In this document: positions 1 through 64,000 of the stretch, piece by piece
Numbering within the stretch: the first letter of the stretch is position 1
How the letters are laid out: each line of letters begins with the position of its first letter
Assembly (NCBI RefSeq): GCF_010119975.1
Contig: NZ_CP048222.1
Span: 930,001 to 994,000 of the forward strand
Length of the DNA stretch: 64,000 nt
From: Rhodocytophaga rosea
GTDB taxonomy: Bacteria; Bacteroidota; Bacteroidia; Cytophagales; 172606-1
Reading direction: 5' to 3'
Program-made: the position numbers and the translations under genes
Notes under the pieces: model-generated
Databases searched by the model: none
Told to the model about the DNA's origin: nothing
What the model saw: the letters and a program-made list of their open reading frames with translations, nothing else

Positions 1-2
1 GG

Positions 3-713
3 GTATTTGCCGCTACAGCCCTAGTCGCCGCCATTATTATTCAACTGGTAAAATTCCCGAAGGTAGAACTTAAAGAAGATGAAAAGATTGATACTGGTGC
101 AGCATTCAAAGATTTACTGGGAAACCGCATTGTGCTGCTATTCTTTCTGGGCATATTTTCATATGTTGGCACCGAACAGGGCGTTGCCAACTGGACCTCC
201 AAATTTCTGCAAACTTATCATAGCGTAGATCCTTCTACCACTGGTGCCACCGTCATTTCTTACTTCTGGGGACTGCTTACCATTGGGTGTTTGCTGGGAC
301 TTGTATTACTAAAACTGCTCGACAGCCGTACTGTACTGGTTATTTTCAGTGGCGGTGCTATTCTCTCGCTGGCTGCTGCCCTATTTGGACCTACGCAGGT
401 AGCCTTACTTGCTTTTCCACTTACTGGTTTTTTTGCATCCGTGATGTGGTCGATTATTGTCTCGCTCGCACTTAATTCTGTACGCCAGCATCATGGCACT
501 TTTGCAGGAATTTTATGTACTGGCATTGCCGGTGGAGCGGTTGTGCCTCTAATTGTTGGGGGTATTGCCGAATTGACTGGCTTGAAAGTAGCCATGCTAT
601 TTTTGTTTATACCACTTGGATATATATTCAGTATCGGTATATGGGCAAGGCCGCTTATTAAAAATGCCACCATCAAACATTTCAGCGAATTATTCAAACC
701 CAGCCAGGTTTAA
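3..713 (+). CDS. Sugar MFS transporter, FucP-like (5' part outside window)
   Basis: The reading frame is open to the left edge of the window, so only the C-terminal ~236 residues are present; the GTG at 132 is internal, not the start. The visible part has about seven hydrophobic segments and the pattern GTEQGVANW near a membrane helix, as in the FHS (fucose/glucose/galactose:H+ symporter) branch of the major facilitator superfamily. Such proteins take up monosaccharides across the inner membrane with protons. The substrate cannot be assigned from this fragment. It converges with the oxygenase gene on the other strand, with only 18 bp between stop codons. Family call fairly secure, substrate unknown. 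Confidence 0.8.
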   Translation, partial: VFAATALVAAIIIQLVKFPKVELKEDEKIDTGAAFKDLLGNRIVLLFFLGIFSYVGTEQGVANWTSKFLQTYHSVDPSTTGATVISYFWGLLTIGCLLGLVLLKLLDSRTVLVIFSGGAILSLAAALFGPTQVALLAFPLTGFFASVMWSIIVSLALNSVRQHHGTFAGILCTGIAGGAVVPLIVGGIAELTGLKVAMLFLFIPLGYIFSIGIWARPLIKNATIKHFSELFKPSQV

Positions 714-731
714 TTTAATTCTGCTACTCTT

Positions 732-1280
732 CTATTGACTTAACCGGTACATCACATCTGTCCTCAACACATATTTGATTCCCCGGCTTACTTCCCTGCC
801 GGAATGATAGAGATCATGGAAGAAAATTAACGCCATACCTTGCTTTGGTTCTATCCAGAAATCCTGAAAAGTGGTTTCTCCTCCCTCAAAATCATCATTC
901 AGGTAAATCATAAACGTAACAAAACTGACTTCTTCAGCATTGCGGATATAACTCTGGTCGAAGTGTCCCCTGAACTGCTGCCCTGGCTCATAGCGGTAAA
1001 AGCGGAATAATTCATTAAAGCCAATAGCTGTACTATTCCCAATTTTCTCTGGAATAAATGGTTTTGCTTTTTCCCATAATAGTTGAGCTAAAGCCTCATT
1101 ATTATACAAAACCCGGTTATTATTACGGACTTGGGTCAGTACTCTTTGTCCGCTTTCTGTATTCACTTTGGCTATCTCATACCCTACTTCCTCACTTAGG
1201 GAAATATAGTGCTCACATTCTTCTTTTGAAAGAAAGTTTTCCACAGTAAAAATCTTTTCGGTATGCTGACGGCTCTTCAT
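732..1280 (-). CDS. 2OG-Fe(II) oxygenase (prolyl-4-hydroxylase-like)
   Basis: A 182-residue single-domain protein of the Fe(II)/2-oxoglutarate dioxygenase superfamily. The metal triad is visible: HFD around residues 106-108, then a distal His in LYHSG near 159, followed by RGIKYVLRTD, whose basic residue would bind the 2-oxoglutarate carboxylate. YLNDDFEGGETTF between them is typical of the prolyl 4-hydroxylase alpha-subunit type. It probably hydroxylates a protein or small molecule in the cytoplasm; no signal peptide is seen. The first in-frame ATG is at 1280; a GTG two codons earlier is possible. It sits just downstream of the Bcr/CflA gene on the same strand (23 bp), so co-transcription is likely. 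Substrate unknown. Confidence 0.85.
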   Translation of the reverse strand: MKSRQHTEKIFTVENFLSKEECEHYISLSEEVGYEIAKVNTESGQRVLTQVRNNNRVLYNNEALAQLLWEKAKPFIPEKIGNSTAIGFNELFRFYRYEPGQQFRGHFDQSYIRNAEEVSFVTFMIYLNDDFEGGETTFQDFWIEPKQGMALIFFHDLYHSGREVSRGIKYVLRTDVMYRLSQ

Positions 1281-1303
1281 TTTCACATCTAATTACTTAA
1301 TTC

Positions 1304-2545
1304 CTATATTACCACGTTGGAAGGTTCATCCTCCACTCCTTTCTTATTGATCTGGTGCTGAATCGTCTTTCTGCCGATTAATAAAACCAGTAAGCCGCAT
1401 ACGGCACAAATGCCCATCATACCCACCATTGGCAAAGCAGATGTATCGTGCCAGATACTTACGGCTGCAGAAACCAGGGCACCGATGCTCATCCGGAAAC
1501 TGCCCATTAGAGCGGATGCACTTCCGGCATGTTTGCTGAACGGAGCCAGTGCCAATGCCGATGCATTAGGGGAAGTAAGCCCTTGTCCGGTCAGAAAAAT
1601 GAACATCAATAAAATGAGGCTATACTGGCCATACCAGCCAAAATACGTTCCCGTAACTAGAATAACACCAATTATGTTCTGGTACAATAAGGCAATATAG
1701 ATTAGTTGCTGGCTGGAAAACCACTTGAGAAAAATATGATTCAACTGGCTTGAGCCAATCATGGCAAAGGCCAGAAACGCAAATATCCACCCGAACTCTT
1801 GTTCATTTACCTTATAAATATTCATAAACACATCCGGCGAACCAGAAATAAAAGCAAAGGGTGCAGAAGAGGCAATACCTCCCACCAGAGCGTATACCAG
1901 AAATTGCGCCTGTTTAAGTACCGTAAAGAAGTTTATCAGTACTGGTTTCGGCTTTAAAGACAGAGAGCTATCGCTGGTTTTCCCTTCAGGCAATACATAA
2001 TAAATACCTAGCAGAATAAGGCCGGTAATAAACGCAAGGATAATGAATATTGAATGCCAGCCAAACACAGCGGTTGCATAACCACCTAAGGTAGGCGCGA
2101 TCATCGGAGAAACAGCAATGACCAGCACCAGCAGCGAAAATACTTTAGCAGTATCCTTTACCGGAAATATATCCCGTACCAGTGCCTGGGCAGCCACCAT
2201 TCCGGCACAACCGCCTACGGCCTGTATAAAGCGCATCAGCATCAGTGATTCTGCCGACGTTGTTAAAGCACATCCTAAAGAAGCCAGCAGATACACCGCT
2301 AATCCGGCATAGAGCGGATATTTTCTTCCAAAACGGTCTAATAAGGGTCCATACAATAATTGCCCGGCAGAGATACCAATCAGGTAACTGGTGAGAGAGA
2401 GTTGTACCTGGGCAATGGTAGTTCCTAAGTCTTTGGCAATCGCCGGAAAAGCAGGCAGATACATATCAATCGAAAAGGGACTGATCGTAGAAAGAGAACC
2501 CAGAATCAGGATGATCGTAAAACGTTGCTTGCTTGTCATATTCAT
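1304..2545 (-). CDS. Bcr/CflA family multidrug efflux MFS transporter
   Basis: A 413-residue protein with about 12 hydrophobic segments. The N-terminal pattern SPFSIDMYLPAFPAIAKDLG and the loop GPLLDRFGRKYPLY (MFS motif A, D-x-x-G-R-R/K) are characteristic of the Bcr/CflA drug:H+ antiporter family (bicyclomycin, chloramphenicol, sulfonamide efflux in model members). Length is normal for the family. Two possible starts, M1 and M3, lie six bases apart; no strong Shine-Dalgarno site is seen, which is usual in Bacteroidota. It likely heads a two-gene unit with the oxygenase downstream. The true substrate is not visible. Confidence 0.88.
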   Translation of the reverse strand: MNMTSKQRFTIILILGSLSTISPFSIDMYLPAFPAIAKDLGTTIAQVQLSLTSYLIGISAGQLLYGPLLDRFGRKYPLYAGLAVYLLASLGCALTTSAESLMLMRFIQAVGGCAGMVAAQALVRDIFPVKDTAKVFSLLVLVIAVSPMIAPTLGGYATAVFGWHSIFIILAFITGLILLGIYYVLPEGKTSDSSLSLKPKPVLINFFTVLKQAQFLVYALVGGIASSAPFAFISGSPDVFMNIYKVNEQEFGWIFAFLAFAMIGSSQLNHIFLKWFSSQQLIYIALLYQNIIGVILVTGTYFGWYGQYSLILLMFIFLTGQGLTSPNASALALAPFSKHAGSASALMGSFRMSIGALVSAAVSIWHDTSALPMVGMMGICAVCGLLVLLIGRKTIQHQINKKGVEDEPSNVVI

Positions 2546-2962
2546 AGGAAGATCGCCGCTGCCGGAAAAACGCCGGAAGTTAAAGCCTTTCTGGTTGGTT
2601 TGCTGATACCCGGTAAAATTATTTATAATGGATTGCTTGCCTGATTCACGTAAGCCTTTAAAATTGGTTTGTGGGTAGTGAATAATAAAAGTTTAGTATT
2701 GCTTACTCTTTGCAGAAAGTAAACAAGCTAATAATGGCTGGTGTATTTATGTAATAGCCATTTAAGGAAATCCCTTTCAACAGATTTCTGCCTTGCGGCA
2801 GTTAAACGGGTCGTCAAAGAGGTAAATAATTTATGAAGTAATCTATCTGGTATAGTAGCTTGTATCAACTCGAATGGTTTTTCGGAGATGTTGTAGGCTT
2901 TCTTAAAAGTAGTTTATTATTGACTATTCAATAAGTTAACTTACTTTTTACATTTTGATTAT
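2546..2962. other. Intergenic region without recognised gene
   Basis: About 417 bases between two minus-strand genes. Only short open frames without family resemblance occur on either strand. It should hold the promoter of the Bcr/CflA gene (right of 2545) and the 3' end of the next transcript, but I could not pick a convincing promoter or terminator. Confidence 0.5.
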
Positions 2963-3958
2963 TTATAATCGCTTGGGAGATTCCTGCATAGACAATTTTT
3001 TATAAAGAAACCATTTACTATGCGTGAGCGAATAAAAGTAGTAGCCTTTGCCATCAATGATCATTGTAGTAGGATATAATTGTTCCTCACCCGTTACTCC
3101 ATATACTTTTATAATAAACATCCCTTTCTTTGTATCATACCTGTAATCCGTCTCTGCAACAGGCTTGCCATCCATACAAGTAATAGTGGGCGAAGTAAAA
3201 TTTGAGGGATTGATTGTAAGCGTAAACCCAACCAGTTTGTCATTATTTAAATAAACCGGAGAAAATTTATAATCTAAATTGGGTAGATCTACCTTAGTAA
3301 ACTTAGTCAGATCAACTTCTTTATCACACAACAATTTTTCCTTTATATGCGGATTTTCCGGTTTTGACTTCCAGACTATACCCCATTGTTTTACATACTC
3401 GTTTAATGGCTCTAAGCCCATTCTGGCCCTTCTTATATCTACTTTGTCAGGGTCTTCCAGCGGAAGTACATAAAATTTTCCGGTGAGGGTATCCTGACCT
3501 ATCTGACTACCATAGATTTGTTTTTTACCTTGCCTTATAGCCACTCTGTCTTCTAACAAGGCTAACTCACTGGGGTGGGCATTTCCTTCTTTTACTGCTT
3601 TACGCAGTATGGGCAGATATTTTTCTTGTGTTTTCAGGTCGGCATGCTGGATGACGAGAAAAAGAGCACCATTCGCTTTAGAGCCAATTCTATCCCGGCC
3701 AATCCATCCATAGGTATCCAGGATATGTTTTACCACACTTAGATTTGCAGCATCCTGTACCTCTATTTTTTTAAATAACTCCTTAATTTCTTTAGAATTT
3801 GGTCCATACTCTTTGGGAATAGTGCGTCTATACTTTTGATCTTTGTCATGAATTTCCTCCAGTTGTGATTGTAGTTGCCCATAATTTTGCCCAAAGCTGC
3901 TATAGGTACCTAGTAAACAAAGAAAGAATATAATTCCTATCGATAGTTTCATAATCAT
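2963..3958 (-). CDS. Secreted DUF6624-like protein
   Basis: A 331-residue protein with an N-terminal signal peptide (MKLSIGIIFFLCLLG...SFGQ, cleavage near residue 24). Residues about 30-180 match the DUF6624 pattern as I remember it: an early D-Q-x-x-R, the block YGWIGRDRIGSKANGALFLV followed by QHAD, then LLEDRVAIRQGKKQIYGSQ. The C-terminal ~130 residues look like an extra beta-rich region of unknown type. It probably acts in the periplasm or on the cell surface; no function is established for the family. It lies 64 bp downstream of a 69-residue small ORF on the same strand. Confidence 0.7.
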   Translation of the reverse strand: MIMKLSIGIIFFLCLLGTYSSFGQNYGQLQSQLEEIHDKDQKYRRTIPKEYGPNSKEIKELFKKIEVQDAANLSVVKHILDTYGWIGRDRIGSKANGALFLVIQHADLKTQEKYLPILRKAVKEGNAHPSELALLEDRVAIRQGKKQIYGSQIGQDTLTGKFYVLPLEDPDKVDIRRARMGLEPLNEYVKQWGIVWKSKPENPHIKEKLLCDKEVDLTKFTKVDLPNLDYKFSPVYLNNDKLVGFTLTINPSNFTSPTITCMDGKPVAETDYRYDTKKGMFIIKVYGVTGEEQLYPTTMIIDGKGYYFYSLTHSKWFLYKKLSMQESPKRL

Positions 3959-4022
3959 GAATAAAGTATGGCTGTTGAGATTCTATCCTGATACCAGAAA
4001 TACTGTTACATAAATCAGGCTT

Positions 4023-4232
4023 TCACTTCTTGAACATTGCATTTCTATACTGAGAAATTGCTTGTCTCAATACTTGTACATAGGTATCCTTATCCAGCGT
4101 AGTACTTCCGGGAACAGTTTCATTTTCTTCCATTTCCTGCAGGTATTCAATAAATGTTTCAAGCCCTCTCATTTCTATCAGCATGAGAGAAGCTCTGAAC
4201 ACCTTGCCTTTTTCTTCTTCTATATCATCCAT
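4023..4232 (-). CDS. Small hypothetical protein
   Basis: A 69-residue acidic, helical protein with no recognised domain; no signal peptide or membrane segment. It sits between the oxidoreductase terminator (4284-4317) and the DUF6624-like gene, in the same direction as the latter. Composition (Glu/Lys rich, few rare codons) looks coding, and no longer frame competes on the other strand, but no homology is recalled. Function unknown. Confidence 0.5.
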   Translation of the reverse strand: MDDIEEEKGKVFRASLMLIEMRGLETFIEYLQEMEENETVPGSTTLDKDTYVQVLRQAISQYRNAMFKK

Positions 4233-4283
4233 AGGCGGATTTATTTGATTACAATTTTCTATATCAGATGTACAATGAAACGG

Positions 4284-4317
4284 TAAACCCGCAAGTGTTG
4301 GATGTCTTGCGGGTTTA
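4284..4317 (-). terminator. Stem-loop terminator after the Gfo/Idh oxidoreductase
   Basis: A perfect 12-bp inverted repeat (arms TAAACCCGCAAG and CTTGCGGGTTTA, 10-base loop) 23 bases downstream of the stop codon of the 4341-5774 gene. The U-run on the minus strand is weak, so efficiency is uncertain. Confidence 0.7.
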
Positions 4318-4340
4318 ATGCTAATGAGTATAACCAGAAA

Positions 4341-5774
4341 CTATTCTTTATTCTGGGCGGCAGATGCTTTTTTAGCCGGTGCCCCTTTGGCCTGGCCTTC
4401 TGCTTTTTGTGTCATGGTTACCGGGTCCCAGTGTACGACTTTGTTCTCAAAATAACTTTCGTTGCAGGCAAGTACCGGAGCAGCTGCCCTAAAACCAAAT
4501 ACCGGATCTTCTATGGTTCCCTGGCTGCCTTTACGTACATTGTCAAAGAAGTCGGCGAAGTGCATGCGGTGTTCATCTTCATCTTTGGGAGATTCGAATT
4601 TAATTTCCTTTACTGGTTCTTTCTGGCGGGTTTCAGGCGGCCATTCCGCATCATATTTCTTAATGTATTCCTGCTGGGTATCTTCCGGGAAAGTAAACAG
4701 GCTGTCATAGCCACCATATCCTGGTGCTTTCGCCAGTTTATTTTTGGTCAGGGTTAAGCCTTGCCCTGTAAAACGGATTTCCCCTTCATTACCGATAATC
4801 CGGGTGGCATCATTTATTTTTCCGGCATTGGCAAAATTAACCCGCAATACCATCTGGAAAGCACTCTGTTTATCGGTTTCCGGATAATCCATAATACAGC
4901 TCATTACATCAGGCACATCCCGGCCATCTTTCCAGTAGGCTAGGTTTCCGGAAGAAAAAATGCGGTTAGGACCTAAGGAACCAGTTACATAATGAACGCC
5001 AGTAATGAGGTGAACAAACAGATCGCCAGCCACGCCAGTACCATAATCGCGGTAGTTTCTCCAGCGGAAGAAGCGCTTGGCATCAAAGGGACGTTTAGGC
5101 GCATCGGACAGGAATTTGTCCCAGTCTACTGTTTTGGGAGAGGCATCTAATGGGATAGAATAATTCCAGGCACCAATCGCACTAAAACGGTCGTTAGAGG
5201 ATTCTATGAAATTAATGGGGCCTATTTCACCGGCTTCAATCATGCGTTTGGCTTCTTTAAATGAAGCACTGCTGATGCGCTGGCTGCCCACCTGCATGGT
5301 TTTCCCAGACTTTTTCCAGGCATCGATCACGGCTTTACCTTCACTGATCTGGTGTACCATAGGCTTTTCACAATAGACGGATTTCCCGGCATTTAAAGCA
5401 GCGATAGTTGCCTGATCGTGCCAGTGGTCGGGGGTGGCAATAATTACTGCATCTACATCTTTGCGGGCTAGTATCTCCCTGAAATCACGGGTAGTAAACA
5501 GGTTAGGGTTTTTAAAAGCATTTTTGGCTTGCTCCAAGCGTCCATCATAGAGGTCGGCTACAGCCACTAATTCTATATCGGGATTACGTAAGGCTGCCTG
5601 CGTATCAAAATGTCCCTGAATGCCTATGCCAATGGTAGCTAGGCGGATTTTGTCATTAGGATTTATTTTTTTTAGGTCACGGATGATATTGAACGGTTTG
5701 GCTACACCCTCGGTAGCCAGCAAAGCGGAGGCAACAGATAAACTTTTAATAAATTTACGTCTGGAAGAGCGCAT
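4341..5774 (-). CDS. Gfo/Idh/MocA family oxidoreductase, Tat-exported
   Basis: A 477-residue NAD(P)-dependent oxidoreductase-like protein. The N-terminus SSRRKFIKSLSVAS is a clear twin-arginine signal, so the folded protein is exported to the periplasm. A Rossmann fold follows (residues ~40-160; ATIGIGIQGHF, VAVADLYDGR, then DAVIIATPDHWH and the conserved CEKPM). The C-terminal half is the Gfo/Idh/MocA substrate domain. The last ~20 residues are an Ala/Lys-rich tail. Exported members of this family are abundant in Bacteroidota and often act on sugars or glycosides, for example during polysaccharide use; the substrate here is not evident. It is transcribed alone and ends at a strong stem-loop. 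Confidence 0.9.
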   Translation of the reverse strand: MRSSRRKFIKSLSVASALLATEGVAKPFNIIRDLKKINPNDKIRLATIGIGIQGHFDTQAALRNPDIELVAVADLYDGRLEQAKNAFKNPNLFTTRDFREILARKDVDAVIIATPDHWHDQATIAALNAGKSVYCEKPMVHQISEGKAVIDAWKKSGKTMQVGSQRISSASFKEAKRMIEAGEIGPINFIESSNDRFSAIGAWNYSIPLDASPKTVDWDKFLSDAPKRPFDAKRFFRWRNYRDYGTGVAGDLFVHLITGVHYVTGSLGPNRIFSSGNLAYWKDGRDVPDVMSCIMDYPETDKQSAFQMVLRVNFANAGKINDATRIIGNEGEIRFTGQGLTLTKNKLAKAPGYGGYDSLFTFPEDTQQEYIKKYDAEWPPETRQKEPVKEIKFESPKDEDEHRMHFADFFDNVRKGSQGTIEDPVFGFRAAAPVLACNESYFENKVVHWDPVTMTQKAEGQAKGAPAKKASAAQNKE

Positions 5775-6100
5775 AAGTAATAGGTTTTAAGTTCTACAGG
5801 TTGTTTAAGCAAACATATCTATAAATTGGGTTGCCAATTTTAAGAATAAATGCTTTCTAAGGTAAGATTTTCGAACACCAACTGCAAGAAAAAGCTGTGA
5901 AAGGATGGATTCCTGTAATTAAAATTTGTGTATTACCTGACTGGAAGTAGAGGCTGCTTTTTTACCCGGTTTACAGGCTTTCTTCTGTCAGCCTGATTTA
6001 TTTCTCTCCCCATGTGTTGCATCGGCTAACAAGCAGAACTGTTGACTGTACTACCTGTGTAAACACAAACTGAAAGGTGCCTATGATCAGTTTTTCTATT

Positions 6101-6170
6101 AACTAAAATTTTAGTTCAATAAATTAGGATTACTCAAACTAATTTTTTAGTTTTAACTAATGATTTAGTT
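6101..6170. promoter_or_regulatory. Three operator-like dyads AACTAA-N4-TTAGTT
   Basis: Three 16-bp dyads share identical arms AACTAA and TTAGTT and differ only in the four central bases: 6101-6116 (AATT, a perfect palindrome), 6137-6152 (TTTT) and 6155-6170 (TGAT). Starts are 36 and 18 bp apart. They lie 34-103 bp before the ATG of the interrupted BlaI-type repressor gene. BlaI/MecI repressors are known to bind short dyads in front of their own operon, so these are good candidates for its autoregulatory operators. The exact promoter is not resolved. Confidence 0.7.
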
Positions 6171-6203
6171 ATTCCTTCTGATCAAGGATAAAACTGACAA
6201 ACC

Positions 6204-6317
6204 ATGAAAGAATTAACAACAGCCGAAGAAGAAATCATGCAGGTCTTATGGGAGTTAAACACAGCATTTGTAAAAGACATTATTACCAGATTACCTGAAC
6301 CAAAACCTGCGTATAAC
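6204..6317 (+). pseudogene. BlaI/MecI-type repressor, 5' fragment (interrupted)
   Basis: The first 38 codons of a BlaI/MecI/CopY-type winged-helix repressor: MKELTTAEEEIMQVLWEL matches the start of the family and PKPAYN is the beginning of the recognition region that normally continues TVSTIVRIL. After Asn38 the frame runs into the mobile element and stops at 6321-6323. The missing rest is found at 8756-9004. Intact members are about 120-125 residues and repress their own promoter and that of the neighbouring M56 protease until the protease cleaves them. As it stands the fragment lacks most of the DNA-binding wing and the whole dimerisation domain, so it should be inactive. Confidence 0.9.
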
Positions 6318-6322
6318 ATATA

Positions 6323-6359
6323 AGGGTTCATGGGGTGGTCTTAACCCACCATGAACCCT
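6323..6359. repeat. Terminal hairpin of the mobile element
   Basis: Arms AGGGTTCATGG (6323-6333) and CCATGAACCCT (6349-6359) pair perfectly; after a two-base bulge TGG pairs with CCA, giving 14 bp. It sits between the host gene fragment and the left inverted repeat. HUH transposases of the IS91 type act on hairpin-bearing ends, so this may be the origin or terminus recognised by the transposase. Confidence 0.65.
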
Positions 6360-6374
6360 GTGTTGCACGAAACC
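6360..6374 (+). repeat. Left inverted repeat of the mobile element
   Basis: Sequence GTGTTGCAC-G-AAACC. It matches the reverse complement of 8743-8757 at 14 of 15 positions (only the spacer base differs). Possibly a recombinase binding site. Confidence 0.7.
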
Positions 6375-6595
6375 GGGTGGTTTAACCTGCCCTTATTTAT
6401 GGGGAATCAATCAATAGAGAAGAAGCTTCTGGGTGAAGCGGTAGTACACTAAAAGAAGATAGTGTAAAAAAAGGAAGAGAAAAGATCTCACTATTTGTAA
6501 ACTGAGCAGCCGTGTTGGCTCCAAGTAAGGTGACTATATTCCAACATGGGCAATAACTTTCCCGGCCAATTTTTTGAGTGGCTTTTTTATTCTAC

Positions 6596-7768
6596 TCAGG
6601 CAGTTTTCAAGTGTAAAGCTATCGATAGCAGGTAAGCCCTATCAGGTGGGGAACGGGCTGCTTCAAAGCGCAAGATTTCTCTCATGCGGCCTTTGCTGCA
6701 GCAAGGACACAGGTCTATATCATAGCCTAAGCGTTCTTTGCAGATGCTTTTCCAGTCCGACACTCTTTTTTCCGGCGTAGCTACTCTCAAATCTTGTCTG
6801 GCCAGTGCTAAATCATGGGCTTTTGCTTTGGAAGACAAAATGCCATAGTGGCGGATGCGGACAAACTTTGGTGGCAGAATGTGCAGGCTGAAACGCCTGA
6901 TGAACTCAGTAGCCTCCAAACTCATGGTTTTCTTTGCTGCTTCTTGCCGGTAATCTTTGTAAGCGAAGCTCACCTTGCCATCCTCTATACTTTGGAGGCG
7001 GTGATTGGAGATAGCTACTTTGTGGGTGTAACGTCCCAGATATTCAATCACCTGAGCAGGACCTAAGAAAGGCCTTTTACAGTATACCACCCAGTCTTTG
7101 GCAAATAACTCTTTCCATAGCCCATTATCCACCTGTGCTTTATTAGCAGAAAGAAAGCTTCTCAGTAGTGAGACATAGCGAGCACGGAACACTTTACTGA
7201 GTGCTTTGACCGGGAAAAGATATTTACCTGTACTTCTGGCCTTTTTCCAGTGGCCACTCCCAGAGATCCCTCCACCCGGCACAATACAATGCAGATGTGG
7301 ATGCAGTGAGAGGTTCTGTCCCCAGGTGTGCAGAATGGAGATCATACCTGTTTTAGCACCCAGATGCTTGGGATTATTGGCAAAGCTGTTGATCGTAGAC
7401 CAGGCTGTCTTGAAGAGCAAAGCATAGAGTTCTTGGGGATACTGCAGGCACAATAGATTAAGGGAGTGGGGCAAGGTGAAGACCACATGAAAGTAGCTGA
7501 CCGGTAACAGGTCTGCCTCCCTTTGCATAATCCACTTTTCACGATTGGTAGTCTGACACTTAGGGCAGTGTCTGTTGCGGCAGCTGTTGTAGCTAATACG
7601 CAGGTAGCCACAACTATCACAGGCATCTATATGGCCGCCTAGTCTGGCAGTACGGCAATGCTCAATCGCCTTTAGGGTGGAGAACTTGTGAGCAGAGACT
7701 GCATGCGTGGCCATAAACTCATGTAAGTGAGCCGACAGTATATGGGCTAACTCTAGGGCAGGCTTCAT
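6596..7768 (-). CDS. IS91 family (HUH, Y2) transposase
   Basis: A 390-residue rolling-circle transposase. The N-terminal zinc-finger cysteines are present (CRTARLGGHIDACDSCGY, then CRNRHCPKC, residues ~37-70). The metal-binding HUH motif is seen in LHPHLHC (~160), and the nucleophile pair appears as Y-L-G-R-Y (YxxxY) around residue 245. A Cys-x-x-Cys near the C-terminus may bind another zinc. IS91 enzymes nick one strand and transpose by a rolling-circle route. Its start overlaps the end of the tyrosine recombinase gene by four bases (ATGA), so the two are translationally coupled. Length and motifs suggest an intact enzyme. Confidence 0.93.
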   Translation of the reverse strand: MKPALELAHILSAHLHEFMATHAVSAHKFSTLKAIEHCRTARLGGHIDACDSCGYLRISYNSCRNRHCPKCQTTNREKWIMQREADLLPVSYFHVVFTLPHSLNLLCLQYPQELYALLFKTAWSTINSFANNPKHLGAKTGMISILHTWGQNLSLHPHLHCIVPGGGISGSGHWKKARSTGKYLFPVKALSKVFRARYVSLLRSFLSANKAQVDNGLWKELFAKDWVVYCKRPFLGPAQVIEYLGRYTHKVAISNHRLQSIEDGKVSFAYKDYRQEAAKKTMSLEATEFIRRFSLHILPPKFVRIRHYGILSSKAKAHDLALARQDLRVATPEKRVSDWKSICKERLGYDIDLCPCCSKGRMREILRFEAARSPPDRAYLLSIALHLKTA

Positions 7769-8703
7769 GCCTCCTTTGTATAGAGGGTATCTAGAGGAGA
7801 GAAAGGAGCTTTTCTGCCAAGTCCTGCCATGTGCAGATATACAAGGGTAGTTTCCAGGAAGCTATGGCCTAAAAGTTCTTTGATGGAGACAATATCCAAT
7901 CCATCTTCTAGCAGATGGGTGGCATAGGAATGGCGCAGGGTATGTACACAGATGCCTTTCTTTTTGATGCCCGCTTTACTAACTGCATCCTGCATGAGCC
8001 ATTGCACGCCTTTGCGGCTGAGCTGCGAGCCATATTCCTTGCCATTGAAGAGGTAGTAGTGGGGTTTGCAGGCAGACAGGTAGGAGAGCAGTCCTCTTTT
8101 CATCAGCTGGGAGAGGGGTACATAGCGGTCTTTTCTTCCTTTGCTTTGGCGAATGTGGATCTGCATGCGGTCAAAATCTAAATCTGAGATCTCAAGCCGG
8201 CATACTTCCTGCATGCGAAGGCCTGCTGAATAGATTAAGGCCAGCAGCACCCGGTGCTTTAACAGACGGGGTGCTTTGAGCAGAGCTTTGACTTCCTGCT
8301 TACTGAGGACCGCTGGCAGTTTGTGTACTTTAGGGATGGAAGGTAGGCGGATAGCCCGGTCATCTCTGCCGGTAAGCCGGTAGAGCAGGCGCAGGCCATA
8401 GACAGCATGTTTGAAAGAGCTTTTAGAAGGCTTGTTCGTTTTCTTCTGCAGCATCCACAGGTAATCTCTGACCTGATCTTCGTCTAGTTCGGTAGGCAAC
8501 TGATTGTAGTAGAGAGCAATCTGAGCCATGTGGCGGGAGTAGTTTTTTAACGTGCTCAGACTTCTGCCAGACAGGGAGATATCCCTTTCCAGCTTGTTGT
8601 AAAGGAGAGAAAATCCGCTTACCTTCAGGCAAGCCTGTTGGATAAAAGTAGGGTGGGTGTTAGTGTTTGGTGTTGACATAGTGGTAAGAGTTTGGTGAAA
8701 CAT
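7765..8703 (-). CDS. Tyrosine-type recombinase/integrase
   Basis: About 312 residues from the ATG at 8703; an alternative ATG at 8679 gives MSTPNTN. An N-terminal SAM-like core-binding domain (residues ~40-120) is followed by a catalytic domain with the complete set of active-site residues: Arg in SAGLRMQEVCRL, Lys in QSKGRKDRYVPLS, HTLRHSYATH, LGHSFLETT and Tyr in LVYLHM. It is the first gene of the element and overlaps the transposase by 4 bp. Tyrosine recombinases accompany IS91-like transposases in some elements; here it may resolve or excise the element through the 15-bp inverted repeats, which is inference. Confidence 0.92.
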   Translation of the reverse strand: MFHQTLTTMSTPNTNTHPTFIQQACLKVSGFSLLYNKLERDISLSGRSLSTLKNYSRHMAQIALYYNQLPTELDEDQVRDYLWMLQKKTNKPSKSSFKHAVYGLRLLYRLTGRDDRAIRLPSIPKVHKLPAVLSKQEVKALLKAPRLLKHRVLLALIYSAGLRMQEVCRLEISDLDFDRMQIHIRQSKGRKDRYVPLSQLMKRGLLSYLSACKPHYYLFNGKEYGSQLSRKGVQWLMQDAVSKAGIKKKGICVHTLRHSYATHLLEDGLDIVSIKELLGHSFLETTLVYLHMAGLGRKAPFSPLDTLYTKEA

Positions 8704-8742
8704 ACTCCTATAACTATTCCCACCTACCAACAGGCTACCGTA

Positions 8743-8757
8743 GGTTTAGTGCAACAC
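8743..8757 (-). repeat. Right inverted repeat of the mobile element
   Basis: Sequence GGTTT-A-GTGCAACAC, complementary to 6360-6374. The last two bases overlap the first two of host codon 39 (ACC, 8756-8758), which is why the exact right boundary is ambiguous. Confidence 0.65.
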
Positions 8758-9004
8758 CGTTTCTACGATCGTTCGAATTTTGCAGCAAAAGCAATTTGTG
8801 GGACACGAAATCCATGGGAAGTCTCATAAATATTATCCATTGATCACTAAAGAAACCTATACCAAGTCATTTATGAAAGGATTTGTAAGAAGGTACTTTA
8901 GCGGATCATACAGGCAGATGGTTTCGTTCTTCACCAAAGAGGATAACCTTAGCCTCCATGAACTGGAACAACTCCTTAAAGAACTTAAAGACAAGAACTC
9001 ATGA
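8756..9004 (+). pseudogene. BlaI/MecI-type repressor, 3' fragment
   Basis: The continuation of the 6204-6317 fragment: codons 39-120 reading TVSTIVRILQQKQFVGHE, then the C-terminal dimerisation region ending LLKELKDKNS. TVSTIVRIL is the family's recognition-helix region and falls directly after PAYN once the mobile element is removed. The stop overlaps the ATG of the M56 gene (ATGA at 9001-9004), the arrangement expected for a coupled blaI-blaR1-type operon. No start codon or promoter is evident for this half, although an internal ATG (8873) could give a short C-terminal peptide lacking the DNA-binding domain. Confidence 0.9.
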
Positions 9005-10521
9005 GCAATTATTTAATAGAACTTACTCTTATCCATATTGCATTGATGCTAGGATATTGGTTCTTACTAAGGAAAGAGAGACAATATGCCAAAATGAGGT
9101 TTTATCTGATCGGTTCTACATTTCTGGCCATCACTGTTCCATGGCTTAAACTACCAAAGCTATTATTTAATAGCCAGGAACCCATTGCTGCTATGCCTGT
9201 GGATGCCATCCAGCTAGATATCTTGACCATTACTTCTGAGGCTGCTCCATCAATCTGGAACCTTGATCTACTTATCTGGCTGTATATAGCCATAAGCATA
9301 TTCTTTCTGCTCAAATTCTTCAATAGTATACTTTACCTCATCTTCTTAGAACGCAAGAGTAGCTATGAGAGACATAATGACCTTTTCATCCGCAGAACCG
9401 GAGATATTAAAGGCAGTTTCACCTTTTTCAACTGGATCTTTCTGAGTAAAGAAATTGATAAAAAAGGACAGGAATATGAAGTAATCCTGAAACATGAAAA
9501 AGCACATGCTTCCCTGGGCCATACTTACGATCTGCTATTCCTCGAGCTGTTTAAAGTATGTTTCTGGTGGCTCCCCACGGCCTGGCTTATCAACAAAGAA
9601 ATCAGAAAAATACATGAATATCAGGCAGATGATTATGCACTTAAATCTTACTCTATTGACCAATATTCCTCAATACTGATTAGTTCTACTTTAAAATCAA
9701 ACGGATTGAGCCTGGCCAGTTCGTTTGGTGATGGTTTAATTCTAAAACGACTCCTAGCAATGAAAAAACAAGCAAAAAATGTAAGCCCCTGGAAATTAGG
9801 AACACTTGGTTCCTTATGTATAATCCTTTTTGTGGTATTCGCCTGTAGCGAAGAACCAGACCTGAAAACAAAAGAGACAGGTAGCCCAAGCAACACTTCT
9901 ACCTCTAAAATGGAAGGTGAAGTATTTACAGTAGTGGAACAGTTGCCTGAATTTGAAGGAGGAATGGATGCATTCTATAAGTATGTAATGAATGAAATGC
10001 GCTATCCTTTACAAGCCAGGCAGCAAGGTATTGAAGGACAAGTATCTGTAGAGTTCGTGGTTGAGAAAGATGGTTCCTTATCAAATATAAAGGCTATCAA
10101 AGGGATTGGTGCAGACTGTGACAATGAAGCGGTTAGAGTGGTGCAAAAAGCTTCTTCGTTTAAGCCGGGAACGCAAAGAGGTATACCTGTAAGAGTGCGA
10201 ATGGTTATGCCTATCATCTTCAAGCTAAACAAAGGAAAGGTTAATGAAGACAACAGCACCCAGGGAATAATTGTTGTTGAGAAAGCTGAATCAAAAAATG
10301 GTAAGTTCAAAGTAAACGCCAGCTATGCGAATGGGGAATGGTCTGGTACGGTCTACGATGAGGAAGGTGAGGGCCTCCCCGGGGTTAACATCGTAGTAGC
10401 CGGGACTACAACCGGAACTGTATCTGATGTAAATGGCACTTTCAAAGTGAAAGCCAGTCAATCCAATGACCTCTATTTAAGTTTTGTAGGATATGAAAGC
10501 GTAAAAGTAGAAGGAAAATAA
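9001..10521 (+). CDS. BlaR1-like M56 peptidase with TonB C-terminal domain
   Basis: A 506-residue membrane protein. The N-terminal part has membrane segments (residues ~5-23, 35-50, 88-115) and a cytoplasmic zinc-protease site HEKAH at 165-169 (HExxH), with EYQADDYA about 45 residues on supplying a further ligand, as in MecR1/BlaR1 M56 peptidases. A further membrane segment (~264-280) leads to an exported region: a TonB C-terminal-like domain (EFEGGMDAFYKYV, YPLQARQQGIEGQVSVEF, residues ~315-420), then a carboxypeptidase-D-like beta domain (GTVYDEEGEGLPGVNI..., 440-500). It overlaps the broken blaI-type gene. The frame continues for 27 codons past the TAA at 10519, and a nonsense mutation is possible. 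Signal sensed: unknown. Confidence 0.87.
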   Translation: MSNYLIELTLIHIALMLGYWFLLRKERQYAKMRFYLIGSTFLAITVPWLKLPKLLFNSQEPIAAMPVDAIQLDILTITSEAAPSIWNLDLLIWLYIAISIFFLLKFFNSILYLIFLERKSSYERHNDLFIRRTGDIKGSFTFFNWIFLSKEIDKKGQEYEVILKHEKAHASLGHTYDLLFLELFKVCFWWLPTAWLINKEIRKIHEYQADDYALKSYSIDQYSSILISSTLKSNGLSLASSFGDGLILKRLLAMKKQAKNVSPWKLGTLGSLCIILFVVFACSEEPDLKTKETGSPSNTSTSKMEGEVFTVVEQLPEFEGGMDAFYKYVMNEMRYPLQARQQGIEGQVSVEFVVEKDGSLSNIKAIKGIGADCDNEAVRVVQKASSFKPGTQRGIPVRVRMVMPIIFKLNKGKVNEDNSTQGIIVVEKAESKNGKFKVNASYANGEWSGTVYDEEGEGLPGVNIVVAGTTTGTVSDVNGTFKVKASQSNDLYLSFVGYESVKVEGK

Positions 10522-10611
10522 GGCATTACTGAAGAAAACAAACTTATCATTAAGGCAAATGATAGTTATATGCCAGTTAACTGGAAACAGGCGGAAAAAA
10601 TTTAACCCAAT

Positions 10612-11631
10612 ATGGCATATCTTAAATCAGTTATCTTCTCTGTATGCTTCTTTATGCTCCTGTTTCTCAATGAGAAAGTACAGGCTCAGGAAGTTGAACC
10701 AAAATTGAACTTGCAAGAAATGTCTCTCACCATTGATTCAATCAATAACAAACTTCAAGAGAACTATATTTTTCCGGAGGTAGCAGATAAGATGGTGCAA
10801 GGCCTTAATAATAATTTAACAAAAGGCAGATACAAGTCCCTGGTCAATCCATCTGAGTTTGCACGTCAACTTACAACAGATCTACAATCAATAAGCCATG
10901 ATAAACACTTAAGAATCGTTTATGATCCTCGAGTAATTGCTGCGGAGAAAAATGCAGTTACCAAGGAAGACAGAAAAGTACTTGAAGGGGAGTGGATGAT
11001 GGAAATGAAACGAAGTAACTTTGGATTTCAGGAAATCAAAATCCTGGAGGGAAATATTGCATACCTGGATTTAAGAGAGTTTATCGATACAAAATATGCC
11101 GGAGAAACGGCCGTGGCTGCGATGAATTTTGTTAGTAATGCGGATGCTTTGATTATCGACTTAAGAAACAATGGTGGAGGTTCACCCTCTATGATCCAGC
11201 TCCTTACAAGCTACTTCTTTTCAGCTGAGCCAGTACATCTTAATAATTTCTATTTCCGGCCTACAAACGAAACTACGCAAACCTGGACCTTGCCTTATGT
11301 TCCGGGATTGCGCAGACCAGATATGGATTTGTATGTATTGACCAGCAACAAAACTTTTTCGGCGGCTGAAGAATTCAGCTACAATCTTAAAAATCTGAAA
11401 CGGGCCACACTCATAGGCGAAAAGACAGGAGGAGGTGCCCATCCCACAGGATCTGTTATTGCTACCAACAAGTTTTTTGTTAGGGTACCAAAAGGCAGAG
11501 CCATAAATCCAATCACACATACCAACTGGGAAGGCACTGGCGTGAGTCCTCATATCGAAGTTAGTTCCGATCAGGCCATGAAAACGGCACATGCCAGAGC
11601 GCTTGAAAATCTAAAAAAGAAAGATGAGTGA
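10612..11631 (+). CDS. S41 family (tail-specific) peptidase, secreted
   Basis: A 339-residue protein with a signal peptide (hydrophobic stretch to residue ~25, AQA-type end VQAQE). Residues 30-110 form the N-terminal helical region of interphotoreceptor-retinoid-binding-type S41 proteases. The catalytic domain follows: ADALIIDLRNNGGGSPSM (~175-195), the serine in TSNKTFSAAEEF (~245) and IGEKTGGGAHPTG (~275). A PDZ domain is not apparent, as in short family members. It probably cleaves proteins in the periplasm. It starts 90 bp after the M56 stop (6 bp after the possible ancestral stop) on the same strand, so it likely belongs to the BlaI/M56 transcript. Confidence 0.88.
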   Translation: MAYLKSVIFSVCFFMLLFLNEKVQAQEVEPKLNLQEMSLTIDSINNKLQENYIFPEVADKMVQGLNNNLTKGRYKSLVNPSEFARQLTTDLQSISHDKHLRIVYDPRVIAAEKNAVTKEDRKVLEGEWMMEMKRSNFGFQEIKILEGNIAYLDLREFIDTKYAGETAVAAMNFVSNADALIIDLRNNGGGSPSMIQLLTSYFFSAEPVHLNNFYFRPTNETTQTWTLPYVPGLRRPDMDLYVLTSNKTFSAAEEFSYNLKNLKRATLIGEKTGGGAHPTGSVIATNKFFVRVPKGRAINPITHTNWEGTGVSPHIEVSSDQAMKTAHARALENLKKKDE

Positions 11632-11804
11632 TATTAGCAAATAGTTGTATAGTACAAAATGAGTCTTTGGTGAAAAGGCCTGGGTTATCATATGCCATAT
11701 GTGTTAGATGAACCATCGATCAGTATTATTAACAACACCATCTGTAGAAAAATAAAAATAAATGGGTCTGTAGTACAGATAATCTTTTCCATGCCTGTTT
11801 TTAG

Positions 11805-12300
11805 CATACCTGTGTACGCCAAAATATTGTTTGTGTAGCCGGGTATAATACTTCTGCACACGATTATAATGGCTGTGTACAGAGGTAAAATGCTCATGTA
11901 CACATTTATAATGCTTCCTTACAAGTTTATAATACCTCTGCACAGATTTATAATGCCTGTGTACAAAGTCAGCAAGGCTCAGCATAAATTCAGCAAGGTC
12001 CCGCACAAATTCAGTAAGGCTCCGCACAAAAAAATAATAGCCATGTACACTTTCAGGGAGTTTGTGTACAAAGTCAGCAAAGCTATGTATAGATTCAGGG
12101 AGCTTGTGTACAAAATCAGCTTAACCATGTACTTGTTCAGTAGGTTTGTGTACAAATTCAGGGAGGCTGTGTACACGTTCAGTGGGCTTGTGTATAAACT
12201 CAGCAAAGCTGTGTACTTTTTCAGAGTGCTCGTGTATAGAATCAGCAAAGCTATGCACAAAAGCAGCATAGCTATGTACAGAACTGGAATCAAATTCATC
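11805..12300. repeat. Strict 21-bp tandem repeat array (about 23 degenerate units)
   Basis: From about 11812 to 12274 a core resembling TGTGTACAAA-TTCAG recurs every 21 bases without a single insertion or deletion (for example 11959, 12064, 12106, 12148, 12169, 12274). The core contains the palindrome TGTACA in many units. Because 21 is divisible by three, long frames are open on both strands, each reading as heptapeptide repeats. 21 bp is also two turns of B-DNA, so the TGTACA centres fall on one helical face. Whether this is a coding minisatellite or a DNA-level array is undecided. Units are diverged, so it is not a recent expansion. No spacers are present, so it is not CRISPR. Confidence 0.85.
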
Positions 12301-12309
12301 AGCAAATAA
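11869..12309 (+). CDS. Possible heptapeptide-repeat protein within the 21-bp array
   Basis: A 146-residue frame made of about 20 heptads of the form [KE]-[AL]-[VM]-[YH]-K-[FV]-[SR], for example EFVYKVS, KAMYRFR, ELVYKIS. An aromatic or His residue recurs at the fourth position and a hydrophobic one at the third and sixth. No signal peptide and no homologue recalled. Frames on the minus strand (11979-12305 and 11704-12027) are equally repetitive, so the coding strand, if any, is not certain. No ribosome-binding site is evident. Low confidence that it is translated. Confidence 0.25.
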   Translation: MAVYRGKMLMYTFIMLPYKFIIPLHRFIMPVYKVSKAQHKFSKVPHKFSKAPHKKIIAMYTFREFVYKVSKAMYRFRELVYKISLTMYLFSRFVYKFREAVYTFSGLVYKLSKAVYFFRVLVYRISKAMHKSSIAMYRTGIKFISK

Positions 12310-12546
12310 CACAGTCAACCAGGCGGATGGCAGAGAATAACCTGAAAATGAAGCAAAGCTTTATACCTTAGTTCACATAAGACAAGCATAAGCCAAGTAC
12401 TATACAGATAGATAACGATATATACCTGTTACCGAATAATTTGATAAAGTAAGTGGTAATAAGGTATATTTATTCCATATATTGGTATATAACCACACAT
12501 AATAATAAATATGAAGTAGTTATACCCTTGTTACCAACGATAGAAA

Positions 12547-13080
12547 ATGATAAAAGCAATAATAATGGTGTTTTGGAGTGTATTCCTATATATGGGATGT
12601 ACACAAAATGGAAGCATGAAAAAGACAAAACCGGATTCAGCACCATCTGCTTATACTATTGATTCTTCCAGAATTGCCATTCTTTCATTGGAGGGTCATT
12701 CTTCATTTGCTAATAGTAAACCTGCTACCCTAACAGGAAAGGACTTGGAGACAATTGAGCAAATACTCCAACAAGTATTGAAGGTTTATAATCCTAATGA
12801 AAAGAAGCAATATGAACAGATAAAGAAGCAGAACCCTGAAAGCAAAATTAGGGAAGACAACTTTGTGATTAACTTGAACAGATATAAGCGACAATATATT
12901 GCATTTCTAAATGAGAAAGGCGAAAAAGAAGTGTGGATTAACTGCTTTTGTGGCGATATAGACCGTAACTGGCAAAATGAAATTATCTTTGTTCGCAATG
13001 GGGGTAACTGTTTTTTTAATTTGAAGGTGAATCTGAACCGGGGAAAGTATTATGAGTTGCGAGTAAATGGGGAAGCTTAA
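12547..13080 (+). CDS. Hypothetical lipoprotein
   Basis: A 177-residue protein with a lipoprotein signal: hydrophobic N-terminus ending in LYMGC (cysteine at residue 18). The mature part starts with a short polar linker, then a mixed alpha/beta region with several Lys/Glu-rich helices and a C-terminal block containing INCFCGD and GNCFFNLKVN; the three cysteines there may form a disulfide. No family is recognised. It is the first gene after the 21-bp array and is followed by a 156-bp gap before the MBL-fold gene. Probably membrane-anchored in the periplasm or outer membrane. Confidence 0.65.
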   Translation: MIKAIIMVFWSVFLYMGCTQNGSMKKTKPDSAPSAYTIDSSRIAILSLEGHSSFANSKPATLTGKDLETIEQILQQVLKVYNPNEKKQYEQIKKQNPESKIREDNFVINLNRYKRQYIAFLNEKGEKEVWINCFCGDIDRNWQNEIIFVRNGGNCFFNLKVNLNRGKYYELRVNGEA

Positions 13081-13236
13081 ATCAGGATAAATAAACAATT
13101 AAATACAACGACTGTTGGTAACACCTAACCCATCAACAACGGCCTTATTCTCAGCACGATTCCACAGCAAAAAAGGCCAGTTTGCGAGTGTTGTTGGCTC
13201 ATTAGCAGCACACCATTGTAACCAAAATTCAAAAAC

Positions 13237-14190
13237 ATGAATTATCTCATTTTAATTGCATTGGTGATCTTGATGGCTCATTCTTCTTATGGGCAACATG
13301 AAAATAATTTTATAGACTCTCTGGGACAAACTGTTGGAGGCACGAAAGAAGAATTGATCAAAATAAAAGAGAATTACTATCTTATTCAGCCGACTGGCAT
13401 TGTAGGAAATATAGCTGTGTACACCGGTTCAACTGGTGTGGTGATGGTAGATGCTCAATGGGCAAAACTGGCTCCGCGTATTAAGGAATTGATCAGCACG
13501 GTTACAGACAAGCCGGTGCGAAGCCTTGTCAATACGCACTTTCACTTCGACCACGTAGACGGAAACAAAGCCTTCGGAAGGGAAAATGTTACCATTATTG
13601 CCCATACTAACCTTCGTGAAAGATTGTTAAAGGATAGAGTAATAAGTGGTAGCGCATTTGGTGCCATTATACAAAAAGCATATCCAACGGAAGGACTTCC
13701 TACCATCACTTTCAACGATACAATGACACTATACGATGGCAATGAAACCATCCGGCTCATCCATTTTCCCAATGCGCATACCGATGGCGATGCCATTGTC
13801 CACTTTAAAACCGCCAATATTTACCACACTGGTGATATATTTGTTACATACGGCTTACCTGTTATTGATGAGGCGAACGGTGGTGATATCTATGCAATGA
13901 TTCAAACCATAGAGTATCTGCTTTCAGTTTCCAACAGTGACACACGGTTTATTCCAGGACATGGTCCGGTTTGTAGCGTAAAAGAACTATCTGAGTATAG
14001 AATGTTGCTTACCTCCATTAAAGACCAGGTGGTTGCCGGGGCAAAAAAAGGGTTGTCTCTTGAAAAAATTACCGAGGCAGTAACAGTGAATAAAAACGTA
14101 GGCGGCATTGACCGAAACATGTTTATAGGTCACGTTTACCGAATGGTGTTGAAGCATGAGAAAATGAACAACAAGAAAAAGTCCAGGTAA
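13237..14190 (+). CDS. MBL-fold metallo-hydrolase, secreted
   Basis: A 317-residue protein with a signal peptide (to about residue 20, SSYGQ). The metallo-beta-lactamase-fold metal motif is intact: THFHFDHVDGNKAF (HxHxDH, residues ~100-113), a third His in PNAHTDGDA (~180), an Asp in YHTGDIF (~197) and the final His in PGHG (~240). This sub-type (Gln/Tyr-rich loop, no B1/B2 zinc Cys) often hydrolyses lactones, thioesters or glyoxalase-type substrates; some hydrolyse beta-lactams. It lies about 1.6 kb from the S41 gene, separated by the repeat array and a lipoprotein gene, so a link to the BlaI/M56 unit is only suggestive. Confidence 0.85.
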   Translation: MNYLILIALVILMAHSSYGQHENNFIDSLGQTVGGTKEELIKIKENYYLIQPTGIVGNIAVYTGSTGVVMVDAQWAKLAPRIKELISTVTDKPVRSLVNTHFHFDHVDGNKAFGRENVTIIAHTNLRERLLKDRVISGSAFGAIIQKAYPTEGLPTITFNDTMTLYDGNETIRLIHFPNAHTDGDAIVHFKTANIYHTGDIFVTYGLPVIDEANGGDIYAMIQTIEYLLSVSNSDTRFIPGHGPVCSVKELSEYRMLLTSIKDQVVAGAKKGLSLEKITEAVTVNKNVGGIDRNMFIGHVYRMVLKHEKMNNKKKSR

Positions 14191-14504
14191 AATTAAAGAG
14201 CAGCAGCTTACCAAAAGCATGCCTAAGGATTGCAGGATCAGTTTGTATTGTCTTTCTTACTTATAATACACTAAAACATTAATGAGTACAATCAACCAAT
14301 AACCTGTTCTGTAGAGTCGTATTCATCATCCTTTGCCCATTTCTTTCATTTCCTTCCTTACAGGCACAATTCAGTTTTTAGTGGTTGATTTGCGAAAACA
14401 AAGAATACAAATGCGTAGACGTATGTAAAGAAATAACAGTCGCTTATCAAAATATTGACAGAGAGAGTTTACAGAAGCAACAGAACATTATATAGGTTTT
14501 ATAT
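14191..14504. other. Intergenic region without recognised gene
   Basis: About 310 bases between the convergent MBL-fold gene and the small-protein terminator. Only short unconvincing frames; no repeat or RNA structure stood out. Confidence 0.5.
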
Positions 14505-14543
14505 GTAAAAAAGGAGCCCTTTGATGAAAAGCTCCTTTTTTAC
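14505..14543 (-). terminator. Stem-loop terminator after the small KGG-type gene
   Basis: Perfect 13-bp stem (GTAAAAAAGGAGC / GCTCCTTTTTTAC) with a 13-base loop and a U-run in both directions. It follows the 14560-14730 gene by 17 bases and could also stop readthrough from the plus strand. Confidence 0.8.
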
Positions 14544-14559
14544 CTATTGAAAAGTTTCG

Positions 14560-14730
14560 TTATTTTTTACTGGTTTTCTTTTTCCCGCCGCCATCCTGTT
14601 TATTTACAGTGGCCCAGGCCCGTTTTTCTGCTTCATCTTCTGACACCCCTTTTTTCTCATAACTTTCTTCGATGTGTTCAGCCTGACGTTTCTGTTTGTC
14701 AGTATACTTTGATTTATCTCCTTGTGGCAT
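14560..14730 (-). CDS. Small Lys/Glu-rich protein, often annotated plasmid stabilization protein
   Basis: A 56-residue protein (start MPQGDKSKYTDKQKRQ). The pattern K-Y-T-D-K-Q-K-R-x-A-E-H-I-E followed by SYEKKGVSEDEAEKRAWATV and a Gly/Lys-rich tail is a small widely spread family I recognise, usually annotated as plasmid stabilization or hypothetical protein. Function is not established, and the common name is probably misleading here because nothing else plasmid-like is nearby. Start at the ATG in CTTGTGGCAT (complement), preceded by no clear Shine-Dalgarno site; a strong terminator follows. It is divergent in neither direction from def: both are on the minus strand, 73 bp apart. Confidence 0.8.
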   Translation of the reverse strand: MPQGDKSKYTDKQKRQAEHIEESYEKKGVSEDEAEKRAWATVNKQDGGGKKKTSKK

Positions 14731-14803
14731 ATGCTGGTTAGTTTAAGGTGATACATTGTTTATGATGTATGTACGTTAAGTCACCAGGGAGTGTTTCTCA
14801 AAT

Positions 14804-15355
14804 CTATTTCACCGGGAACTTCATGCGGTAATCGGCTTTTACCTGTCCCCGGCTGATGTCGGTGAGCTTGGATTTAAGCAGGCGGCGCTTCATGGCTGAA
14901 AGGTAATCAGTGAAGAGAATGCCCTGCAAATGATCGTATTCATGCTGAATAATACGGGCAGCCAGACCATCGTATTCTTCTACATGTTCATTCCAGTCCA
15001 CATCGAAATAGCGGATCTTCAGTTTCTCTTTGCGCATGATTTCGGCACGGATACCGGGAATACTCAGGCAGCCTTCTTCAAAACCCCACTTTTCACCAGT
15101 TTCTTCCAGGATCACCGGGTTGATGAAAACTTTCTTAAAATCCTTCAGCTTTTCTTCGTCAAGCGGCTCGCCGTCTACCACAAACATACGGATGCTCTTG
15201 CCGATCTGGGGAGACGCCAGTCCTACACCACTGGATTCATACATGGTTTCGAACATATCAGCAGCCAGTTGCTGTACATCTATGGAACCTTTCTCAATAT
15301 CCTGGGCTACTTTTTTCAGCACCGGATCTCCGTAGGCTACAATGGGATAAATCAT
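14804..15355 (-). CDS. def: Peptide deformylase
   Basis: A 183-residue protein with all three deformylase motifs: GVGLASPQIG (residues ~42-51, motif I), EGCLS (~93, motif II, metal Cys) and HEYDHLQG (~137, motif III, the two metal His and catalytic Glu). It removes the formyl group from nascent protein N-termini in the cytoplasm, using Fe(II) or a similar metal. Length is normal. It lies 27 bp downstream of ruvX on the same strand and is probably co-transcribed with it. Confidence 0.96.
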   Translation of the reverse strand: MIYPIVAYGDPVLKKVAQDIEKGSIDVQQLAADMFETMYESSGVGLASPQIGKSIRMFVVDGEPLDEEKLKDFKKVFINPVILEETGEKWGFEEGCLSIPGIRAEIMRKEKLKIRYFDVDWNEHVEEYDGLAARIIQHEYDHLQGILFTDYLSAMKRRLLKSKLTDISRGQVKADYRMKFPVK

Positions 15356-15382
15356 TATATGTATAGATTAGAAATTTTTTTC

Positions 15383-15796
15383 TTATTTTTTGCTTTGCAT
15401 ATATGTCTGCAAGATAATAACAGCGCTTATCTTATCAACGTTCGCTTTGTCTCTTCTGTCTTTTTTTTTCATACCTCCGGCGATCATCGTTTGTAAAGCT
15501 GTTTTGGAAGTAAAGCGCTCATCGATCAGGTGTATGGGTTTTTCCGGAAACTGCGCCTGCAATTGCCTTACAAATCTTTCTACCAGCGGCGTATTAGAAG
15601 TGGCTGTATTATCCAGGCGCCTGGGCATTCCCACTACAAATGCGTCTATATTTTCTGCTTGATCGTAGGTTTTTAAGTAAGCTAATACATCTTTGGCAGC
15701 TACTGTTTCCAGGGCTGTAGCAATAATCTGTAAGGGATCAGTTACTGCAATCCCTACCCGTTTGGCTCCATAATCGATGGCTACTAATCTGCCCAT
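15383..15796 (-). CDS. ruvX: Holliday junction resolvase-like YqgF/RuvX
   Basis: A 137-residue RNase H-fold nuclease. Motifs: AIDYGAKRVGIAVTDP at the N-terminus (first catalytic Asp), VVGMPRRLDNTAT (~55-68), LIDERFTSKTA (~92-102, Glu) and a C-terminal DKISAVIILQTYM (second Asp). In E. coli YqgF processes pre-16S rRNA; a Holliday junction role is proposed from the fold. Full length. It precedes def. Confidence 0.94.
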   Translation of the reverse strand: MGRLVAIDYGAKRVGIAVTDPLQIIATALETVAAKDVLAYLKTYDQAENIDAFVVGMPRRLDNTATSNTPLVERFVRQLQAQFPEKPIHLIDERFTSKTALQTMIAGGMKKKDRRDKANVDKISAVIILQTYMQSKK

Positions 15797-15873
15797 AACA
15801 TATTACTGATCAATCGTCAATTTTCATTAGAATAAGCAGCAATACTACATATTTTTCTCCTGAATCATGCCAA

Positions 15874-15901
15874 CAAAAAATGTCTTAGTTAGCTAAGACA
15901 T
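15874..15901 (-). terminator. Stem-loop terminator after the histidine kinase
   Basis: Nine-bp stem (ATGTCTTAG / CTAAGACAT, loop TTAG) followed on the minus strand by a run of six T. It lies 37 bases past the stop of the 15938-18058 kinase gene and before ruvX. Confidence 0.7.
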
Positions 15902-15937
15902 CTCATGTTTCTATACGTACCATATCATTCTTCACTT

Positions 15938-18058
15938 TTAAACACCCTGTAAATTGAAAAGAATGATCTTGAATACGGTTCCTTTGCCGGACTTACTTTT
16001 TACCGAAATGCTGCCACCCATTTTATCCACTGTCTGTTTCACAATATATAAACCAAGCCCTGCCCCATCTGATACATCCGTTGCTTTGAAAAACATATCG
16101 AATATTTTTCCTATATACTGCTTTTGTATGCCAATTCCATTGTCTTCCACCGAAATATAGGCTTTGTTTCCAGTAATAGTAATATCTACTTCAAGCAGGT
16201 TTTCTTCCCGGCGTACATCCATAAATTTGAGTGCATTCAAGATCAGGTGCCTGAATATGATAGCAATCTGGCTGGCATCGTTATAAAACTTATTACTGGA
16301 ATGCAGCTGAATTTGTGTTTTCAGCCTAAAAAACTGAGGCAGATAAGTGAATTCATTAAGGCATTGGGTAATTATTTGCTGAAAATCTATGCTTTGTATG
16401 TGTGTACTGGTATTTAACATCCGGGAATGATTGAGAATGGTTTGAATAAAGCTATCCAGTTTGTGTATGCTTTTTTCAATTAAACCAATATACACTTCAT
16501 TCCCCGCTATATCTTTCTCTAGCTTCATCAGATTGGTCAGACCCAGGATGGTACACAAAGGAGCCCGGATGTCATGGGAAACTTTATAGAAGTAATTGTC
16601 CAATTCGAAATTTTTCTGCTTCAGTTCATCGAGGGTTTCGATCAGAGCATCTTCCAGCTTTTTATGGGCAGTGATTTCATGCGAAAAAATGATAATGGCT
16701 CCGGCTTTTCGTTCTTCATCGTAAAACGGAATCTTGTCTGTCTGAATCCACCGGATTTCTCCATCAGCAAATTTTACCTGCTCAGTTTCATTTAATCTGG
16801 GTATTCCTGAACTGATAATTTCCAGGTCTTCCTGGTGGTAACGGGAGGCCTCAGCCGGATTGAGTGTATACAGAGATTTTCCCTCCAGCTCTTCCCTGGC
16901 AATTCCATAAAAACTTGCCGCCAATTTATTGGCACGCAAAATCCGGTTAGAAGCATCTTTAAACACAATCATGGCAGGCACAGCATCAAACATGATCTGG
17001 TGTTCCTTCTGCTGTTTTTGCAGTTTAGCCTGGGCTAGTTTATGAAGGGTGATGTCATGAAGCGTCAGCACGAGTCCTTTGATATCCGGGTCGAGCAATT
17101 GATTATTAACTGTACAATCAAAATACAGCCAGGAGCTGTTTACATGCCTCATTCTGGTTTCTGTATTACCTGGATTAATGTTTTCCTGGCCTGAAGGCGA
17201 TTGCAATACGGTTTTTATGACCCGATCGTCTTCCGGATGTAGGTATAATGCAGAATCTTTGCCTATCAGTTCTTCGGGTGCATACCCTAGAATCCGCTGC
17301 ACCGAAGTACTTACAAACGTGATATAGCCTGCTACATCCAGCACCATAATAATATCGGAGGCATTCTGAATGAGGGCTTGAAAATAGCTGCCACTGGTAT
17401 TGAATTGCCCAAGCACCCGGTGCTGGGAAAGTCTTGGACGCAGGGAATGGATGCCATACGAGCAATCGTCGGCCAGTTGAATCAGCAGTTTAGTTTCTTC
17501 TGGATTGAATGCTTTGGACTGGGAGGCATATACATTTAATATTCCGAAAGCCTGCGAGTTATATACCAGAGGAAGCGAAATGGCGGCACCAAATTCCTTT
17601 TCGGTGGGTTTACTTTCCCAGGTGGAAGATTTTTCAGGAGAAAGAATATCCTGCACGATGGCTGGCTTATGGGTGCGTAAGGCCGTAAGTACCGGATTAT
17701 TCACCTGTTTACTATTTGTCCATACCGAATGTGCATTTTCAGGATACCCGGCTTCAAAGCCCATTTGTGAGTACCGGCGGGCTTTTTTACGCTCATCGGA
17801 TACTGAAAAACCTATCCAGGCCATCTGATATCCTCCTGTCTCTACAATGGTGCGGCACAGATCCTGTAATAAAGTTTTTTCCTCCGATGCCCGCATCAAT
17901 AGCCGGTTACATTGGCCGATCATCTGCCATACCTGAGCACTGCGGCCCAGCCAGGATTCTTTTTCCAAATGATTCTGTAGGAAGAGGGAAGAAATGGCTG
18001 AATCCGGGGTATGGGCTACAAGAATGCGTGCTTCTGAATCGGGTGTTTTTTTCACCAT
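15938..18058 (-). CDS. GAF/PAS sensor histidine kinase
   Basis: A 706-residue soluble (no membrane segment) sensor kinase. Order: a GAF domain (residues ~50-205, with SLPLVYNSQAFGILNVYA), a PAS domain (~225-345), a second PAS/PAC (~350-470), a HisKA domain with the phospho-acceptor in VSHDIRAPLC (~495), and an HATPase domain with N box (HLILNALKF), DNGIGI and GAGLGLYIV. It autophosphorylates and should pass phosphate to a response regulator, but no receiver domain or regulator gene is adjacent. The transcript runs toward a terminator at 15874-15901. Upstream lies a 310-bp divergent intergenic region shared with the DUF2851 gene. Confidence 0.93.
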   Translation of the reverse strand: MVKKTPDSEARILVAHTPDSAISSLFLQNHLEKESWLGRSAQVWQMIGQCNRLLMRASEEKTLLQDLCRTIVETGGYQMAWIGFSVSDERKKARRYSQMGFEAGYPENAHSVWTNSKQVNNPVLTALRTHKPAIVQDILSPEKSSTWESKPTEKEFGAAISLPLVYNSQAFGILNVYASQSKAFNPEETKLLIQLADDCSYGIHSLRPRLSQHRVLGQFNTSGSYFQALIQNASDIIMVLDVAGYITFVSTSVQRILGYAPEELIGKDSALYLHPEDDRVIKTVLQSPSGQENINPGNTETRMRHVNSSWLYFDCTVNNQLLDPDIKGLVLTLHDITLHKLAQAKLQKQQKEHQIMFDAVPAMIVFKDASNRILRANKLAASFYGIAREELEGKSLYTLNPAEASRYHQEDLEIISSGIPRLNETEQVKFADGEIRWIQTDKIPFYDEERKAGAIIIFSHEITAHKKLEDALIETLDELKQKNFELDNYFYKVSHDIRAPLCTILGLTNLMKLEKDIAGNEVYIGLIEKSIHKLDSFIQTILNHSRMLNTSTHIQSIDFQQIITQCLNEFTYLPQFFRLKTQIQLHSSNKFYNDASQIAIIFRHLILNALKFMDVRREENLLEVDITITGNKAYISVEDNGIGIQKQYIGKIFDMFFKATDVSDGAGLGLYIVKQTVDKMGGSISVKSKSGKGTVFKIILFNLQGV

Positions 18059-18368
18059 GTTCGCTTTGAAAATAAAAAATAGTTTAAAATGAACAACTAA
18101 TCTTTATAGAGTTATCAGTGTATCAAAGCTGGCAATGATGCAAAATTATCGTTTTTTGCTGAAGGTATGCGTGTTATACCTCTGTATTCATAGCTGGATT
18201 TATAAGTTTTATCGAAAAAGAGCCGGTTTTCATACAAACGATAGATTGCAGTAAATCATTGTTTTATCAGCCAAAATTACCCCCTTATCTTGTATTGCTG
18301 CTACAACCTGAATAAGCCTATCCTATAATAATATCAATCCACATTTTCGAAAATTTTACTTCTTTCCC
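18059..18368. promoter_or_regulatory. Divergent intergenic region (kinase / DUF2851)
   Basis: 310 bases between divergently transcribed genes; must contain both promoters. No dyad or gene is seen. AT-rich near the plus-strand gene (CCTATAATAATATC at ~18321), a weak candidate promoter element. Confidence 0.4.
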
Positions 18369-19649
18369 ATGCAGGAAGATTTTTTGCATTTCATCTGGCA
18401 ATTTCAATACTTCAACCGGCAGCAACTGCTCACAACGGCTTCTGAATCCTTGCACATTCTCAATCCCGGATTAGCTAATGATCATGCCGGACCAGACTTT
18501 AGTCAGGCCCGTATCCGCATTGGTAATATAGAATGGGCAGGGCAGGTAGAAATTCATATAAAATCATCGGACTGGGAAGCCCACCAGCACCAGCATGATC
18601 TTGCTTACGAGAATGTAATTCTGCATGTAGTATGGCATAATGATAAGCCTATTTGCCGGAAAGATGGCTCGCTTATTCCTACCCTGGAATTAAAAGAGAG
18701 AGTAAACGTACAACTACTTGGCCGGTATAATTATTTGCTTGCCAATAAGAATGTTATTCCCTGTGCTTCTCTGTTTGCACTTGTTCCGGATATTCATAAA
18801 GTGCATGCCTTAGATAAAGCATTGATGCAGCGGCTGCAATACAAGGCGGCTACTGTGCAAGAATTATTAGCAGTAAATGGTCAGGATTGGGAAGAAACAA
18901 CCTACCAGTGGCTAGCCAGAAGCATGGGCTTTAAACTAAATGCGGAACCTTTCCTTCAACTTGCCAAAGCCATTCCTTTAAAGTTATTACAAAAACACCG
19001 GGATAATTTGTTGCAGATGGAAGCTTTACTGTTTGGCCAGGCTGGCTTTTTAGAAGAGCAAAGTAACGATGCCTATGTACAGTCTTTACAAAAGGAATAT
19101 AAGTTTCTGAGTCATAAATACCAGTTAGCGGGCACAAAACTATCTGTGGGCCAATGGAAATTTGCAAAATTACGTCCGGTAAACTTTCCAACCCTGCGCA
19201 TCGCACATCTTGCCGCTCTCTTGCAAGTTCACCAGAATTTATTTTCCCTGTTCATCCATACAGATACATTGCATGCATTCGCAGACATTCTGGCAGCACC
19301 ACCTTCTTCTTACTGGCAACATCATTATACCTTTGAAAAAGAGACAAAAATTACCAGCCATCTGGGAAAAGAAAGTATAAGCAATCTGGTAATCAATACG
19401 GTAGTACCCATTCTGGCTTGTTATGCCCAGCAAAAAGACAAATATGCCTATATTGATACAGCCATTGCCTGGCTGGAATCACTGCCTGCCGAGGATAATT
19501 ATATTACCCGTTTATGGAAAGAATTACAACTGCCTGTTAAAAATGCCTTTGATGCACAGGCTAGTATTGAATTGTATAATATTTTTTGTGTGCCGGTAAA
19601 ATGCCTTTCCTGCCCGGTAGGCGTACATCTGATCAAGAAAAGCCAGTAG
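18369..19649 (+). CDS. DUF2851 family protein
   Basis: A 426-residue cytoplasmic protein. The N-terminal block LHFIWQFQYFNRQQL, then NPGLANDHAGPDFSQARI and GQVEIHIKSSDWEAHQH are the recognisable signature of the DUF2851 family, common in Bacteroidota. The acidic and His residues in this block (D, E-H, H) look like a nuclease-type active site, but no activity is established to my knowledge. The C-terminus holds a Cys pair (VKCLSCPVG). Full length; monocistronic. Confidence 0.87.
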   Translation: MQEDFLHFIWQFQYFNRQQLLTTASESLHILNPGLANDHAGPDFSQARIRIGNIEWAGQVEIHIKSSDWEAHQHQHDLAYENVILHVVWHNDKPICRKDGSLIPTLELKERVNVQLLGRYNYLLANKNVIPCASLFALVPDIHKVHALDKALMQRLQYKAATVQELLAVNGQDWEETTYQWLARSMGFKLNAEPFLQLAKAIPLKLLQKHRDNLLQMEALLFGQAGFLEEQSNDAYVQSLQKEYKFLSHKYQLAGTKLSVGQWKFAKLRPVNFPTLRIAHLAALLQVHQNLFSLFIHTDTLHAFADILAAPPSSYWQHHYTFEKETKITSHLGKESISNLVINTVVPILACYAQQKDKYAYIDTAIAWLESLPAEDNYITRLWKELQLPVKNAFDAQASIELYNIFCVPVKCLSCPVGVHLIKKSQ

Positions 19650-19749
19650 CTCACGGAAATGTCTGAATGGAAATATTCGCTGAATCAGTAATTTTATTAT
19701 TTCTATGGACTCTCCTCTCTTAGCATTGGACTAAATGCATGACCATTGA

Positions 19750-20802
19750 TTACTGATCCGTTTCCTGATGCGGATGTTCTCCTTCTTTTAACACCAGCCG
19801 TAGGGACTTTTTCACAATTTCACCCATACTGTCGCAGGTCAAAAAAGTATCATCTTTATAATGAATCGCCAGTTCTTTGCGCAGGTTAGCAGTATTTGCA
19901 GGTGTTGAAATGGTATCAGCGGCCATAATATCAGTGAGGGCAATAATGCGGTTTCCGGCTGTATTTAATCTATTGGCGATCATTACTTTCTCTTCTTTCT
20001 GGTATTGCCGCACCGATTCCGGAGTAATGCGGTTGAATCCCAGTTCCAGAATAGGATTGTTCTGCTTAAAATATTGTGGCAAAAAAACCGATTTTTTCCC
20101 TTCATACGATTGCTGGTCGAAGTCGATGGCCCGGATGCGGTAATGTACTTCCTCAAAATCGGGCGTGAGCATAATTACAAAGTTATTAGCATGCATATCG
20201 CCCAGCAAGCGCACAAAACACCGCTCATTAAATTTCACAAACTCCTTAGCCAGACGGACATAATTCAGGTTGGGATCGTGCAGGTAGTATTTGATAAATA
20301 AATCACCGGGAATTCCGGCAATGTGTTCTTCTACCAGCGTATCGGCAGAGATAATATAATTGATGCGGTTGGGTGAAAGAATATGTTCCAGTTCCAGCCC
20401 GTATACCCTCGAAGCATCAGCTTTTTTGATATAAAAATAGTCAAAATTGTCATTTACATTATTAATTACCCGCACCCGGAAAGGCCTGGTATTCCCATAC
20501 ACACACACATCTACCCTATCGACCGACAAATGCCTGGTTACTGAGAGGTCGCCATTGGTTTTCAATTCGGCATATACCACTTTCAGGTTGTGGTAAATTT
20601 CCTGAATATCTCCGGGTGAGTAAAAAACCGTTTCCCAGAGCGTATCCTGACCTAGTTTGTCAAATAAAGTAATGGCATTGGCATACCTGGTAAGATCGTC
20701 GTAGCGGATGGGAAGTTTTACCTCCCGGCTATATTTTATCAGGTATTCCCGCAGCGGAGGCGTAATCTTGTAGACGATCTTTTTTCTGCTGATATAGGCC
20801 AT
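19750..20802 (-). CDS. Kinase-fold hypothetical protein
   Basis: A 350-residue soluble protein without a named family that I recall. It has a protein-kinase-like/aminoglycoside-phosphotransferase-like layout: a candidate lysine in FYIKKADASR (~126), a hinge-like VEEHIAG (158-164), a catalytic-loop-like GDMHANN (201-207) and a DFG-like IDFD (226-229). The C-terminal 100 residues are helical. The motif order supports a phosphotransferase of unknown substrate, but the match is by eye only. It lies 51 bp downstream of the alpha/beta hydrolase gene on the same strand. Confidence 0.6.
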   Translation of the reverse strand: MAYISRKKIVYKITPPLREYLIKYSREVKLPIRYDDLTRYANAITLFDKLGQDTLWETVFYSPGDIQEIYHNLKVVYAELKTNGDLSVTRHLSVDRVDVCVYGNTRPFRVRVINNVNDNFDYFYIKKADASRVYGLELEHILSPNRINYIISADTLVEEHIAGIPGDLFIKYYLHDPNLNYVRLAKEFVKFNERCFVRLLGDMHANNFVIMLTPDFEEVHYRIRAIDFDQQSYEGKKSVFLPQYFKQNNPILELGFNRITPESVRQYQKEEKVMIANRLNTAGNRIIALTDIMAADTISTPANTANLRKELAIHYKDDTFLTCDSMGEIVKKSLRLVLKEGEHPHQETDQ

Positions 20803-20853
20803 AAATCCCTTTTTCTTCCAAATTACTATAAAACAACATACCTTCAGCTATTG

Positions 20854-21750
20854 TTAATCAGTTACTATGGTTTCATTCAAAAAACCGGATATATCCTGTA
20901 GCCACTCTTGTTTGTAGCGATTCAGATAGTTTTCATGTCCTGCTTCAGGATAGGTTCTGAGCAATTTCTTTCCATTCAAGTTGGCGAAAATCTGCTTGGT
21001 TTCTTCCCGGCTTACTTCCAGATCTTTTTCTCCATACAGCAATAAAACCGGAAAATCTACTTTTCTGGCATATTCCTGAGGGTTATGTCCATACGCCCAG
21101 AATCCATTCTGCACTCCTCCCCATAATACGAGTAGATTTGCCATCGGGAAACAGGGAACCTGCATTTGCCGGAACCTGGCACAAGTAGTCTGATACATGG
21201 AGCCAAACGGACATTCCAGAATGGCTGCCGCCGGCTGAATGGAATAGGCATCAGCTGCTTTAAGTATAGCCGCAGCGCCCATGGAAGTGCCGAACAGAAT
21301 TACATTTTTCTCCTGCTGTTGCGAAAGATAATCCAGACTAGCTTTTACATCCTGCGCTTCCCGGAAACCAATGGTCGTCTGGTTGCCTGCTGATCCGCCT
21401 GTACCAATAAAATCTACCAGAAAAGTACTATACCCCAGTTTTATAAATTCATCTGATTTATCAAGCATCAGGGATTTATTGCCGCTATAGCCATGAAAAA
21501 GCACAACCGTTCCTTTGCTGTTGGGTATTTTAATGTGCCAGCATTCAATATTCTGACTGCTTCTCAACACTACTTTCTGATATGGCTGTGCAGGAAAGAT
21601 TTTGTTGGTAGGTCTTGGATTATTGATTCCAAAAATCAGCGTAGTGAGTTTATCCAGGAGAGATAAATCTTTGGCATGTTGCGTTTTTTGAATATTTGCT
21701 TCTGCAAAATGGGTAAACTTATAGGCATGAAAAAAAGCCACTACATTCAT
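20854..21750 (-). CDS. Alpha/beta hydrolase, probably membrane-anchored
   Basis: A serine hydrolase with oxyanion loop HGYSGNKS (~82), nucleophile elbow GTSMG (~150), acid in YGEKDLEVS (~241) and His in EAGHENYL. It hydrolyses an unknown ester or amide. The only ATG gives 298 residues starting inside a hydrophobic segment. Upstream, 21 in-frame codons from an ATT at 21813 complete a basic-then-hydrophobic anchor (KTFFRLRKQLAWAILAVFLA), so the true start may be that ATT, and a lost or non-standard start codon is possible. It is followed by the kinase-fold gene. The methylmalonyl-CoA epimerase gene lies upstream on the same strand. Confidence 0.85.
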   Translation of the reverse strand: MNVVAFFHAYKFTHFAEANIQKTQHAKDLSLLDKLTTLIFGINNPRPTNKIFPAQPYQKVVLRSSQNIECWHIKIPNSKGTVVLFHGYSGNKSLMLDKSDEFIKLGYSTFLVDFIGTGGSAGNQTTIGFREAQDVKASLDYLSQQQEKNVILFGTSMGAAAILKAADAYSIQPAAAILECPFGSMYQTTCARFRQMQVPCFPMANLLVLWGGVQNGFWAYGHNPQEYARKVDFPVLLLYGEKDLEVSREETKQIFANLNGKKLLRTYPEAGHENYLNRYKQEWLQDISGFLNETIVTD

Positions 21751-21849
21751 GGCCAGAAAAACGGCTAGTATAGCCCATGCCAGTTGTTTTCTTAGTCTGA
21801 AAAATGTTTTAATAGGAACAGGGATTTTAAAGCAATTTACAGATTTTCT

Positions 21850-22251
21850 TTACCTGATTTCCTGGCAAAGTTCGATCAATACGCCTCCTGCTGATTTGGG
21901 ATGCAGAAAACACACCAGCTTATTATCGGCGCCTCTTTTAGGTTGTTCATTGAGTAATACGAAGCCTTCCCCTTTCATACGCTCCATTTCTGCCTGGATA
22001 TCGGTTACTTCATAGGCGATGTGGTGCATCCCCTCTCCTTTTTTCTCAATATATTTAGCAATCACACTATCAGGATGGGTAGCTTCCAGCAACTCAATTT
22101 TAGTTTCGCCCACCTGAAAAAATACAGTCTTTACCTGCTCACTTTCTACGGTTTCGGTTTTGTACGGATCAACACCTAATAGCTTTGTATATAAGGCTAC
22201 TGCTTTAGGCATATTTTTAACAGCGATACCAATGTGCTCTACTTTTTGCAT
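21850..22251 (-). CDS. mce: Methylmalonyl-CoA epimerase
   Basis: A 133-residue vicinal-oxygen-chelate protein. Metal ligands are visible in HIGIAVKNM (His5 region), GEGMHHIAYEV (~77) and GGVLIELCQE (Glu near the C-terminus), with ETKIELLEAT in between, the usual pattern of the epimerase. It interconverts (2R)- and (2S)-methylmalonyl-CoA in propionyl-CoA and succinyl-CoA metabolism. A carboxylase beta subunit for the same type of pathway is encoded at 53893-55521. Full length, start ATG clear. Confidence 0.93.
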   Translation of the reverse strand: MQKVEHIGIAVKNMPKAVALYTKLLGVDPYKTETVESEQVKTVFFQVGETKIELLEATHPDSVIAKYIEKKGEGMHHIAYEVTDIQAEMERMKGEGFVLLNEQPKRGADNKLVCFLHPKSAGGVLIELCQEIR

Positions 22252-22400
22252 ATTTGTAAGAGGAAAAGCAAATCAAGAAACTTTTTACCGGACAAAAAAG
22301 TTTTAAGGTAGATTTGTACTACTGTGCCTGGAAATGCATGGAAACAGGTACAAAAATTGATTATATTCGTATATACATTTGACACTATTTCGCAACACAT

Positions 22401-22727
22401 ATGATAAGCGTTACTGACAAAGCCAAAGAAAAAATTATAGAATTACGCCATAAGGACGGATACACAGATAATCACAATATACGGGTTTCTGTAGAGGGCG
22501 GCGGCTGCTCAGGACTGATGTATAACCTGAATTTTGATTCAGCTGTAAAACCTTCCGACCAGTCTTTTGAAGACAAGGGCATCAAGATTCTGGTAGACAA
22601 GAAAAGCCTGTTGTATCTGATCGGCACCGTACTTGATTTTTCAGACGGGCTGAATGGCAAAGGCTTCCAGTTTATCAATCCGAATGCTTCCAGAACCTGC
22701 GGCTGCGGCGAGAGCTTTGCCGTATAA
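22401..22727 (+). CDS. HesB/IscA family Fe-S assembly protein
   Basis: A 108-residue A-type carrier with the three conserved cysteines: GGGCSGLMY (~36-44) and TCGCGESF near the C-terminus (C-G-C). It carries or transfers Fe-S clusters in the cytoplasm. No other isc/suf genes are adjacent. A possible Bacteroidota-type -7 box, TACATTTG, lies at 22374-22381, about 20 bases before the start, but the upstream TTG is closer (14 bases) than the usual spacing. A strong terminator follows at 22746. Confidence 0.93.
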   Translation: MISVTDKAKEKIIELRHKDGYTDNHNIRVSVEGGGCSGLMYNLNFDSAVKPSDQSFEDKGIKILVDKKSLLYLIGTVLDFSDGLNGKGFQFINPNASRTCGCGESFAV

Positions 22728-22745
22728 TGCTGATAAAAAGTAAGC

Positions 22746-22783
22746 AAAAAAGCCTGCTTTGGTTATTCAAAGCAGGCTTTTTT
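22746..22783. terminator. Bidirectional terminator
   Basis: Perfect 16-bp stem (AAAAAAGCCTGCTTTG / CAAAGCAGGCTTTTTT) with a 6-base loop, 18 bases after the IscA-type gene and 28 bases past the stop of the convergent gene at 22812. U-runs on both strands. Confidence 0.9.
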
Positions 22784-22811
22784 GTTTTAATCATTAGTGT
22801 ATATACAAGTG

Positions 22812-23324
22812 CTAATCCCATTCTAATTCAATCAGATTAGCCAAATGACGAAGCATCACCAGCTTCTCAATTTCACATTTATTCAGTGAATTCCTTCTTT
22901 GCAAATCTGTCCGTAGTTTGATTTCATGGCCTAAACGAGTATATATCTTATCAAATTTACCTTGTACATGAGTCGAATTTGCAAGGAAATTATTGAGGCT
23001 TTTTTCGAATGTAACTACTAATTCTTTCAGTTCTTCATACGAATATTTCCGGAAATTCTGTTCTATTTTTCTGGAGAAAAACTGGTATTGCTTTTTAATA
23101 GTAGAAATAGTGAGTACAGAATCAACTTTATAGTGATTAATCTCTATCTCTGCCTCTTCTCCATCATTCATTAAAGACAGTAACTCATTAAAATTGATAT
23201 CTTCTGCCTCCAGCAACGTATATTCACAAAAATGATATTCCGCATTAGCCTGAAAAGTCGGGTGAAGTTTCTCGGTTAACACGAGATGATTCCCTTCCAT
23301 TCTATATTTGACGAAAACGCCCAT
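22812..23324 (-). CDS. Hypothetical protein
   Basis: A 170-residue soluble protein with a beta-rich N-terminus (residues 1-90) and a helical C-terminus (~95-170) rich in Lys, Glu and Leu. No signal peptide, no motif I recognise. It is 30 bp downstream of the Xaa-Pro aminopeptidase gene on the same strand and ends at the shared terminator, so it may be co-transcribed with the peptidase. Function unknown. Confidence 0.65.
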   Translation of the reverse strand: MGVFVKYRMEGNHLVLTEKLHPTFQANAEYHFCEYTLLEAEDINFNELLSLMNDGEEAEIEINHYKVDSVLTISTIKKQYQFFSRKIEQNFRKYSYEELKELVVTFEKSLNNFLANSTHVQGKFDKIYTRLGHEIKLRTDLQRRNSLNKCEIEKLVMLRHLANLIELEWD

Positions 23325-23354
23325 ACAAATATCAATTTTTGTATTAGTTGGCAG

Positions 23355-24968
23355 TTAATCCAGCTTCGGCAACGATAAATTATTTAGCACACTTTTCTTG
23401 GCCATCAATGCTTCAATCTCCTCCGCTTTTCTGGGAGCCATGGCTGATAGATTTTCCCAGCCCTTTTCCTTGATCAGAATATCATCTTCGATGCGAACGG
23501 CAATACCCCACCACTTTTTGTCACAGTTGCTGCCTTCAGGAATGTAAATACCTGGTTCTACCGTAATCACATCGCCTGGCTGTAACGGTCCGTAGGTTCC
23601 CCGGTCGTGTACATCCAGACCTAAATAATGCGAAGTTCCGTGCGGAAAATAAGAATGACGTTCATTTTCATCTTTAATAATTCCCAGCTCTTTTAAACCT
23701 TTATTAATCACGGCCTTGGCAGCATTATGAGGCGCCCGGAATGCACTATCTTTTACACACATTTTGAAAGCAGCTTCCTGCGCCTGGTATACCAGTTCAT
23801 AAATCTGCTTTTGCTCCTTGCTGAATTTACCGGATGCAGGAATCGTACGGGTTACATCGGCGGTATAGCCATGGTATTCCGCACCCACATCCATCAACAC
23901 CAGATCAGTACTCAGTTTGGTCTTATTATTTTCGATATAATGCAGCACACAACCATTGTTGCCGGCGCCTACAATAGTAGGATAACCTTCATATTCTGCC
24001 CCATATTTTTTGTAAATAAACTCATGGATGCCCTGTACTTCCATTTCCGACATGCCTGGATGCATGGCTTTGGCTACCTCGATCTGGGCTATGGCCGAAA
24101 TGTTAATGGCTTTGCGGAGTAACTTGAGTTCGGCTTCCGTTTTGGTCTGCCGCAGGGTGGTCATGTATGTTTCCAGCTTATAGCCATTAATTTTTAAGGC
24201 AGGAATCTTTTCAACTACTTTTTGTCTGGCCTGCTCATCTGGTGCTTGTCCATACTCTGAAAGCAATTTGTCATCTTTTAGCTTTTCCTGGTAACTCTGG
24301 TAGCGGCGGATGGTTTCTGCGGCATTTACGCTGTTTTCGGGCTTGGTTTGTTTGATCAGGTCGTATAGTTTGTGTGTTTCCGTATTATAATTCTCAGGAT
24401 AGTTCACTTTCTGTTTAAACTGAGCAATCAAATCATACAGGTCGCCTTTCTCTCTGGTTTCGTCGCGCACATCGTTGTAAAAAGGCATAAAAAATATATT
24501 CTCAAAGGCTGAGAAATCAATTGGTGCATTGGCAAATTCTGTATCATCATAGGCCATGTTGAAGCCCAGCTTATTCTTCGCTCCTTCCGTACCCAGCCTT
24601 CTGCCAGTCCACATTTCGGCTTGTCGATTTCTGGGTTGTACATATAATATTTCGTTGTAGGTTTCACCACTAGCCGCTTTCTGGGGTGTTGAAAATACCA
24701 GTAGCATGGCATGCGGTTCGGAATAGCCGGTCAGGTAATAGAAATCAGGGTCCTGATGATAAGTAAATTCCACATCATTAGCCCGGTTACGCACCGGATT
24801 GGCAAAGAAAACAGCCACTGAATTGGCAGGCATCAGTTTACGGAGTTGTTCCCGGCGTTCCTGGTGGAATTCCTTACTTAGGAAATCTTCCGGTGTATCG
24901 CCGGGCAGCGTAAAACTACCGAACACAATCAATACAATCAGGATAAAATATCGGGTGAGCGTATGCAT
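23355..24968 (-). CDS. pepP: Xaa-Pro aminopeptidase (M24B), secreted
   Basis: A 537-residue metallopeptidase with a signal peptide (hydrophobic to ~residue 20, SFTLPGD). An aminopeptidase P N-terminal domain (residues ~30-190; YLTGYSEPHAMLL) precedes the pita-bread catalytic domain. All five metal ligands are in place: Asp in LMDVGAEYHGYTADVTRT (two), His in PHGTSHYLGLDVHD, Glu in VEPGIYIP and Glu in VRIEDDILI. It removes N-terminal residues before proline, here probably in the periplasm. Length is about 60 residues above the cytoplasmic form because of the signal and a mid insertion. Confidence 0.92.
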   Translation of the reverse strand: MHTLTRYFILIVLIVFGSFTLPGDTPEDFLSKEFHQERREQLRKLMPANSVAVFFANPVRNRANDVEFTYHQDPDFYYLTGYSEPHAMLLVFSTPQKAASGETYNEILYVQPRNRQAEMWTGRRLGTEGAKNKLGFNMAYDDTEFANAPIDFSAFENIFFMPFYNDVRDETREKGDLYDLIAQFKQKVNYPENYNTETHKLYDLIKQTKPENSVNAAETIRRYQSYQEKLKDDKLLSEYGQAPDEQARQKVVEKIPALKINGYKLETYMTTLRQTKTEAELKLLRKAINISAIAQIEVAKAMHPGMSEMEVQGIHEFIYKKYGAEYEGYPTIVGAGNNGCVLHYIENNKTKLSTDLVLMDVGAEYHGYTADVTRTIPASGKFSKEQKQIYELVYQAQEAAFKMCVKDSAFRAPHNAAKAVINKGLKELGIIKDENERHSYFPHGTSHYLGLDVHDRGTYGPLQPGDVITVEPGIYIPEGSNCDKKWWGIAVRIEDDILIKEKGWENLSAMAPRKAEEIEALMAKKSVLNNLSLPKLD

Positions 24969-25140
24969 ATACTAACAGGTTTAAATCATTTGAAACTTCA
25001 ACCCTATAGGCGGTAAAAGTGTTGGCCTGTATGGCTGGATTATTATTGGAACTTTATCTGGAAGCTACAATAATAATTATAAAATTTCAATGAAAGAACC
25101 TTTCAAGTATAGCTACTCCTTATTTTATTAGTGATCCTCT

Positions 25141-25749
25141 TTATGCGTTTACAAGTCTTAGGTAAGTATCAACCTGCTTGTTAGCGTTATAACAAAGCAT
25201 GGCTACCCCGGAACGGAAGATATGGGTTTTGTAGAGTTGCAGATCAAGCTGGCGGCTTACATTTTTGAAGAGTGCTTTTCCCTTTCCCAGCACCACCGGA
25301 TGCACCCACACCTGATATTCATCTACCAGATTCATCGACATGAGTACGGCTACTATACTGGCACTTCCATACATAATCATGTCTTTACCGGGCTGTTGTT
25401 TAAGTTGTACGATAGCCGCAGCAAGGTTCCCTTTTATACGTATCGCATTATTCCAAGGGGGAATCTGGGAGGTGTGGGAGAAAACAAATTTTGTATACCG
25501 ATGCATCATGTCTGCAAAGGCAAGATCTTCTCTGGGAAACGACAAATCATGTAGTTTGGCAGTCCAGTACCGGGCCATGGCATTGTAAGTAACTCTTCCG
25601 AGTAAAATAGTATCTGCTTTGCTTAACTGCTCACAAGCACATTCGGCCATATCGGATGTCCACCTCTGAAAATGCCAGTCCAGTTCACAGTCAGGTCCGG
25701 AAAGGAAGCCATCCAGGGTTACATTCATCGAAACAATTAACTTCCGCAT
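25141..25749 (-). CDS. DHFR/RibD C-terminal domain protein (copy 1)
   Basis: A 202-residue protein of the dihydrofolate reductase-like RibD C-terminal family: MRKLIVSMNVTLDGFLSGPD at the start, ADTILLGRVTYNAMARYW, then DMIMYGSASIVAVLM and DEYQVWVHPVVLGKGKALF. Such proteins bind NADPH and reduce unknown substrates; they are not true DHFR. It is the distal gene of a run of four minus-strand genes (two DHFR-like, two DoxX), separated from copy 2 by 89 bp with a stem-loop. Copy 2 is only distantly similar, so the duplication is old. Confidence 0.9.
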   Translation of the reverse strand: MRKLIVSMNVTLDGFLSGPDCELDWHFQRWTSDMAECACEQLSKADTILLGRVTYNAMARYWTAKLHDLSFPREDLAFADMMHRYTKFVFSHTSQIPPWNNAIRIKGNLAAAIVQLKQQPGKDMIMYGSASIVAVLMSMNLVDEYQVWVHPVVLGKGKALFKNVSRQLDLQLYKTHIFRSGVAMLCYNANKQVDTYLRLVNA

Positions 25750-25781
25750 GGAATCAGAGAATTATCCGTTAAATAACAATA

Positions 25782-25833
25782 TCCTCAACCCATGAAGGCA
25801 GATGTAATTGATAATCTCTTCATAGGTTGAGGA
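25782..25833 (-). terminator. Stem-loop between the two DHFR-like genes
   Basis: Arms 25782-25797 and 25818-25833 pair at 15 of 16 positions (TCCTCAACCCATGAAG with CTTCATAGGTTGAGGA), 20-base loop. It begins a few bases after the stop of the 25839-26411 gene. The following U-run on the minus strand is broken, so it could be a terminator, an attenuator or an mRNA-stabilising hairpin. Confidence 0.45.
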
Positions 25834-25838
25834 CATCC

Positions 25839-26411
25839 TTATCTGCCTTCCGGTTTATAGCAGAGCACCACCACTCCACACTCAAAAGACTGGGCATGCA
25901 CGAGTTGCAATGATATCTTGGTGTTCAGGTTATTAAAAATACTCAAGCCCTTACCGATAGCCACCGGATTAATAAACAAATGGTATTCATCAATCAGGTT
26001 TTCGCGAATGAGAGACGATACAAAACTGGCACCACCATAGGCCATTATTACTTTACCCTCTTGCTTTTTCAGGGCATTGATCTCTTCTGTCAGATTACCT
26101 TTGGCTACTACCGTATTGTCCCACTGGGATTGATCAAGCGTTTTGGTAAAAACCACCTTGTGTGTGTTGGTGAACTTTTTTCCAGCTTCTACTTCCGGGT
26201 TATCTGGAGTGGCTGCTACCCTGGCCCAGTGAGGAATAAACCCCTCAGCAAGTTTGCGTCCCAGCACAATGCAATCTATGGGTTCTGTAAGGTCCGTTAA
26301 GTATTTTATCAAGCCTTCGTCCCAGTTAAACTTCATCCAATCCATTTCTCCATTAGGACCAGCTACATACCCATCCAGGGTGAGTTGCATCTGTAATTTC
26401 AGTTTTTTCAT
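25839..26411 (-). CDS. DHFR/RibD C-terminal domain protein (copy 2)
   Basis: A 190-residue NADPH-binding RibD C-terminal-like protein: LQMQLTLDGYVAGPNGEMDW, DCIVLGRKLAEGF, VIMAYGGASFVSSL and DEYHLFINPVAIGKGLSIF. It starts 34 bp downstream of a DoxX gene. With the DoxX pair and the divergent GlxA-type regulator it forms what looks like a small stress- or metabolite-response module. Reductase substrate unknown. Confidence 0.9.
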   Translation of the reverse strand: MKKLKLQMQLTLDGYVAGPNGEMDWMKFNWDEGLIKYLTDLTEPIDCIVLGRKLAEGFIPHWARVAATPDNPEVEAGKKFTNTHKVVFTKTLDQSQWDNTVVAKGNLTEEINALKKQEGKVIMAYGGASFVSSLIRENLIDEYHLFINPVAIGKGLSIFNNLNTKISLQLVHAQSFECGVVVLCYKPEGR

Positions 26412-26445
26412 ATTGCTTAAAAATCAAATGGGTTTGTTAGTGTAA

Positions 26446-26832
26446 TTACGCCAGAACAGGCCTGTATTTTTTGTGATACAATATATATGAACTTACAGCT
26501 AATGTAAGTGGAATAATCATGGGTAGCCAGGAGGAAGCCGGCTCACCAACCATAGCAATTAAGTACGTGGCTCCTAACAAGTCTATTACTAATCCTGCAT
26601 ACGCCCATTCTTTGAGTCTGGGAAAACCAGGTATTAAAATAGCGGCTACACCCAGCGTTTTGGCAATTCCGAGAAAAGGAAGCATATACGTTGGAAAATG
26701 TATATTGGTGAATCCTTCTGCGGCGAACTGCATGGAAAATATATCCGGAATTGCAGAGCCCAGCATCATAAAAGCAAATAAACCTGTAATGATCCAATAA
26801 ACAATCGTTATCTTTTTCATGGGAGTGTTCAT
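26446..26832 (-). CDS. DoxX family membrane protein (copy 1)
   Basis: A 128-residue inner-membrane protein with four hydrophobic helices and the DoxX-like block FLGIAKTLGVAAILIPGFPRLKEWAYAG (shown in parts: LGIAKTLG, PGFPRLKEWAYAG). The next gene upstream is a clear paralogue with the same block, and even the DNA is nearly identical over about 26 bases there. DoxX-like proteins accompany redox enzymes, but their mechanism is not settled. It is followed by DHFR-like copy 2. Confidence 0.88.
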   Translation of the reverse strand: MNTPMKKITIVYWIITGLFAFMMLGSAIPDIFSMQFAAEGFTNIHFPTYMLPFLGIAKTLGVAAILIPGFPRLKEWAYAGLVIDLLGATYLIAMVGEPASSWLPMIIPLTLAVSSYILYHKKYRPVLA

Positions 26833-26847
26833 TTATGACCTGCTATT

Positions 26848-27294
26848 TTACTTTGATGCAGTTTTCAGCCGGTGATAGAATAAATAAGAACCTGCAATAC
26901 AGGCCATACCAATCAGAAGCGGTGCCCAGGCACTCACCGGATCACCCACGGCAATGCCTGAGTACATAGCACCGGCTAAATCATAGGTAAAGCCTGCATA
27001 TGCCCATTCTTTGAGTCTGGGAAAACCAGGAACCAATATGGCAATTACACCTAAAGATTTAGCAACCCCTAAAAAAGGAAGCAGATATACCGGATAACCT
27101 AGGTGCTTAAACAGCGCCTGTGCTTCCGGAACGGCCAGTATATCAGGAATAGAACCTACCATCATCAGCAGAGCCAGTAAGGTGGTAAAAATCCAGTAGA
27201 AAATCTTTGCTCTTTTAACAGAGGCCGGTTTGATAGCAAGCTGGGTGGAGGTAAGTTCGATTGTGTTCATATATGGATTTGTTAGGTTAAACAT
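26848..27294 (-). CDS. DoxX family membrane protein (copy 2)
   Basis: A 148-residue paralogue of the 26446-26832 protein, with a longer polar N-terminus (an alternative start at M9 would shorten it) and the same PGFPRLKEWAYAG motif. Four membrane helices. It is the first gene of the minus-strand run and faces the divergent GlxA-type regulator across a 293-bp region that should hold both promoters. The tandem pair probably arose by duplication and may form a heteromer. Confidence 0.88.
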   Translation of the reverse strand: MFNLTNPYMNTIELTSTQLAIKPASVKRAKIFYWIFTTLLALLMMVGSIPDILAVPEAQALFKHLGYPVYLLPFLGVAKSLGVIAILVPGFPRLKEWAYAGFTYDLAGAMYSGIAVGDPVSAWAPLLIGMACIAGSYLFYHRLKTASK

Positions 27295-27587
27295 TGGTGC
27301 GAATCATTGATACAAATGTACAGGGCTGGTCAGACTTTGATCGTGTGCAAGTGCGACCTGTTCAGGGGCCGGTTGCGACTTTGTATCACATATAATTTTC
27401 CTGTTTAGAAACCTTTTTTTTCTGCCGGTAAAATTTTGAACAAGCCGAAAAATCGCATAGATTAACCCAGAAACCCAGACAGATTTTGCCCTGTCAGTTT
27501 GAATAATAAGACCTGCAGGAGCGTTATTTTTAAAGACATTTCCCTGCATTTATTTTTAGCAACCAGTATTTAACCACTAAGCCGATA

Positions 27588-28571
27588 ATGAAAAAACATG
27601 TTTCTATCCTGGTTCCCCAGGAAGCAGTGATGGCCAGTATTGTAGACCCCCGCACTATTTTAACCGGGGTCAATGAATTTTTAGAAGCAGCCGGAAAACC
27701 TGCCCGGTTTCACATACAATTAGTGGGGCTCTCGAGAGAAGTAAAAGTACACAACGGCCTATTTTCAGTACATTCGGATGTATTGCTTCAGGACTTACAT
27801 CAAACCGATCTGATTATTATTCCGGCCATAAGCGGCGATTTTAAAAGAGCCATCGAAATAAACCAGGCATTCGTTCCCTGGATTATTGAACAATACCACA
27901 AAGGGGCAGAAGTAGCCAGTTTGTGTATTGGTGCTTTTTTACTGGCAGCCACTGGGTTATTAAATGGCAAAGAATGTTCTTCGCACTGGAGAAGTGCAGA
28001 GGAGTTCAGAGAAATGTTTCCGGAAGTAACCCTGGTAGATGGACGCATTGTAACAGAGCAGGACGGTTTGTATTCCAGTGGCGGGGCTACTTCTTACTGG
28101 AATCTGCTATTGTATCTGGTAGAAAAATATGCCGGACGGGAAGTTGCCATTACTGCCTCCAAAGTATATGCCCTGGAAATAGACCGGAAAAGTCAGTCTC
28201 CTTTTATTATGTTCAACGGGCAGAAAAACCATGAAGATGAACCTATAAAAAAAGCGCAGGAGTTTATCGAAAAGAATCTGGCAGAACGGATTACGGTAGA
28301 AGACCTGGCTGATAAATTTGCCATCGGAAAGCGGCATTTTGAGCGGCGTTTTAAAAAAGCAACCCATAATACACCAGTTGAATATATGCAACGGGTAAAA
28401 ATTGAAGCGGCCAAAAAACATTTAGAAATCAGCCGGATGAACGTAAATGAGGTGATGTTTGAGGTAGGCTACAATGATACCAAAGCTTTCCGGACCGTGT
28501 TTAAAAAATTGACCGGCCTCTCTCCTATTGAATACCGGAATAAATACAACAAAGAAGCCGCCGTGTCATAG
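27588..28571 (+). CDS. GlxA family transcriptional regulator (DJ-1/PfpI + AraC HTH)
   Basis: A 327-residue regulator. An N-terminal DJ-1/PfpI-like domain (residues 1-190, with the elbow cysteine in SLCIGAFLLAATGLLNG) is followed by two AraC-type helix-turn-helix motifs (~225-320; ITVEDLADKFAIGKRHFERRF, read in two parts, and VMFEVGYNDTKAFRTVFKK, GLSPIEYR). It is divergent from the DoxX/DHFR genes, so it is the likely activator of that run. Ligand unknown. Confidence 0.92.
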   Translation: MKKHVSILVPQEAVMASIVDPRTILTGVNEFLEAAGKPARFHIQLVGLSREVKVHNGLFSVHSDVLLQDLHQTDLIIIPAISGDFKRAIEINQAFVPWIIEQYHKGAEVASLCIGAFLLAATGLLNGKECSSHWRSAEEFREMFPEVTLVDGRIVTEQDGLYSSGGATSYWNLLLYLVEKYAGREVAITASKVYALEIDRKSQSPFIMFNGQKNHEDEPIKKAQEFIEKNLAERITVEDLADKFAIGKRHFERRFKKATHNTPVEYMQRVKIEAAKKHLEISRMNVNEVMFEVGYNDTKAFRTVFKKLTGLSPIEYRNKYNKEAAVS

Positions 28572-28593
28572 GGGTATTATTTTAATATTAACA

Positions 28594-29084
28594 ATGAATT
28601 TAAATATTAGCATCAATAGAAAAATGAAAGCTAAATCTGATAGGACAATATCATCCATAATGATGATGTATAGTTTGTTTTTTATAAGTATACTATTTAT
28701 CAAAGGTTTCAATTTGACAATATTTGGTTGGTGCTGGATACTTGGTTGGTCATTATTAGTAGTTTTAGCAGCTTGGAAAGTTGAATCTTACGAAATTATT
28801 GACGGTAAACTCATAAAGAGAAATCTTTTGGGCTTATTTTCCCGAGAAAGAGAGCTCAATACAATGAAAAAATACTCCAAAAATTTAATAAATACTGACT
28901 ACCCTACAAATCCATCAACATAGTTAGATTATTTTCCAGGCAGCATAAATACTTGGTTTATCGAGAAATTAGTCTTCAATTTAATGATACTCAAAAAATA
29001 AAAATAGATGAACGAACTGTAGATAGTGATGATTTTGAAAGACTGTATAAAGAGATAAAAAAGTTTAAAGTAATCAAGGAGTAA
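28594..29084 (+). pseudogene. PH-like membrane protein, frameshifted
   Basis: The frame from ATG 28594 (two hydrophobic segments, then VESYEIIDGKLIKRNLLGLF) stops at 28921-28923 after losing sense around LINTDYPTNPST. In the -1 frame the sequence continues from about 28902 as YKSINIVRLFSRQHKYLVYR, EISLQFNDTQKIKIDERTVD, then SDDFERLYKEIKKFKVIKE and a stop at 29082-29084. Together they read as a two-helix membrane protein with a bacterial PH-like C-terminal domain of about 160 residues. A single deleted base around GACTACCC would explain it. It could be true decay or a sequencing error. It follows the GlxA gene by 22 bp. Confidence 0.65.
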
Positions 29085-29250
29085 AATCCTAGTGCTAACA
29101 TCAAGATAAGCTGCCAAGTAGAGGCTCATTCGCAAAGCTGATTCAATACTCATAAAATGAATATTGCGACTGTGTCTTGACTTATTTACTTCACTGAGAA
29201 TTTCACTCAATTATACAATCTTCTGTGGAATGCCGACTGCGGACTGTAGC

Positions 29251-29643
29251 TTACAAATGCCTTTCTACAATCTGAAGCATATTCCCATCAGGGTCAGCAA
29301 ACGTACGGACTTTGCCACCACCAATGGCATTGATAATATCACTTGCCCATACCACTTTTTTACTATCCAGATAGGCAATGGTTTTTTCTATATCTTCTAC
29401 CCGTAAGGCAAGATGCGACCATCCTGGTGTCCAGGTAGTGCGGATTGGCCTGGCGGTATGATCTATAGGCATTACTTCGAGCAAAGTATTGTCTGGCGCT
29501 CTTAATATCCAGACAGGTTTTTCGTCGCGGAAATATTTTGTATAGCCCAGCACTTCACAATACCAGTCGGCTAGCTGGTCTACATTATTGGCGGCTACTG
29601 CCGGATGATCTATGCCGCTTATTTTAAAGGAAGTTTCTGTCAT
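29251..29643 (-). CDS. VOC family (glyoxalase-like) protein
   Basis: A 130-residue vicinal-oxygen-chelate protein: an N-terminal GIDHPAVAANNVDQLADWY, a central WTPGWSHLALRVED and a C-terminal DPDGNMLQIVERHL, giving the paired beta-alpha-beta modules and candidate metal ligands His, His and Glu. Substrate unknown. Its ATG overlaps the stop of the upstream esterase gene by 4 bp (ATGA), so the two form an operon. Confidence 0.88.
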   Translation of the reverse strand: MTETSFKISGIDHPAVAANNVDQLADWYCEVLGYTKYFRDEKPVWILRAPDNTLLEVMPIDHTARPIRTTWTPGWSHLALRVEDIEKTIAYLDSKKVVWASDIINAIGGGKVRTFADPDGNMLQIVERHL

Positions 29644-30461
29644 TTGATGGCTGTGTTTTGTTGTAAAGTTTGCATGGCTTTGGCATATCTACGCCCTAAT
29701 TCACGGGCTGAAGGACTATCAAAATGAATGGTATCGCCTTTATGCGTTAAATCGGCCGTTGAAATGCATGCGGTGGATGGCATCTGACCAGGGAGTTCTT
29801 GTAAGGCCTGGTTTACCTTCGCAGCCTCAGGTATCCTGTTTGCATAAAAGTCTGGCAGAGTTGCGACCACAACAGGCAGATCCGGTGCATTCAATTCTTT
29901 ACGAAGGTTGGCAATGAGCTCTTTCAGTTTTTGGGCATACGTGTCGGCTTTCCCAGGTTCACTGTCTGATTCTCCCTGATGCCAGATAATCCCTTTCAGT
30001 TGACCGGTCTGCATGGCTATTCTGGCACGTTTGAGGGCTTCATCATAGGGATAACTTTTTGTCTGGTCATGATAACCACCAACTTTCCAGGCATCAATAG
30101 AAGAACCTCCGGCCGCACAAGGTACAAGACCAATGGTAATTTTGCTATCCGTATCTGCCATGAGTTTGCCGAAAGTAAGTCCTGGGCCTACGCCGGCTAT
30201 GGGTTTATCAAAGTGCATAGGGTCACTGGCTGGCTTCCATTCGTTATTTTTGTCCAGCATATGTATCCTGGGATGAACTTGCTGGTCTTCTGGCTCTACT
30301 ACTCCCCGTCCAGCCATATTGGATTGCCCTAGCAGGAGATATACATGAAAAATTCCTGTCTCTTTGCGGGAGATTTTACCTGGTTGGGTTGCCGGAGCGC
30401 ATCCGTTTAACATACATATATAGATGGCTACAAAGGCATAGATACGTATACATTTTCTCAT
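29640..30461 (-). CDS. Carbohydrate esterase (CE6/sialate O-acetylesterase-like) lipoprotein
   Basis: A 273-residue SGNH-type esterase. N-terminal lipoprotein signal with Cys in MLNGCAP (~residue 21). Catalytic blocks: LLGQSNMAGRG (Ser), IIWHQGESDSEPG and the C-terminal DTIHFDSPSARELG (Asp/His). This matches the DUF303/CE6 acetylxylan- or sialate-O-acetylesterase group, which removes acetyl groups from sugars. It should be anchored to a membrane and act outside the cytoplasm. It is the first gene of a two-gene unit with the VOC protein and is divergent from the LLM oxidoreductase. Confidence 0.9.
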   Translation of the reverse strand: MRKCIRIYAFVAIYICMLNGCAPATQPGKISRKETGIFHVYLLLGQSNMAGRGVVEPEDQQVHPRIHMLDKNNEWKPASDPMHFDKPIAGVGPGLTFGKLMADTDSKITIGLVPCAAGGSSIDAWKVGGYHDQTKSYPYDEALKRARIAMQTGQLKGIIWHQGESDSEPGKADTYAQKLKELIANLRKELNAPDLPVVVATLPDFYANRIPEAAKVNQALQELPGQMPSTACISTADLTHKGDTIHFDSPSARELGRRYAKAMQTLQQNTAIK

Positions 30462-30572
30462 CTCCCAAATTAAGAAATAAAATTAAATCTGCGCTCAATT
30501 TCCGGATATTGAAACCAGAGCCTGGGAATGAAATTCGGGCCAGTGCTGTTTAAAGCAAAAAAGGAATTTCAC

Positions 30573-31640
30573 ATGGAATTAGGAATATATTCATTTGCTG
30601 AAGTAGGCACAGACCCTACTACCAGCCAACATCTGGGCTGGCACGAACGCATTCAACACCTGATGGAAGAAATTGAACTGGCAGACCAGGTAGGTTTAGA
30701 CGTATTTGCCGTCGGCGAACATCACCGACCCGATTATGCTGTTTCATCTCCAGCGGTTATTCTGGGTGCGGCCGCCCAGCGAACCAAACATATTAAGTTA
30801 TCCAGTGCTGTAACGGTGCTGAGTTCAGATGATCCGGTACGGGTATTTCAGGCCTTTTCTACGGTAGATTTGTTGTCTTCCGGCAGGGCAGAAATTATGG
30901 CCGGCCGGGGTTCATTCATTGAATCTTTCCCTTTGTTTGGGTATGATCTTAATTTATATGATGAATTGTTTGCTGAGAAACTGGATTTGCTGATCAAACT
31001 CAATGAACAGGAAAAAGTGAACTGGAAAGGAAAACACCGGCCTTCTATACAAAATCTGGGTGTGTATCCCCGGCCGTTCCAAAAAAACCTTCCCATCTGG
31101 ATAGCTATTGGCGGAACACCGGAATCTATTGCCAGAGCGGCTAAACTGGGTTTACCTATGGCACTTGCTATTATTGGCGGTGCTCCCGACCGCTTTGCGC
31201 CTCATGTAAAGTATTACAAAGATTTATTCCACCAGGCCGGCCATAATCCGAATACGTTGCAGGTAGGTATCAACTCACATACTTTCATTGCGGATACTTC
31301 TCAAAAAGCGGCTGATACATTTTTTCCGGCTTATGCCCAGACCATGTCACGCATTGGAAGGGAAAGAGGATGGCCTTCTATGAGCAAGGAGCAGTTTGAC
31401 TGGCTCCGTTCCCCGGAAGGTTCGTTACTCGTCGGAAGTCCGGAGCAGGTGATTGAGAAGATTTTATATGAACACGAATTATTTGGCCACACCAGATTCC
31501 TGGCTCAGATGACGGTTGGCCCTATGCCACATTCAGAAGTGATGAAGTCAATTGAATTATTTGGTACCAAAGTAGCGCCGGAAGTGAAGAAAGCACTGGC
31601 TTCAAAAGCGCAACCAGTAACCAGCAAACAAGAGCAATAA
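30573..31640 (+). CDS. LLM class flavin-dependent oxidoreductase
   Basis: A 355-residue luciferase-like monooxygenase. [12 protein letters not shown] at the start is the expected family N-terminus, so the ATG at 30573 is preferred over the in-frame one at 30528. Other signatures: [47 protein letters not shown] and the C-terminal [14 protein letters not shown]. It uses reduced flavin and oxygen or acts as a reductase; substrate unknown. The C-terminus ends in a polar tail. A DoxX-like gene follows in the same direction after 72 bp. Confidence 0.92.
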
Positions 31641-31712
31641 CAGCAAGCCAGCAAAAATAATTTTATTAGCCAGATATTAGTATATTCAAGTGTACACTGT
31701 TTGTTTACATGT

Positions 31713-32123
31713 ATGGATAAAATTGATATCTGGCTTTCTTCTAACAGGGATATTGGACTGTTAGCGTTGAGGATCTTTATAGGATTGCGGCTCATCTATG
31801 GGGTAGCAGATAATGTATTCAGCCAGGAACAGATGATGGAGTTTGCCCATTTTCTGGAAGCTAACAACTTCCCTTTGCCAACCCTTAGCGCCATCGTCTC
31901 TGTATATGTGCAATTAATTGGAGGGCTGTTAATTTTGATCGGCTACCAAATCAGACTGGCTGCTGCGGTATTGATTGTTAATTTTCTGGTAGCCTTAGGC
32001 ATGGTACATATTAACGATACTGTAGAAGGGATGACACCAGCACTGGCCATGTTATTTGGATGTATTACCCTGCTATTCACTGGTGCCGGAAAATATTCGT
32101 CTAAAAGCACTTTTACACGCTAA
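31713..32123 (+). CDS. DoxX family membrane protein
   Basis: A 136-residue protein starting MDKIDIWLSS (ATG at 31713; the upstream TTG is not needed). Four hydrophobic helices with RIFIGLRLIYGVADN and the loop FPLPTLSAIVSVYVQLIGG typical of DoxX. Probably inner membrane. It is 72 bp downstream of the LLM oxidoreductase and likely in the same transcript. Confidence 0.85.
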   Translation: MDKIDIWLSSNRDIGLLALRIFIGLRLIYGVADNVFSQEQMMEFAHFLEANNFPLPTLSAIVSVYVQLIGGLLILIGYQIRLAAAVLIVNFLVALGMVHINDTVEGMTPALAMLFGCITLLFTGAGKYSSKSTFTR

Positions 32124-32188
32124 TTCACCTGTTTCATTTAGGCAAATAGTTTGCAAAAATACCAGAAACAACTCCGGGGATACCTTTT

Positions 32189-32572
32189 CTAATTTCTGCT
32201 TAACCTGGGTTTGTAGCTGATAAACATATTGAGCCAGATCATTCTGGAGCTACGGAAAATAACCGGCAACAGGGCAAACATCAGAAAGGTGATAATTCCC
32301 ATCACCAGCCACAAACTGGCGTTAAAAAACAGAACCATTACGATACTGATGGCAAATGCTACACCCAATGTAATGCCATAGCTCACATACATGGCTCCCT
32401 GAAAAAATCCTGGTTCTGGTTCGTACGCTTGCCTACATACGCTACATTTTTCGTGCATTTCAGTAAAATGTATAGACGCATACGAATGGCTGGATACAAA
32501 TACTTTTCCCTCATGACAAGCCGGACAGGTGCCATGTAATATGCTATATAATTTACTTTCTTTCGCGATCAT
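32189..32572 (-). CDS. DUF983 domain-containing protein
   Basis: A 127-residue protein with an N-terminal zinc-ribbon-like CPACHEGKVF followed by CSVCRQAYEPEPGFF (four cysteines), then two membrane helices. The ribbon followed by GAMYVSYGI is characteristic of DUF983. Cytoplasmic face zinc site, inner membrane anchored. It converges with the DoxX gene and is downstream of the AraC regulator gene on the same strand. No function is known. Confidence 0.9.
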   Translation of the reverse strand: MIAKESKLYSILHGTCPACHEGKVFVSSHSYASIHFTEMHEKCSVCRQAYEPEPGFFQGAMYVSYGITLGVAFAISIVMVLFFNASLWLVMGIITFLMFALLPVIFRSSRMIWLNMFISYKPRLSRN

Positions 32573-32645
32573 ATCTTTACTATCTTTTAGTACTTTGTAA
32601 AGATACGGTAAAATAGTACGCTGGGTATAGAACAGAAAGCGGTAT

Positions 32646-33536
32646 TTATGGTACTTTTTGAAATTTTCTGCGGAACTGCTCTGGTGTTAGACCTGCCATT
32701 TTCTTAAAAAACCGGTTAAAATATGAGTTATCCGTATAATTCAGCTGAGCAGCAATTTGTGAAATAGTGAAATCTGTATGTACCAGCAGCCGTTTCGCCT
32801 CCAGCATGAGCCGGTCCTGGATAATGTCGGTGATGGATTTTTGTAATACTGCCTGGCAGATGGCATATAGTTGTTTGGAAGACAATTGCATCATTTCGGC
32901 ATACTCAGTTACCGGCAAATGCCGGGTATAATGTTGTTCAACCAGGGCTTCCAGTTTCCGGATCTGCGAAGTTTGCAGGGAAGCGGGTTCTCCAGGGTAG
33001 ATTGCATAATATACACCTGCCGATTTTATCAGTAAAATATTCAGATACGAACGGATAACATTTTCTTTTTGAAAGGTATTCCCTCTGAATTCCTCATATA
33101 TTGTTGTAAACAGTGCTGTTATCTCTGGCAAATTTTCAGATGCCAGATACAGATAAGGCGAACCCGTAAGCGGCTGGAAATAAGGAAATTCAGTTAATGT
33201 TTTCTGGGTATATGCTAACAGGTAAAAGGCCGGGTTAAAAAAAATAACAAACCCGCTATCTGCCGGGGAAAGCCGCCAGGAATGAACCTGTGCCGGAGAC
33301 ATAAAAAACAGGCTACCAGGCTTAATTTCATAGCTCACAAAATCTATGATATGTGTACCAGATCCTTTCGTAAACAGCACCAGAAAGTAAAAATCATGGC
33401 GGTGTGGTGCCTGCACAAACTGGTATTTCGCCATATGTTCTTCCAGGGTTTCAATATAGAAGTCAGGATGGTGAGCCGGTGAGTGATTAAAATGGCCAAT
33501 ATGTAATACCGGAAGCGCTTTATCTGAGGCAGCCAA
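32646..33536 (-). CDS. AraC family transcriptional regulator
   Basis: A 296-residue regulator with an N-terminal cupin-like sensing domain (HRHDFYFLVLFTKGSGTHII, residues ~40-60) and a C-terminal double helix-turn-helix (~195-290; FTISQIAAQLNYTDNSYFN, FKKMAGLTPEQFR). It is 14 bp downstream of a DinB-like gene on the same strand, so regulator and DinB protein probably share a transcript. Target genes and ligand are not visible. Confidence 0.9.
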   Translation of the reverse strand: MAASDKALPVLHIGHFNHSPAHHPDFYIETLEEHMAKYQFVQAPHRHDFYFLVLFTKGSGTHIIDFVSYEIKPGSLFFMSPAQVHSWRLSPADSGFVIFFNPAFYLLAYTQKTLTEFPYFQPLTGSPYLYLASENLPEITALFTTIYEEFRGNTFQKENVIRSYLNILLIKSAGVYYAIYPGEPASLQTSQIRKLEALVEQHYTRHLPVTEYAEMMQLSSKQLYAICQAVLQKSITDIIQDRLMLEAKRLLVHTDFTISQIAAQLNYTDNSYFNRFFKKMAGLTPEQFRRKFQKVP

Positions 33537-33550
33537 ATGATGTGGTCTGT

Positions 33551-34081
33551 TTACTTCTCCATAGATGACAAATACCTTTCCTGTATGATATTCAAATGAT
33601 GGCGTTCATGCCCGGCAATCACAAACAGAACAGCCCTTGCCGATATATCTTTTCCATTGGCATTGCCTAGCTGAGATAACATGGTTTCGTCAAAAGTTGC
33701 AAACTGAAGCAGATTGGCTTCCCGGACAAGCCGGTATTCCTGCAATAATTCCGCTGATGAACGCTTTCCATAGTTACCGTTGGCCGCATAGGTTTCTTCG
33801 TCAAAGCCAGGCAAAGCTTGCTTTTCGCCTCTGGCAATACACAAAGCCCGGTAAGCCATAATCCGCTCGGTGTCTATCATATGCGCGAGCAGTTCTTTCA
33901 ATGTCCATTTTCCGGGCGCATACCGGTAATTCCACTGGTCTTCCGAAAAAGAAGAAAACAGCGTTTGCATATTGGTAAGGCCTCTTTTTAATTCAGCCAA
34001 TACATCATCGCCGGTTACCAGGTTTACATACCGGCTGGTGTATACGCTCTGGGAATATTCTTCTGGAGTAGGTTTTCGCAT
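33551..34081 (-). CDS. DinB family protein
   Basis: A 176-residue four-helix-bundle protein of the DinB/YfiT superfamily. The helix around WNYRYAPGKWTLKELLAHMIDTE (in part, KWTLKELLAHMIDTE) contains the first metal His, and the C-terminal AGHERHHLNIIQER supplies the other two (HxxxH-type). Such proteins bind a divalent metal and some are thiol transferases. It is upstream of the AraC regulator gene and divergent from hemF. A second, distant DinB protein is encoded at 36034-36474. Confidence 0.88.
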   Translation of the reverse strand: MRKPTPEEYSQSVYTSRYVNLVTGDDVLAELKRGLTNMQTLFSSFSEDQWNYRYAPGKWTLKELLAHMIDTERIMAYRALCIARGEKQALPGFDEETYAANGNYGKRSSAELLQEYRLVREANLLQFATFDETMLSQLGNANGKDISARAVLFVIAGHERHHLNIIQERYLSSMEK

Positions 34082-34212
34082 GGTTTGTTAGTTATAAAGT
34101 TGACAAAATACCCGAACTAAACTTTAATTGTTGATCTGTTTGCTTAGTCTGTTCGTTTAGCTGGTATACTACTCGCTAAATTATTTTAATTTTGGCAAAT
34201 TCAACTACATTC

Positions 34213-35103
34213 ATGCAAAAAGAAGAAATAAGCAGCTGGTTTCAGCAATTACAGGACAATATTTGCAGGCAAATCGAAGCTACTGACGGTAAAGCCAGAT
34301 TTGAAGAAGACCTGTGGACAAGGGATGCTGGCGGAGGCGGAAGAACCAGAATTATTCAGAAAGGAAATATCCTTGAAAAAGGCGGGGTTCTTTTCTCTGC
34401 TGTTCACGGAGAAACGCCGGCAAATATTCTGCGAGCACTTCACTTAGAAGAGGCCGAATTTTATGCTACAGGCGTTTCTATAGTGATGCATCCGCAAAGC
34501 CCGATGGTGCCCATTATTCACATGAATGTACGCTATTTTGAAATGAGCAATGGCATTAAATGGTTTGGAGGTGGCATTGATCTTACGCCGCATTATGTAG
34601 AGGAAGCCGATGCCCGTTTTTTTCATAAAAAACTCAAGCAAGCCTGCGATACACATCATCCTTCATATTATGCGGATTTTAAGCAATGGGCCGACGATTA
34701 TTTTTACATTAAACACCGGCAGGAAACCAGAGGCATTGGCGGCATTTTCTTCGACCGTTTGTCGGCTACTGATGATTTCAGCATAGAACAGCGTTTCCGG
34801 TTTGTGCAGTCGGTGGGAGAAACATTTGCACCAGTGTATACCTATCTGATGCAGAAGAATGCAGCTTTATCTTATGGAGAGCCAGAAAAGGAATGGCAGA
34901 TGGTACGCCGGGGGCGGTATGTGGAATTTAACCTGGTATATGACAAAGGCACTAAATTCGGTTTGGATACGGAAGGACGTACGGAATCTATTCTGATGAG
35001 TTTACCACCCCAGGCACAATGGCACTATAATTACCAGGTTCAGCCAGGCAGCCGGGAGGAAAAAACAATGAGTTTATTGAAGAAAGGGATAGACTGGGTG
35101 TAG
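34213..35103 (+). CDS. hemF: Coproporphyrinogen III oxidase, oxygen-dependent
   Basis: A 296-residue enzyme (ATG at 34213; an upstream TTG is in frame but not expected). Signatures: GGGGRTRII, the active-site stretch MHPQSPMVPIIHMNVRYFE, WFGGGIDLTPHY and the C-terminal GRYVEFNLVYDKGTKFGL. It oxidatively decarboxylates coproporphyrinogen III to protoporphyrinogen IX in haem synthesis, using O2, which fits an aerobic lifestyle. Isolated from other hem genes in this window. Followed after 8 bp by a small CPCC-type gene. Confidence 0.96.
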   Translation: MQKEEISSWFQQLQDNICRQIEATDGKARFEEDLWTRDAGGGGRTRIIQKGNILEKGGVLFSAVHGETPANILRALHLEEAEFYATGVSIVMHPQSPMVPIIHMNVRYFEMSNGIKWFGGGIDLTPHYVEEADARFFHKKLKQACDTHHPSYYADFKQWADDYFYIKHRQETRGIGGIFFDRLSATDDFSIEQRFRFVQSVGETFAPVYTYLMQKNAALSYGEPEKEWQMVRRGRYVEFNLVYDKGTKFGLDTEGRTESILMSLPPQAQWHYNYQVQPGSREEKTMSLLKKGIDWV

Positions 35104-35111
35104 TTATAGAA

Positions 35112-35374
35112 ATGAAAATTGAGCTAAATGCATATTGTCCTTGCTGTGGATATGATACATTCCGTACAATAGCACGTTTAGAATATAGCATTTGTCCCAT
35201 TTGTTATTGGGAAGATGATCCCGTTGGATTTAAAGAAGCGAAATATAAAGGAGGAGCAAACAGCGTTTCTCTCATTCAGGACAAAACTTTAAAGAATTTG
35301 GCGCTTGTGAAAAAGATATGATCAGACATACCAGAAAGCCAACTAAGAATGACAATAAAAATCCGGATTGGTAA
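35112..35374 (+). pseudogene. CPCC family cysteine-rich protein, frameshifted
   Basis: The frame from ATG 35112 has the two zinc-type cysteine pairs of the CPCC family (YCPCCGYDTF and SICPICYWEDDP, then GGANSVSLIQ) but ends early at 35319-35321. In the -1 frame, from 35290, it continues NFKEFGACEKDMIRHTRKPT and stops at 35372-35374. NF-x-x-FGAC-E is exactly what the family has after SLxxAR. The break is at an A-run (CAAAAC, ~35282-35287), consistent with loss of one A. Intact length would be about 87 residues. Sequencing error or decay cannot be separated. It follows hemF by 8 bp. Confidence 0.75.
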
Positions 35375-35412
35375 GTTTTAGTTTTTAACTTTCATTATGA
35401 TTATCTACCAGC

Positions 35413-36000
35413 ATGATTGAAAAAATTAAAGAGTGGGATACAGAATTATTTCTGTTTTTAAACCAGCTGCATATTCCGATGATGGACATGGCTATGTACT
35501 GGATCACTGACCGTTGGTTCTGGTTTCCGTTTTATGCACTCATTATTTATTTTCTGATTAAAAAATTCCGCCTGCAGGGCGTCTGGATGGTACTTACCAT
35601 TATTGTAGCGGTTGCCCTCGCCGACCAGGCTGCTTCCAGTTTTTTTAAGCCGTATTTTTCCAGGTACCGGCCTTGTCATGAGGTGGAACTGCAGCCACTG
35701 GTGCATGTAGTACGAGGCTGCGGCGGCCAATATGGATTTGTTTCTTCTCATGCTGCTACTACTTTCTCCTTTGCTATGATTATGTGGCTGCTCGTCAGGC
35801 AAACGTTCAGACATATTTATTTCCTGTTTGCATGGGCTGCAATGGTCTCTTATAGCCGGATTTATGTGGGTGTACACTACCCATTAGATTTGGTTTTCGG
35901 GTCTATGGTCGGCATTGCCTGTGCACTGCTCTGCTACCTGCTATATAAATACTTTGAAAAATGGCAGATAAATAATACTCCTCAAACGCCGGTAACATAG
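35413..36000 (+). CDS. PAP2 family phosphatase
   Basis: A 195-residue inner-membrane protein with five or six helices and the three-part phosphatase signature: KPYFSRYRPCHE (K-x6-RP), SSHAATTFSF (SxH) and SRIYVGVHYPLDLVFG (SR-x5-H-x3-D). It hydrolyses a lipid phosphate such as undecaprenyl pyrophosphate or phosphatidic acid. Which one is not decidable. Full length; no obvious operon partner. Confidence 0.92.
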   Translation: MIEKIKEWDTELFLFLNQLHIPMMDMAMYWITDRWFWFPFYALIIYFLIKKFRLQGVWMVLTIIVAVALADQAASSFFKPYFSRYRPCHEVELQPLVHVVRGCGGQYGFVSSHAATTFSFAMIMWLLVRQTFRHIYFLFAWAAMVSYSRIYVGVHYPLDLVFGSMVGIACALLCYLLYKYFEKWQINNTPQTPVT

Positions 36001-36033
36001 TTGTTTATAAACAGAGCGTATCGTTTGAACCTT

Positions 36034-36474
36034 TTATCTGCCTTTTTTTAGTGTTAAAACAATTTGTCCGGCATGATGCGAAGTATGAAAAAGTATGTGT
36101 GAAAATAGCCTTGCTCTGGAAACAGTACCAAAAAATGGCGTGTCAACCGGATCCAGCCAGGAGGTGTCAGTAGCATTCTCAATATAGCGCTGTAGCATAT
36201 CAAATCCTTTTTGAACAAGCAGATGGCTCTGGTCTACATCTTGTCCTTGCCCTTCATCGGTTTGGCCCATGGTTGTGTTTTGCACCTCTGTTGGAATCCC
36301 AAAAAACAAACCAAACATATTCATCATTTCGCCAATGTGCCGGTAGATAAACCCGGCAGATGCTGTTTTCTCATTCAAGCGGAGATGTGCATTTTCATGG
36401 GTAATTCCGGTGAAAGCGGCCGAACAGGTGATCTGGTTCTGAGCTAACATCTCCAGCAAAATTTCTTTCTGCAT
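36034..36474 (-). CDS. DinB family protein
   Basis: A 146-residue DinB-like four-helix bundle. The first helix region contains FIYRHIGEMMNMFG (metal His) and the C-terminus has FHTSHHAGQIVLTLKK (HxxHH-type). Converges with the PAP2 gene and lies downstream of the LytTR regulator gene (84 bp). Metal-binding thiol-transferase-like function is possible but unproven. Confidence 0.85.
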   Translation of the reverse strand: MQKEILLEMLAQNQITCSAAFTGITHENAHLRLNEKTASAGFIYRHIGEMMNMFGLFFGIPTEVQNTTMGQTDEGQGQDVDQSHLLVQKGFDMLQRYIENATDTSWLDPVDTPFFGTVSRARLFSHILFHTSHHAGQIVLTLKKGR

Positions 36475-36558
36475 ATTTTAATAATATTGTTACGAAAACT
36501 GACCTTAAGGTTTAAATTAGGTACAGCTATAGAGCTTTGATTATAAATAGATGACAGG

Positions 36559-37248
36559 CTACAGGATATTGAGTTTTTTAAGGAAATTATCTTTATAGGA
36601 AGCACCAATCGGAATAAGTTTTTTATTGATGATGATGGAAAGATCTTCGATGGCTTCGATTTTCTCAATATTGACAATAAACGAACGGTGTACCCGTATA
36701 AACTCTCCGGAATTTAGCTTCTTTTCAACTCCTTTCATCGTAGAATGCACCACATGCCTACTACCGGAAGCTGTATACATCATCACATAATCCGCCAGAG
36801 CCTCCACATACAACAGATCTTTCAGACTGATTTTTACAATCTTGGAATCCGACTTAATGTACAAATCTTTGGAATGAAGCTGGATCGGCTGCTGGGCATC
36901 AAATACTTCTTTGGCTTTAGTTACAGCTTTCAGAAAACGGGCATAGGTGATGGGTTTTACCAGATAATCAGTTACGTTATATTCAAAGGCTTCTACCGCA
37001 TAATCAGAACGGGACGTAATAAAAATGACCTGAGGCTTTACCTGAAGGCTTTTTACAAGTTCCATTCCCGTCATCTGAGGCATTTCAATATCGAGAAACA
37101 ACAGATCTACCGGATTTTGTTGTAAGAAATTAGCCGCTTCAATGGCATCTGCACACTCTTTGGCCAGAGTTAAGAAGCTGGTTTGTTCTACAAAATGCCG
37201 GACTATATTTCTCGACATGTCCTCATCATCCACAATGATACAGTTCAT
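36559..37248 (-). CDS. LytTR family response regulator
   Basis: A 229-residue response regulator. Receiver domain (residues 1-115): acidic patch in IIVDDED, phospho-Asp in LLFLDIEMPQMTG (~54) and the switch Lys in VTDYLVKPI. A LytTR DNA-binding domain follows (~130-229; FIRVHRSFIVNIEKIEAI). Usually paired with a LytS-type sensor kinase, but none is adjacent, so it is an orphan here. Bacteroidota use this family widely for exopolysaccharide and two-component control. Confidence 0.93.
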   Translation of the reverse strand: MNCIIVDDEDMSRNIVRHFVEQTSFLTLAKECADAIEAANFLQQNPVDLLFLDIEMPQMTGMELVKSLQVKPQVIFITSRSDYAVEAFEYNVTDYLVKPITYARFLKAVTKAKEVFDAQQPIQLHSKDLYIKSDSKIVKISLKDLLYVEALADYVMMYTASGSRHVVHSTMKGVEKKLNSGEFIRVHRSFIVNIEKIEAIEDLSIIINKKLIPIGASYKDNFLKKLNIL

Positions 37249-37369
37249 AATAAATTGTTTTACTGATTAATACGCAATGCACTACCAATCGTATGCGTGT
37301 ATTTCGTAGTTCATAGATGAAAAATGTATACGCCAGAAATTGGTCTAAACCGTTTTGATGGTATTAAAA

Positions 37370-37969
37370 TTATAAATTCCTGTACGCATCAGGAATCATT
37401 TTCATCAAATATTTACCAATAATATCAAATTCCAGGTTAATCGTATCTCCTTTTTGTAGCTGGTGAAAATTGGTATGCTCATACGTATACGGAATAATCG
37501 CTACCCTAAAGCCATTCCTGCGGGAGTTAAAGGCAGTTAAACTCACGCCATTTACACAAATGGAACCCTTTTCCACCGTAAAATTACCCATTGCAGGGTC
37601 ATATTCAAAATCAAATAACCAGCTCCCGTCCTCAGCAATCACAGATGTACAAATACCAGTCTGATCGACATGCCCTTGTACAATGTGTCCATCAAAGCGG
37701 CCATTCAGCTGCATACATCTTTCCAGGTTCACTTTATCACCAATCTTCAGTTTTCCTAAATTTGTTTTAGACAACGTTTCCTGAATAGCTGTAACCTTAT
37801 ACTGGCTTGCATCAGTTTCTACCACCGTCAGGCATACGCCATTGTGAGAAAGGCTCTGGTCTACTTTCAACTCTGCAGCCAGCGGAGAGATGATGGTAAA
37901 CGTGAGATTGGTACCTGATTTTTCAATGTGCTGTACTTCGCCAGCCGATTCTATAATTCCTGTAAACAT
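37370..37969 (-). CDS. ribE: Riboflavin synthase, alpha chain
   Basis: A 199-residue protein with the two tandem lumazine-binding repeats: MFTGIIESAGEV...LSHNGVCLTVVE in the first half and FDGHIVQGHVDQTG...GSICVNGVSLTAF in the second. It dismutates two 6,7-dimethyl-8-ribityllumazine molecules to riboflavin. Length is typical. It is 35 bp downstream of hisB on the same strand; the other rib genes are not in the window. Confidence 0.95.
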   Translation of the reverse strand: MFTGIIESAGEVQHIEKSGTNLTFTIISPLAAELKVDQSLSHNGVCLTVVETDASQYKVTAIQETLSKTNLGKLKIGDKVNLERCMQLNGRFDGHIVQGHVDQTGICTSVIAEDGSWLFDFEYDPAMGNFTVEKGSICVNGVSLTAFNSRRNGFRVAIIPYTYEHTNFHQLQKGDTINLEFDIIGKYLMKMIPDAYRNL

Positions 37970-38004
37970 TTCATTAATGGATCATTAAAAATAAATTTCA
38001 ATTA

Positions 38005-39120
38005 TTAAAGCACTCCTTTGGTACTAGGCAGATTCTGCAGGTTTTTCTCATCCCGGCTGACAGCCATTTTAATAGATTTGGCAAACGCTTTAAAAACAGC
38101 TTCTATTTTATGGTGTTCGTTCTCCCCTTCCACCTTAATATTCAGGTTGCATTTGGCTGTATCGGTAAATGATTTGAAGAAATGAAAGAACATTTCGGTA
38201 GGCATCTCTCCTATTTTCTCCCGTTTAAACTCCGCTTCCCATACCAACCAGTTACGGCCCGAAAAATCAATGGCTACCTGCGCCAGTGCCTCATCCATAG
38301 GTAACAAAAATCCATAGCGGTTTATTCCGCGTTTATCACCCAGGGCTTTGGTATACGCCTCTCCCAGTGCCAGTGCCGTATCTTCAATTGTATGGTGTTC
38401 GTCAATATGCAGATCGCCTTTTACGTGAATAGAAAGGTCTGCTCCGGAATGTTTTGCCAGCTGATCGAGCATATGGTCGAAAAAACCAAGGCCAGTACGC
38501 ATATCGGATTTACCCTGACCATCTAAATTGAGTTGAATATGTATATCAGTTTCTTTGGTCGTACGTGTAACAGAAGCAGTGCGCGCAGGCAAACGGAGAA
38601 ATCGGTAAATTTCGTCCCAATTATTGGAAATAAGGGCAATGGTTTCATCGGGTTGAATACTATTGGCTTTATTACCGGAAAAGAAAATGGCTTTAGCTCC
38701 CAGGTTTTTGGCCAGTTGCACATCTGTCATCCGGTCGCCGATCACATAGGAATTTTGCAGATCGTAAGTACCATTAAAATATTGCTGTAACAGACCAATT
38801 CCGGGTTTGCGGGTAGGCAGTTTTTCATGCTCAAAACTCCGGTCAATATGAATATTAGCAAAAGATATATTTTCACCGGCTAAGGTTTCCAGCATTTTAT
38901 TATGGGCAGGCCAGAAAGTTTCTTCCGGAAAGGAAACGGTTCCCAGTCCGTCCTGATTGGTGACCATAGCCAATTCAAAATCCATCTGAGTGGCAATTTT
39001 ATGCAGACTAGTAATGGCTTTGGGTATAAAGGATAACTTTTCTAAGGAATCTATCTGGAAATCCGTAGGTGGTTCTACAATGATGGTTCCATCACGGTCT
39101 ATGAATAAAACTTTTTTCAT
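38005..39120 (-). CDS. hisB: Bifunctional histidinol-phosphatase / imidazoleglycerol-phosphate dehydratase
   Basis: A 371-residue fusion. The N-terminal HAD phosphatase (residues ~1-165) has [10 protein letters not shown] and [17 protein letters not shown]. The C-terminal dehydratase (~180-371) has [31 protein letters not shown] and [13 protein letters not shown]. It catalyses the seventh (dehydratase) and ninth (phosphatase) steps of histidine synthesis. No other his gene is next to it, so the his genes are scattered or distant. ribE follows. Confidence 0.97.
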
Positions 39121-39187
39121 GGTTGGTTCAAAAACCGCAAGTTAAGAGTTGATCGGGATATTTTAGATAATATAAGGAAAATGCCTC

Positions 39188-40522
39188 TTATACTTCCCGG
39201 TTTATCCGTTCGCTGGTGGTAATTACTACTTCTGTTTCCTGCCTTACAATCGTCACGGTTTTTTCTATGGGTTCAATAATCCCTCCATTCATCACAAACT
39301 CATGTTTGGCATAGTCAAATTCTTTTTCGCTTTTAGCCACTACAATGGTAGCCACCCCATTGCCGATCAGGTTGGTAATGGCCCTGGCTTCTGACATAAA
39401 CCGGTCTACTCCCAAAAGTAAGGCAAGGCCTTCTACCGGAATCACCTGCAATGCAGATAAGGTAGAAGCCAGTACAATAAAGCCGCCTCCTGTTACAGCA
39501 GCAGCGCCTTTGGAGGTAAGCATTAAGATAAAAATAATAGCCGCCTGCTGGCTGAAAGTAAGATCTACGTTAAACACCTGTGCCAGAAAAATAGTAGCCA
39601 TTGCCAGGTAAATGGTAGTACCATCCAGGTTAAATGAGTAGCCGGTCGGAATCACGAGCCCAACCACAGGTTTAGAACAGCCAAAATTTTCGAGTTTACG
39701 CATAATCTGGGGGAGAGCAGCCTCCGATGAGGAAGTTCCCAGCACAATGAGCAATTCTTCTTTAATATACACCAGATACTTCCACAAACTGAATCCATAC
39801 GCCCTGGCAATCAGGTTGAGCACTACAAAAATGAACAGAAACATAGTAGCATACACCGTCAGCATCAGCTTTGCCAATGGAATAAGCGTAGAAACCCCAA
39901 ACTTGCCAATACTGTAGGCCATCCCTCCAAATGCGCCGATCGGTGCCAGTTTCATCACAATGGCGAGAATATTAAAAAATATCTTCGAAAGCTTTTCAAA
40001 AAAATGAATGACACTTTGCCCGGCACTGCCCATTTTAGTAAGACCAACGCCAAATAGCACAGAAAAGAACAATACCTGCAGAATATCACCGTCAGCAAAG
40101 GCTTTTACTACATTAGAAGGCACAATATGGATCACAAAATCCACCCAGTTGATTTCTTCTGCCCCTTTTTTATAGGCAGAAATATCTCCGCCCTGCACCA
40201 GAGATCTATCGAATCCGACACCAGGTTTAGTGAGGTTGGCCACAAATAAGCCGATAATGAGCGCAAAGGTGGTCACAATTTCAAAATACAAAAGTGCTTT
40301 CCCTCCTACCCGGCCCACCTTTTTCAAGTTACCCATGCTGCCAATCCCCAGTACGATGGTCAGGAAAATAATCGGAGCAATCACCATTTTTATCATGTTG
40401 ATAAAAGTATCTCCCAGAGGTTTCATCGCTGTACCTACTGCCGGATAGAAAGCACCTATCAGAATTCCCAGCGTGATGGCAAGCAATACCTGAAAAGTGA
40501 GATTTTTGTAAAATTTACGCAT
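39188..40522 (-). CDS. Dicarboxylate/amino acid:cation symporter (DAACS)
   Basis: A 444-residue inner-membrane transporter of the GltP/DctA family. Key stretches: [17 protein letters not shown] (serine-rich hairpin), [16 protein letters not shown] (TM7) and [19 protein letters not shown] (hairpin 2), then the TM8 [17 protein letters not shown]. It takes up C4-dicarboxylates, glutamate or aspartate with Na+ or H+. The C-terminus is extended by ~30 polar residues. It is 67 bp upstream of hisB on the same strand. Confidence 0.93.
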
Positions 40523-40552
40523 GATAGAGTGATGCCATCTTACCGGATGGAA

Positions 40553-40999
40553 TTATTTAATGTGTAACCAGAATTTAAATGTTTTTATGCTTTTCAAAAC
40601 AGCCGCAAGTTGATTTTGTTGATTTTCTAATAATTCAAGGCATTCAGCAACAGCACGTAGTCCATACTTTTCTGCTAAATACATGGGTAGTTCCACTACA
40701 CTCAGATTATAGTTAGGTAAAGTCCGATATAAAACTTCCATTAAAGTTAACCTCGTATCTGGCTTTAGTTCATACAATAACTTTCCTGCAAATTCCTGTT
40801 CCACAAAGTTTCTTTCCCCTCTGGATGTATCTTCAAATACCTGTAATATTCCTTCTACTATAATTTCATGCTTAGCTTGCAGCAATGTCTTTTTTAACTG
40901 CCTGTAGCGTAAGCTTCCGGCATAATAATTTTTATCGATGGATAAATAAATTTCTTGCTTTACCTGCTCAGCTGTCAAAGGAAATTTCATAAAAGACAA
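40553..40999 (-). CDS. Hypothetical helical protein
   Basis: A 148-residue soluble, largely helical protein (start M1 or M4). Repeating patterns of Leu and charged residues resemble a HEAT-like or armadillo-like segment, but I recognise no family. No signal or membrane segment. It is 31 bp upstream of the symporter gene on the same strand and may be part of its transcript. Function unknown. Confidence 0.6.
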   Translation of the reverse strand: MSFMKFPLTAEQVKQEIYLSIDKNYYAGSLRYRQLKKTLLQAKHEIIVEGILQVFEDTSRGERNFVEQEFAGKLLYELKPDTRLTLMEVLYRTLPNYNLSVVELPMYLAEKYGLRAVAECLELLENQQNQLAAVLKSIKTFKFWLHIK

Positions 41000-41103
41000 A
41001 GCTAAGGTACAAGATAGTAATAAGAGCTTATCAATTGTAAGTGCAAAAATTTATTCTACAATTGCTTAACAGGAATATCTGGGTTTATCCCTTTCAAAAT
41101 AAA

Positions 41104-41135
41104 AACCGCTTAATTGTTTGATCAATTAAGCGGTT
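41104..41135 (-). terminator. Stem-loop terminator after the 41171-42409 gene
   Basis: Perfect 13-bp stem (AACCGCTTAATTG / CAATTAAGCGGTT, 6-base loop) with TTTTTATTTT following on the minus strand, 36 bases past the stop of the membrane protein gene. Confidence 0.85.
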
Positions 41136-41170
41136 GAAAGCAGTCAAGCTGCCAGATAGGTTGAATGCGA

Positions 41171-42409
41171 CTACCGGCCTACAGTAAGTTTGGTAGAAAG
41201 ATTAGCCAGCATAGCGATCATAGCGATCACAATACCATATAAGCCTACCAGTTCATAGGAAAACAAAATAGATATTACGATTAAAACAACTGGCAGCAAT
41301 GTAGAAACGGTGTTTAACAGAAAATGAAAGGCCGAATCCATCAGGCTTACTTTAAAAGATTTTTCAGCCAGGTAGTTGAAATATTTCCGGTGAACCGTTT
41401 TATATACCTGAACTACTTTATTGGTTAACAAACCGCCAACGATACCTGCCTGCGCTGCATAGAACACTTGCATAGAAGTAAATTCTGTTCCATTACATAC
41501 CCATGAAGCCGGAAGCAAATACTGTGTAATACCAAATGCTACCAAGATCATAAACAACGCACTTATCAATTTCTCTGTCAGGTAGGAAACAGGGTTCTTC
41601 TTCCAGCCAGAAACAGAGGCCATACTACCAAATACGGATGAAATTCCTACACCTGAAATAGCTAATACTAAAGGCAATAGTACCGAACTGGCAGGCATAT
41701 CGAGCGATTGAAAAGAACTGATGGGGCAGAAAGTAGTACCCAGCAACATAGCCGCTACCAGGGTACCTCCTAACGTATCCAATCTGTCATTGCTAAGTAT
41801 CCGGCTAGCTTGCGCTGCGAAGGTAGAATAGCTATCTGTATAAGGGATGGTTATTACTTCATATACATGCAGGCAAAGCAGTAAACCTGAGGCTCCTAAT
41901 GCAAAGCCGCCGGTTAGAGATAATACCGTATAGGATGTCCACTCAACGGATGGCAGGTAGGCAGCTGATACCAGCAGTAAGCCGGTGAGCCCAATAAATA
42001 GAATACCGTTATTGTTAATATTTTTTTCGCTGCAAACTCTTTTGATGAATTTTTCTTTCCGGGTACTCAAGGAATCAAGGCTAAGCACATATTGAGAGAT
42101 ACCTGGTCTTAACAAAGCGCCTAACCCTATACTCATAATACCTGCTACGCTGGCACTGCTCCACAACGATACAAATTTGTCTCCGGTAATTTTGTAGCAA
42201 ACAAACAGTGTAAAAGCCGACAAGGCAAATAAAGTTAATGGCTTATAAGAATGCCGGATAAAAAGATTAAATTTTTGAAATACATATTCGCCTGTTTCAA
42301 TCAGCCAACCCGTACCCTGCACTACTCCCGAACGCCAGGCTAACCGTAAAGTCGTTAACAACAACACCACAACTCCCCATACAGACATATTAGTCATTAA
42401 ATTTTCCAT
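41171..42409 (-). CDS. Polytopic membrane protein, possibly a degenerate pyrophosphatase-fold protein
   Basis: A 412-residue protein with about ten or eleven hydrophobic helices. The family is not recognised with certainty. Local patterns recall membrane-bound pyrophosphatases: a helix ending SIGLGALLRPGISQYV, the block LVLAISGVGISSVFGSM and the late helix GIVGGLLTNKVVQVYK. However, the catalytic Asp-rich motifs of that family (such as DNVGDNVGD) are absent, and the length is only about 60 percent of a pyrophosphatase. It may be a non-catalytic relative or a different channel-type protein. It is transcribed alone with its own terminator. Confidence 0.5.
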   Translation of the reverse strand: MENLMTNMSVWGVVVLLLTTLRLAWRSGVVQGTGWLIETGEYVFQKFNLFIRHSYKPLTLFALSAFTLFVCYKITGDKFVSLWSSASVAGIMSIGLGALLRPGISQYVLSLDSLSTRKEKFIKRVCSEKNINNNGILFIGLTGLLLVSAAYLPSVEWTSYTVLSLTGGFALGASGLLLCLHVYEVITIPYTDSYSTFAAQASRILSNDRLDTLGGTLVAAMLLGTTFCPISSFQSLDMPASSVLLPLVLAISGVGISSVFGSMASVSGWKKNPVSYLTEKLISALFMILVAFGITQYLLPASWVCNGTEFTSMQVFYAAQAGIVGGLLTNKVVQVYKTVHRKYFNYLAEKSFKVSLMDSAFHFLLNTVSTLLPVVLIVISILFSYELVGLYGIVIAMIAMLANLSTKLTVGR

Positions 42410-42684
42410 AAATTTTTTTGTTAATAATTACATGGTTTAAGACTGCCTTATGCCAATGACATAGGTAATATTCACTAAAAAAACCATCAATTTTTGCAAT
42501 AACATATTTGATTATCAGTATATTAAGCGTTTTTTCAATGAATTTATTCGAAAATATATACGCTCAAAATACAGGATAGTAACCAAAAAAACTAATTTTT
42601 ATTGTACAATCTTACATGGAAAATAGTTTCGGACGTTATAAAACAATATGAACTCAACCGAAGAAATGATAGTTTTTACACATA

Positions 42685-43884
42685 ATGAAAGCGATTATGA
42701 AATACCAGTGGCTAGTGATTTTTTTGCTGTGGAATGTAAAATTACTGGCTCAGGAAAGGCCCCCTATGTTGCTCTTAGACATGAATATGCAGATAGAAGC
42801 GACCCAGGCTGTGAATGACATGTATAACTTTAAATTTGCCCAGGCAGAAAGGCAGTTCAATCACATCAAGCAGGCACATCCTACCCATCCACTTCCCTAT
42901 TTTTTACTGGGCCTGAGCCAGTGGTGGAAAATTGCGCCCAATATTGATATAGAAACATATGATAATGCTTTCCTTTCCTATATGGACAGTTCCATTGTAC
43001 TGGCTGAAAAAATGTATGAAGCCAATGAAAACAATGTGGAGGCTTCTTTCTTTCTGGCTGCAGCTTATGGATTTAAAGGAAGATTATACTCTGAGCGGAG
43101 AGACTGGCGGAAAGCTGCCGTAGCCAGTAAAAGCGCCCTCAAATACCTCGATAAAAGCAAAGGGTATGAAGAGCTAAGTCCGGAGTTTTTATTTGGCGAT
43201 GCCCTGTACAACTATTACCGGGACTGGATTCCTGAAAATTATCCGGCACTCAAATCTATTTTATGGCTGTTCCCCAAAGGAGACAAAGAACTTGGCATAA
43301 AACAATTGCGGGAAGTATCCAATAATGCCTTCTACACCCGAACAGAAGCCCAGTATTTTCTGATGCGGATTTACGGGGAAGAAAACCAGACTCAGAAAGC
43401 TTATCAATTATCCAGATACCTGCACGAAACCTTTCCGGATAATTCTTATTTTGAAAGATATTATGCCCGTACTGCTTTCTCGCAGGGAAGAATCGATGAA
43501 ACTGAATCTGTAGCAACCAGTATCCTCAAGAAACTGGATAGCAATATGCCTGGCTATGAAGCCACCAGTGGCCGGTATGCCAGTTTCTTTCTGGGACATA
43601 TTTATAATAATAACGGAAATACAGAACAGGCAAAATCGTATTATAAACGTACCGTGGTCTATTCTGAACAGATTAAAGCTTATGAAAGCGGATATTATTT
43701 ATCAGCCCTTACGGCTTTAGGCCGCTTATATAATAAGGATAGAAATTTTGAGGAAGCAGAAAAATATTATAATGTCGTACTCAAACGGGCCGAGAGAAAA
43801 TCTGATTATTACAAAGAAGCCAAGGAATACTTCTCGCCCAAAAAGAAGCGCGAAAGAAAACAAGCTGCCAGAAGCGTATCTTAG
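42685..43884 (+). CDS. Tetratricopeptide repeat protein, exported
   Basis: A 399-residue protein with a signal peptide (basic start, hydrophobic core, cleavage near residue 22, LLAQE). TPR-like helical hairpins run through the body: an early MYNFKFAQAERQFNHIKQAHPTHP, a central one near NAFYTRTEAQYFLM, and late ones around NTEQAKSYYKRTVVYSEQ and RNFEEAEKYYNVVLKRAE. TPR proteins act as scaffolds. The C-terminus is very basic (KKKRERKQAARS). Divergent from the membrane protein gene with a 275-bp region between. Confidence 0.85.
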   Translation: MKAIMKYQWLVIFLLWNVKLLAQERPPMLLLDMNMQIEATQAVNDMYNFKFAQAERQFNHIKQAHPTHPLPYFLLGLSQWWKIAPNIDIETYDNAFLSYMDSSIVLAEKMYEANENNVEASFFLAAAYGFKGRLYSERRDWRKAAVASKSALKYLDKSKGYEELSPEFLFGDALYNYYRDWIPENYPALKSILWLFPKGDKELGIKQLREVSNNAFYTRTEAQYFLMRIYGEENQTQKAYQLSRYLHETFPDNSYFERYYARTAFSQGRIDETESVATSILKKLDSNMPGYEATSGRYASFFLGHIYNNNGNTEQAKSYYKRTVVYSEQIKAYESGYYLSALTALGRLYNKDRNFEEAEKYYNVVLKRAERKSDYYKEAKEYFSPKKKRERKQAARSVS

Positions 43885-43985
43885 TATAAATTTTTGATTC
43901 AAAAGTGCTAATTATGATAGCTTCTTTAAATTATACATTATCTTCTAAACATTAAAAATCCAAACATCATTCTGGCTATTTCTTG

Positions 43986-44019
43986 AAAGACAGATTTATT
44001 TTATAGTAAATCTGTCTTT
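43986..44019 (+). terminator. Stem-loop terminator after the TPR gene
   Basis: Perfect 13-bp stem (AAAGACAGATTTA / TAAATCTGTCTTT, 8-base loop) followed by a T-rich tail, about 100 bases past the TPR stop. It precedes the aminotransferase-like gene. Confidence 0.75.
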
Positions 44020-44071
44020 TGCTTTTTATTTTTAGTATTTTCATTGGCTGGTATATATACCTTGTTTTACT

Positions 44072-45361
44072 ATGGAAAACAGAAGAAACTTTGTAAAAAA
44101 ACTAAGTGTGGCCACCGGAGCTTTATCTTTAGTCCCAGTCTTAACACCTGTGAAAGCCCGTTCCCTTTCAGAAGCCGGGAAATTAATTAATGATTTATCT
44201 CCGGCAGAGGCGGCCAGAAATGAGGAATACTGGCATACCATTCAGCAAGCGTATACAGTTTCACCTAATATCATCAATTTGAATAATGGCGGAGTAAGTC
44301 CGCAGCCCTTAATCGTGCAGGATGCCGTAGACCGGTATAACCGCATGTCGAACGAAGCGCCTTCATACTTTATGTGGCGGACACTGGATGCCGGAAGGGA
44401 ATCGCTGCGGATGAAACTGGCCGACCTGGCTGGATGCGATCCGGAAGAACTGGCCATTAACCGCAATGCGACGGAAGCTTTAGGCACTGTAATTTTGGGC
44501 TTAAACTTAAAGAAAGGCGATGAAGTGGTACTTACCAAACAGGATTATCCCAATATGATCCAGGCCTGGAAGCAACGGGAAATGCGGGAAGGCATTAAGC
44601 TAAACTGGGTAAACCTGGAATTGCCGATCGAAAATGATGAAATAATTGTACAAAAATTCAAAGAAGCCTTTACACCCCGCACCAAAGTGGTAATGATCAC
44701 CCACATGATCAACTGGACAGGGCAGATTTTGCCGGTAAAAAAGATCAGTAAAATAGCCAGGGAAAGAGGTATTGCTGTACTGGTAGACGGAGCCCATACA
44801 TTTGCCCACCTGGATTATAAAATTCCAGATCTGGATTGTGATTATTATGGCACAAGCCTCCACAAATGGCTGTCTGCTCCGTTTGGTTCAGGCATGTTAT
44901 ATGTGAAGAAAGACAAGATCAAAGACTTATGGCCTTTGTTGCCGAACCAAAACCCTCTGATAGCTGATATCCGCAAGTTTGAAGTACTGGGCACCAGGTC
45001 GTTCCCGATCGAACAGGCGATTGGCCATGCCGTTAACTTTCAGAATGCCATCGGAAACAAGCGCAAAGAAGAAAGATTACGGTATTTGAAAAATTACTGG
45101 GCAGAGAAGGTAGTACACTTGCCTAGGGTAAAACTGAATACATCTCTGAAACCAGAATTCTCCTGTGCCATTGCTAACTTTTCGATAGAAGGTATGGAAC
45201 CCTCAGAAATGGATACGATACTCTTTAACAAATATAAAATTCATACGTCTGCCATTGTATGGGAGAATATTAAAGGAGTCAGGGTAACTCCTCATGTGTA
45301 CACACCACTAAAAGACCTAGACCGCCTGGTAGATGCCATCACCTTTATGGCAAAGAAATAA
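44072..45361 (+). CDS. Class V aminotransferase-fold PLP enzyme, Tat-exported
   Basis: A 429-residue PLP-dependent protein of the cysteine desulfurase/isopenicillin N epimerase group. The N-terminus NRRNFVKKLSVATGA is a twin-arginine signal, so the enzyme is exported folded with its cofactor. LNNGGVSPQPLIVQDA, the PLP Asp in VDGAHTFAHLD and the Schiff-base Lys in TSLHKWLSAPFGSGM are visible. Exported PLP enzymes of this type are frequent in Bacteroidota; the substrate is unknown. It converges with the DUF3419 gene. Confidence 0.9.
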   Translation: MENRRNFVKKLSVATGALSLVPVLTPVKARSLSEAGKLINDLSPAEAARNEEYWHTIQQAYTVSPNIINLNNGGVSPQPLIVQDAVDRYNRMSNEAPSYFMWRTLDAGRESLRMKLADLAGCDPEELAINRNATEALGTVILGLNLKKGDEVVLTKQDYPNMIQAWKQREMREGIKLNWVNLELPIENDEIIVQKFKEAFTPRTKVVMITHMINWTGQILPVKKISKIARERGIAVLVDGAHTFAHLDYKIPDLDCDYYGTSLHKWLSAPFGSGMLYVKKDKIKDLWPLLPNQNPLIADIRKFEVLGTRSFPIEQAIGHAVNFQNAIGNKRKEERLRYLKNYWAEKVVHLPRVKLNTSLKPEFSCAIANFSIEGMEPSEMDTILFNKYKIHTSAIVWENIKGVRVTPHVYTPLKDLDRLVDAITFMAKK

Positions 45362-45403
45362 GCTTCTGGTATATATAAAGTGTGGCAAGGCTTCTAATGA
45401 AGC

Positions 45404-46513
45404 TTATTTAACTATGGTATATGCTGCCACCTTTCCATAAACAAATGAACGGTCCTTTTCAAGCAGTTGCTCGCTGAGTGGTTTATTTTTTCGAATTCTG
45501 TCTTGAAGGCTTTGAGGTATTTCTCTTGGAACAATTAGATTGCGAAAACAACACCTGGCTCCATTTTTTGCTACCCTGGCTACTTCCTCAAAAAGCAGCG
45601 TAGTATCTTCTTCACTCTTTAATTCACAGATATTAGACAGGCTGAAACAATCAATAGAATCAGGTTGCCTCGATTTCAGCCATTGTTTTACATCTGCTGT
45701 AATGAGTTGTAGGTTAGACACATTCTTTTGCAGTATAGGAAAATTCTCTTCTTTCAGATAAGCCGGTACCTGAAAGTTACTTTTGTAATTACCTAATAGA
45801 TAGAGCGCAAGAAAATAGTTGTCTTGCACAGGAACATTTGTTAATACATTATGGGCTCTTTTATAAAAACTTTCTGCATAAGAATGACTGCCATCGTCAA
45901 AATAAAAATAATCTGCACTCAGCCCTCTTCTGGCCAGCATGCGCTTATTAAATAGCATCTTAAATATAAGCCTAAACTGCCATGTATTAAAATGCATATC
46001 ATAAAACTCCTGTTGTTCCTGTAAGCTGGAGGGAGCAAACACCTGCTGAACTTTTCGTCTACCTTGTATCAGTTGCAACATCCTGGAAGCAATACGGACG
46101 AATTTTTCAAAACGGCCCGACATGAGTATTCCATTAGAAATAATAGGTTGATGGGCTAGCCAGAAGGCTAGTGCTGGTTCAGATAAATGAGGTTTTATTT
46201 TTTCAAATATTGCCGGCCGGTTCATGGTATCTGTTAAACCCATCAGGCAAATAAATTCAGGGTAAGAAAGCTGTTGTAAGGCTCTTATTTTTAATTCTAA
46301 TAGATACGTTTGAGCCGGATTAATATCCACAGCATAAATAATAGCCGGATTTAACAATAGCATTTCCAGGGTATTGCAACCGCCAGAGGTAATAGTCATT
46401 ACTTGCTCACCGGGTTTAATTTGTAACGCTGCTTTGTCAGATTCCGGATCTTCCCAGTTCATGGTAAAAATCAGCTTACTTAGTTCAACCTGACTTTTTG
46501 GATTATTCGCCAT
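45404..46513 (-). CDS. BtaA-like AdoMet 3-amino-3-carboxypropyl transferase (DUF3419)
   Basis: A 369-residue protein (start ATG at 46513; the frame is open further but the upstream part lies inside the reductase gene). The AdoMet-binding stretch ITSGGCNTL (~41-49) followed by IYAVDINPAQTYLLELK, then YFYFDDGS (~195) and DCFSLSNICELKSEED (~300) match the BtaA/DUF3419 family. BtaA transfers the 3-amino-3-carboxypropyl group of AdoMet to diacylglycerol, giving a homoserine lipid. The N-methylating partner BtaB is not encoded here. Its start overlaps the AAR-like gene by 11 bp. The lipid acceptor in this organism is unknown. Confidence 0.82.
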   Translation of the reverse strand: MANNPKSQVELSKLIFTMNWEDPESDKAALQIKPGEQVMTITSGGCNTLEMLLLNPAIIYAVDINPAQTYLLELKIRALQQLSYPEFICLMGLTDTMNRPAIFEKIKPHLSEPALAFWLAHQPIISNGILMSGRFEKFVRIASRMLQLIQGRRKVQQVFAPSSLQEQQEFYDMHFNTWQFRLIFKMLFNKRMLARRGLSADYFYFDDGSHSYAESFYKRAHNVLTNVPVQDNYFLALYLLGNYKSNFQVPAYLKEENFPILQKNVSNLQLITADVKQWLKSRQPDSIDCFSLSNICELKSEEDTTLLFEEVARVAKNGARCCFRNLIVPREIPQSLQDRIRKNKPLSEQLLEKDRSFVYGKVAAYTIVK

Positions 46514-47603
46514 ATGTATATTTTTGAATAGACCATAATCCCTGATGATTATAAAAAGGAGCTGGAATAATTCCATGCTTATTTGCCCACAACAGTATTT
46601 CTTCCATTTTTTCCAGGGTAATTTGTCCCCTACCTTGGGAATAGGCATAATGCTTATTCTCAAACGCCAGCACTACAGCTTCCAGAATACAGCCATGGGC
46701 AATTTTACGGGAAGGAACATGATAGAGAGGTAATCTATAATCAGGATAGAAGTGGATATTTCCACATACATAACCCATACCGCCATATAAAAAATGTATT
46801 TTACTGGTATCAATACAAGTTATATCTATATTTTTTGGGTATCCGGCATCTATTACAAGCGTTCCGGTTTTTAAATTATGTAGCTGAATACTGGAACTAC
46901 TGGCAGCAGCAATAATAATATCACCCTCTGAAGCATATTCTTCCACAGAATCCGTGATTGTGCAAGCAGTACCTGAAAGATCATGATATGATTCAAAGAG
47001 CTTTCTCTTATTTCGGGCAACTAAAGTGAGCTGAGCTGATTTTCCGGCAAAATAGTTTACACAAGCACTGCCAATATCGCCTGTAGCACCAATCACTATG
47101 ATATGGCTTTGAGATATATCTTTATCTAAGACCTGGCAAGCATCTTTCACATTTTGCACGATAAAGGCAGCCGTAAGGGTATTGCCTGTAGTAAAAACAG
47201 TTTGAAGCCCAGCTGGAAGCAGCTTAGTCTGGCCCTCGAGCACAATGGAAGTAAAACCACCAAGGGTAGCAATAGGCGCTCCTAATGTATTGGCACAAAA
47301 GGCAGCTTCCTTTACTTTCTGTATATTCTCTTTCAAGTGAATGCTTACCAAAGAATCTGGGCCTATAAAAGTTTCTACATAGCAGCCAGTGATTTTTTTG
47401 TTGTTCAGCGTGGAAGTAACATCAATCTTAAATAAACTTCTGGCAGGAAAAAACGGGAAAATATACCTGATTTCTTCCTCTACAACCTGATTCGTTTGGC
47501 TACCCCGCATCTGATTCACCATCGCATATACATTTTCCCACCTCTCCTGATGGCCAAGAATAGCAAAATCGCATGAATCAGTTATAGGAAGTTTTACTTG
47601 CAT
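46503..47603 (-). CDS. AAR-like long-chain acyl-ACP reductase
   Basis: A 366-residue homologue of cyanobacterial acyl-ACP reductase, which makes fatty aldehydes from acyl-ACP using NADPH. Visible matches: FAILGHQERWENVYAMV (13-29), YVETFIGPDSL, the block APIATLGGFTSIVLEG (109-124), FTTGNTLTAAFIV (137-149), Rossmann turn IGATGDIGSA (171-180), DAGYPKNID (252-260), the catalytic-type Cys305 in HGCILEAVVLAFE, and GQITLEKMEEIL (326-337). In cyanobacteria this Cys forms the acyl-thioester. It is the fourth gene of the operon, 4 bp after the desaturase and overlapping the DUF3419 gene. A homologue in a Bacteroidota-type genome is unusual. No clear alternative family. Confidence 0.88.
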   Translation of the reverse strand: MQVKLPITDSCDFAILGHQERWENVYAMVNQMRGSQTNQVVEEEIRYIFPFFPARSLFKIDVTSTLNNKKITGCYVETFIGPDSLVSIHLKENIQKVKEAAFCANTLGAPIATLGGFTSIVLEGQTKLLPAGLQTVFTTGNTLTAAFIVQNVKDACQVLDKDISQSHIIVIGATGDIGSACVNYFAGKSAQLTLVARNKRKLFESYHDLSGTACTITDSVEEYASEGDIIIAAASSSSIQLHNLKTGTLVIDAGYPKNIDITCIDTSKIHFLYGGMGYVCGNIHFYPDYRLPLYHVPSRKIAHGCILEAVVLAFENKHYAYSQGRGQITLEKMEEILLWANKHGIIPAPFYNHQGLWSIQKYTYGE

Positions 47604-47607
47604 ACAA

Positions 47608-48534
47608 TCAGGCGGAATGAATTTCTTTGTCAGCTACCGGGGAAGGTTCCCGGGTGAGTTCGGGCCCTAACCATAACTTTATATAAATGTGCCAGAAAGA
47701 AAGTTCTTTAGTAGTGGATTGAATACATTTTGGCAAATAAATCCAGGGCATTTTGGGATACTGGTGATGCGCAAGGTGTATATTAAAATTCAGATATAAA
47801 TACCTGACAAGCAACGGCATTTTCAGGTTATGTGCTCCATTTATGATATCTCTGGGCGAAAAAGCATGCGTTACATAATTTTGAGACGACCACACAAAAG
47901 CATGGCAGAAATAAGCCCCAATCAGAAAATATATATCCAGTTTCAGCAGAAAAAATATAATGAACTGGAAAGCAATAACAAGATAGCTTTCCAGGCGGAT
48001 CTTAACAAGCAGTTTATCTTTATTAGCACCCTGTATAATTCCTTTAATTTCATGATTCCAGCTGAAAAGTTTAGAAAAAACCAGTTTGGGAAGCAGGGCA
48101 AACAATACAACAGCTACCACGATCATTATCCATTCCATGCCCAGGCGGACTATATAAAAATAGCCCTGCCTAAGCCATTTCTGTTGATGTGCATAATATA
48201 AATCCCACATCTCATAGTCTGTACGGTTATGTTTATGGTGGTTTAAATGGCACTTGCGGATAAAAGTAAAAGGGGCAACAAATATCCATGAAAGCACCAC
48301 ACCCAGCCAATAATTCAGTTTGCGGTTTGGATGCATCATATCATGCTCAGCTTCATGAATCAAGGAGTACAGCGGTATCATGAGTATAGCAAACAATATG
48401 GCTAAACCAGATTGATAAAGCATCTTCTCTGTGTGCGAACCCATATATAAAACCAGCAAAGCACCTGCAAAACAGCTACCTCCAATTGTCAAATTAAGGC
48501 GGTAAGGAATAGGATAAACAATCTCCTCTTTCAT
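47608..48534 (-). CDS. Fatty-acid desaturase-like membrane protein
   Basis: A 308-residue membrane protein with the histidine boxes of membrane di-iron desaturases/hydroxylases: HEAEH (60-64), HLNHHKH (96-102) and HLAHHQYP (253-260). About four membrane helices lie between them. It should introduce a double bond or hydroxyl into an acyl chain, using O2 and an electron donor. Substrate is not visible: acyl-lipid, aldehyde, alkane or carotenoid are all possible. It is 4 bp upstream of the AAR-like gene, so tight co-transcription is likely. Confidence 0.87.
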   Translation of the reverse strand: MKEEIVYPIPYRLNLTIGGSCFAGALLVLYMGSHTEKMLYQSGLAILFAILMIPLYSLIHEAEHDMMHPNRKLNYWLGVVLSWIFVAPFTFIRKCHLNHHKHNRTDYEMWDLYYAHQQKWLRQGYFYIVRLGMEWIMIVVAVVLFALLPKLVFSKLFSWNHEIKGIIQGANKDKLLVKIRLESYLVIAFQFIIFFLLKLDIYFLIGAYFCHAFVWSSQNYVTHAFSPRDIINGAHNLKMPLLVRYLYLNFNIHLAHHQYPKMPWIYLPKCIQSTTKELSFWHIYIKLWLGPELTREPSPVADKEIHSA

Positions 48535-48578
48535 GCGAAACTCAGGTTGAATGATACATATGCTTATTTGTGATCGCC

Positions 48579-49319
48579 TTAAAAGGGAAGATTAACAATC
48601 CATACCGTTGTTTCTTCTCCTGGCAACCCAATAGCATCCAGTGCCCGGGCATAAGTCCTCAGGGCATTAGCCCGCACATAACGAATGGAAAGCCCGATCT
48701 CATCCAGATCATCTTTCATACAATTGCCATTACATACTCCGCAATGTCCCATCGAATCTGTAGAAGCTGTCCATTGGGCCAATATGGTCATTACATCTTC
48801 ATGAATAGCTTTGAACTTTTGAATAAATAATGACTTATTGAGCTGCAACTCCTGTTGCAAAATTTCAGTAGCATGGCTCAGGTGCTCTTTTTCCTGGTCA
48901 GAGGTCTGAAGTAATAAGGCACCTATTTCACCCCCTATGGCCTCTCCGGCATCTTTGTACATCGACACAGCAAACGATTCAAGCATCACTTCCTGAATAA
49001 TCAGGCAAGCAATAAAATCACCTTTTTGGGCATATTTCAAAAATTTATCCCGCAGCGTTTTCCAATATACGCCTTCAATATTGGCCACAACAGGTAAATC
49101 ATTGGCACTAGCTATCCTCTGAAAGCCCAGCGCATGCTGCCTTTCACTTTCTGCATGTTCTACCGCTTCCATTTTTTCGTGAATATCCGCCATAAGGCCG
49201 GCAAGCGAAGCAAAATTAGACATGCCTACCAGTTCTCCACTAATGGCCTGCGATAATACATCTGCAATTACTTTTCTGCGCCTGACTGTGTCAGAATTTA
49301 TCATGATTTGGGTTTCCAT
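48579..49319 (-). CDS. ADO-like di-iron protein (aldehyde-deformylating oxygenase-like)
   Basis: A 246-residue ferritin-like protein (ATG at 49319; a TTG 33 bases upstream is not needed). It matches cyanobacterial aldehyde-deformylating oxygenase in ligand pattern: Glu29, Glu59-x-x-His62 (ESERQH), Glu114 (VMLESFAV), Glu143-x-x-His146 (QEKEH), against Glu32, Glu60/His63, Glu115, Glu144/His147 in Synechococcus ADO. Helix sequences DFIACLIIQEVMLESFAV and the C-terminal IRYVRANALRTYARALDAIG also resemble it. ADO converts fatty aldehydes to Cn-1 alkanes. Unusual: a CGVCNGNC cluster (193-200) absent from typical ADO. Ten bases separate it from the GNAT stop. Confidence 0.8.
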   Translation of the reverse strand: METQIMINSDTVRRRKVIADVLSQAISGELVGMSNFASLAGLMADIHEKMEAVEHAESERQHALGFQRIASANDLPVVANIEGVYWKTLRDKFLKYAQKGDFIACLIIQEVMLESFAVSMYKDAGEAIGGEIGALLLQTSDQEKEHLSHATEILQQELQLNKSLFIQKFKAIHEDVMTILAQWTASTDSMGHCGVCNGNCMKDDLDEIGLSIRYVRANALRTYARALDAIGLPGEETTVWIVNLPF

Positions 49320-49329
49320 ACTATAAACA

Positions 49330-50376
49330 TTAAACCAGTGAATAATCTTCAAAAGGAACGCCAGCCATTATTTCGTTAAGCAAGGCTGTGTTATTTTTTA
49401 AACTTGTAATGTATCCTACAGATTTGAATTCAAATTTGTAGAACTGTTTGAAGCAGGACAGAAGAGGATCTTTTTCATGTAAGCCTATGCTTACAAAATG
49501 AAAATTTCCCGTAAATGCCTGATGCCTGGCCTGATTTACCAGGTCTAACAATGCAGCCTCCTGGCCTTTCAGGCAATAAAAATTATTTATATACAGAATC
49601 TTAATAGCCTCTCCAATCTCCGGCAATGGGAACAAAGGCAGCACTTTACCCAAACTATTTACAGTATATACCAGCATTTTTAGATAGGGCTTCAGGCCAA
49701 TTATTACATTCTGCTTGTAAGGCAACGTATCTATAAGTGTAATGGCAGCAACTGGCTGTTTTTGAATATATGCCACAAGTACTGCCTGGCTTTGCACTGG
49801 ATCTGCACATAAAATTTTCCCTAACTGATACTGCTGATAAAACTGATTAAATTGTTTAAGTAGATCAGCATCAAATGCTTGCTGGCAAATCTGATACGTA
49901 CTATTTTTTACAGGCTTTCTGGCAGGCAGAAATTGATATACACTAAATTTTCCCAATATATGGAAAACCGGAAGAGCTGCACGGCCTTCAAAAACTGGCA
50001 GCACCCGGTTATTGCCATCAGCCACTGTACAAAAAAGCAGGTCTGCTCCTTGTGATTGCAGATAGTGCTGCATCTGAGAAACCAGCTTAAAGGCGTATAC
50101 CTGTGACCGGAAAGCATTATCTATTTTCAAATCACTTAAGTAATACAGGTCTGTTGCTTGTTTATTGACAAAAACCTTATTTTTTGAAGCTGAAAAACTT
50201 CCTATAATCCGGCTGTTCTTTTCCAGAACATACGTAATACTTTTTCCTCTCGCCTCCAGAAGACTAAAAAAATCAGGCTTCCTGTCAATGCGCAGAGATA
50301 TGCTGCCCTGCATGGGATTGCTGGCGGTGAGTACCAGTAATGGTTCGTTATCGGAGGGTTCAGCAATTCTGATCAT
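49330..50376 (-). CDS. GNAT-like acyltransferase
   Basis: A 348-residue protein, first gene of the operon. The N-terminal half (residues ~1-150) has the GNAT layout: a beta-rich start, then LYYLSDLKIDNAFRSQVYAF, the acyl-CoA-binding helix, and a LLFCTVADGNNRVLPVFEG stretch. The second half (~180-340) seems to be a related, more divergent fold, so it may be a double-GNAT protein. GNAT enzymes transfer acyl groups to amines; the substrate is unknown. A broken dyad lies 36-76 bases upstream. Context suggests a role in modifying the operon's lipid product, which is inference. Confidence 0.6.
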   Translation of the reverse strand: MIRIAEPSDNEPLLVLTASNPMQGSISLRIDRKPDFFSLLEARGKSITYVLEKNSRIIGSFSASKNKVFVNKQATDLYYLSDLKIDNAFRSQVYAFKLVSQMQHYLQSQGADLLFCTVADGNNRVLPVFEGRAALPVFHILGKFSVYQFLPARKPVKNSTYQICQQAFDADLLKQFNQFYQQYQLGKILCADPVQSQAVLVAYIQKQPVAAITLIDTLPYKQNVIIGLKPYLKMLVYTVNSLGKVLPLFPLPEIGEAIKILYINNFYCLKGQEAALLDLVNQARHQAFTGNFHFVSIGLHEKDPLLSCFKQFYKFEFKSVGYITSLKNNTALLNEIMAGVPFEDYSLV

Positions 50377-50795
50377 AGAGGAAGATAACCGAAATCCTTA
50401 TAAGGCATTTCCAGCGAATGAATCATAATATATAAAAATATTATATTCGCTGAAAGCAATTATTTACCTGAAGGTCAATATTCCTGAAAGCCCTCATTAA
50501 AATTTATGCCTATTAAATGGGATATTGATAATTATTCTATCTTCTCCAGCAGCATTATAACTAAACAAAAAATATAGTCGCACCTTATAGTTGATAAAAT
50601 GAGTTATGTCAATACTGGCTCCACATATCCATGAATCAGAAGAAACATTATAGTTGCTGTCTTCGCTTTAATAGCTGTAGTGTTGATATACAATATAGCC
50701 TTCCAGAAAAAAATGGTAAGAGTGCTACCAAAACACACAAATGCGCTTAGTCTAGTCCTCTAATCAATATCAACCCACGCTTGTAAAAGCAACTT
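50377..50795. other. Intergenic region before the AAR/ADO-type operon
   Basis: About 419 bases between the patatin-like gene (which ends at 50796) and the GNAT gene start. It holds the operon promoter and the 3' end of the patatin transcript (both genes are on the minus strand). Apart from the dyad at 50412-50452 I see no gene or repeat. Confidence 0.5.
50412..50452. promoter_or_regulatory. Nested inverted repeat upstream of the operon
   Basis: Outer arms CAGCGAAT (50412-50419) and ATTCGCTG (50445-50452) enclose inner arms ATAATAT and ATATTAT around ATAAAA. It lies 36-76 bases before the GNAT start, a position fit for an operator or promoter. The centre is very AT-rich and might include a -10 type element. 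No binding protein is suggested by the sequence. Confidence 0.4.
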
Positions 50796-51845
50796 TTAAA
50801 CCGTAGCCAGCAATAGCTTCACAAATTCATCTATTTTATCTTCGTATTCCTCGGTTAAGGTAATTCCCAGCTCTTTCAAGGATGTCAGATTTTCAGGTTC
50901 GGCATTATCAATGTCGGCTTCTATGTCTATGGGCAGTTCGGGATTGATGCGCAGGTACTGATTGCTTTTACCGATGTTTTCATATAACTGGCTCAAATGA
51001 TAGTCAACCGTTTCTGCATTGGCTGTAGCGGCAATGTCAATAATAGGTTTGCTCCATGCGGCTAATCCCCAGTCTTTGGCATCCTCGTAAGTATATTGCG
51101 TTTTAGGCAACCCGGTTCCCAGAGAAAAAATAAGCAATTGTTCGATAGGCAGTGACCTGAGTTGCGGCTCCTGTTGAGAAAATATCTTACGGGCTTCTGT
51201 AAAGGCACATAAAGCAGGGTTATTGGCAAATATACTTCCATCTATTAAGGTATATCCTACGCCGGAAAAAGACTGGATTTCTTTACACTCAAAATAAGTG
51301 GGCAAAGCCGTAGCAGCCCTGGCTACATCGCGCACAAAAAAATCGGCGGATGGCTTATCCATGGCACTGGTCCGGTTAAAAAAATAAGCATTCCGTTTAG
51401 TAATATCGTAGGCGGTGATCAGGCAGGGCTTGAGCAGATGTTTTAGGTGCAGGTCTTCAAAATAGCTGTTGAATACTTTTTCAATCTCGGTAGAAGAATA
51501 TTTCTCATCAATTAAACCACCCAGGCTTACAATCTTATGATCGAAGGTTTCATTAAAAATTGTAGCCGCATATTTCACATAGAGATCCACTACCTGACTG
51601 GCATTAAACCGTGCCGAATGAATATGCGGCTTTACCGGACTGAGATAGGCACAAGCCAGAATAGCACCGGTACCGGTTCCTGCAATCAGGTCGAAATAAT
51701 CAGCAAGGCGGCTTTCGGGATTTCCGGTTCTGGCCTGAAGCCTGTGTTCCAGCGTAGCCAGTATTTGTGCAGCAATAATTCCTCTTACGCCTCCTCCATC
51801 AATGGAAAGGATGCTTTTGTATTTTTTCGGTTTAGATGGATTCAT
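50796..51845 (-). CDS. Patatin-like phospholipase with GTGTG in place of GxSxG
   Basis: A 349-residue patatin-family protein: oxyanion loop DGGGVRGIIAAQIL (~17-30), the nucleophile-elbow region LIAGTGTGAILA (~55), and the dyad Asp in LIDGSIFANNPAL (~210). In normal members the elbow is GTSTG with a catalytic Ser; here the codons read ACC GGT ACC GGT, so Ser is replaced by Gly. Plant pPLAIII proteins naturally carry GxGxG and are reported to keep activity, so loss of function is not certain. If active it would hydrolyse membrane acyl-lipids; no other toxin or defence gene is nearby. Confidence 0.87.
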   Translation of the reverse strand: MNPSKPKKYKSILSIDGGGVRGIIAAQILATLEHRLQARTGNPESRLADYFDLIAGTGTGAILACAYLSPVKPHIHSARFNASQVVDLYVKYAATIFNETFDHKIVSLGGLIDEKYSSTEIEKVFNSYFEDLHLKHLLKPCLITAYDITKRNAYFFNRTSAMDKPSADFFVRDVARAATALPTYFECKEIQSFSGVGYTLIDGSIFANNPALCAFTEARKIFSQQEPQLRSLPIEQLLIFSLGTGLPKTQYTYEDAKDWGLAAWSKPIIDIAATANAETVDYHLSQLYENIGKSNQYLRINPELPIDIEADIDNAEPENLTSLKELGITLTEEYEDKIDEFVKLLLATV

Positions 51846-51850
51846 AAATG

Positions 51851-51965
51851 ATGAGTGATTGTGTGACAGAGTGAATGAGTAAGTAGTATGTTATATAGTG
51901 ATTTATTAAATGGCTGATATTTCTAATATATACTTCGCTATTCACTCAGTCACACAATCGCTCAT
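51851..51965. repeat. Long imperfect inverted repeat
   Basis: Arms 51851-51876 and 51940-51965 pair at 24 of 26 positions with a 63-base loop. Both arms are built of short GAGTGA/GTGTGA-type words. It sits in the 133-bp gap between the patatin-like gene and the nucleotidyltransferase gene, both on the minus strand. It could be a terminator-like hairpin, a small mobile remnant, or a simple-sequence artefact. No U-run. Confidence 0.6.
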
Positions 51966-51978
51966 TCACTCAATTTTT

Positions 51979-53049
51979 TCAGCTCCGAGTATAAAACTTT
52001 TTTCGCAGATCTGCTAAAAGCAGGTTAATTTTTTGGTAATCCGGATGATCCGGCAGACCGGAAGCCTCATATGCCTGTTCAATGCGTTCCATCTTTTGTT
52101 CCGACAATGCCAGCAGTTCTTCATAGGAATAAGCCCCGCCTCTGATCTTAAGGAGTTCATCCCGGTTAGGCCGCCTCACCAGGATATGCTTCTGTACCGC
52201 AATTTCTTCTGCCATCTCCAGCAGCCGGATGGTATGCATCATATTTTTGGCATCGTAGTTTTTGCCATGTTGCAAGGTATTGGCATAGCGTTCCTGGTTT
52301 CTGTTTTCTACCCATTCCCAGTAGTCCTTATAATCTTTGCAATAGGTAGAATAGCCATCTTTGTTGAAAGAGAGATAGGTAGCAGGCTCCATTCCGGCAG
52401 GAACACTACTAAGGGATACATCATTGGAGGAGTCATTGCGGTAAATGCCTGAAAAACCAAACGAGGCAGCAGGTGTATCGTCATAGAATAAGGCATACAG
52501 GTTTTTAATGTGAGGCACATTTACCAGTCCGCACCGTTCCTGCACCCAGCTTTTGCCGGCTAGCCACTCTCTGGCCGGTTGCGAACCAATTCCTGCCGTA
52601 ACATAGCAAAAGTCTATGATCTCTTTCCGTTCGGGAGCCACCGGATTTACTATTTTTTTATTCAATCCTCTCGCCTTCTGCACCTGAGCCCTGGCATATC
52701 CTGCTAATGTTACTTTACATAGCTTAGACAAAAACAACTCCGGGCGGATTTGCTCAAACAACGGATGCCGGATGAGCACACAATCTTCAGGCGCATTCAG
52801 CATTTCCAGAATATTGGGGTTATTTTTATAAAGCAACTCTATAAACCGCTTCAGCTCATAATATACAATATCATTGTTGGTATCATTTACCTGTTCTATA
52901 TAGCCCATGCCATAAAAATCAGATTCCGGCAGCACAAATACACCCCGGATATCAGTATCGGAAGTGGGTAGTGAAGTGCCATAGGCTTTACTACCAGAAA
53001 TGCATTCGAAAATAATCAGGTTCTGCGCTTTGAGTTGTTCAATGGTCAT
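51979..53049 (-). CDS. YcgL-type nucleotidyltransferase
   Basis: A 356-residue protein of the predicted nucleotidyltransferase superfamily (COG3541). Signature GSKAYGTSLPTSDTDIRG (residues ~19-36) gives the polymerase-beta-type G-S...D-x-D site. The remainder is helical with a long middle region. The substrate of this family is not established; members are often near phage or defence genes, but none is obvious here. Upstream of the patatin-like gene by 133 bp. Confidence 0.82.
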   Translation of the reverse strand: MTIEQLKAQNLIIFECISGSKAYGTSLPTSDTDIRGVFVLPESDFYGMGYIEQVNDTNNDIVYYELKRFIELLYKNNPNILEMLNAPEDCVLIRHPLFEQIRPELFLSKLCKVTLAGYARAQVQKARGLNKKIVNPVAPERKEIIDFCYVTAGIGSQPAREWLAGKSWVQERCGLVNVPHIKNLYALFYDDTPAASFGFSGIYRNDSSNDVSLSSVPAGMEPATYLSFNKDGYSTYCKDYKDYWEWVENRNQERYANTLQHGKNYDAKNMMHTIRLLEMAEEIAVQKHILVRRPNRDELLKIRGGAYSYEELLALSEQKMERIEQAYEASGLPDHPDYQKINLLLADLRKKFYTRS

Positions 53050-53129
53050 AGTTTTCGTCCATAGTCCACAGACGACGGTCCGCAGCTATTAGCCTTAGTT
53101 AGTGTCTGGTCTGTGAATAGTAAATAATC

Positions 53130-53762
53130 TTATTTTAATTCTTCCGTCAGTTTTTCGATTTCTGCTTTAAGTGTATCATCCAGTTCAACAATTGAAGCTT
53201 TTTGCTGGGATAATTCAATTAAGTGGTATCCAATTTTCACAAGTCGTCTCATTTTTGTACCATCATCAGGAGACCAAACTGTTCCACTTTTCTGTCCAGT
53301 ATCGCTAACTGTAAAATAATAGTTTGCTCCATCCAAACCCCATTCATATTCTGAATATCTCGTATGTGAGATAGCATTCTTAAATAATAATTTCACTACT
53401 TCCGCAGAGTTCTTCCTTATCTCTTTTTTATATCTTTCAACTCTAACATGTTGCCAGTTCTTATTTTCCCATATCTTTTCTTTACAGGTATGGTAAACTA
53501 TGTAATACTTTTCATTTTCCCTATCATATTCAATATCGAGTACGTTTTCTGGCACAAAAGAAGGCATTACTAAAAATCTGATTTCCGGATAATCGGTGAG
53601 GCCTTGAAACAACACATTTCTGACTTTTGAATAGTATTCAAACTCAAAAGTATATGCATCAAATATTCCACTAACTGGCGTTAGATGGTCGATTTGCGCA
53701 TTTGCACTTTTCATTCCCATCAACACAATTAGAAATAGCAACATGACCTTGATTTTTCCCAT
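53130..53762 (-). CDS. Secreted hypothetical protein
   Basis: A 210-residue protein with a signal peptide (hydrophobic residues 5-17, ending SANAQ). The mature part is beta-rich with a Trp/Tyr-rich stretch in the middle (SEYEWGLDGANYYFTVSDTG) and a helical, charged C-terminus. No family is recognised. Periplasmic or surface location is likely. It is transcribed alone, divergent from the acyl-CoA carboxylase gene. Confidence 0.65.
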   Translation of the reverse strand: MGKIKVMLLFLIVLMGMKSANAQIDHLTPVSGIFDAYTFEFEYYSKVRNVLFQGLTDYPEIRFLVMPSFVPENVLDIEYDRENEKYYIVYHTCKEKIWENKNWQHVRVERYKKEIRKNSAEVVKLLFKNAISHTRYSEYEWGLDGANYYFTVSDTGQKSGTVWSPDDGTKMRRLVKIGYHLIELSQQKASIVELDDTLKAEIEKLTEELK

Positions 53763-53892
53763 TTGGCATTAGTTTATATTAAATGTTCATCAGGTAAGGT
53801 ACTCATAACCGGTTTTAAATTCATTACCTATCTTGAAGTTTGTCGGCTACATAAGTATATATTTTCTACATTCGCATGTATAATTGTGTTTT

Positions 53893-55521
53893 ATGAATAT
53901 AGAATTTGATAAAAACGAGGATTCCTATAAACAACTGCTTTTTCAGCTGGAAAGCAGGCTGAAAAAAGTGCAGGCAGGTGGAGGCGCAAAAAAAATAGAG
54001 GCGCATCATCAGAAAGGCAAGCTCACCGCCAGGGAAAGAATCAATTACCTGATTGATAAAAACAGCTATTTTCTGGAAATAGGTGCTTTTGCTGGAGAAG
54101 ATATGTACCAGGAAGATGGCGGCTGCCCATCGGGAGGAGTAGTAACCGGCATTGGTTATGTATCTGGAAGGCAATGTGTGATTGTGGCCAATGATGCGAC
54201 TGTAAAAGCAGGTGCCTGGTTTCCGATCACAGCTAAAAAGAACCTGCGGGCACAGGAAATCTCTATGGAAAACCGTTTGCCTATCATTTACCTCGTAGAC
54301 AGTGCCGGGGTTTACCTTCCTATGCAGGATGAGATTTTCCCGGATAAAGAACATTTTGGCCGCCAGTTCCGCAATAATGCGCTTATGTCGTCGATGGGAA
54401 TTGTACAGGTAGCAGCAATTATGGGGAGTTGTGTGGCTGGTGGAGCCTATCTGCCGATTATGTCCGATGAAGCGATGATTGTGGACAAAACCGGTTCTAT
54501 CTTTCTGGCTGGCTCTTATCTGGTAAAAGCGGCTATCGGCGAAGAAGTAGACAATGAAACCCTGGGCGGTGCTACCATGCACTGCGAAATTTCCGGCGTA
54601 ACGGATAATAAATATGACTCTGATGAACAGTGCCTGGATGCCATTAGGGGAATATTTGATAAGATGGGTCAATCGCAGCTGGCAGGATTCAGCAAAGTGG
54701 TTCCTCTTCCTCCTAAAAAAGCGGCCAAAGATATATATAGCATAATTCCCGCCGACCGGGTAAAACCCTATAATATGCTCGAAATTATCGAACGGCTCGT
54801 CGATGATTCGCAATTCGACCAGTATAAAGCTAAATATGGGCAATCGCTGCTCTGCGGACTTGCCAGAATAGAAGGCTGGGCAGTAGGCATCGTAGCCAAT
54901 CAGCGAAAAGTAGTAAAATCAGGCAAAGGTGAAATGCAGATGGGGGGCGTAATCTATTCAGACTCTGCTGATAAAGCTGCCCGTTTTATCATGAACTGCA
55001 ACCAGAAGAAAATTCCACTGCTTTTTTTACAGGATGTAACCGGGTTTATGGTGGGGAGCCGGGCGGAACAGGGAGGCATTATTAAAGATGGAGCCAAAAT
55101 GGTGAATGCCATGGCGAATTCGGTGGTTCCCAAGTTCACTATTATTATCGGCAATTCGTATGGAGCCGGAAATTATGCCATGTGCGGCAAAGCTTACGAC
55201 CCCAGGCTGATTTTTTCCTGGCCTACGGCACAAATGGCTGTGATGAGTGGTGCTTCAGCAGCTAAAACTTTGCTGCAAATTCAGGTGAGTACCTTAAAAG
55301 CCAGAGGAGAAACTGTAACGCCGGAAGCCGAAAAAGCCTTGCTCGAAAAAATAACCAGTCAGTACAATGAGCAACTGTCTCCGTATTATGCAGCCGCCAG
55401 GTTGTGGGTAGATGGTATTATTGACCCTATAGAAACCCGGAAAGTGATTGCCATGGGCATAGAAGCGGCTAATCATGCACCCATCAAAAAAAGGTACAAT
55501 GTGGGAGTGATTCAGACATAA
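53893..55521 (+). CDS. Acyl-CoA carboxylase carboxyltransferase (beta) subunit
   Basis: A 542-residue crotonase-fold carboxyltransferase (ATG at 53893; an earlier TTG is unnecessary). KKIEAHHQKGKLTARERI, a central CPSGGVVTGIGYV, AIMGSCVAGGAYLPIMSDEA and the late GNSYGAGNYAMCGKAYDP are characteristic of propionyl- or methylcrotonoyl-CoA carboxylase beta chains; the closeness of the N-terminal part to methylcrotonoyl-CoA carboxylase makes leucine degradation the best guess. No biotin-carboxylase (alpha) gene is adjacent. With methylmalonyl-CoA epimerase elsewhere in the window, branched-chain or propionate metabolism is supported. Confidence 0.9.
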   Translation: MNIEFDKNEDSYKQLLFQLESRLKKVQAGGGAKKIEAHHQKGKLTARERINYLIDKNSYFLEIGAFAGEDMYQEDGGCPSGGVVTGIGYVSGRQCVIVANDATVKAGAWFPITAKKNLRAQEISMENRLPIIYLVDSAGVYLPMQDEIFPDKEHFGRQFRNNALMSSMGIVQVAAIMGSCVAGGAYLPIMSDEAMIVDKTGSIFLAGSYLVKAAIGEEVDNETLGGATMHCEISGVTDNKYDSDEQCLDAIRGIFDKMGQSQLAGFSKVVPLPPKKAAKDIYSIIPADRVKPYNMLEIIERLVDDSQFDQYKAKYGQSLLCGLARIEGWAVGIVANQRKVVKSGKGEMQMGGVIYSDSADKAARFIMNCNQKKIPLLFLQDVTGFMVGSRAEQGGIIKDGAKMVNAMANSVVPKFTIIIGNSYGAGNYAMCGKAYDPRLIFSWPTAQMAVMSGASAAKTLLQIQVSTLKARGETVTPEAEKALLEKITSQYNEQLSPYYAAARLWVDGIIDPIETRKVIAMGIEAANHAPIKKRYNVGVIQT

Positions 55522-55665
55522 TAAATGGTCAGTTGGCATTTAGACTTATGTTTATAAGCGCATTCAATTTTACTGTAATTCCAGTCAGGAATAACCTTTT
55601 CACTAATCACTGCTATTTATAATTGTTATTATAAGTCATCTCATAAATATTGCCATAAGATACTT

Positions 55666-56091
55666 ATGAAAAATAGTCAAACTCAGGTATGGAGAACAAG
55701 AATCTATTATGGATGGATGGTTGTTTTTATGCATCTGATCATACTTTTAATGGCAGCCTGTCAGATGGAAGAGAGAAAGAAAAGCGCACCTCTCCAGACA
55801 ACAGATACTTTACAGAACAGCCCACAAAGAGAAGTAACATCAGGAACCAGAGAAGCTTTTCCGGGAGGCGATACGATTCAGCAAGACTGCCAATTTATTC
55901 AAGGGCAGGCTGAAAGTCTTTTGGAGGAATACCACCAGAGCCGTACCACAGCGGCAAGAAAAAGACAGGTCATAGCAGAACTTAAAAAGCTGGAACTGGT
56001 ATGGAAGCGAAAGGAGTGTCAGCAAGTATTCGGGTATATGATTCCTCACATTCCCACTCCATCAGATACTGGCAAGCAGGTTGTACAATAA
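55666..56091 (+). CDS. Hypothetical lipoprotein
   Basis: A 141-residue protein with a lipobox-like MAAC (Cys ~32) after a long hydrophobic segment (residues 14-31). The mature part is mostly low-complexity polar sequence, then a helical segment (SLLEEYHQSRTTAARKRQVI) and C-terminal prolines. Two cysteines are present. No family recognised. It ends just before a strong bidirectional terminator and is therefore probably a genuine transcript. Membrane-anchored. Confidence 0.6.
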   Translation: MKNSQTQVWRTRIYYGWMVVFMHLIILLMAACQMEERKKSAPLQTTDTLQNSPQREVTSGTREAFPGGDTIQQDCQFIQGQAESLLEEYHQSRTTAARKRQVIAELKKLELVWKRKECQQVFGYMIPHIPTPSDTGKQVVQ

Positions 56092-56102
56092 ACTGATTAA
56101 CA

Positions 56103-56132
56103 AAAAAGCCTCTGCATCTGCAGAGGCTTTTT
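56103..56132. terminator. Bidirectional terminator between the lipoprotein and SusD genes
   Basis: Perfect 14-bp inverted repeat (AAAAAGCCTCTGCA / TGCAGAGGCTTTTT, two bases between arms, so about 12 bp fold) with A and T runs on the two sides, placed between convergent genes. Confidence 0.88.
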
Positions 56133-56149
56133 ACTTCTAATTGTTAAAA

Positions 56150-57742
56150 TTATAATTGTTTATCCCACCACACTCTACCAACAAGCTGGTCTCCACCTGT
56201 AAGGCGAGTTACGGCTTCGGTATAATTTGCTTTATTATTGATAATTTCCGTTTGCAGATAGATCATCCTTCTGGGAATTACGCCACCGGTAACATTACCA
56301 GGATAAGTAACCGGAGTAAGCTGCGGATAACCTGATCTTTTCCAGTTAAACCATGTTTCTAAAAAGTTAAACATACTTCCTGTAGCAATCCAGTATTGTG
56401 TATTGATCGCTTTTAAGGAGGCATCTAAAGAAGATTCATCCAATGGATTAGCAGTCGCAAAGGCATCTGCTTCGGCCACCGGAATGGTAGCAGAAGGGTC
56501 TAACTGAGATAAGGTAGTAATAGCACCTACTACTCCATTTTTATAATGCTCAGCAGCCGTACCGGGAACATTCCAGCCTCTTGCTTTCGCTTCAGCCAGG
56601 AGTAATTCTGTTTCTGCATAGGTAAGCACCAACAGGGTTCCGTCCCTTTTCAGATACGTGTTAATGCGTGGCCTGGAATATTTACCCAATGGGGCAATGT
56701 CATTCCCTGTACCTGTAGAACCAGGATATCCGGCTGAAGACCTGATATCAAAAGGCCCGCCAGTGAGATCAAAGCCATTGGGCATACCTACTTGGACAGC
56801 AGGAGTATTGTCACCGGCCAGTGTTTGATTGGCATTATTGGTTAATCCTGCTTGCGGTACTTCTGCAATTGCCCTTAAACGTGGATCATTCGCTGCTTTT
56901 AAGGCATCTATTATCGTTTTCGACCAGCGTACTTCCCGGAAATCATCTGCTACCTGCAATACACCAAAATAACTGGACTGCGCTGAATTGATATCGCCTT
57001 TAAATTTAGCATTGTCTTCAATAGAGGTAAATACGCCTCCGGCAGCGGCTTTTTCTGTCCATGCTTTGGCAGTAGTAGGGTCTACTTTCGTTAAACGCAT
57101 AGCGACTCTCAGCATGAGGGAATAACCGAATTTTTTCCATTTGGCTATGTCCCCTGCATAATACAGATCTCCGGTTATAGCCGGTTTAGAGGCATCCAGG
57201 GCAGCTGTTGCCTGCTCAAGTTCTGTAAGCATAGACATGTAAATAGATTCCTGGGTATCATATTTAGGGAAAGAAACTCCTTGTTTGGCTTTGAAAGCTT
57301 CAGAGTAAGGCATATCTCCATAGGTATCTGTACCTTTCTGAAAATTTAATACCTGCATAATTCTGCCAACCTGATGTAAATTAGAAAACCGCTCTTTACC
57401 TTCGGTAAGCTTAATCATTTCGGCCAGTGTAGTGCCTACGCCGTAGGTATTATTAAAGATGGCCGCCTGATAACTGGCAGAGTTCTGCGTATTGATATAC
57501 TTATCTCCATTTCCATAATAATTATAGGTAGAAGCCAGTACCTGCATCATGGTACTCTGGTACAACATACTATTATACCCCTGGTTAATTACCCCGTTCT
57601 GTGCATTGGGCAGAAAGTAATTAGGGTCCCAGTTCGCCTCGCTTGCCTGGGTGGGGTCGGTATTAATGTCATCAAAATTATCTGTACATCCTGCCGCCAT
57701 CATAAATAGCAGAGCAAGTATGAATATCGAATTTCTTTTCAT
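56150..57742 (-). CDS. SusD/RagB family outer-membrane lipoprotein
   Basis: A 530-residue protein with a lipoprotein signal (Cys in MAAGC, ~19) and the SusD-like start CTDNFDDINTDPTQASEAN. Typical tetratricopeptide-type helical regions and a C-terminal block (WFNWKRSGYPQLTPVTYPG) place it in the SusD_2-like branch. Such proteins sit on the cell surface and hand nutrients to the paired SusC pore. It is 12 bp downstream of the SusC gene and in the same operon. Confidence 0.93.
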   Translation of the reverse strand: MKRNSIFILALLFMMAAGCTDNFDDINTDPTQASEANWDPNYFLPNAQNGVINQGYNSMLYQSTMMQVLASTYNYYGNGDKYINTQNSASYQAAIFNNTYGVGTTLAEMIKLTEGKERFSNLHQVGRIMQVLNFQKGTDTYGDMPYSEAFKAKQGVSFPKYDTQESIYMSMLTELEQATAALDASKPAITGDLYYAGDIAKWKKFGYSLMLRVAMRLTKVDPTTAKAWTEKAAAGGVFTSIEDNAKFKGDINSAQSSYFGVLQVADDFREVRWSKTIIDALKAANDPRLRAIAEVPQAGLTNNANQTLAGDNTPAVQVGMPNGFDLTGGPFDIRSSAGYPGSTGTGNDIAPLGKYSRPRINTYLKRDGTLLVLTYAETELLLAEAKARGWNVPGTAAEHYKNGVVGAITTLSQLDPSATIPVAEADAFATANPLDESSLDASLKAINTQYWIATGSMFNFLETWFNWKRSGYPQLTPVTYPGNVTGGVIPRRMIYLQTEIINNKANYTEAVTRLTGGDQLVGRVWWDKQL

Positions 57743-57754
57743 ATTATGTTATTC

Positions 57755-60700
57755 TTATTTAAATACAACGTTAAGAGTGAACCCGTAAGTGCGTGTAGAT
57801 GGAAGCTGTGAACCTTCCACGCCTGCATACCTTATATCAGAAGAGATACCTGCCTCCGGATCAAAATTTTCAGTATGTTTTAGTAAAGTTGCCAGGTTTC
57901 TTCCCACGGCTGAAAGGGTAACCGATTGAACAGGTAATTTACCCAGCAAGGCAGAAGGAAGACTATATCCGATCACTACTTGTCTTAACTTGATAAAATC
58001 AGCATCAAACACCGATAATTTGGAAATATTAGTGGCCAGTTGCGGATAATACGTATAAGCGGGCACATTTACTGTATTAACTGCACCTTCAGCTGTAACA
58101 CCAGTAGCTACAATGCCTGTTTCCCGGCCTTCCAGCGTCATTTGATGAAGCCCTCTTACGATAGAATAATGGTTGGTAGCTGACAATACTTTGGCACCGA
58201 AATTATAATCAAACAGGAATGAGAAGCTGAAATCTTTAATAGAAAAGCTATTATTTAAGCCTCCATACAGTTTTGGCAAGGCTGTTCCCATTGGCGTTAA
58301 GGTTCCTCTCTCCGGCACGCCGTTGGTACCGATAATTACATTTCCATTGGCATCATACTTATAGTCATAGGCCATAATCTGGGCAGCAGCCATTCCTTTT
58401 ACGTGTGCCACATTTGCATTTAAAGGGCGGTAGGTACCTAAACCAAGAGTAGTTGTTCCGCCATCTCCATCAATATCAACAATCGTATTTTTAATATTGG
58501 TCATGTTGAAAGAAACATCCCATTTAAAATTGTTGGTCATCACAGGGGTACCGGTAAGCAATACCTCAAGCCCTTTATTCTGAGTAGAACCCAGATTCAG
58601 TACCTGAGAAGTATATCCGGTTGTAACAGATAAGGGACCACTTACGATCTCATCGGTCGTTTTACGGTTAAAATAAGCCACATCGATTCCTAAGCGGTTA
58701 TCCAGGAATTTAAGTTCTGCGCCAACTTCTACCTCGTTTAGTCTGAATGGTTTCAAATTCAGGTTAGGCAACTGTGAACCAAAGCCTCCTTGTGGAAGTC
58801 CATTGATCGTTTGACCGAGTGAATAATACTGGCTGGTCAAATAGGCATCAAAAGCCTCCCCACTGGTTTGTGCATACGAAGCTCTTACTTTGCCAAAACT
58901 CATAGCTGGCAGGGAGAATAACTCAGAGAACACAAAACTGGCCGATACAGAAGGTGCAAAAATACCCCGGTTGGCTGCAGGAAGCGTAGAATAAATATCG
59001 TATCTTCCGGTAGTAGTAAGGGTTAAAAACTCCCGGTAATCTAAATCTAACGTATAATACGCAGATTGTACCTGACGTTCGTTAAAGCCGTAGCTTGAAT
59101 TTCTTTGCAGGGTATTATTGATATTATATAAATACGGGATACTTAGTTGATTACCACCTATACCTACACTTTCTCTTTTGTTCTTTCTTAAATTGGCTCC
59201 TAAAGCAATATTCAAGCCCAGGTCATCGGTAAGTTTTCTGTTGATACCCAGTAATCCATCTACGTTCATTTCAGTTGCTTCGGAAGTTCCCTGGCCAAGA
59301 CCGCCCAGACGGGAATAGGCTGTCCCATAAGGAGTGATTCCAAAATTTTTGTCATTAATCAGGTCATAGCCCATCCTTGCCTGAAAATAGATCCAGTCGG
59401 CAAACTGATACTTGGCAGATACAGAGGAAATAAGGCGTTTACGGCCAATATTATTCTTGTACTGGCTGGTAACAAAATAAGGATTGGTTACATAAATATT
59501 GTCATTAAACACCAGCTCATTTCCGGTTACAGGGTCAAAGCCAGGCTTTAAGGCTTCCTGGTTAAAGCTGGTCGCCAGGAACGTAATACCAAAGTTGGCA
59601 TTCATGGGCGAATCGCTCAAACCAGCCCTGTTTTTGTCCTGCTGATCAATATAGTTAGCCATCAGGCTTACTTCCAGTTTCTTGGTGATCTTCTGGTTTA
59701 CATTCAGGTTGATCGTTTTTCTCTTTACTTCGCTGTTTTCAAGTACTGATTTTGAATCCATAGAAGACAAAGACAAGCGGAAGTTGGTCATTTCATTTCC
59801 ACCTGAAACAGCAACTGTATTGGTGAAGGTAGGAGCCGTTCTGTAGAATTTATCAATATTGTCTTTTACAGCTGAATAAGGATATTGTTTTCCATCAAAC
59901 TGAGTATAAGGTGCGCCATCTAATTTTGCACCCCAGCTTTCCAGACCAGAAACTCTGGCACTGTTTACATCGGTAGGCCGGTTTCCTTGTGTTCCCTGGC
60001 CATACTCATACTGGAAATCTGTAAAGTTGATTACTTTGGCAAACTGCAGGTTGGAATTGTACTCTACCGCCAGGTTCTGATTTTGTTTTCCGGTTTTTGT
60101 CGTGATCAGAATTACACCATTGGCAGCTCTGGTACCATATAAGGCAGCAGCGGTGGCACCTTTCAATACGGTCATACTTTCAATATCATCCGGATTGATG
60201 TTAGCAATACCATCGCCATTATTAGATCCTCCCCATTCTCCGGCATTTCCCCGGTTGGTATTATCCATAGGTACGCCATTGATTACAAACAAAGGGCTAC
60301 CTCCTGTAAAATTACTTACGCCTCTCAAGTTGATCCGGGAAGAAGAAGCCGGTCCGCCATTACCAGGACTGATACTTAAACCTGCCACACGGCCCTGAAG
60401 TGAATTAATCACGTTGGTTTCGCGGGCTTTATCAATGATGGAACCGTCAATACTGGTAACAGAATAGCCAAGCGTACGGGTATCTTTTTCAATACCTAAG
60501 GCAGTAACCACTACTTCGCTCAGGCTCTTGATATCAGGAACCATGCTTACATTGATGGTAGACTGGTTATTGATCGGCATTTCTTCGGTAACAAATCCAA
60601 TGGCTGAGAATACAAGCGTACCATTGCCATCCGGCGCCTGAAGAGAATAATTTCCATCTATATCAGTAGCCGTACCCACAGTTGAGCCCTTTATCAGCAC

Positions 60701-60832
60701 GTTTACACCAGGCAAGGGTTGATTGGCATCATCTAATACCCTCCCTTTCACGGCTTGTTGCGCCCAGGCAGCCTGCACACAACAGACTACAAGAAGGATA
60801 GTAAAAATGTGTTTAAAATTAATTTCTTTCAT
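57755..60832 (-). CDS. SusC/RagA family TonB-linked outer-membrane protein
   Basis: A 1025-residue TonB-dependent transporter. Signal peptide (to ~25, AAWAQ), a carboxypeptidase-D-like domain (KGRVLDDANQPLPGVNVLIK, residues ~28-110), then the TonB plug (SLSEVVVTALGIEK, GLSISPGNGG...SSRINLRGVSN, VLKGATAAALYGTRAANGVI) and a 22-strand barrel to the C-terminal aromatic FTLNVVFK. It imports a large nutrient such as an oligosaccharide or peptide across the outer membrane with the SusD partner downstream. No glycosidase or regulator lies next to it, so the substrate is unknown. Confidence 0.96.
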   Translation of the reverse strand: MKEINFKHIFTILLVVCCVQAAWAQQAVKGRVLDDANQPLPGVNVLIKGSTVGTATDIDGNYSLQAPDGNGTLVFSAIGFVTEEMPINNQSTINVSMVPDIKSLSEVVVTALGIEKDTRTLGYSVTSIDGSIIDKARETNVINSLQGRVAGLSISPGNGGPASSSRINLRGVSNFTGGSPLFVINGVPMDNTNRGNAGEWGGSNNGDGIANINPDDIESMTVLKGATAAALYGTRAANGVILITTKTGKQNQNLAVEYNSNLQFAKVINFTDFQYEYGQGTQGNRPTDVNSARVSGLESWGAKLDGAPYTQFDGKQYPYSAVKDNIDKFYRTAPTFTNTVAVSGGNEMTNFRLSLSSMDSKSVLENSEVKRKTINLNVNQKITKKLEVSLMANYIDQQDKNRAGLSDSPMNANFGITFLATSFNQEALKPGFDPVTGNELVFNDNIYVTNPYFVTSQYKNNIGRKRLISSVSAKYQFADWIYFQARMGYDLINDKNFGITPYGTAYSRLGGLGQGTSEATEMNVDGLLGINRKLTDDLGLNIALGANLRKNKRESVGIGGNQLSIPYLYNINNTLQRNSSYGFNERQVQSAYYTLDLDYREFLTLTTTGRYDIYSTLPAANRGIFAPSVSASFVFSELFSLPAMSFGKVRASYAQTSGEAFDAYLTSQYYSLGQTINGLPQGGFGSQLPNLNLKPFRLNEVEVGAELKFLDNRLGIDVAYFNRKTTDEIVSGPLSVTTGYTSQVLNLGSTQNKGLEVLLTGTPVMTNNFKWDVSFNMTNIKNTIVDIDGDGGTTTLGLGTYRPLNANVAHVKGMAAAQIMAYDYKYDANGNVIIGTNGVPERGTLTPMGTALPKLYGGLNNSFSIKDFSFSFLFDYNFGAKVLSATNHYSIVRGLHQMTLEGRETGIVATGVTAEGAVNTVNVPAYTYYPQLATNISKLSVFDADFIKLRQVVIGYSLPSALLGKLPVQSVTLSAVGRNLATLLKHTENFDPEAGISSDIRYAGVEGSQLPSTRTYGFTLNVVFK

Positions 60833-62109
60833 AAGGAATAGTATTTCTGTTTGACATTAAAAGGTTTGGTTTTGAATAAATAATAAAGAAATCACAGGTT
60901 GTTTTTGGGAGGGTGCTTCATGCAGTAATGGTTAAGGTTAAAGAATTAATAAAGGATCACAAGGTTGAAGCTGGCAATTGCTAATACTGCTTTGTATCCT
61001 ATTCCACTAAAACAGTGAGTAAAGGTTTACAGGACATACGCAGTAAATATTGTTGGTAAGAAATAATTCGATGCTTAACTATACCCACAAAATGGACAGA
61101 CTCAGAAACAGCGCTTGTATAACTTTTAAAAGTTATACTTCCACAAACACTAATCAATATAATAATTTTTAGATAAGTTATAAATCATATATTAGTGTGA
61201 CTTTAAAGCTAAAATATTATTTAAAGTAAAATTTAAAGATTGGAAGTATTAGTTTGAAATCAAAATTTTATAATATCTTTTTGAGCATTCTGAATGATTT
61301 ATTTTCATTTTCAGAAATTATAAATATTATTCTATTATTATTATCCCTTCATTCAGAATATACTATAAATTGTGCAAATATTAGAATTCAATAAAATATT
61401 AAAAAAATTATATTCACTTCATCTAGCGAATATGTAATTTTTCCCTATAAAATACTCATTTAGATTTAGCTGCTTTCTGAAGGAAATTTCTTTTAAAAGT
61501 AATATTTGTAGTCCGCTAAAATACCAGCATAATGTTTCATACCGGTAGCGAAAACTGTTGATTAACAGAGGAAAAGTGATGTAATAGAATACCTTTTTCA
61601 GGAAGTTTACTGCTTTTTGGTGAAGTCTAGAATTACCTCAATTGCAAATAACCCTGAACTTCTATCCTAGTGGCCTGAACTACTGCCATATTATTGAAAA
61701 CAGAAGTGTACAATACCAGATAATTACTTGCTTGCACTCCCCGCTTTTCTGCACTGAAGGGTAACTTCCTGCCATGCGAAGATATAGTATAAAAAATATA
61801 CTATAGTTTTTGACTATCAATGACATATATATTATATATACCTCATTGGATCTCTGAAAATATACATATATATAATCATATTTTGGTTTCACACTGTTAT
61901 GTAAAAAGGGGATCAGGAAAACGGAAATAGTCTTCTATAGTAAAATAATCAGGCAAAATACATTCAGGGATTTAGTGAGTTCTTACCTTTGCAGCAACCC
62001 AGAAAGCATCGATGCTAACTCTGCCAAATCAGGCTAGGTAGTGAACTTTGGGTTAATTGTATAAATTTGAAAATTAGTATATATTTAAATATTGTACGCA
62101 TTTTTTAGA
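60833..62109. other. Long AT-rich intergenic region
   Basis: About 1.28 kb between the divergent SusC gene and the SirB1-like gene. Only short unconvincing frames (for example one at 61680-61892 on the minus strand) are open. It must contain both promoters; the SusC side is expected to be regulated. A weak dyad, ATTCTGAATGA (61287-61297) with TCATTCAGAAT (61349-61359), stands out, as do runs of A and T. No RNA gene was recognised. Confidence 0.5.
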
Positions 62110-62961
62110 ATGAACAATAACGAACTTAAAGCATTAGTATCGCTCTTGGATGATGAAGACAAAGAAATCCAGCTACACGTTGAGCAAAAAATTATTTCTC
62201 TGGGAGATGCCGTAATTCCCTTTCTGGAAGAAGAATGGGAGAACAATATGAACTTAACGGTTCAGAAAAAAATTGAAGACCTGATTCATGTACTGCAATT
62301 CGACAGTCTTAAAAACAGACTCAAAGCATGGAAAGAGACTGGTTCTCAGGATTTACTGGAAGGCATGTGGCTGGTAGCTACGTATCAATACCCTGATTTA
62401 GCACTGGAACGCTTAAAGAAAGACCTTGAGCAAATATATTATGAAGCCTGGCTTGAATTTAAAAATAATATTCATCCCTTCGACCAGGTAAAAATCCTCA
62501 ACAGCATCATGTTTGGCAAGCTGAAATTTGCAGCTAACACCAAAAATTTTCATGCCCCAGCCAACTGTATGCTTAACATTGTGCTGGATACCAAACGGGG
62601 TAATCCTATTTCGCTATGCGTGGTGTATATGCTGGTGGCGAATAAGCTTAAAATGCCGGTCTATGGCGTAAACCTTCCTAATCTGTTTGTGCTGACTTAT
62701 AAAACCAATGAATCGCAGTTTTATATCAATGTATTCAGCAAAGGTATTATTTTCTCTAAAGCCGATATTGATAAGTACATTGCCCAGCTGAACCTGCCGG
62801 CTTCCGATATTTTTTATCAGCCCTGTTCCAATATGGATATTATTAAAAGGGTGCTGCGTAATCTGATTATTTCCTTCGAAAAAACCAGTGATACCGACAA
62901 AATTCAGGAGATCAAACAATTGCTCCAGGTAATCTCCGATGAACCGGGCGATGCGATATGA
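62110..62961 (+). CDS. SirB1/transglutaminase-like family protein
   Basis: A 283-residue soluble protein (ATG at 62110 starting MNNNELKALVSLL; a TTG six codons earlier is in frame). The first ~80 residues look like a HEAT-type helical repeat, then the transglutaminase-like/SirB1 domain: APANCMLNIVLDTKRGNPISL and CVVYMLVANKLKMPVYGVNL, followed by NLFVLTY, with the typical Cys. Family members are found widely in Bacteroidota; activity is not established. Transcribed alone after the long AT-rich gap. Confidence 0.8.
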   Translation: MNNNELKALVSLLDDEDKEIQLHVEQKIISLGDAVIPFLEEEWENNMNLTVQKKIEDLIHVLQFDSLKNRLKAWKETGSQDLLEGMWLVATYQYPDLALERLKKDLEQIYYEAWLEFKNNIHPFDQVKILNSIMFGKLKFAANTKNFHAPANCMLNIVLDTKRGNPISLCVVYMLVANKLKMPVYGVNLPNLFVLTYKTNESQFYINVFSKGIIFSKADIDKYIAQLNLPASDIFYQPCSNMDIIKRVLRNLIISFEKTSDTDKIQEIKQLLQVISDEPGDAI

Positions 62962-63031
62962 GGGGATTATAGATTAAAAAACAGGAAGATAGTAAGGTTG
63001 GACTTGCTTGCTGGAAGCAGTTAGATGTTTC

Positions 63032-63838
63032 TCATTTCAATAGGTTTTCCAGGATATGTTGGGTTGCTGCATGATTTAATATGGTTCCATGTGTGGCTCC
63101 TTTTATCTCAAAAAACTTGTCTTTTTCCTTCAATAATGGCCTTATCTGGTAGGATACACTCCTTGCATTCTCATCTGTACCAATCACTATTACTGGAGAT
63201 TTACTTCTTTGCACATCCTTTTCAGTCTGGAACGTAAACCCAATTACTGCAGGCAACGGTGCGTATAAAGTAGCCAGAAAGCGGTCACTAAAATCACCGG
63301 TAGCAGAAGCAGCATCAATCAGAATAGTCATTTTGGGAAAATTATCAGCCGCCAGATGAGCGGCAATTCTGCCACCGAGTGAAAAGCCAACAATCATAAT
63401 CTGATTCTCTGAATACTTATCCTTTAATGCATTATATACAAGTTGAGCATCCGAATAAAAGTTCTCTATCGTAATTTTCCCTTTGCTCTTGCCCTGCTCC
63501 CGGTAATCAGTAATGAGTATATCGTAGTGCAATTTCAGAAACTGAGGCGCCATTTGCGCCCATTCCTTAATGGTACCTCCGTTGCCCTTCCAGAAACAAA
63601 TCACTCCCTTAGCACTATCTGCTTTGAAAAGCACACCATTCAGCACTCCCCCATCTTCAGCCTGGAAAGAAAGTTCTTCAACATTTCCCTCAAACTCATA
63701 AGAATAGGTAGCTGGAAGTACATACTCCTTAAACCGGTTTCCCTGCTCATCTTTAATTGAATACAAAAAAGCATAGGTTCCGAGGTAGACAGTGATTCCT
63801 ACAGCAACAAGAATGGGAATAAGTCGCTTTGTTTTCAT
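63032..63838 (-). CDS. Alpha/beta hydrolase, membrane-anchored
   Basis: A 268-residue hydrolase with an N-terminal membrane anchor (ILVAVGITVYLGTYAFLY, residues ~9-26). The catalytic fold shows a beta-strand CFWKGNGGTIKEW, the nucleophile elbow GFSLGGR (~151), an acid in the VIVIGTDENA region (~223), and the final His in KGATHGTILNH. It resembles the BAAT/BD-FAE-like hydrolases anchored to the inner membrane of Bacteroidota. Substrate unknown. It converges with the SirB1-like gene. Confidence 0.85.
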   Translation of the reverse strand: MKTKRLIPILVAVGITVYLGTYAFLYSIKDEQGNRFKEYVLPATYSYEFEGNVEELSFQAEDGGVLNGVLFKADSAKGVICFWKGNGGTIKEWAQMAPQFLKLHYDILITDYREQGKSKGKITIENFYSDAQLVYNALKDKYSENQIMIVGFSLGGRIAAHLAADNFPKMTILIDAASATGDFSDRFLATLYAPLPAVIGFTFQTEKDVQRSKSPVIVIGTDENARSVSYQIRPLLKEKDKFFEIKGATHGTILNHAATQHILENLLK

Positions 63839-64000
63839 AGGTATGTTTACACTTAGAGGCAGGTAAATACCTCTGCTTCAATTCTTCAATCAAAAAATAT
63901 AATAGGGGCGTATTATTGCACAACGCAGGTAGTACAATGCCTTAGTTGAATCAACATTGATACGTATACCTTTTGCTTACGCTTATTTCCGGGTATGTAC

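Follow-up and report, generated by a model that had tools for sequence, protein, structure and literature searches.

Probable synthesis of an undescribed amino-lipid, rather than of fuel-like alkanes, by a conserved Bacteroidota gene set with AAR and ADO-like genes

The genome of Rhodocytophaga rosea harbors an operon that probably makes an undescribed amino-lipid, not fuel-like alkanes. It was analyzed in a window of 64,000 nucleotides (contig NZ_CP048222.1, positions 930,001 to 994,000), in which five minus-strand ORFs form one block with gaps of 10, 44, 4 and −11 nt between ATG-started genes, and this layout bore out that of the original prediction (Table 1). We propose, at a probability of roughly 40%, that the four-gene core of this block (GNAT, ADO-like, AAR and DUF3419) has spread by transfer and turns a fatty aldehyde into an N-acylated amino-lipid of the homoserine type. 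In this pathway, for which we infer the substrates, step order and product, AAR would use Cys305 to reduce an acyl thioester, and the fatty aldehyde so formed would be oxidized by the ADO-like di-iron enzyme, whether through deformylation or some other oxygenation, leaving a chain that bears a nucleophile. Aminocarboxypropyl transfer would come after the di-iron oxidation and before N-acylation, and the NMT-like GNAT would then N-acylate the new amine. The simplest product would be a phosphorus-free two-chain lipid such as N-acyl-O-alkylhomoserine.

Table 1. Positions of the operon genes and of their diagnostic residues in the window
Feature	Position	Strand	Remarks
GNAT acyltransferase-like, 348 aa, NMT-like predicted fold	49330..50376	-	operon's first gene; PF00583 27.4 bits (cut-off 20.7)
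ADO-like ferritin-fold di-iron protein	48579..49319	-	likely ATG start; longest ORF from TTG 49352; PF11266 44.3 bits
Membrane fatty-acid desaturase-like, accessory	47608..48534	-	PF00487 77.8 bits (cut-off 29.7)
AAR homologue, acyl-ACP/acyl-CoA reductase	46503..47603	-	TIGR04058 166.6 bits
DUF3419, predicted 3-amino-3-carboxypropyl transferase	45404..46513	-	likely ATG start; longest ORF from TTG 46663; PF11899 249.6 bits
GNAT C-terminal EDYSLV	49333..49350	-	common alignment-column end in 26/26 operon homologues
ADO-like HxxxExxH (H66, E70, H73; 257-aa ORF)	49134..49157	-	two ADO ligands plus extra invariant His
ADO-like HCxxCxxxCxK loop, residues 203-213	48714..48746	-	invariant Cys/Lys positions
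AAR Cys305 codon	46689..46691	-	aligned (to 6jzq) with C294, the catalytic Cys in S. elongatus AAR

Scanning for exact peptides of ADO returned 25 loci, all in Bacteroidota; since the query was ADO only, ADO is necessarily present in 25/25, and the family extends beyond these loci. The GNAT and AAR genes were found in all 25 loci and DUF3419 in 22, and GNAT lies directly upstream of ADO in 24; in the remaining locus (L047), 346 nt separate the ADO gene from the end of its contig, at whose far end a GNAT lies. Two of the loci without DUF3419 (L039 and L049) reach the contig edge before it. The third (L053, Muricauda) keeps GNAT, ADO and AAR with a P450 in the place of DUF3419, and a search of its genome sequence found no DUF3419, so that aminocarboxypropyl transfer can be dispensed with, which counts against the amino-lipid assignment. 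Conservation of the neighborhood, named beforehand as one of two points on which the prediction could fail, was thus observed in distant Bacteroidota, and the "five-gene combination" resolved into a four-gene core with a desaturase that is optional (10/25 loci). The members of the block co-occur more than by chance. Of 395 Bacteroidota genomes, the same two, the window's own included, have ADO and strong AAR matches, although DUF3419 occurs in 46, and the distance matrices of GNAT, ADO, AAR and DUF3419 are correlated (r 0.82-0.88; 0/2000 permutations as high). This linkage and correlated divergence argue for one joint pathway leading to the amino-lipid. A START-domain protein family in 2/25 loci (Pfam match checked on one) points the same way. 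The flanking genes for a PLP enzyme (44072-45361) and a patatin (50796-51845) were left out of the unit because neither matched any ORF in the 25 loci and because the flanks are not the same in the other Rhodocytophaga locus (L034). No description of such a gene set came up in the literature listings.

The AAR homologue matched TIGR04058 along 334/339 positions at 166.6 bits, short of the equivalog cut-off of 449.7, and PDB entry 6jzq with an E value of 2.7e-33. Its Cys305 is present in 26/26 homologues and aligned with C294, the catalytic residue of S. elongatus AAR (PMC7089970), and the GATGDIG loop is kept (G172, T174, G175, D176 and G178 in 26/26). End-to-end homology, catalytic Cys and loop are therefore common to this protein and cyanobacterial AAR. 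Although TIGR04058 matched 120/395 genomes, none of the matches listed besides the two strong ones covers more than 145/339 positions, and they were not taken as AAR; most of those listed correspond to the nucleotide-binding part (HemA-like proteins and other dehydrogenases). The protein also matched the PigE-type model NF053554 at 103 bits. An AAR-like reductase domain is what it shares with PigE-type thioester reductase-aminotransferases, as the plasmid search illustrated: the AAR relatives it found, in 7 records and with a best E of 4e-14, all carried a class III aminotransferase annotation (PigE-like), and no ADO relative was found at E 1e-3. Here, however, the reductase stands without an aminotransferase domain or such a core neighbor, and the AAR match is the stronger one (166.6 versus 103 bits).

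The ADO-like protein exceeded the PF11266 gathering cut-off of 28 (44 bits also in the whole-genome search) and reached 46.6 bits against NCBIfam TIGR04059, whose equivalog cut-off is 222.65. Its ligands E40, E70, H73, E125, E154 and H157 are invariant in 26/26 homologues, with a spacing of 29/2/28/2 in 25 and 29/2/29/2 in one, corresponding to EX28-29EX2H; six di-iron ligands in two such motifs are the hallmark of ADO (PMC4286721). The AF2 model aligned with cyanobacterial ADO at Z 26.9 over 218 residues (rmsd 2.2), with 16-20% identity to the solved ADOs listed. Together with the AAR cysteine, the conserved ligands are consistent with an active aldehyde-forming and aldehyde-oxidizing pair feeding the amino-lipid. 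The family nevertheless differs from the aligned cyanobacterial ADOs. It has extra His66, His160 and His184, of which His66 completes an HxxxExxH motif in 26/26 homologues, and a Cys loop with C204, C207, C211 and K213 in 26/26 and H203 in 24/26; around this loop the protein exceeds the aligned cyanobacterial ADO by some 18 residues, an estimate from an hmmsearch alignment in two pieces, the second of which scored only 1.6 bits. Based on these sequence features, we regard it as a separate family that joins the ADO fold and six ligands to an invariant HxxxExxH His and a Cys loop.

In cyanobacteria, AAR followed by ADO converts acyl-ACP to a fatty aldehyde and then to a Cn-1 alkane. The AAR and ADO-like proteins may accordingly form a true alkane or alkene pathway of this kind, with GNAT and DUF3419 making a separate lipid, a reading we consider unlikely. 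The two genes are adjacent, a trait shared with the cyanobacterial pathway. The full-length AAR with its C294 equivalent and the ADO fold with six ligands in the right spacing fit the alkane reading, as does the L053 operon, which lacks DUF3419. Even the structurally more distant 6d9f is credited by its entry title with aldehyde deformylating activity, and alkane production has been deduced from a Flavobacteriaceae gene for a "fatty aldehyde decarbonylase" (PMC10176705). On the other side, both proteins fall far under their equivalog cut-offs, identity to the listed solved ADOs is low, the invariant extra His and Cys are absent from the aligned cyanobacterial ADOs, and Phe86/Phe87 of SeADO are replaced by invariant Tyr96/Trp97 (alignment to the F86Y/F87Y mutant). 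The constant company of GNAT (25/25) and DUF3419 (22/25), which the operon adds to the cyanobacterial pair, would also be left unexplained. AAR docks on ADO through the acidic helix 7 residues E196, E200 and D201 (PMC7089970); the aligned positions 225, 228 and 229 carry no acid in 26/26 homologues, although 19 of 26 have Asp or Glu at nearby position 222, in a stretch aligned at only 1.6 bits. In the profile searches the pair came out as homologous to AAR and ADO, and the catalytic residues of both are intact; the ADO-like protein passed the PF11266 cut-off, AAR was matched at full length, and the DUF3419 partner passed the PF11899 cut-off. The wording "alkane-type" is not supported, given the missed TIGR04058 and TIGR04059 equivalog cut-offs, the family-specific invariant residues, and L053 with its P450 in place of DUF3419. 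If the amino-lipid reading is right, Bacteroidota with ADO-family genes should not straight away be taken for alkane producers, as happened with Arctic-lake Flavobacteriaceae (PMC10176705), whose gene may be of this family.

Below the ADOs, the structural ranking continued with 3ez0 (an uncharacterized ferritin-like protein, Z 19.8), 6d9f (Z 19.7) and the azoxy synthase VlmB (8wvr, Z 19.4), and the extra His has a spacing typical of FDO N-oxygenases, in which a seventh His stands in HxxxExxH on the second ExxH motif, e.g., in Dob3 (PMC12154687). These observations would suit an N-oxygenase acting on the DUF3419-derived amine, or on its condensate with the AAR aldehyde, to give an N-oxidized fatty natural product. 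This seems improbable to us, since the extra His lies here on the first ExxH motif, and position 150, four before E154, where the seventh His of the FDO type would stand, is Ile in 24/26 homologues and Thr in 2/26. The ferritin-like di-iron fold is shared with VlmB and related N-oxygenases, but VlmB trails the best ADO match by 7 Z units and the lowest-ranked ADO row by 4, and a hydrazine-forming partner gene was not recognized in the core.

The GNAT protein supports an amino-lipid product. VIA-align comparison of its AF2 model (pLDDT 91.6) returned NMT entries in all 50 rows listed, the best at Z 23.6 over 290 residues, and the model aligned with the NMT C-terminus through residue 496 of HsNMT1 (Z 23). 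The NMT-type double GNAT is a long-chain N-acyltransferase fold. Two adjacent GNAT domains and an alignment reaching both C-termini are what the protein shares with NMT, whereas it is bacterial and only 9-14% identical in the rows listed. In NMT, the catalytic base is the C-terminal carboxylate (PMC7048800). The C-terminus EDYSLV ends at one alignment column in 26/26 homologues and is predicted from the model to sit where this carboxylate lies; the alignment used for the AlphaFold model of the GNAT covered 25 of the 26 rows, with L057, an extended ORF, left out. The protein is thus modelled as an NMT-like double GNAT, though other double-GNAT families may fit as well. Against the amino-lipid assignment, the NMT likeness comes from a predicted fold, and the 60 of 71 sequence profile matches listed include no NMT and consist mostly of acetyltransferases. 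Moreover, the protein matched PF00583, whereas the known aminolipid N-acyltransferases carry PF13444 (PMC11631085).

A long GNAT match was present in 8/395 genomes and lay beside DUF3419 in five of them, three of which lack ADO and AAR. This adjacency outside the operon, together with the NMT-like fold and fixed C-terminus, strengthened the amino-lipid half of the original hydrocarbon-or-amino-lipid inference. For the other three long-GNAT genomes (G328, G387 and G385) a DUF3419 match was not found, and in L121 and L159 the GNAT terminates in ADAIQI rather than EDYSLV, both of which argue against it. So does the chemistry of deformylation, which would yield an alkane unable to accept the aminocarboxypropyl group.

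The DUF3419 protein matched PF11899 over its full length (cut-off 28.2) and is, from this homology, a predicted 3-amino-3-carboxypropyl transferase. "BtaA-like" therefore held as far as Pfam membership goes. In a tree built by a quick method, with long-branch warnings and without characterized BtaA among its sequences, however, 23 proteins from the operons group together in a clade of their own (SH-aLRT 98), separate from 12 methyltransferase-linked Bacteroidota proteins. The terminal branches of L121 and L115 are long in that tree, the composition of four rows is unusual, and long branches meet where the methyltransferase-linked clade joins the rest. The comparison set came from the 44 non-operon DUF3419 genomes, of which 20 were sampled; L120, with no phmmer DUF3419 match, was dropped from the tree and neighbor counts. 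Among the remaining 19 loci, 12 have a same-strand methyltransferase gene within 1.2 kb and seven do not. One of these seven carries a GNAT homologous to the operon GNAT (82.6 bits), which favors the amino-lipid assignment. The other six have the gene family c9 in common, whose GNAT-likeness comes through one weak member match (L114, PF00583 at 21.7 bits against a cut-off of 20.7), while Pfam gave no match for two further members; c9 was not accepted as a homologue of the operon GNAT (hhalign probability 41 over 70 columns). The DUF3419 protein of L114 also carries a fused PEMT-like methyltransferase domain, so that together with the weak c9 likeness the split of DUF3419 partners into "methylated or acylated" is not clean.

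These last observations, with the three long-GNAT genomes without DUF3419, weaken the amino-lipid assignment and strengthen the view that DUF3419 is an ordinary betaine-lipid BtaA, with the AAR/ADO pair trimming or detoxifying aldehydes. The full-length match at 249.6 bits suits this view, and diacylglycerol is the substrate of BtaA (PMC10685587). We rank it last in probability, because the operon proteins form their own clade and their linkage to AAR/ADO (22/25 loci) and GNAT would go unexplained. In addition, no BtaB-like methyltransferase was found in any of the 25 operon loci, some of them on short contigs, with a profile (E 1e-5) of the 12 Bacteroidota methyltransferase neighbors, 5/12 of which were checked in Pfam and were all methyltransferases.

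The amino-lipid pathway proposed here resembles the two-step aminolipid syntheses of OlsB/OlsA, GlsB and GluB, which use PF13444 acyltransferases and an O-acyltransferase (PMC11631085), in the presumed use of a GNAT-superfamily enzyme to N-acylate an amino acid moiety; it differs in the kind of GNAT and in a head group that would be SAM-derived. If true, it would be a route to membrane or signaling lipids that joins cyanobacterial hydrocarbon chemistry with betaine-lipid head-group chemistry. A bolder form, which we hold doubtful, is that the core makes an undescribed glycerol-free lipid class with a SAM-derived homoserine head, one N-acyl chain and one chain via the fatty aldehyde, the ADO-like protein being a new di-iron enzyme whose extra His and Cys loop would redirect aldehyde oxidation from alkane release to heteroatom-keeping oxidation. 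With its invariant extra ligand-like residues and conserved AAR neighbor, the family offers a system for studying how deformylation and other oxidations are steered on one di-iron scaffold.

Promoter and terminator sites in the scan were no commoner than in shuffles (15 versus 19.5 and 3 versus 5.0). With longest-ORF starts, on which the figure depends, AAR and ADO overlap by 25 nt in 20/25 loci. The accessory desaturase, which varies in position among the loci that have it, carries the boxes HEAEH, HLNHH and HLAHH.

The five-gene operon of Rhodocytophaga rosea exists and is conserved, and the sources searched contain no description of it; its enzymes belong to known superfamilies, in a combination new to those sources. 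The original prediction of five minus-strand genes was borne out in order and spacing, as the open reading frames (ORFs) were seen and, with ATG starts (ADO-like gene, 49319; DUF3419 gene, 46513), are separated by gaps of 10, 44, 4, and −11 bases. The window occupies positions 930001–994000 within one 8.98 Mb contig. Pfam searches gave 249.6 bits for DUF3419, in agreement with the partner proposed for the pair, 77.8 bits for FA_desaturase, 44.3 bits for the ADO family PF11266 (cut-off 28), and 27.4 bits for GNAT. The predicted AAR/ADO pair stood insofar as both proteins matched the families, but both fell far below the NCBIfam equivalog cut-offs (AAR, 166.6 bits over almost the entire model against 449.7; ADO, 46.6 bits against 222.65), which weakened the reading of the pair as an alkane pathway. 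Sequence searches against solved structures retrieved 6jzq for AAR (E 2.7e-33) and ADOs for the ADO-like protein (best 5k53, E 2.6e-7), and no solved relative of DUF3419 at E 1. No description of the gene set was found in titles and abstract starts among the matches listed in open-licence literature on ADO/AAR, DUF3419/BtaA, and aminolipids in Bacteroidota.

A single scan of a species-genome collection with the ADO alignment yielded 25 loci, all in Bacteroidota (Cytophagales, Chitinophagales/Sphingobacteriales, and Flavobacteriales), and the gene company was kept, with GNAT and AAR in 25/25, DUF3419 in 22/25, and the desaturase in 10/25. In Rhodocytophaga the desaturase separates ADO from AAR; in the other nine loci that have it, it is located downstream of DUF3419. 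Two of the three loci devoid of DUF3419 reach the end of their contig; the remaining one, L053 (Muricauda), carries a P450 at the DUF3419 place, and no DUF3419 was detected anywhere in its available genome sequence. P450 relatives occur in 4/25 loci (one on the opposite strand, one cut by a contig end; Pfam checked on two) and a START-domain family in 2/25 (Pfam checked on one member). A redoxin family between ADO and AAR in two loci, L053 and L049, was named AhpC/TSA, SelL-related, from Pfam and NCBIfam in one scanned member (L053); it could handle peroxide from uncoupled di-iron turnover.

The ADO-like family was found in 2 of 395 Bacteroidota genomes, with strong AAR matches in the same two, including the window's own, and in 4 of 380 genomes of the window's order, two of them Rhodocytophaga. 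For the four core proteins (GNAT, ADO-like, AAR, and DUF3419), distance matrices over 23 organisms correlated at 0.82–0.88, a level reached by 0 of 2000 permutations. Two Algoriphagus species do not group together in the DUF3419 tree; this placement, the rarity of the unit, and its taxonomic spread point to movement by transfer.

Reduction of a thioester to an aldehyde by AAR is the best-supported single step, because the catalytic Cys and the nucleotide-loop residues are conserved: Cys305 aligns with Cys294, which is catalytic in S. elongatus AAR (PMC7089970), and was kept in 26/26 operon homologues, as were the tested nucleotide-loop residues. In the 26 ADO-like sequences, the six cyanobacterial ADO ligands are invariant and their EX28–29EX2H spacing (PMC4286721) is kept. 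The AlphaFold model (pLDDT 91.4) gave ADO as the best predicted structural match (Z 26.9, 218 residues, rmsd 2.2, 19% identity), followed by a group made up of 3ez0 (Z 19.8), a ferritin-like protein without assigned function, 6d9f (Z 19.7), credited in its entry title with an activity that deformylates aldehydes, and VlmB (8wvr, Z 19.4), an azoxy synthase that has been described in azoxy synthesis (PMC11705231). Unlike cyanobacterial ADO, the family has additional invariant His66, His160, and His184; it carries HCxxCxxxCxK where its sequence exceeds the aligned ADO by some 18 residues (in an alignment whose second piece scores just 1.6 bits), and has Tyr-Trp in place of SeADO Phe86-Phe87. The spacing of His66-xxx-Glu70-xx-His73 equals that of a motif with a seventh His that has been described as a hallmark of ferritin-like N-oxygenases (Dob3 H225, E229, and H232; PMC12154687), but it involves the first ExxH, not the second. 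We regard the ADO-like family as a variant of a known superfamily, new in the sources searched. A fatty aldehyde decarbonylase gene has been reported in Flavobacteriaceae, with alkane production inferred from it (PMC10176705).

The GNAT was modelled as a double GNAT (pLDDT 91.6), and the best 50 structural matches listed were all N-myristoyltransferase (NMT) entries (Z up to 23.6, about 290 residues), most of the listed alignments with the model stopping at or beside the NMT C-terminal residue. The C-terminal carboxylate of NMT is the catalytic base (PMC7048800); 26/26 operon GNATs end at a shared alignment column, with Val or Ile as the last residue in 25/26. Some GNAT match occurred in 64 of the 395 genomes, chiefly as short acetyltransferase-sized stretches, and matches of at least 180/350 positions in eight (G000, G201, G388, G328, G387, G385, G068, and, in two pieces, G242). 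DUF3419 adjoins the long match in five of these, namely the two operons and G388, G242, and G068. The search of the 395 genomes returned no ADO or AAR match in the latter three and no DUF3419 match in G328, G387, and G385. The two genes are divergent in G388, where DUF3419 is weak (45.7 bits) and at a contig end; in G242 and G068 they share a strand and overlap as longest ORFs, and the GNATs (74.8 and 82.6 bits) are distant from the operon GNAT, with different termini. At the non-operon loci L121 and L159, DUF3419 and an NMT-like GNAT overlap as longest ORFs upstream of a 331-aa gene (an alpha/beta hydrolase in L121), with no ADO or AAR match in the 395-genome search; this arrangement may be a reduced version of the pathway.

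In a tree of 42 DUF3419 proteins built by a quick method, 23 operon members formed one clade (SH-aLRT 98), apart from 12 methyltransferase-followed proteins and five from UbiA-like-gene clusters. A methyltransferase lies within 1.2 kb in 12 of 19 other DUF3419 loci, named BtaB-like from position and Pfam domain (5/12 checked), and in 0/25 operon loci in the sequence available for each. The BtaA and BtaB reactions are described in PMC10685587, aminocarboxypropyl transferases are reviewed in PMC10491745, and PF13444 is common to aminolipid synthesis enzymes (PMC11631085). Among the remaining seven loci, L121 has a GNAT homologous to the operon's, and six have the neighbouring family c9 (gaps −43 to 6877 nt), GNAT-like through one weak member match alone (L114). 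From these neighbourhoods we infer two fates for the amine from DUF3419, methylation in betaine-lipid loci and acylation in the operon and in its relatives linked to a GNAT. L114 blurs this division, as it has both a PEMT-like domain fused to DUF3419 and the weakly GNAT-like c9 member.

Another type of DUF3419 cluster was seen in other Bacteroidota (L116–L119 and L122), with a UbiA prenyltransferase-like gene, a PEP-synthase/PigC-RedH-like protein, and c9 in 5/5, and HMG-CoA reductase and AMP-binding families each in 3/5 (domains named via Pfam and NCBIfam in L118 only). In L117, the longest ORFs of the DUF3419 gene and a phosphatidylserine decarboxylase-like gene overlap, which suggests decarboxylation of the aminocarboxypropyl head in that lineage.

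In the proposed mechanism, AAR would convert acyl-ACP to an aldehyde, a well-supported step, and the ADO-like enzyme would oxidise it, the partnership with AAR being well supported and the reaction itself putative; DUF3419 would then transfer an aminocarboxypropyl group, as its family suggests, and the GNAT would N-acylate the product, consistent with its fold and linkage. Because an alkane cannot accept an aminocarboxypropyl group, either the chain would retain a heteroatom through the ADO-like reaction or the operon would yield two products. The strongest argument against a fixed amino-lipid end product comes from L053, whose operon lacks DUF3419.

Coordinates of the operon, its flanking genes, and genes at related loci
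Feature	Location	Strand	Evidence
Five-gene operon	window 45404-50376	-	
PvdN/SufS-like PLP enzyme	window 44072-45361	+	profile match
Patatin-like phospholipase, CBASS-effector-like	window 50796-51845	-	NF041079 163.4 bits, cut-off 200; PADLOC phospholipase effector 209.4 bits
RlaP nucleotidyltransferase-family gene	window 51979-53049	-	PF10127
Redoxin	L053:8704-9423		Pfam and NCBIfam
Redoxin	L049:8724-9419		
Phosphatidylserine decarboxylase-like gene	L117:6570-7511		

The flanking PLP enzyme has an N-terminal RRNFVKK stretch resembling a Tat signal, and in none of the 25 loci was a relative of it labelled next to the operon. The RlaP-family gene had no PADLOC match; the patatin-like gene lies 133 bases from it on the same strand, and the two are a possible defence pair.
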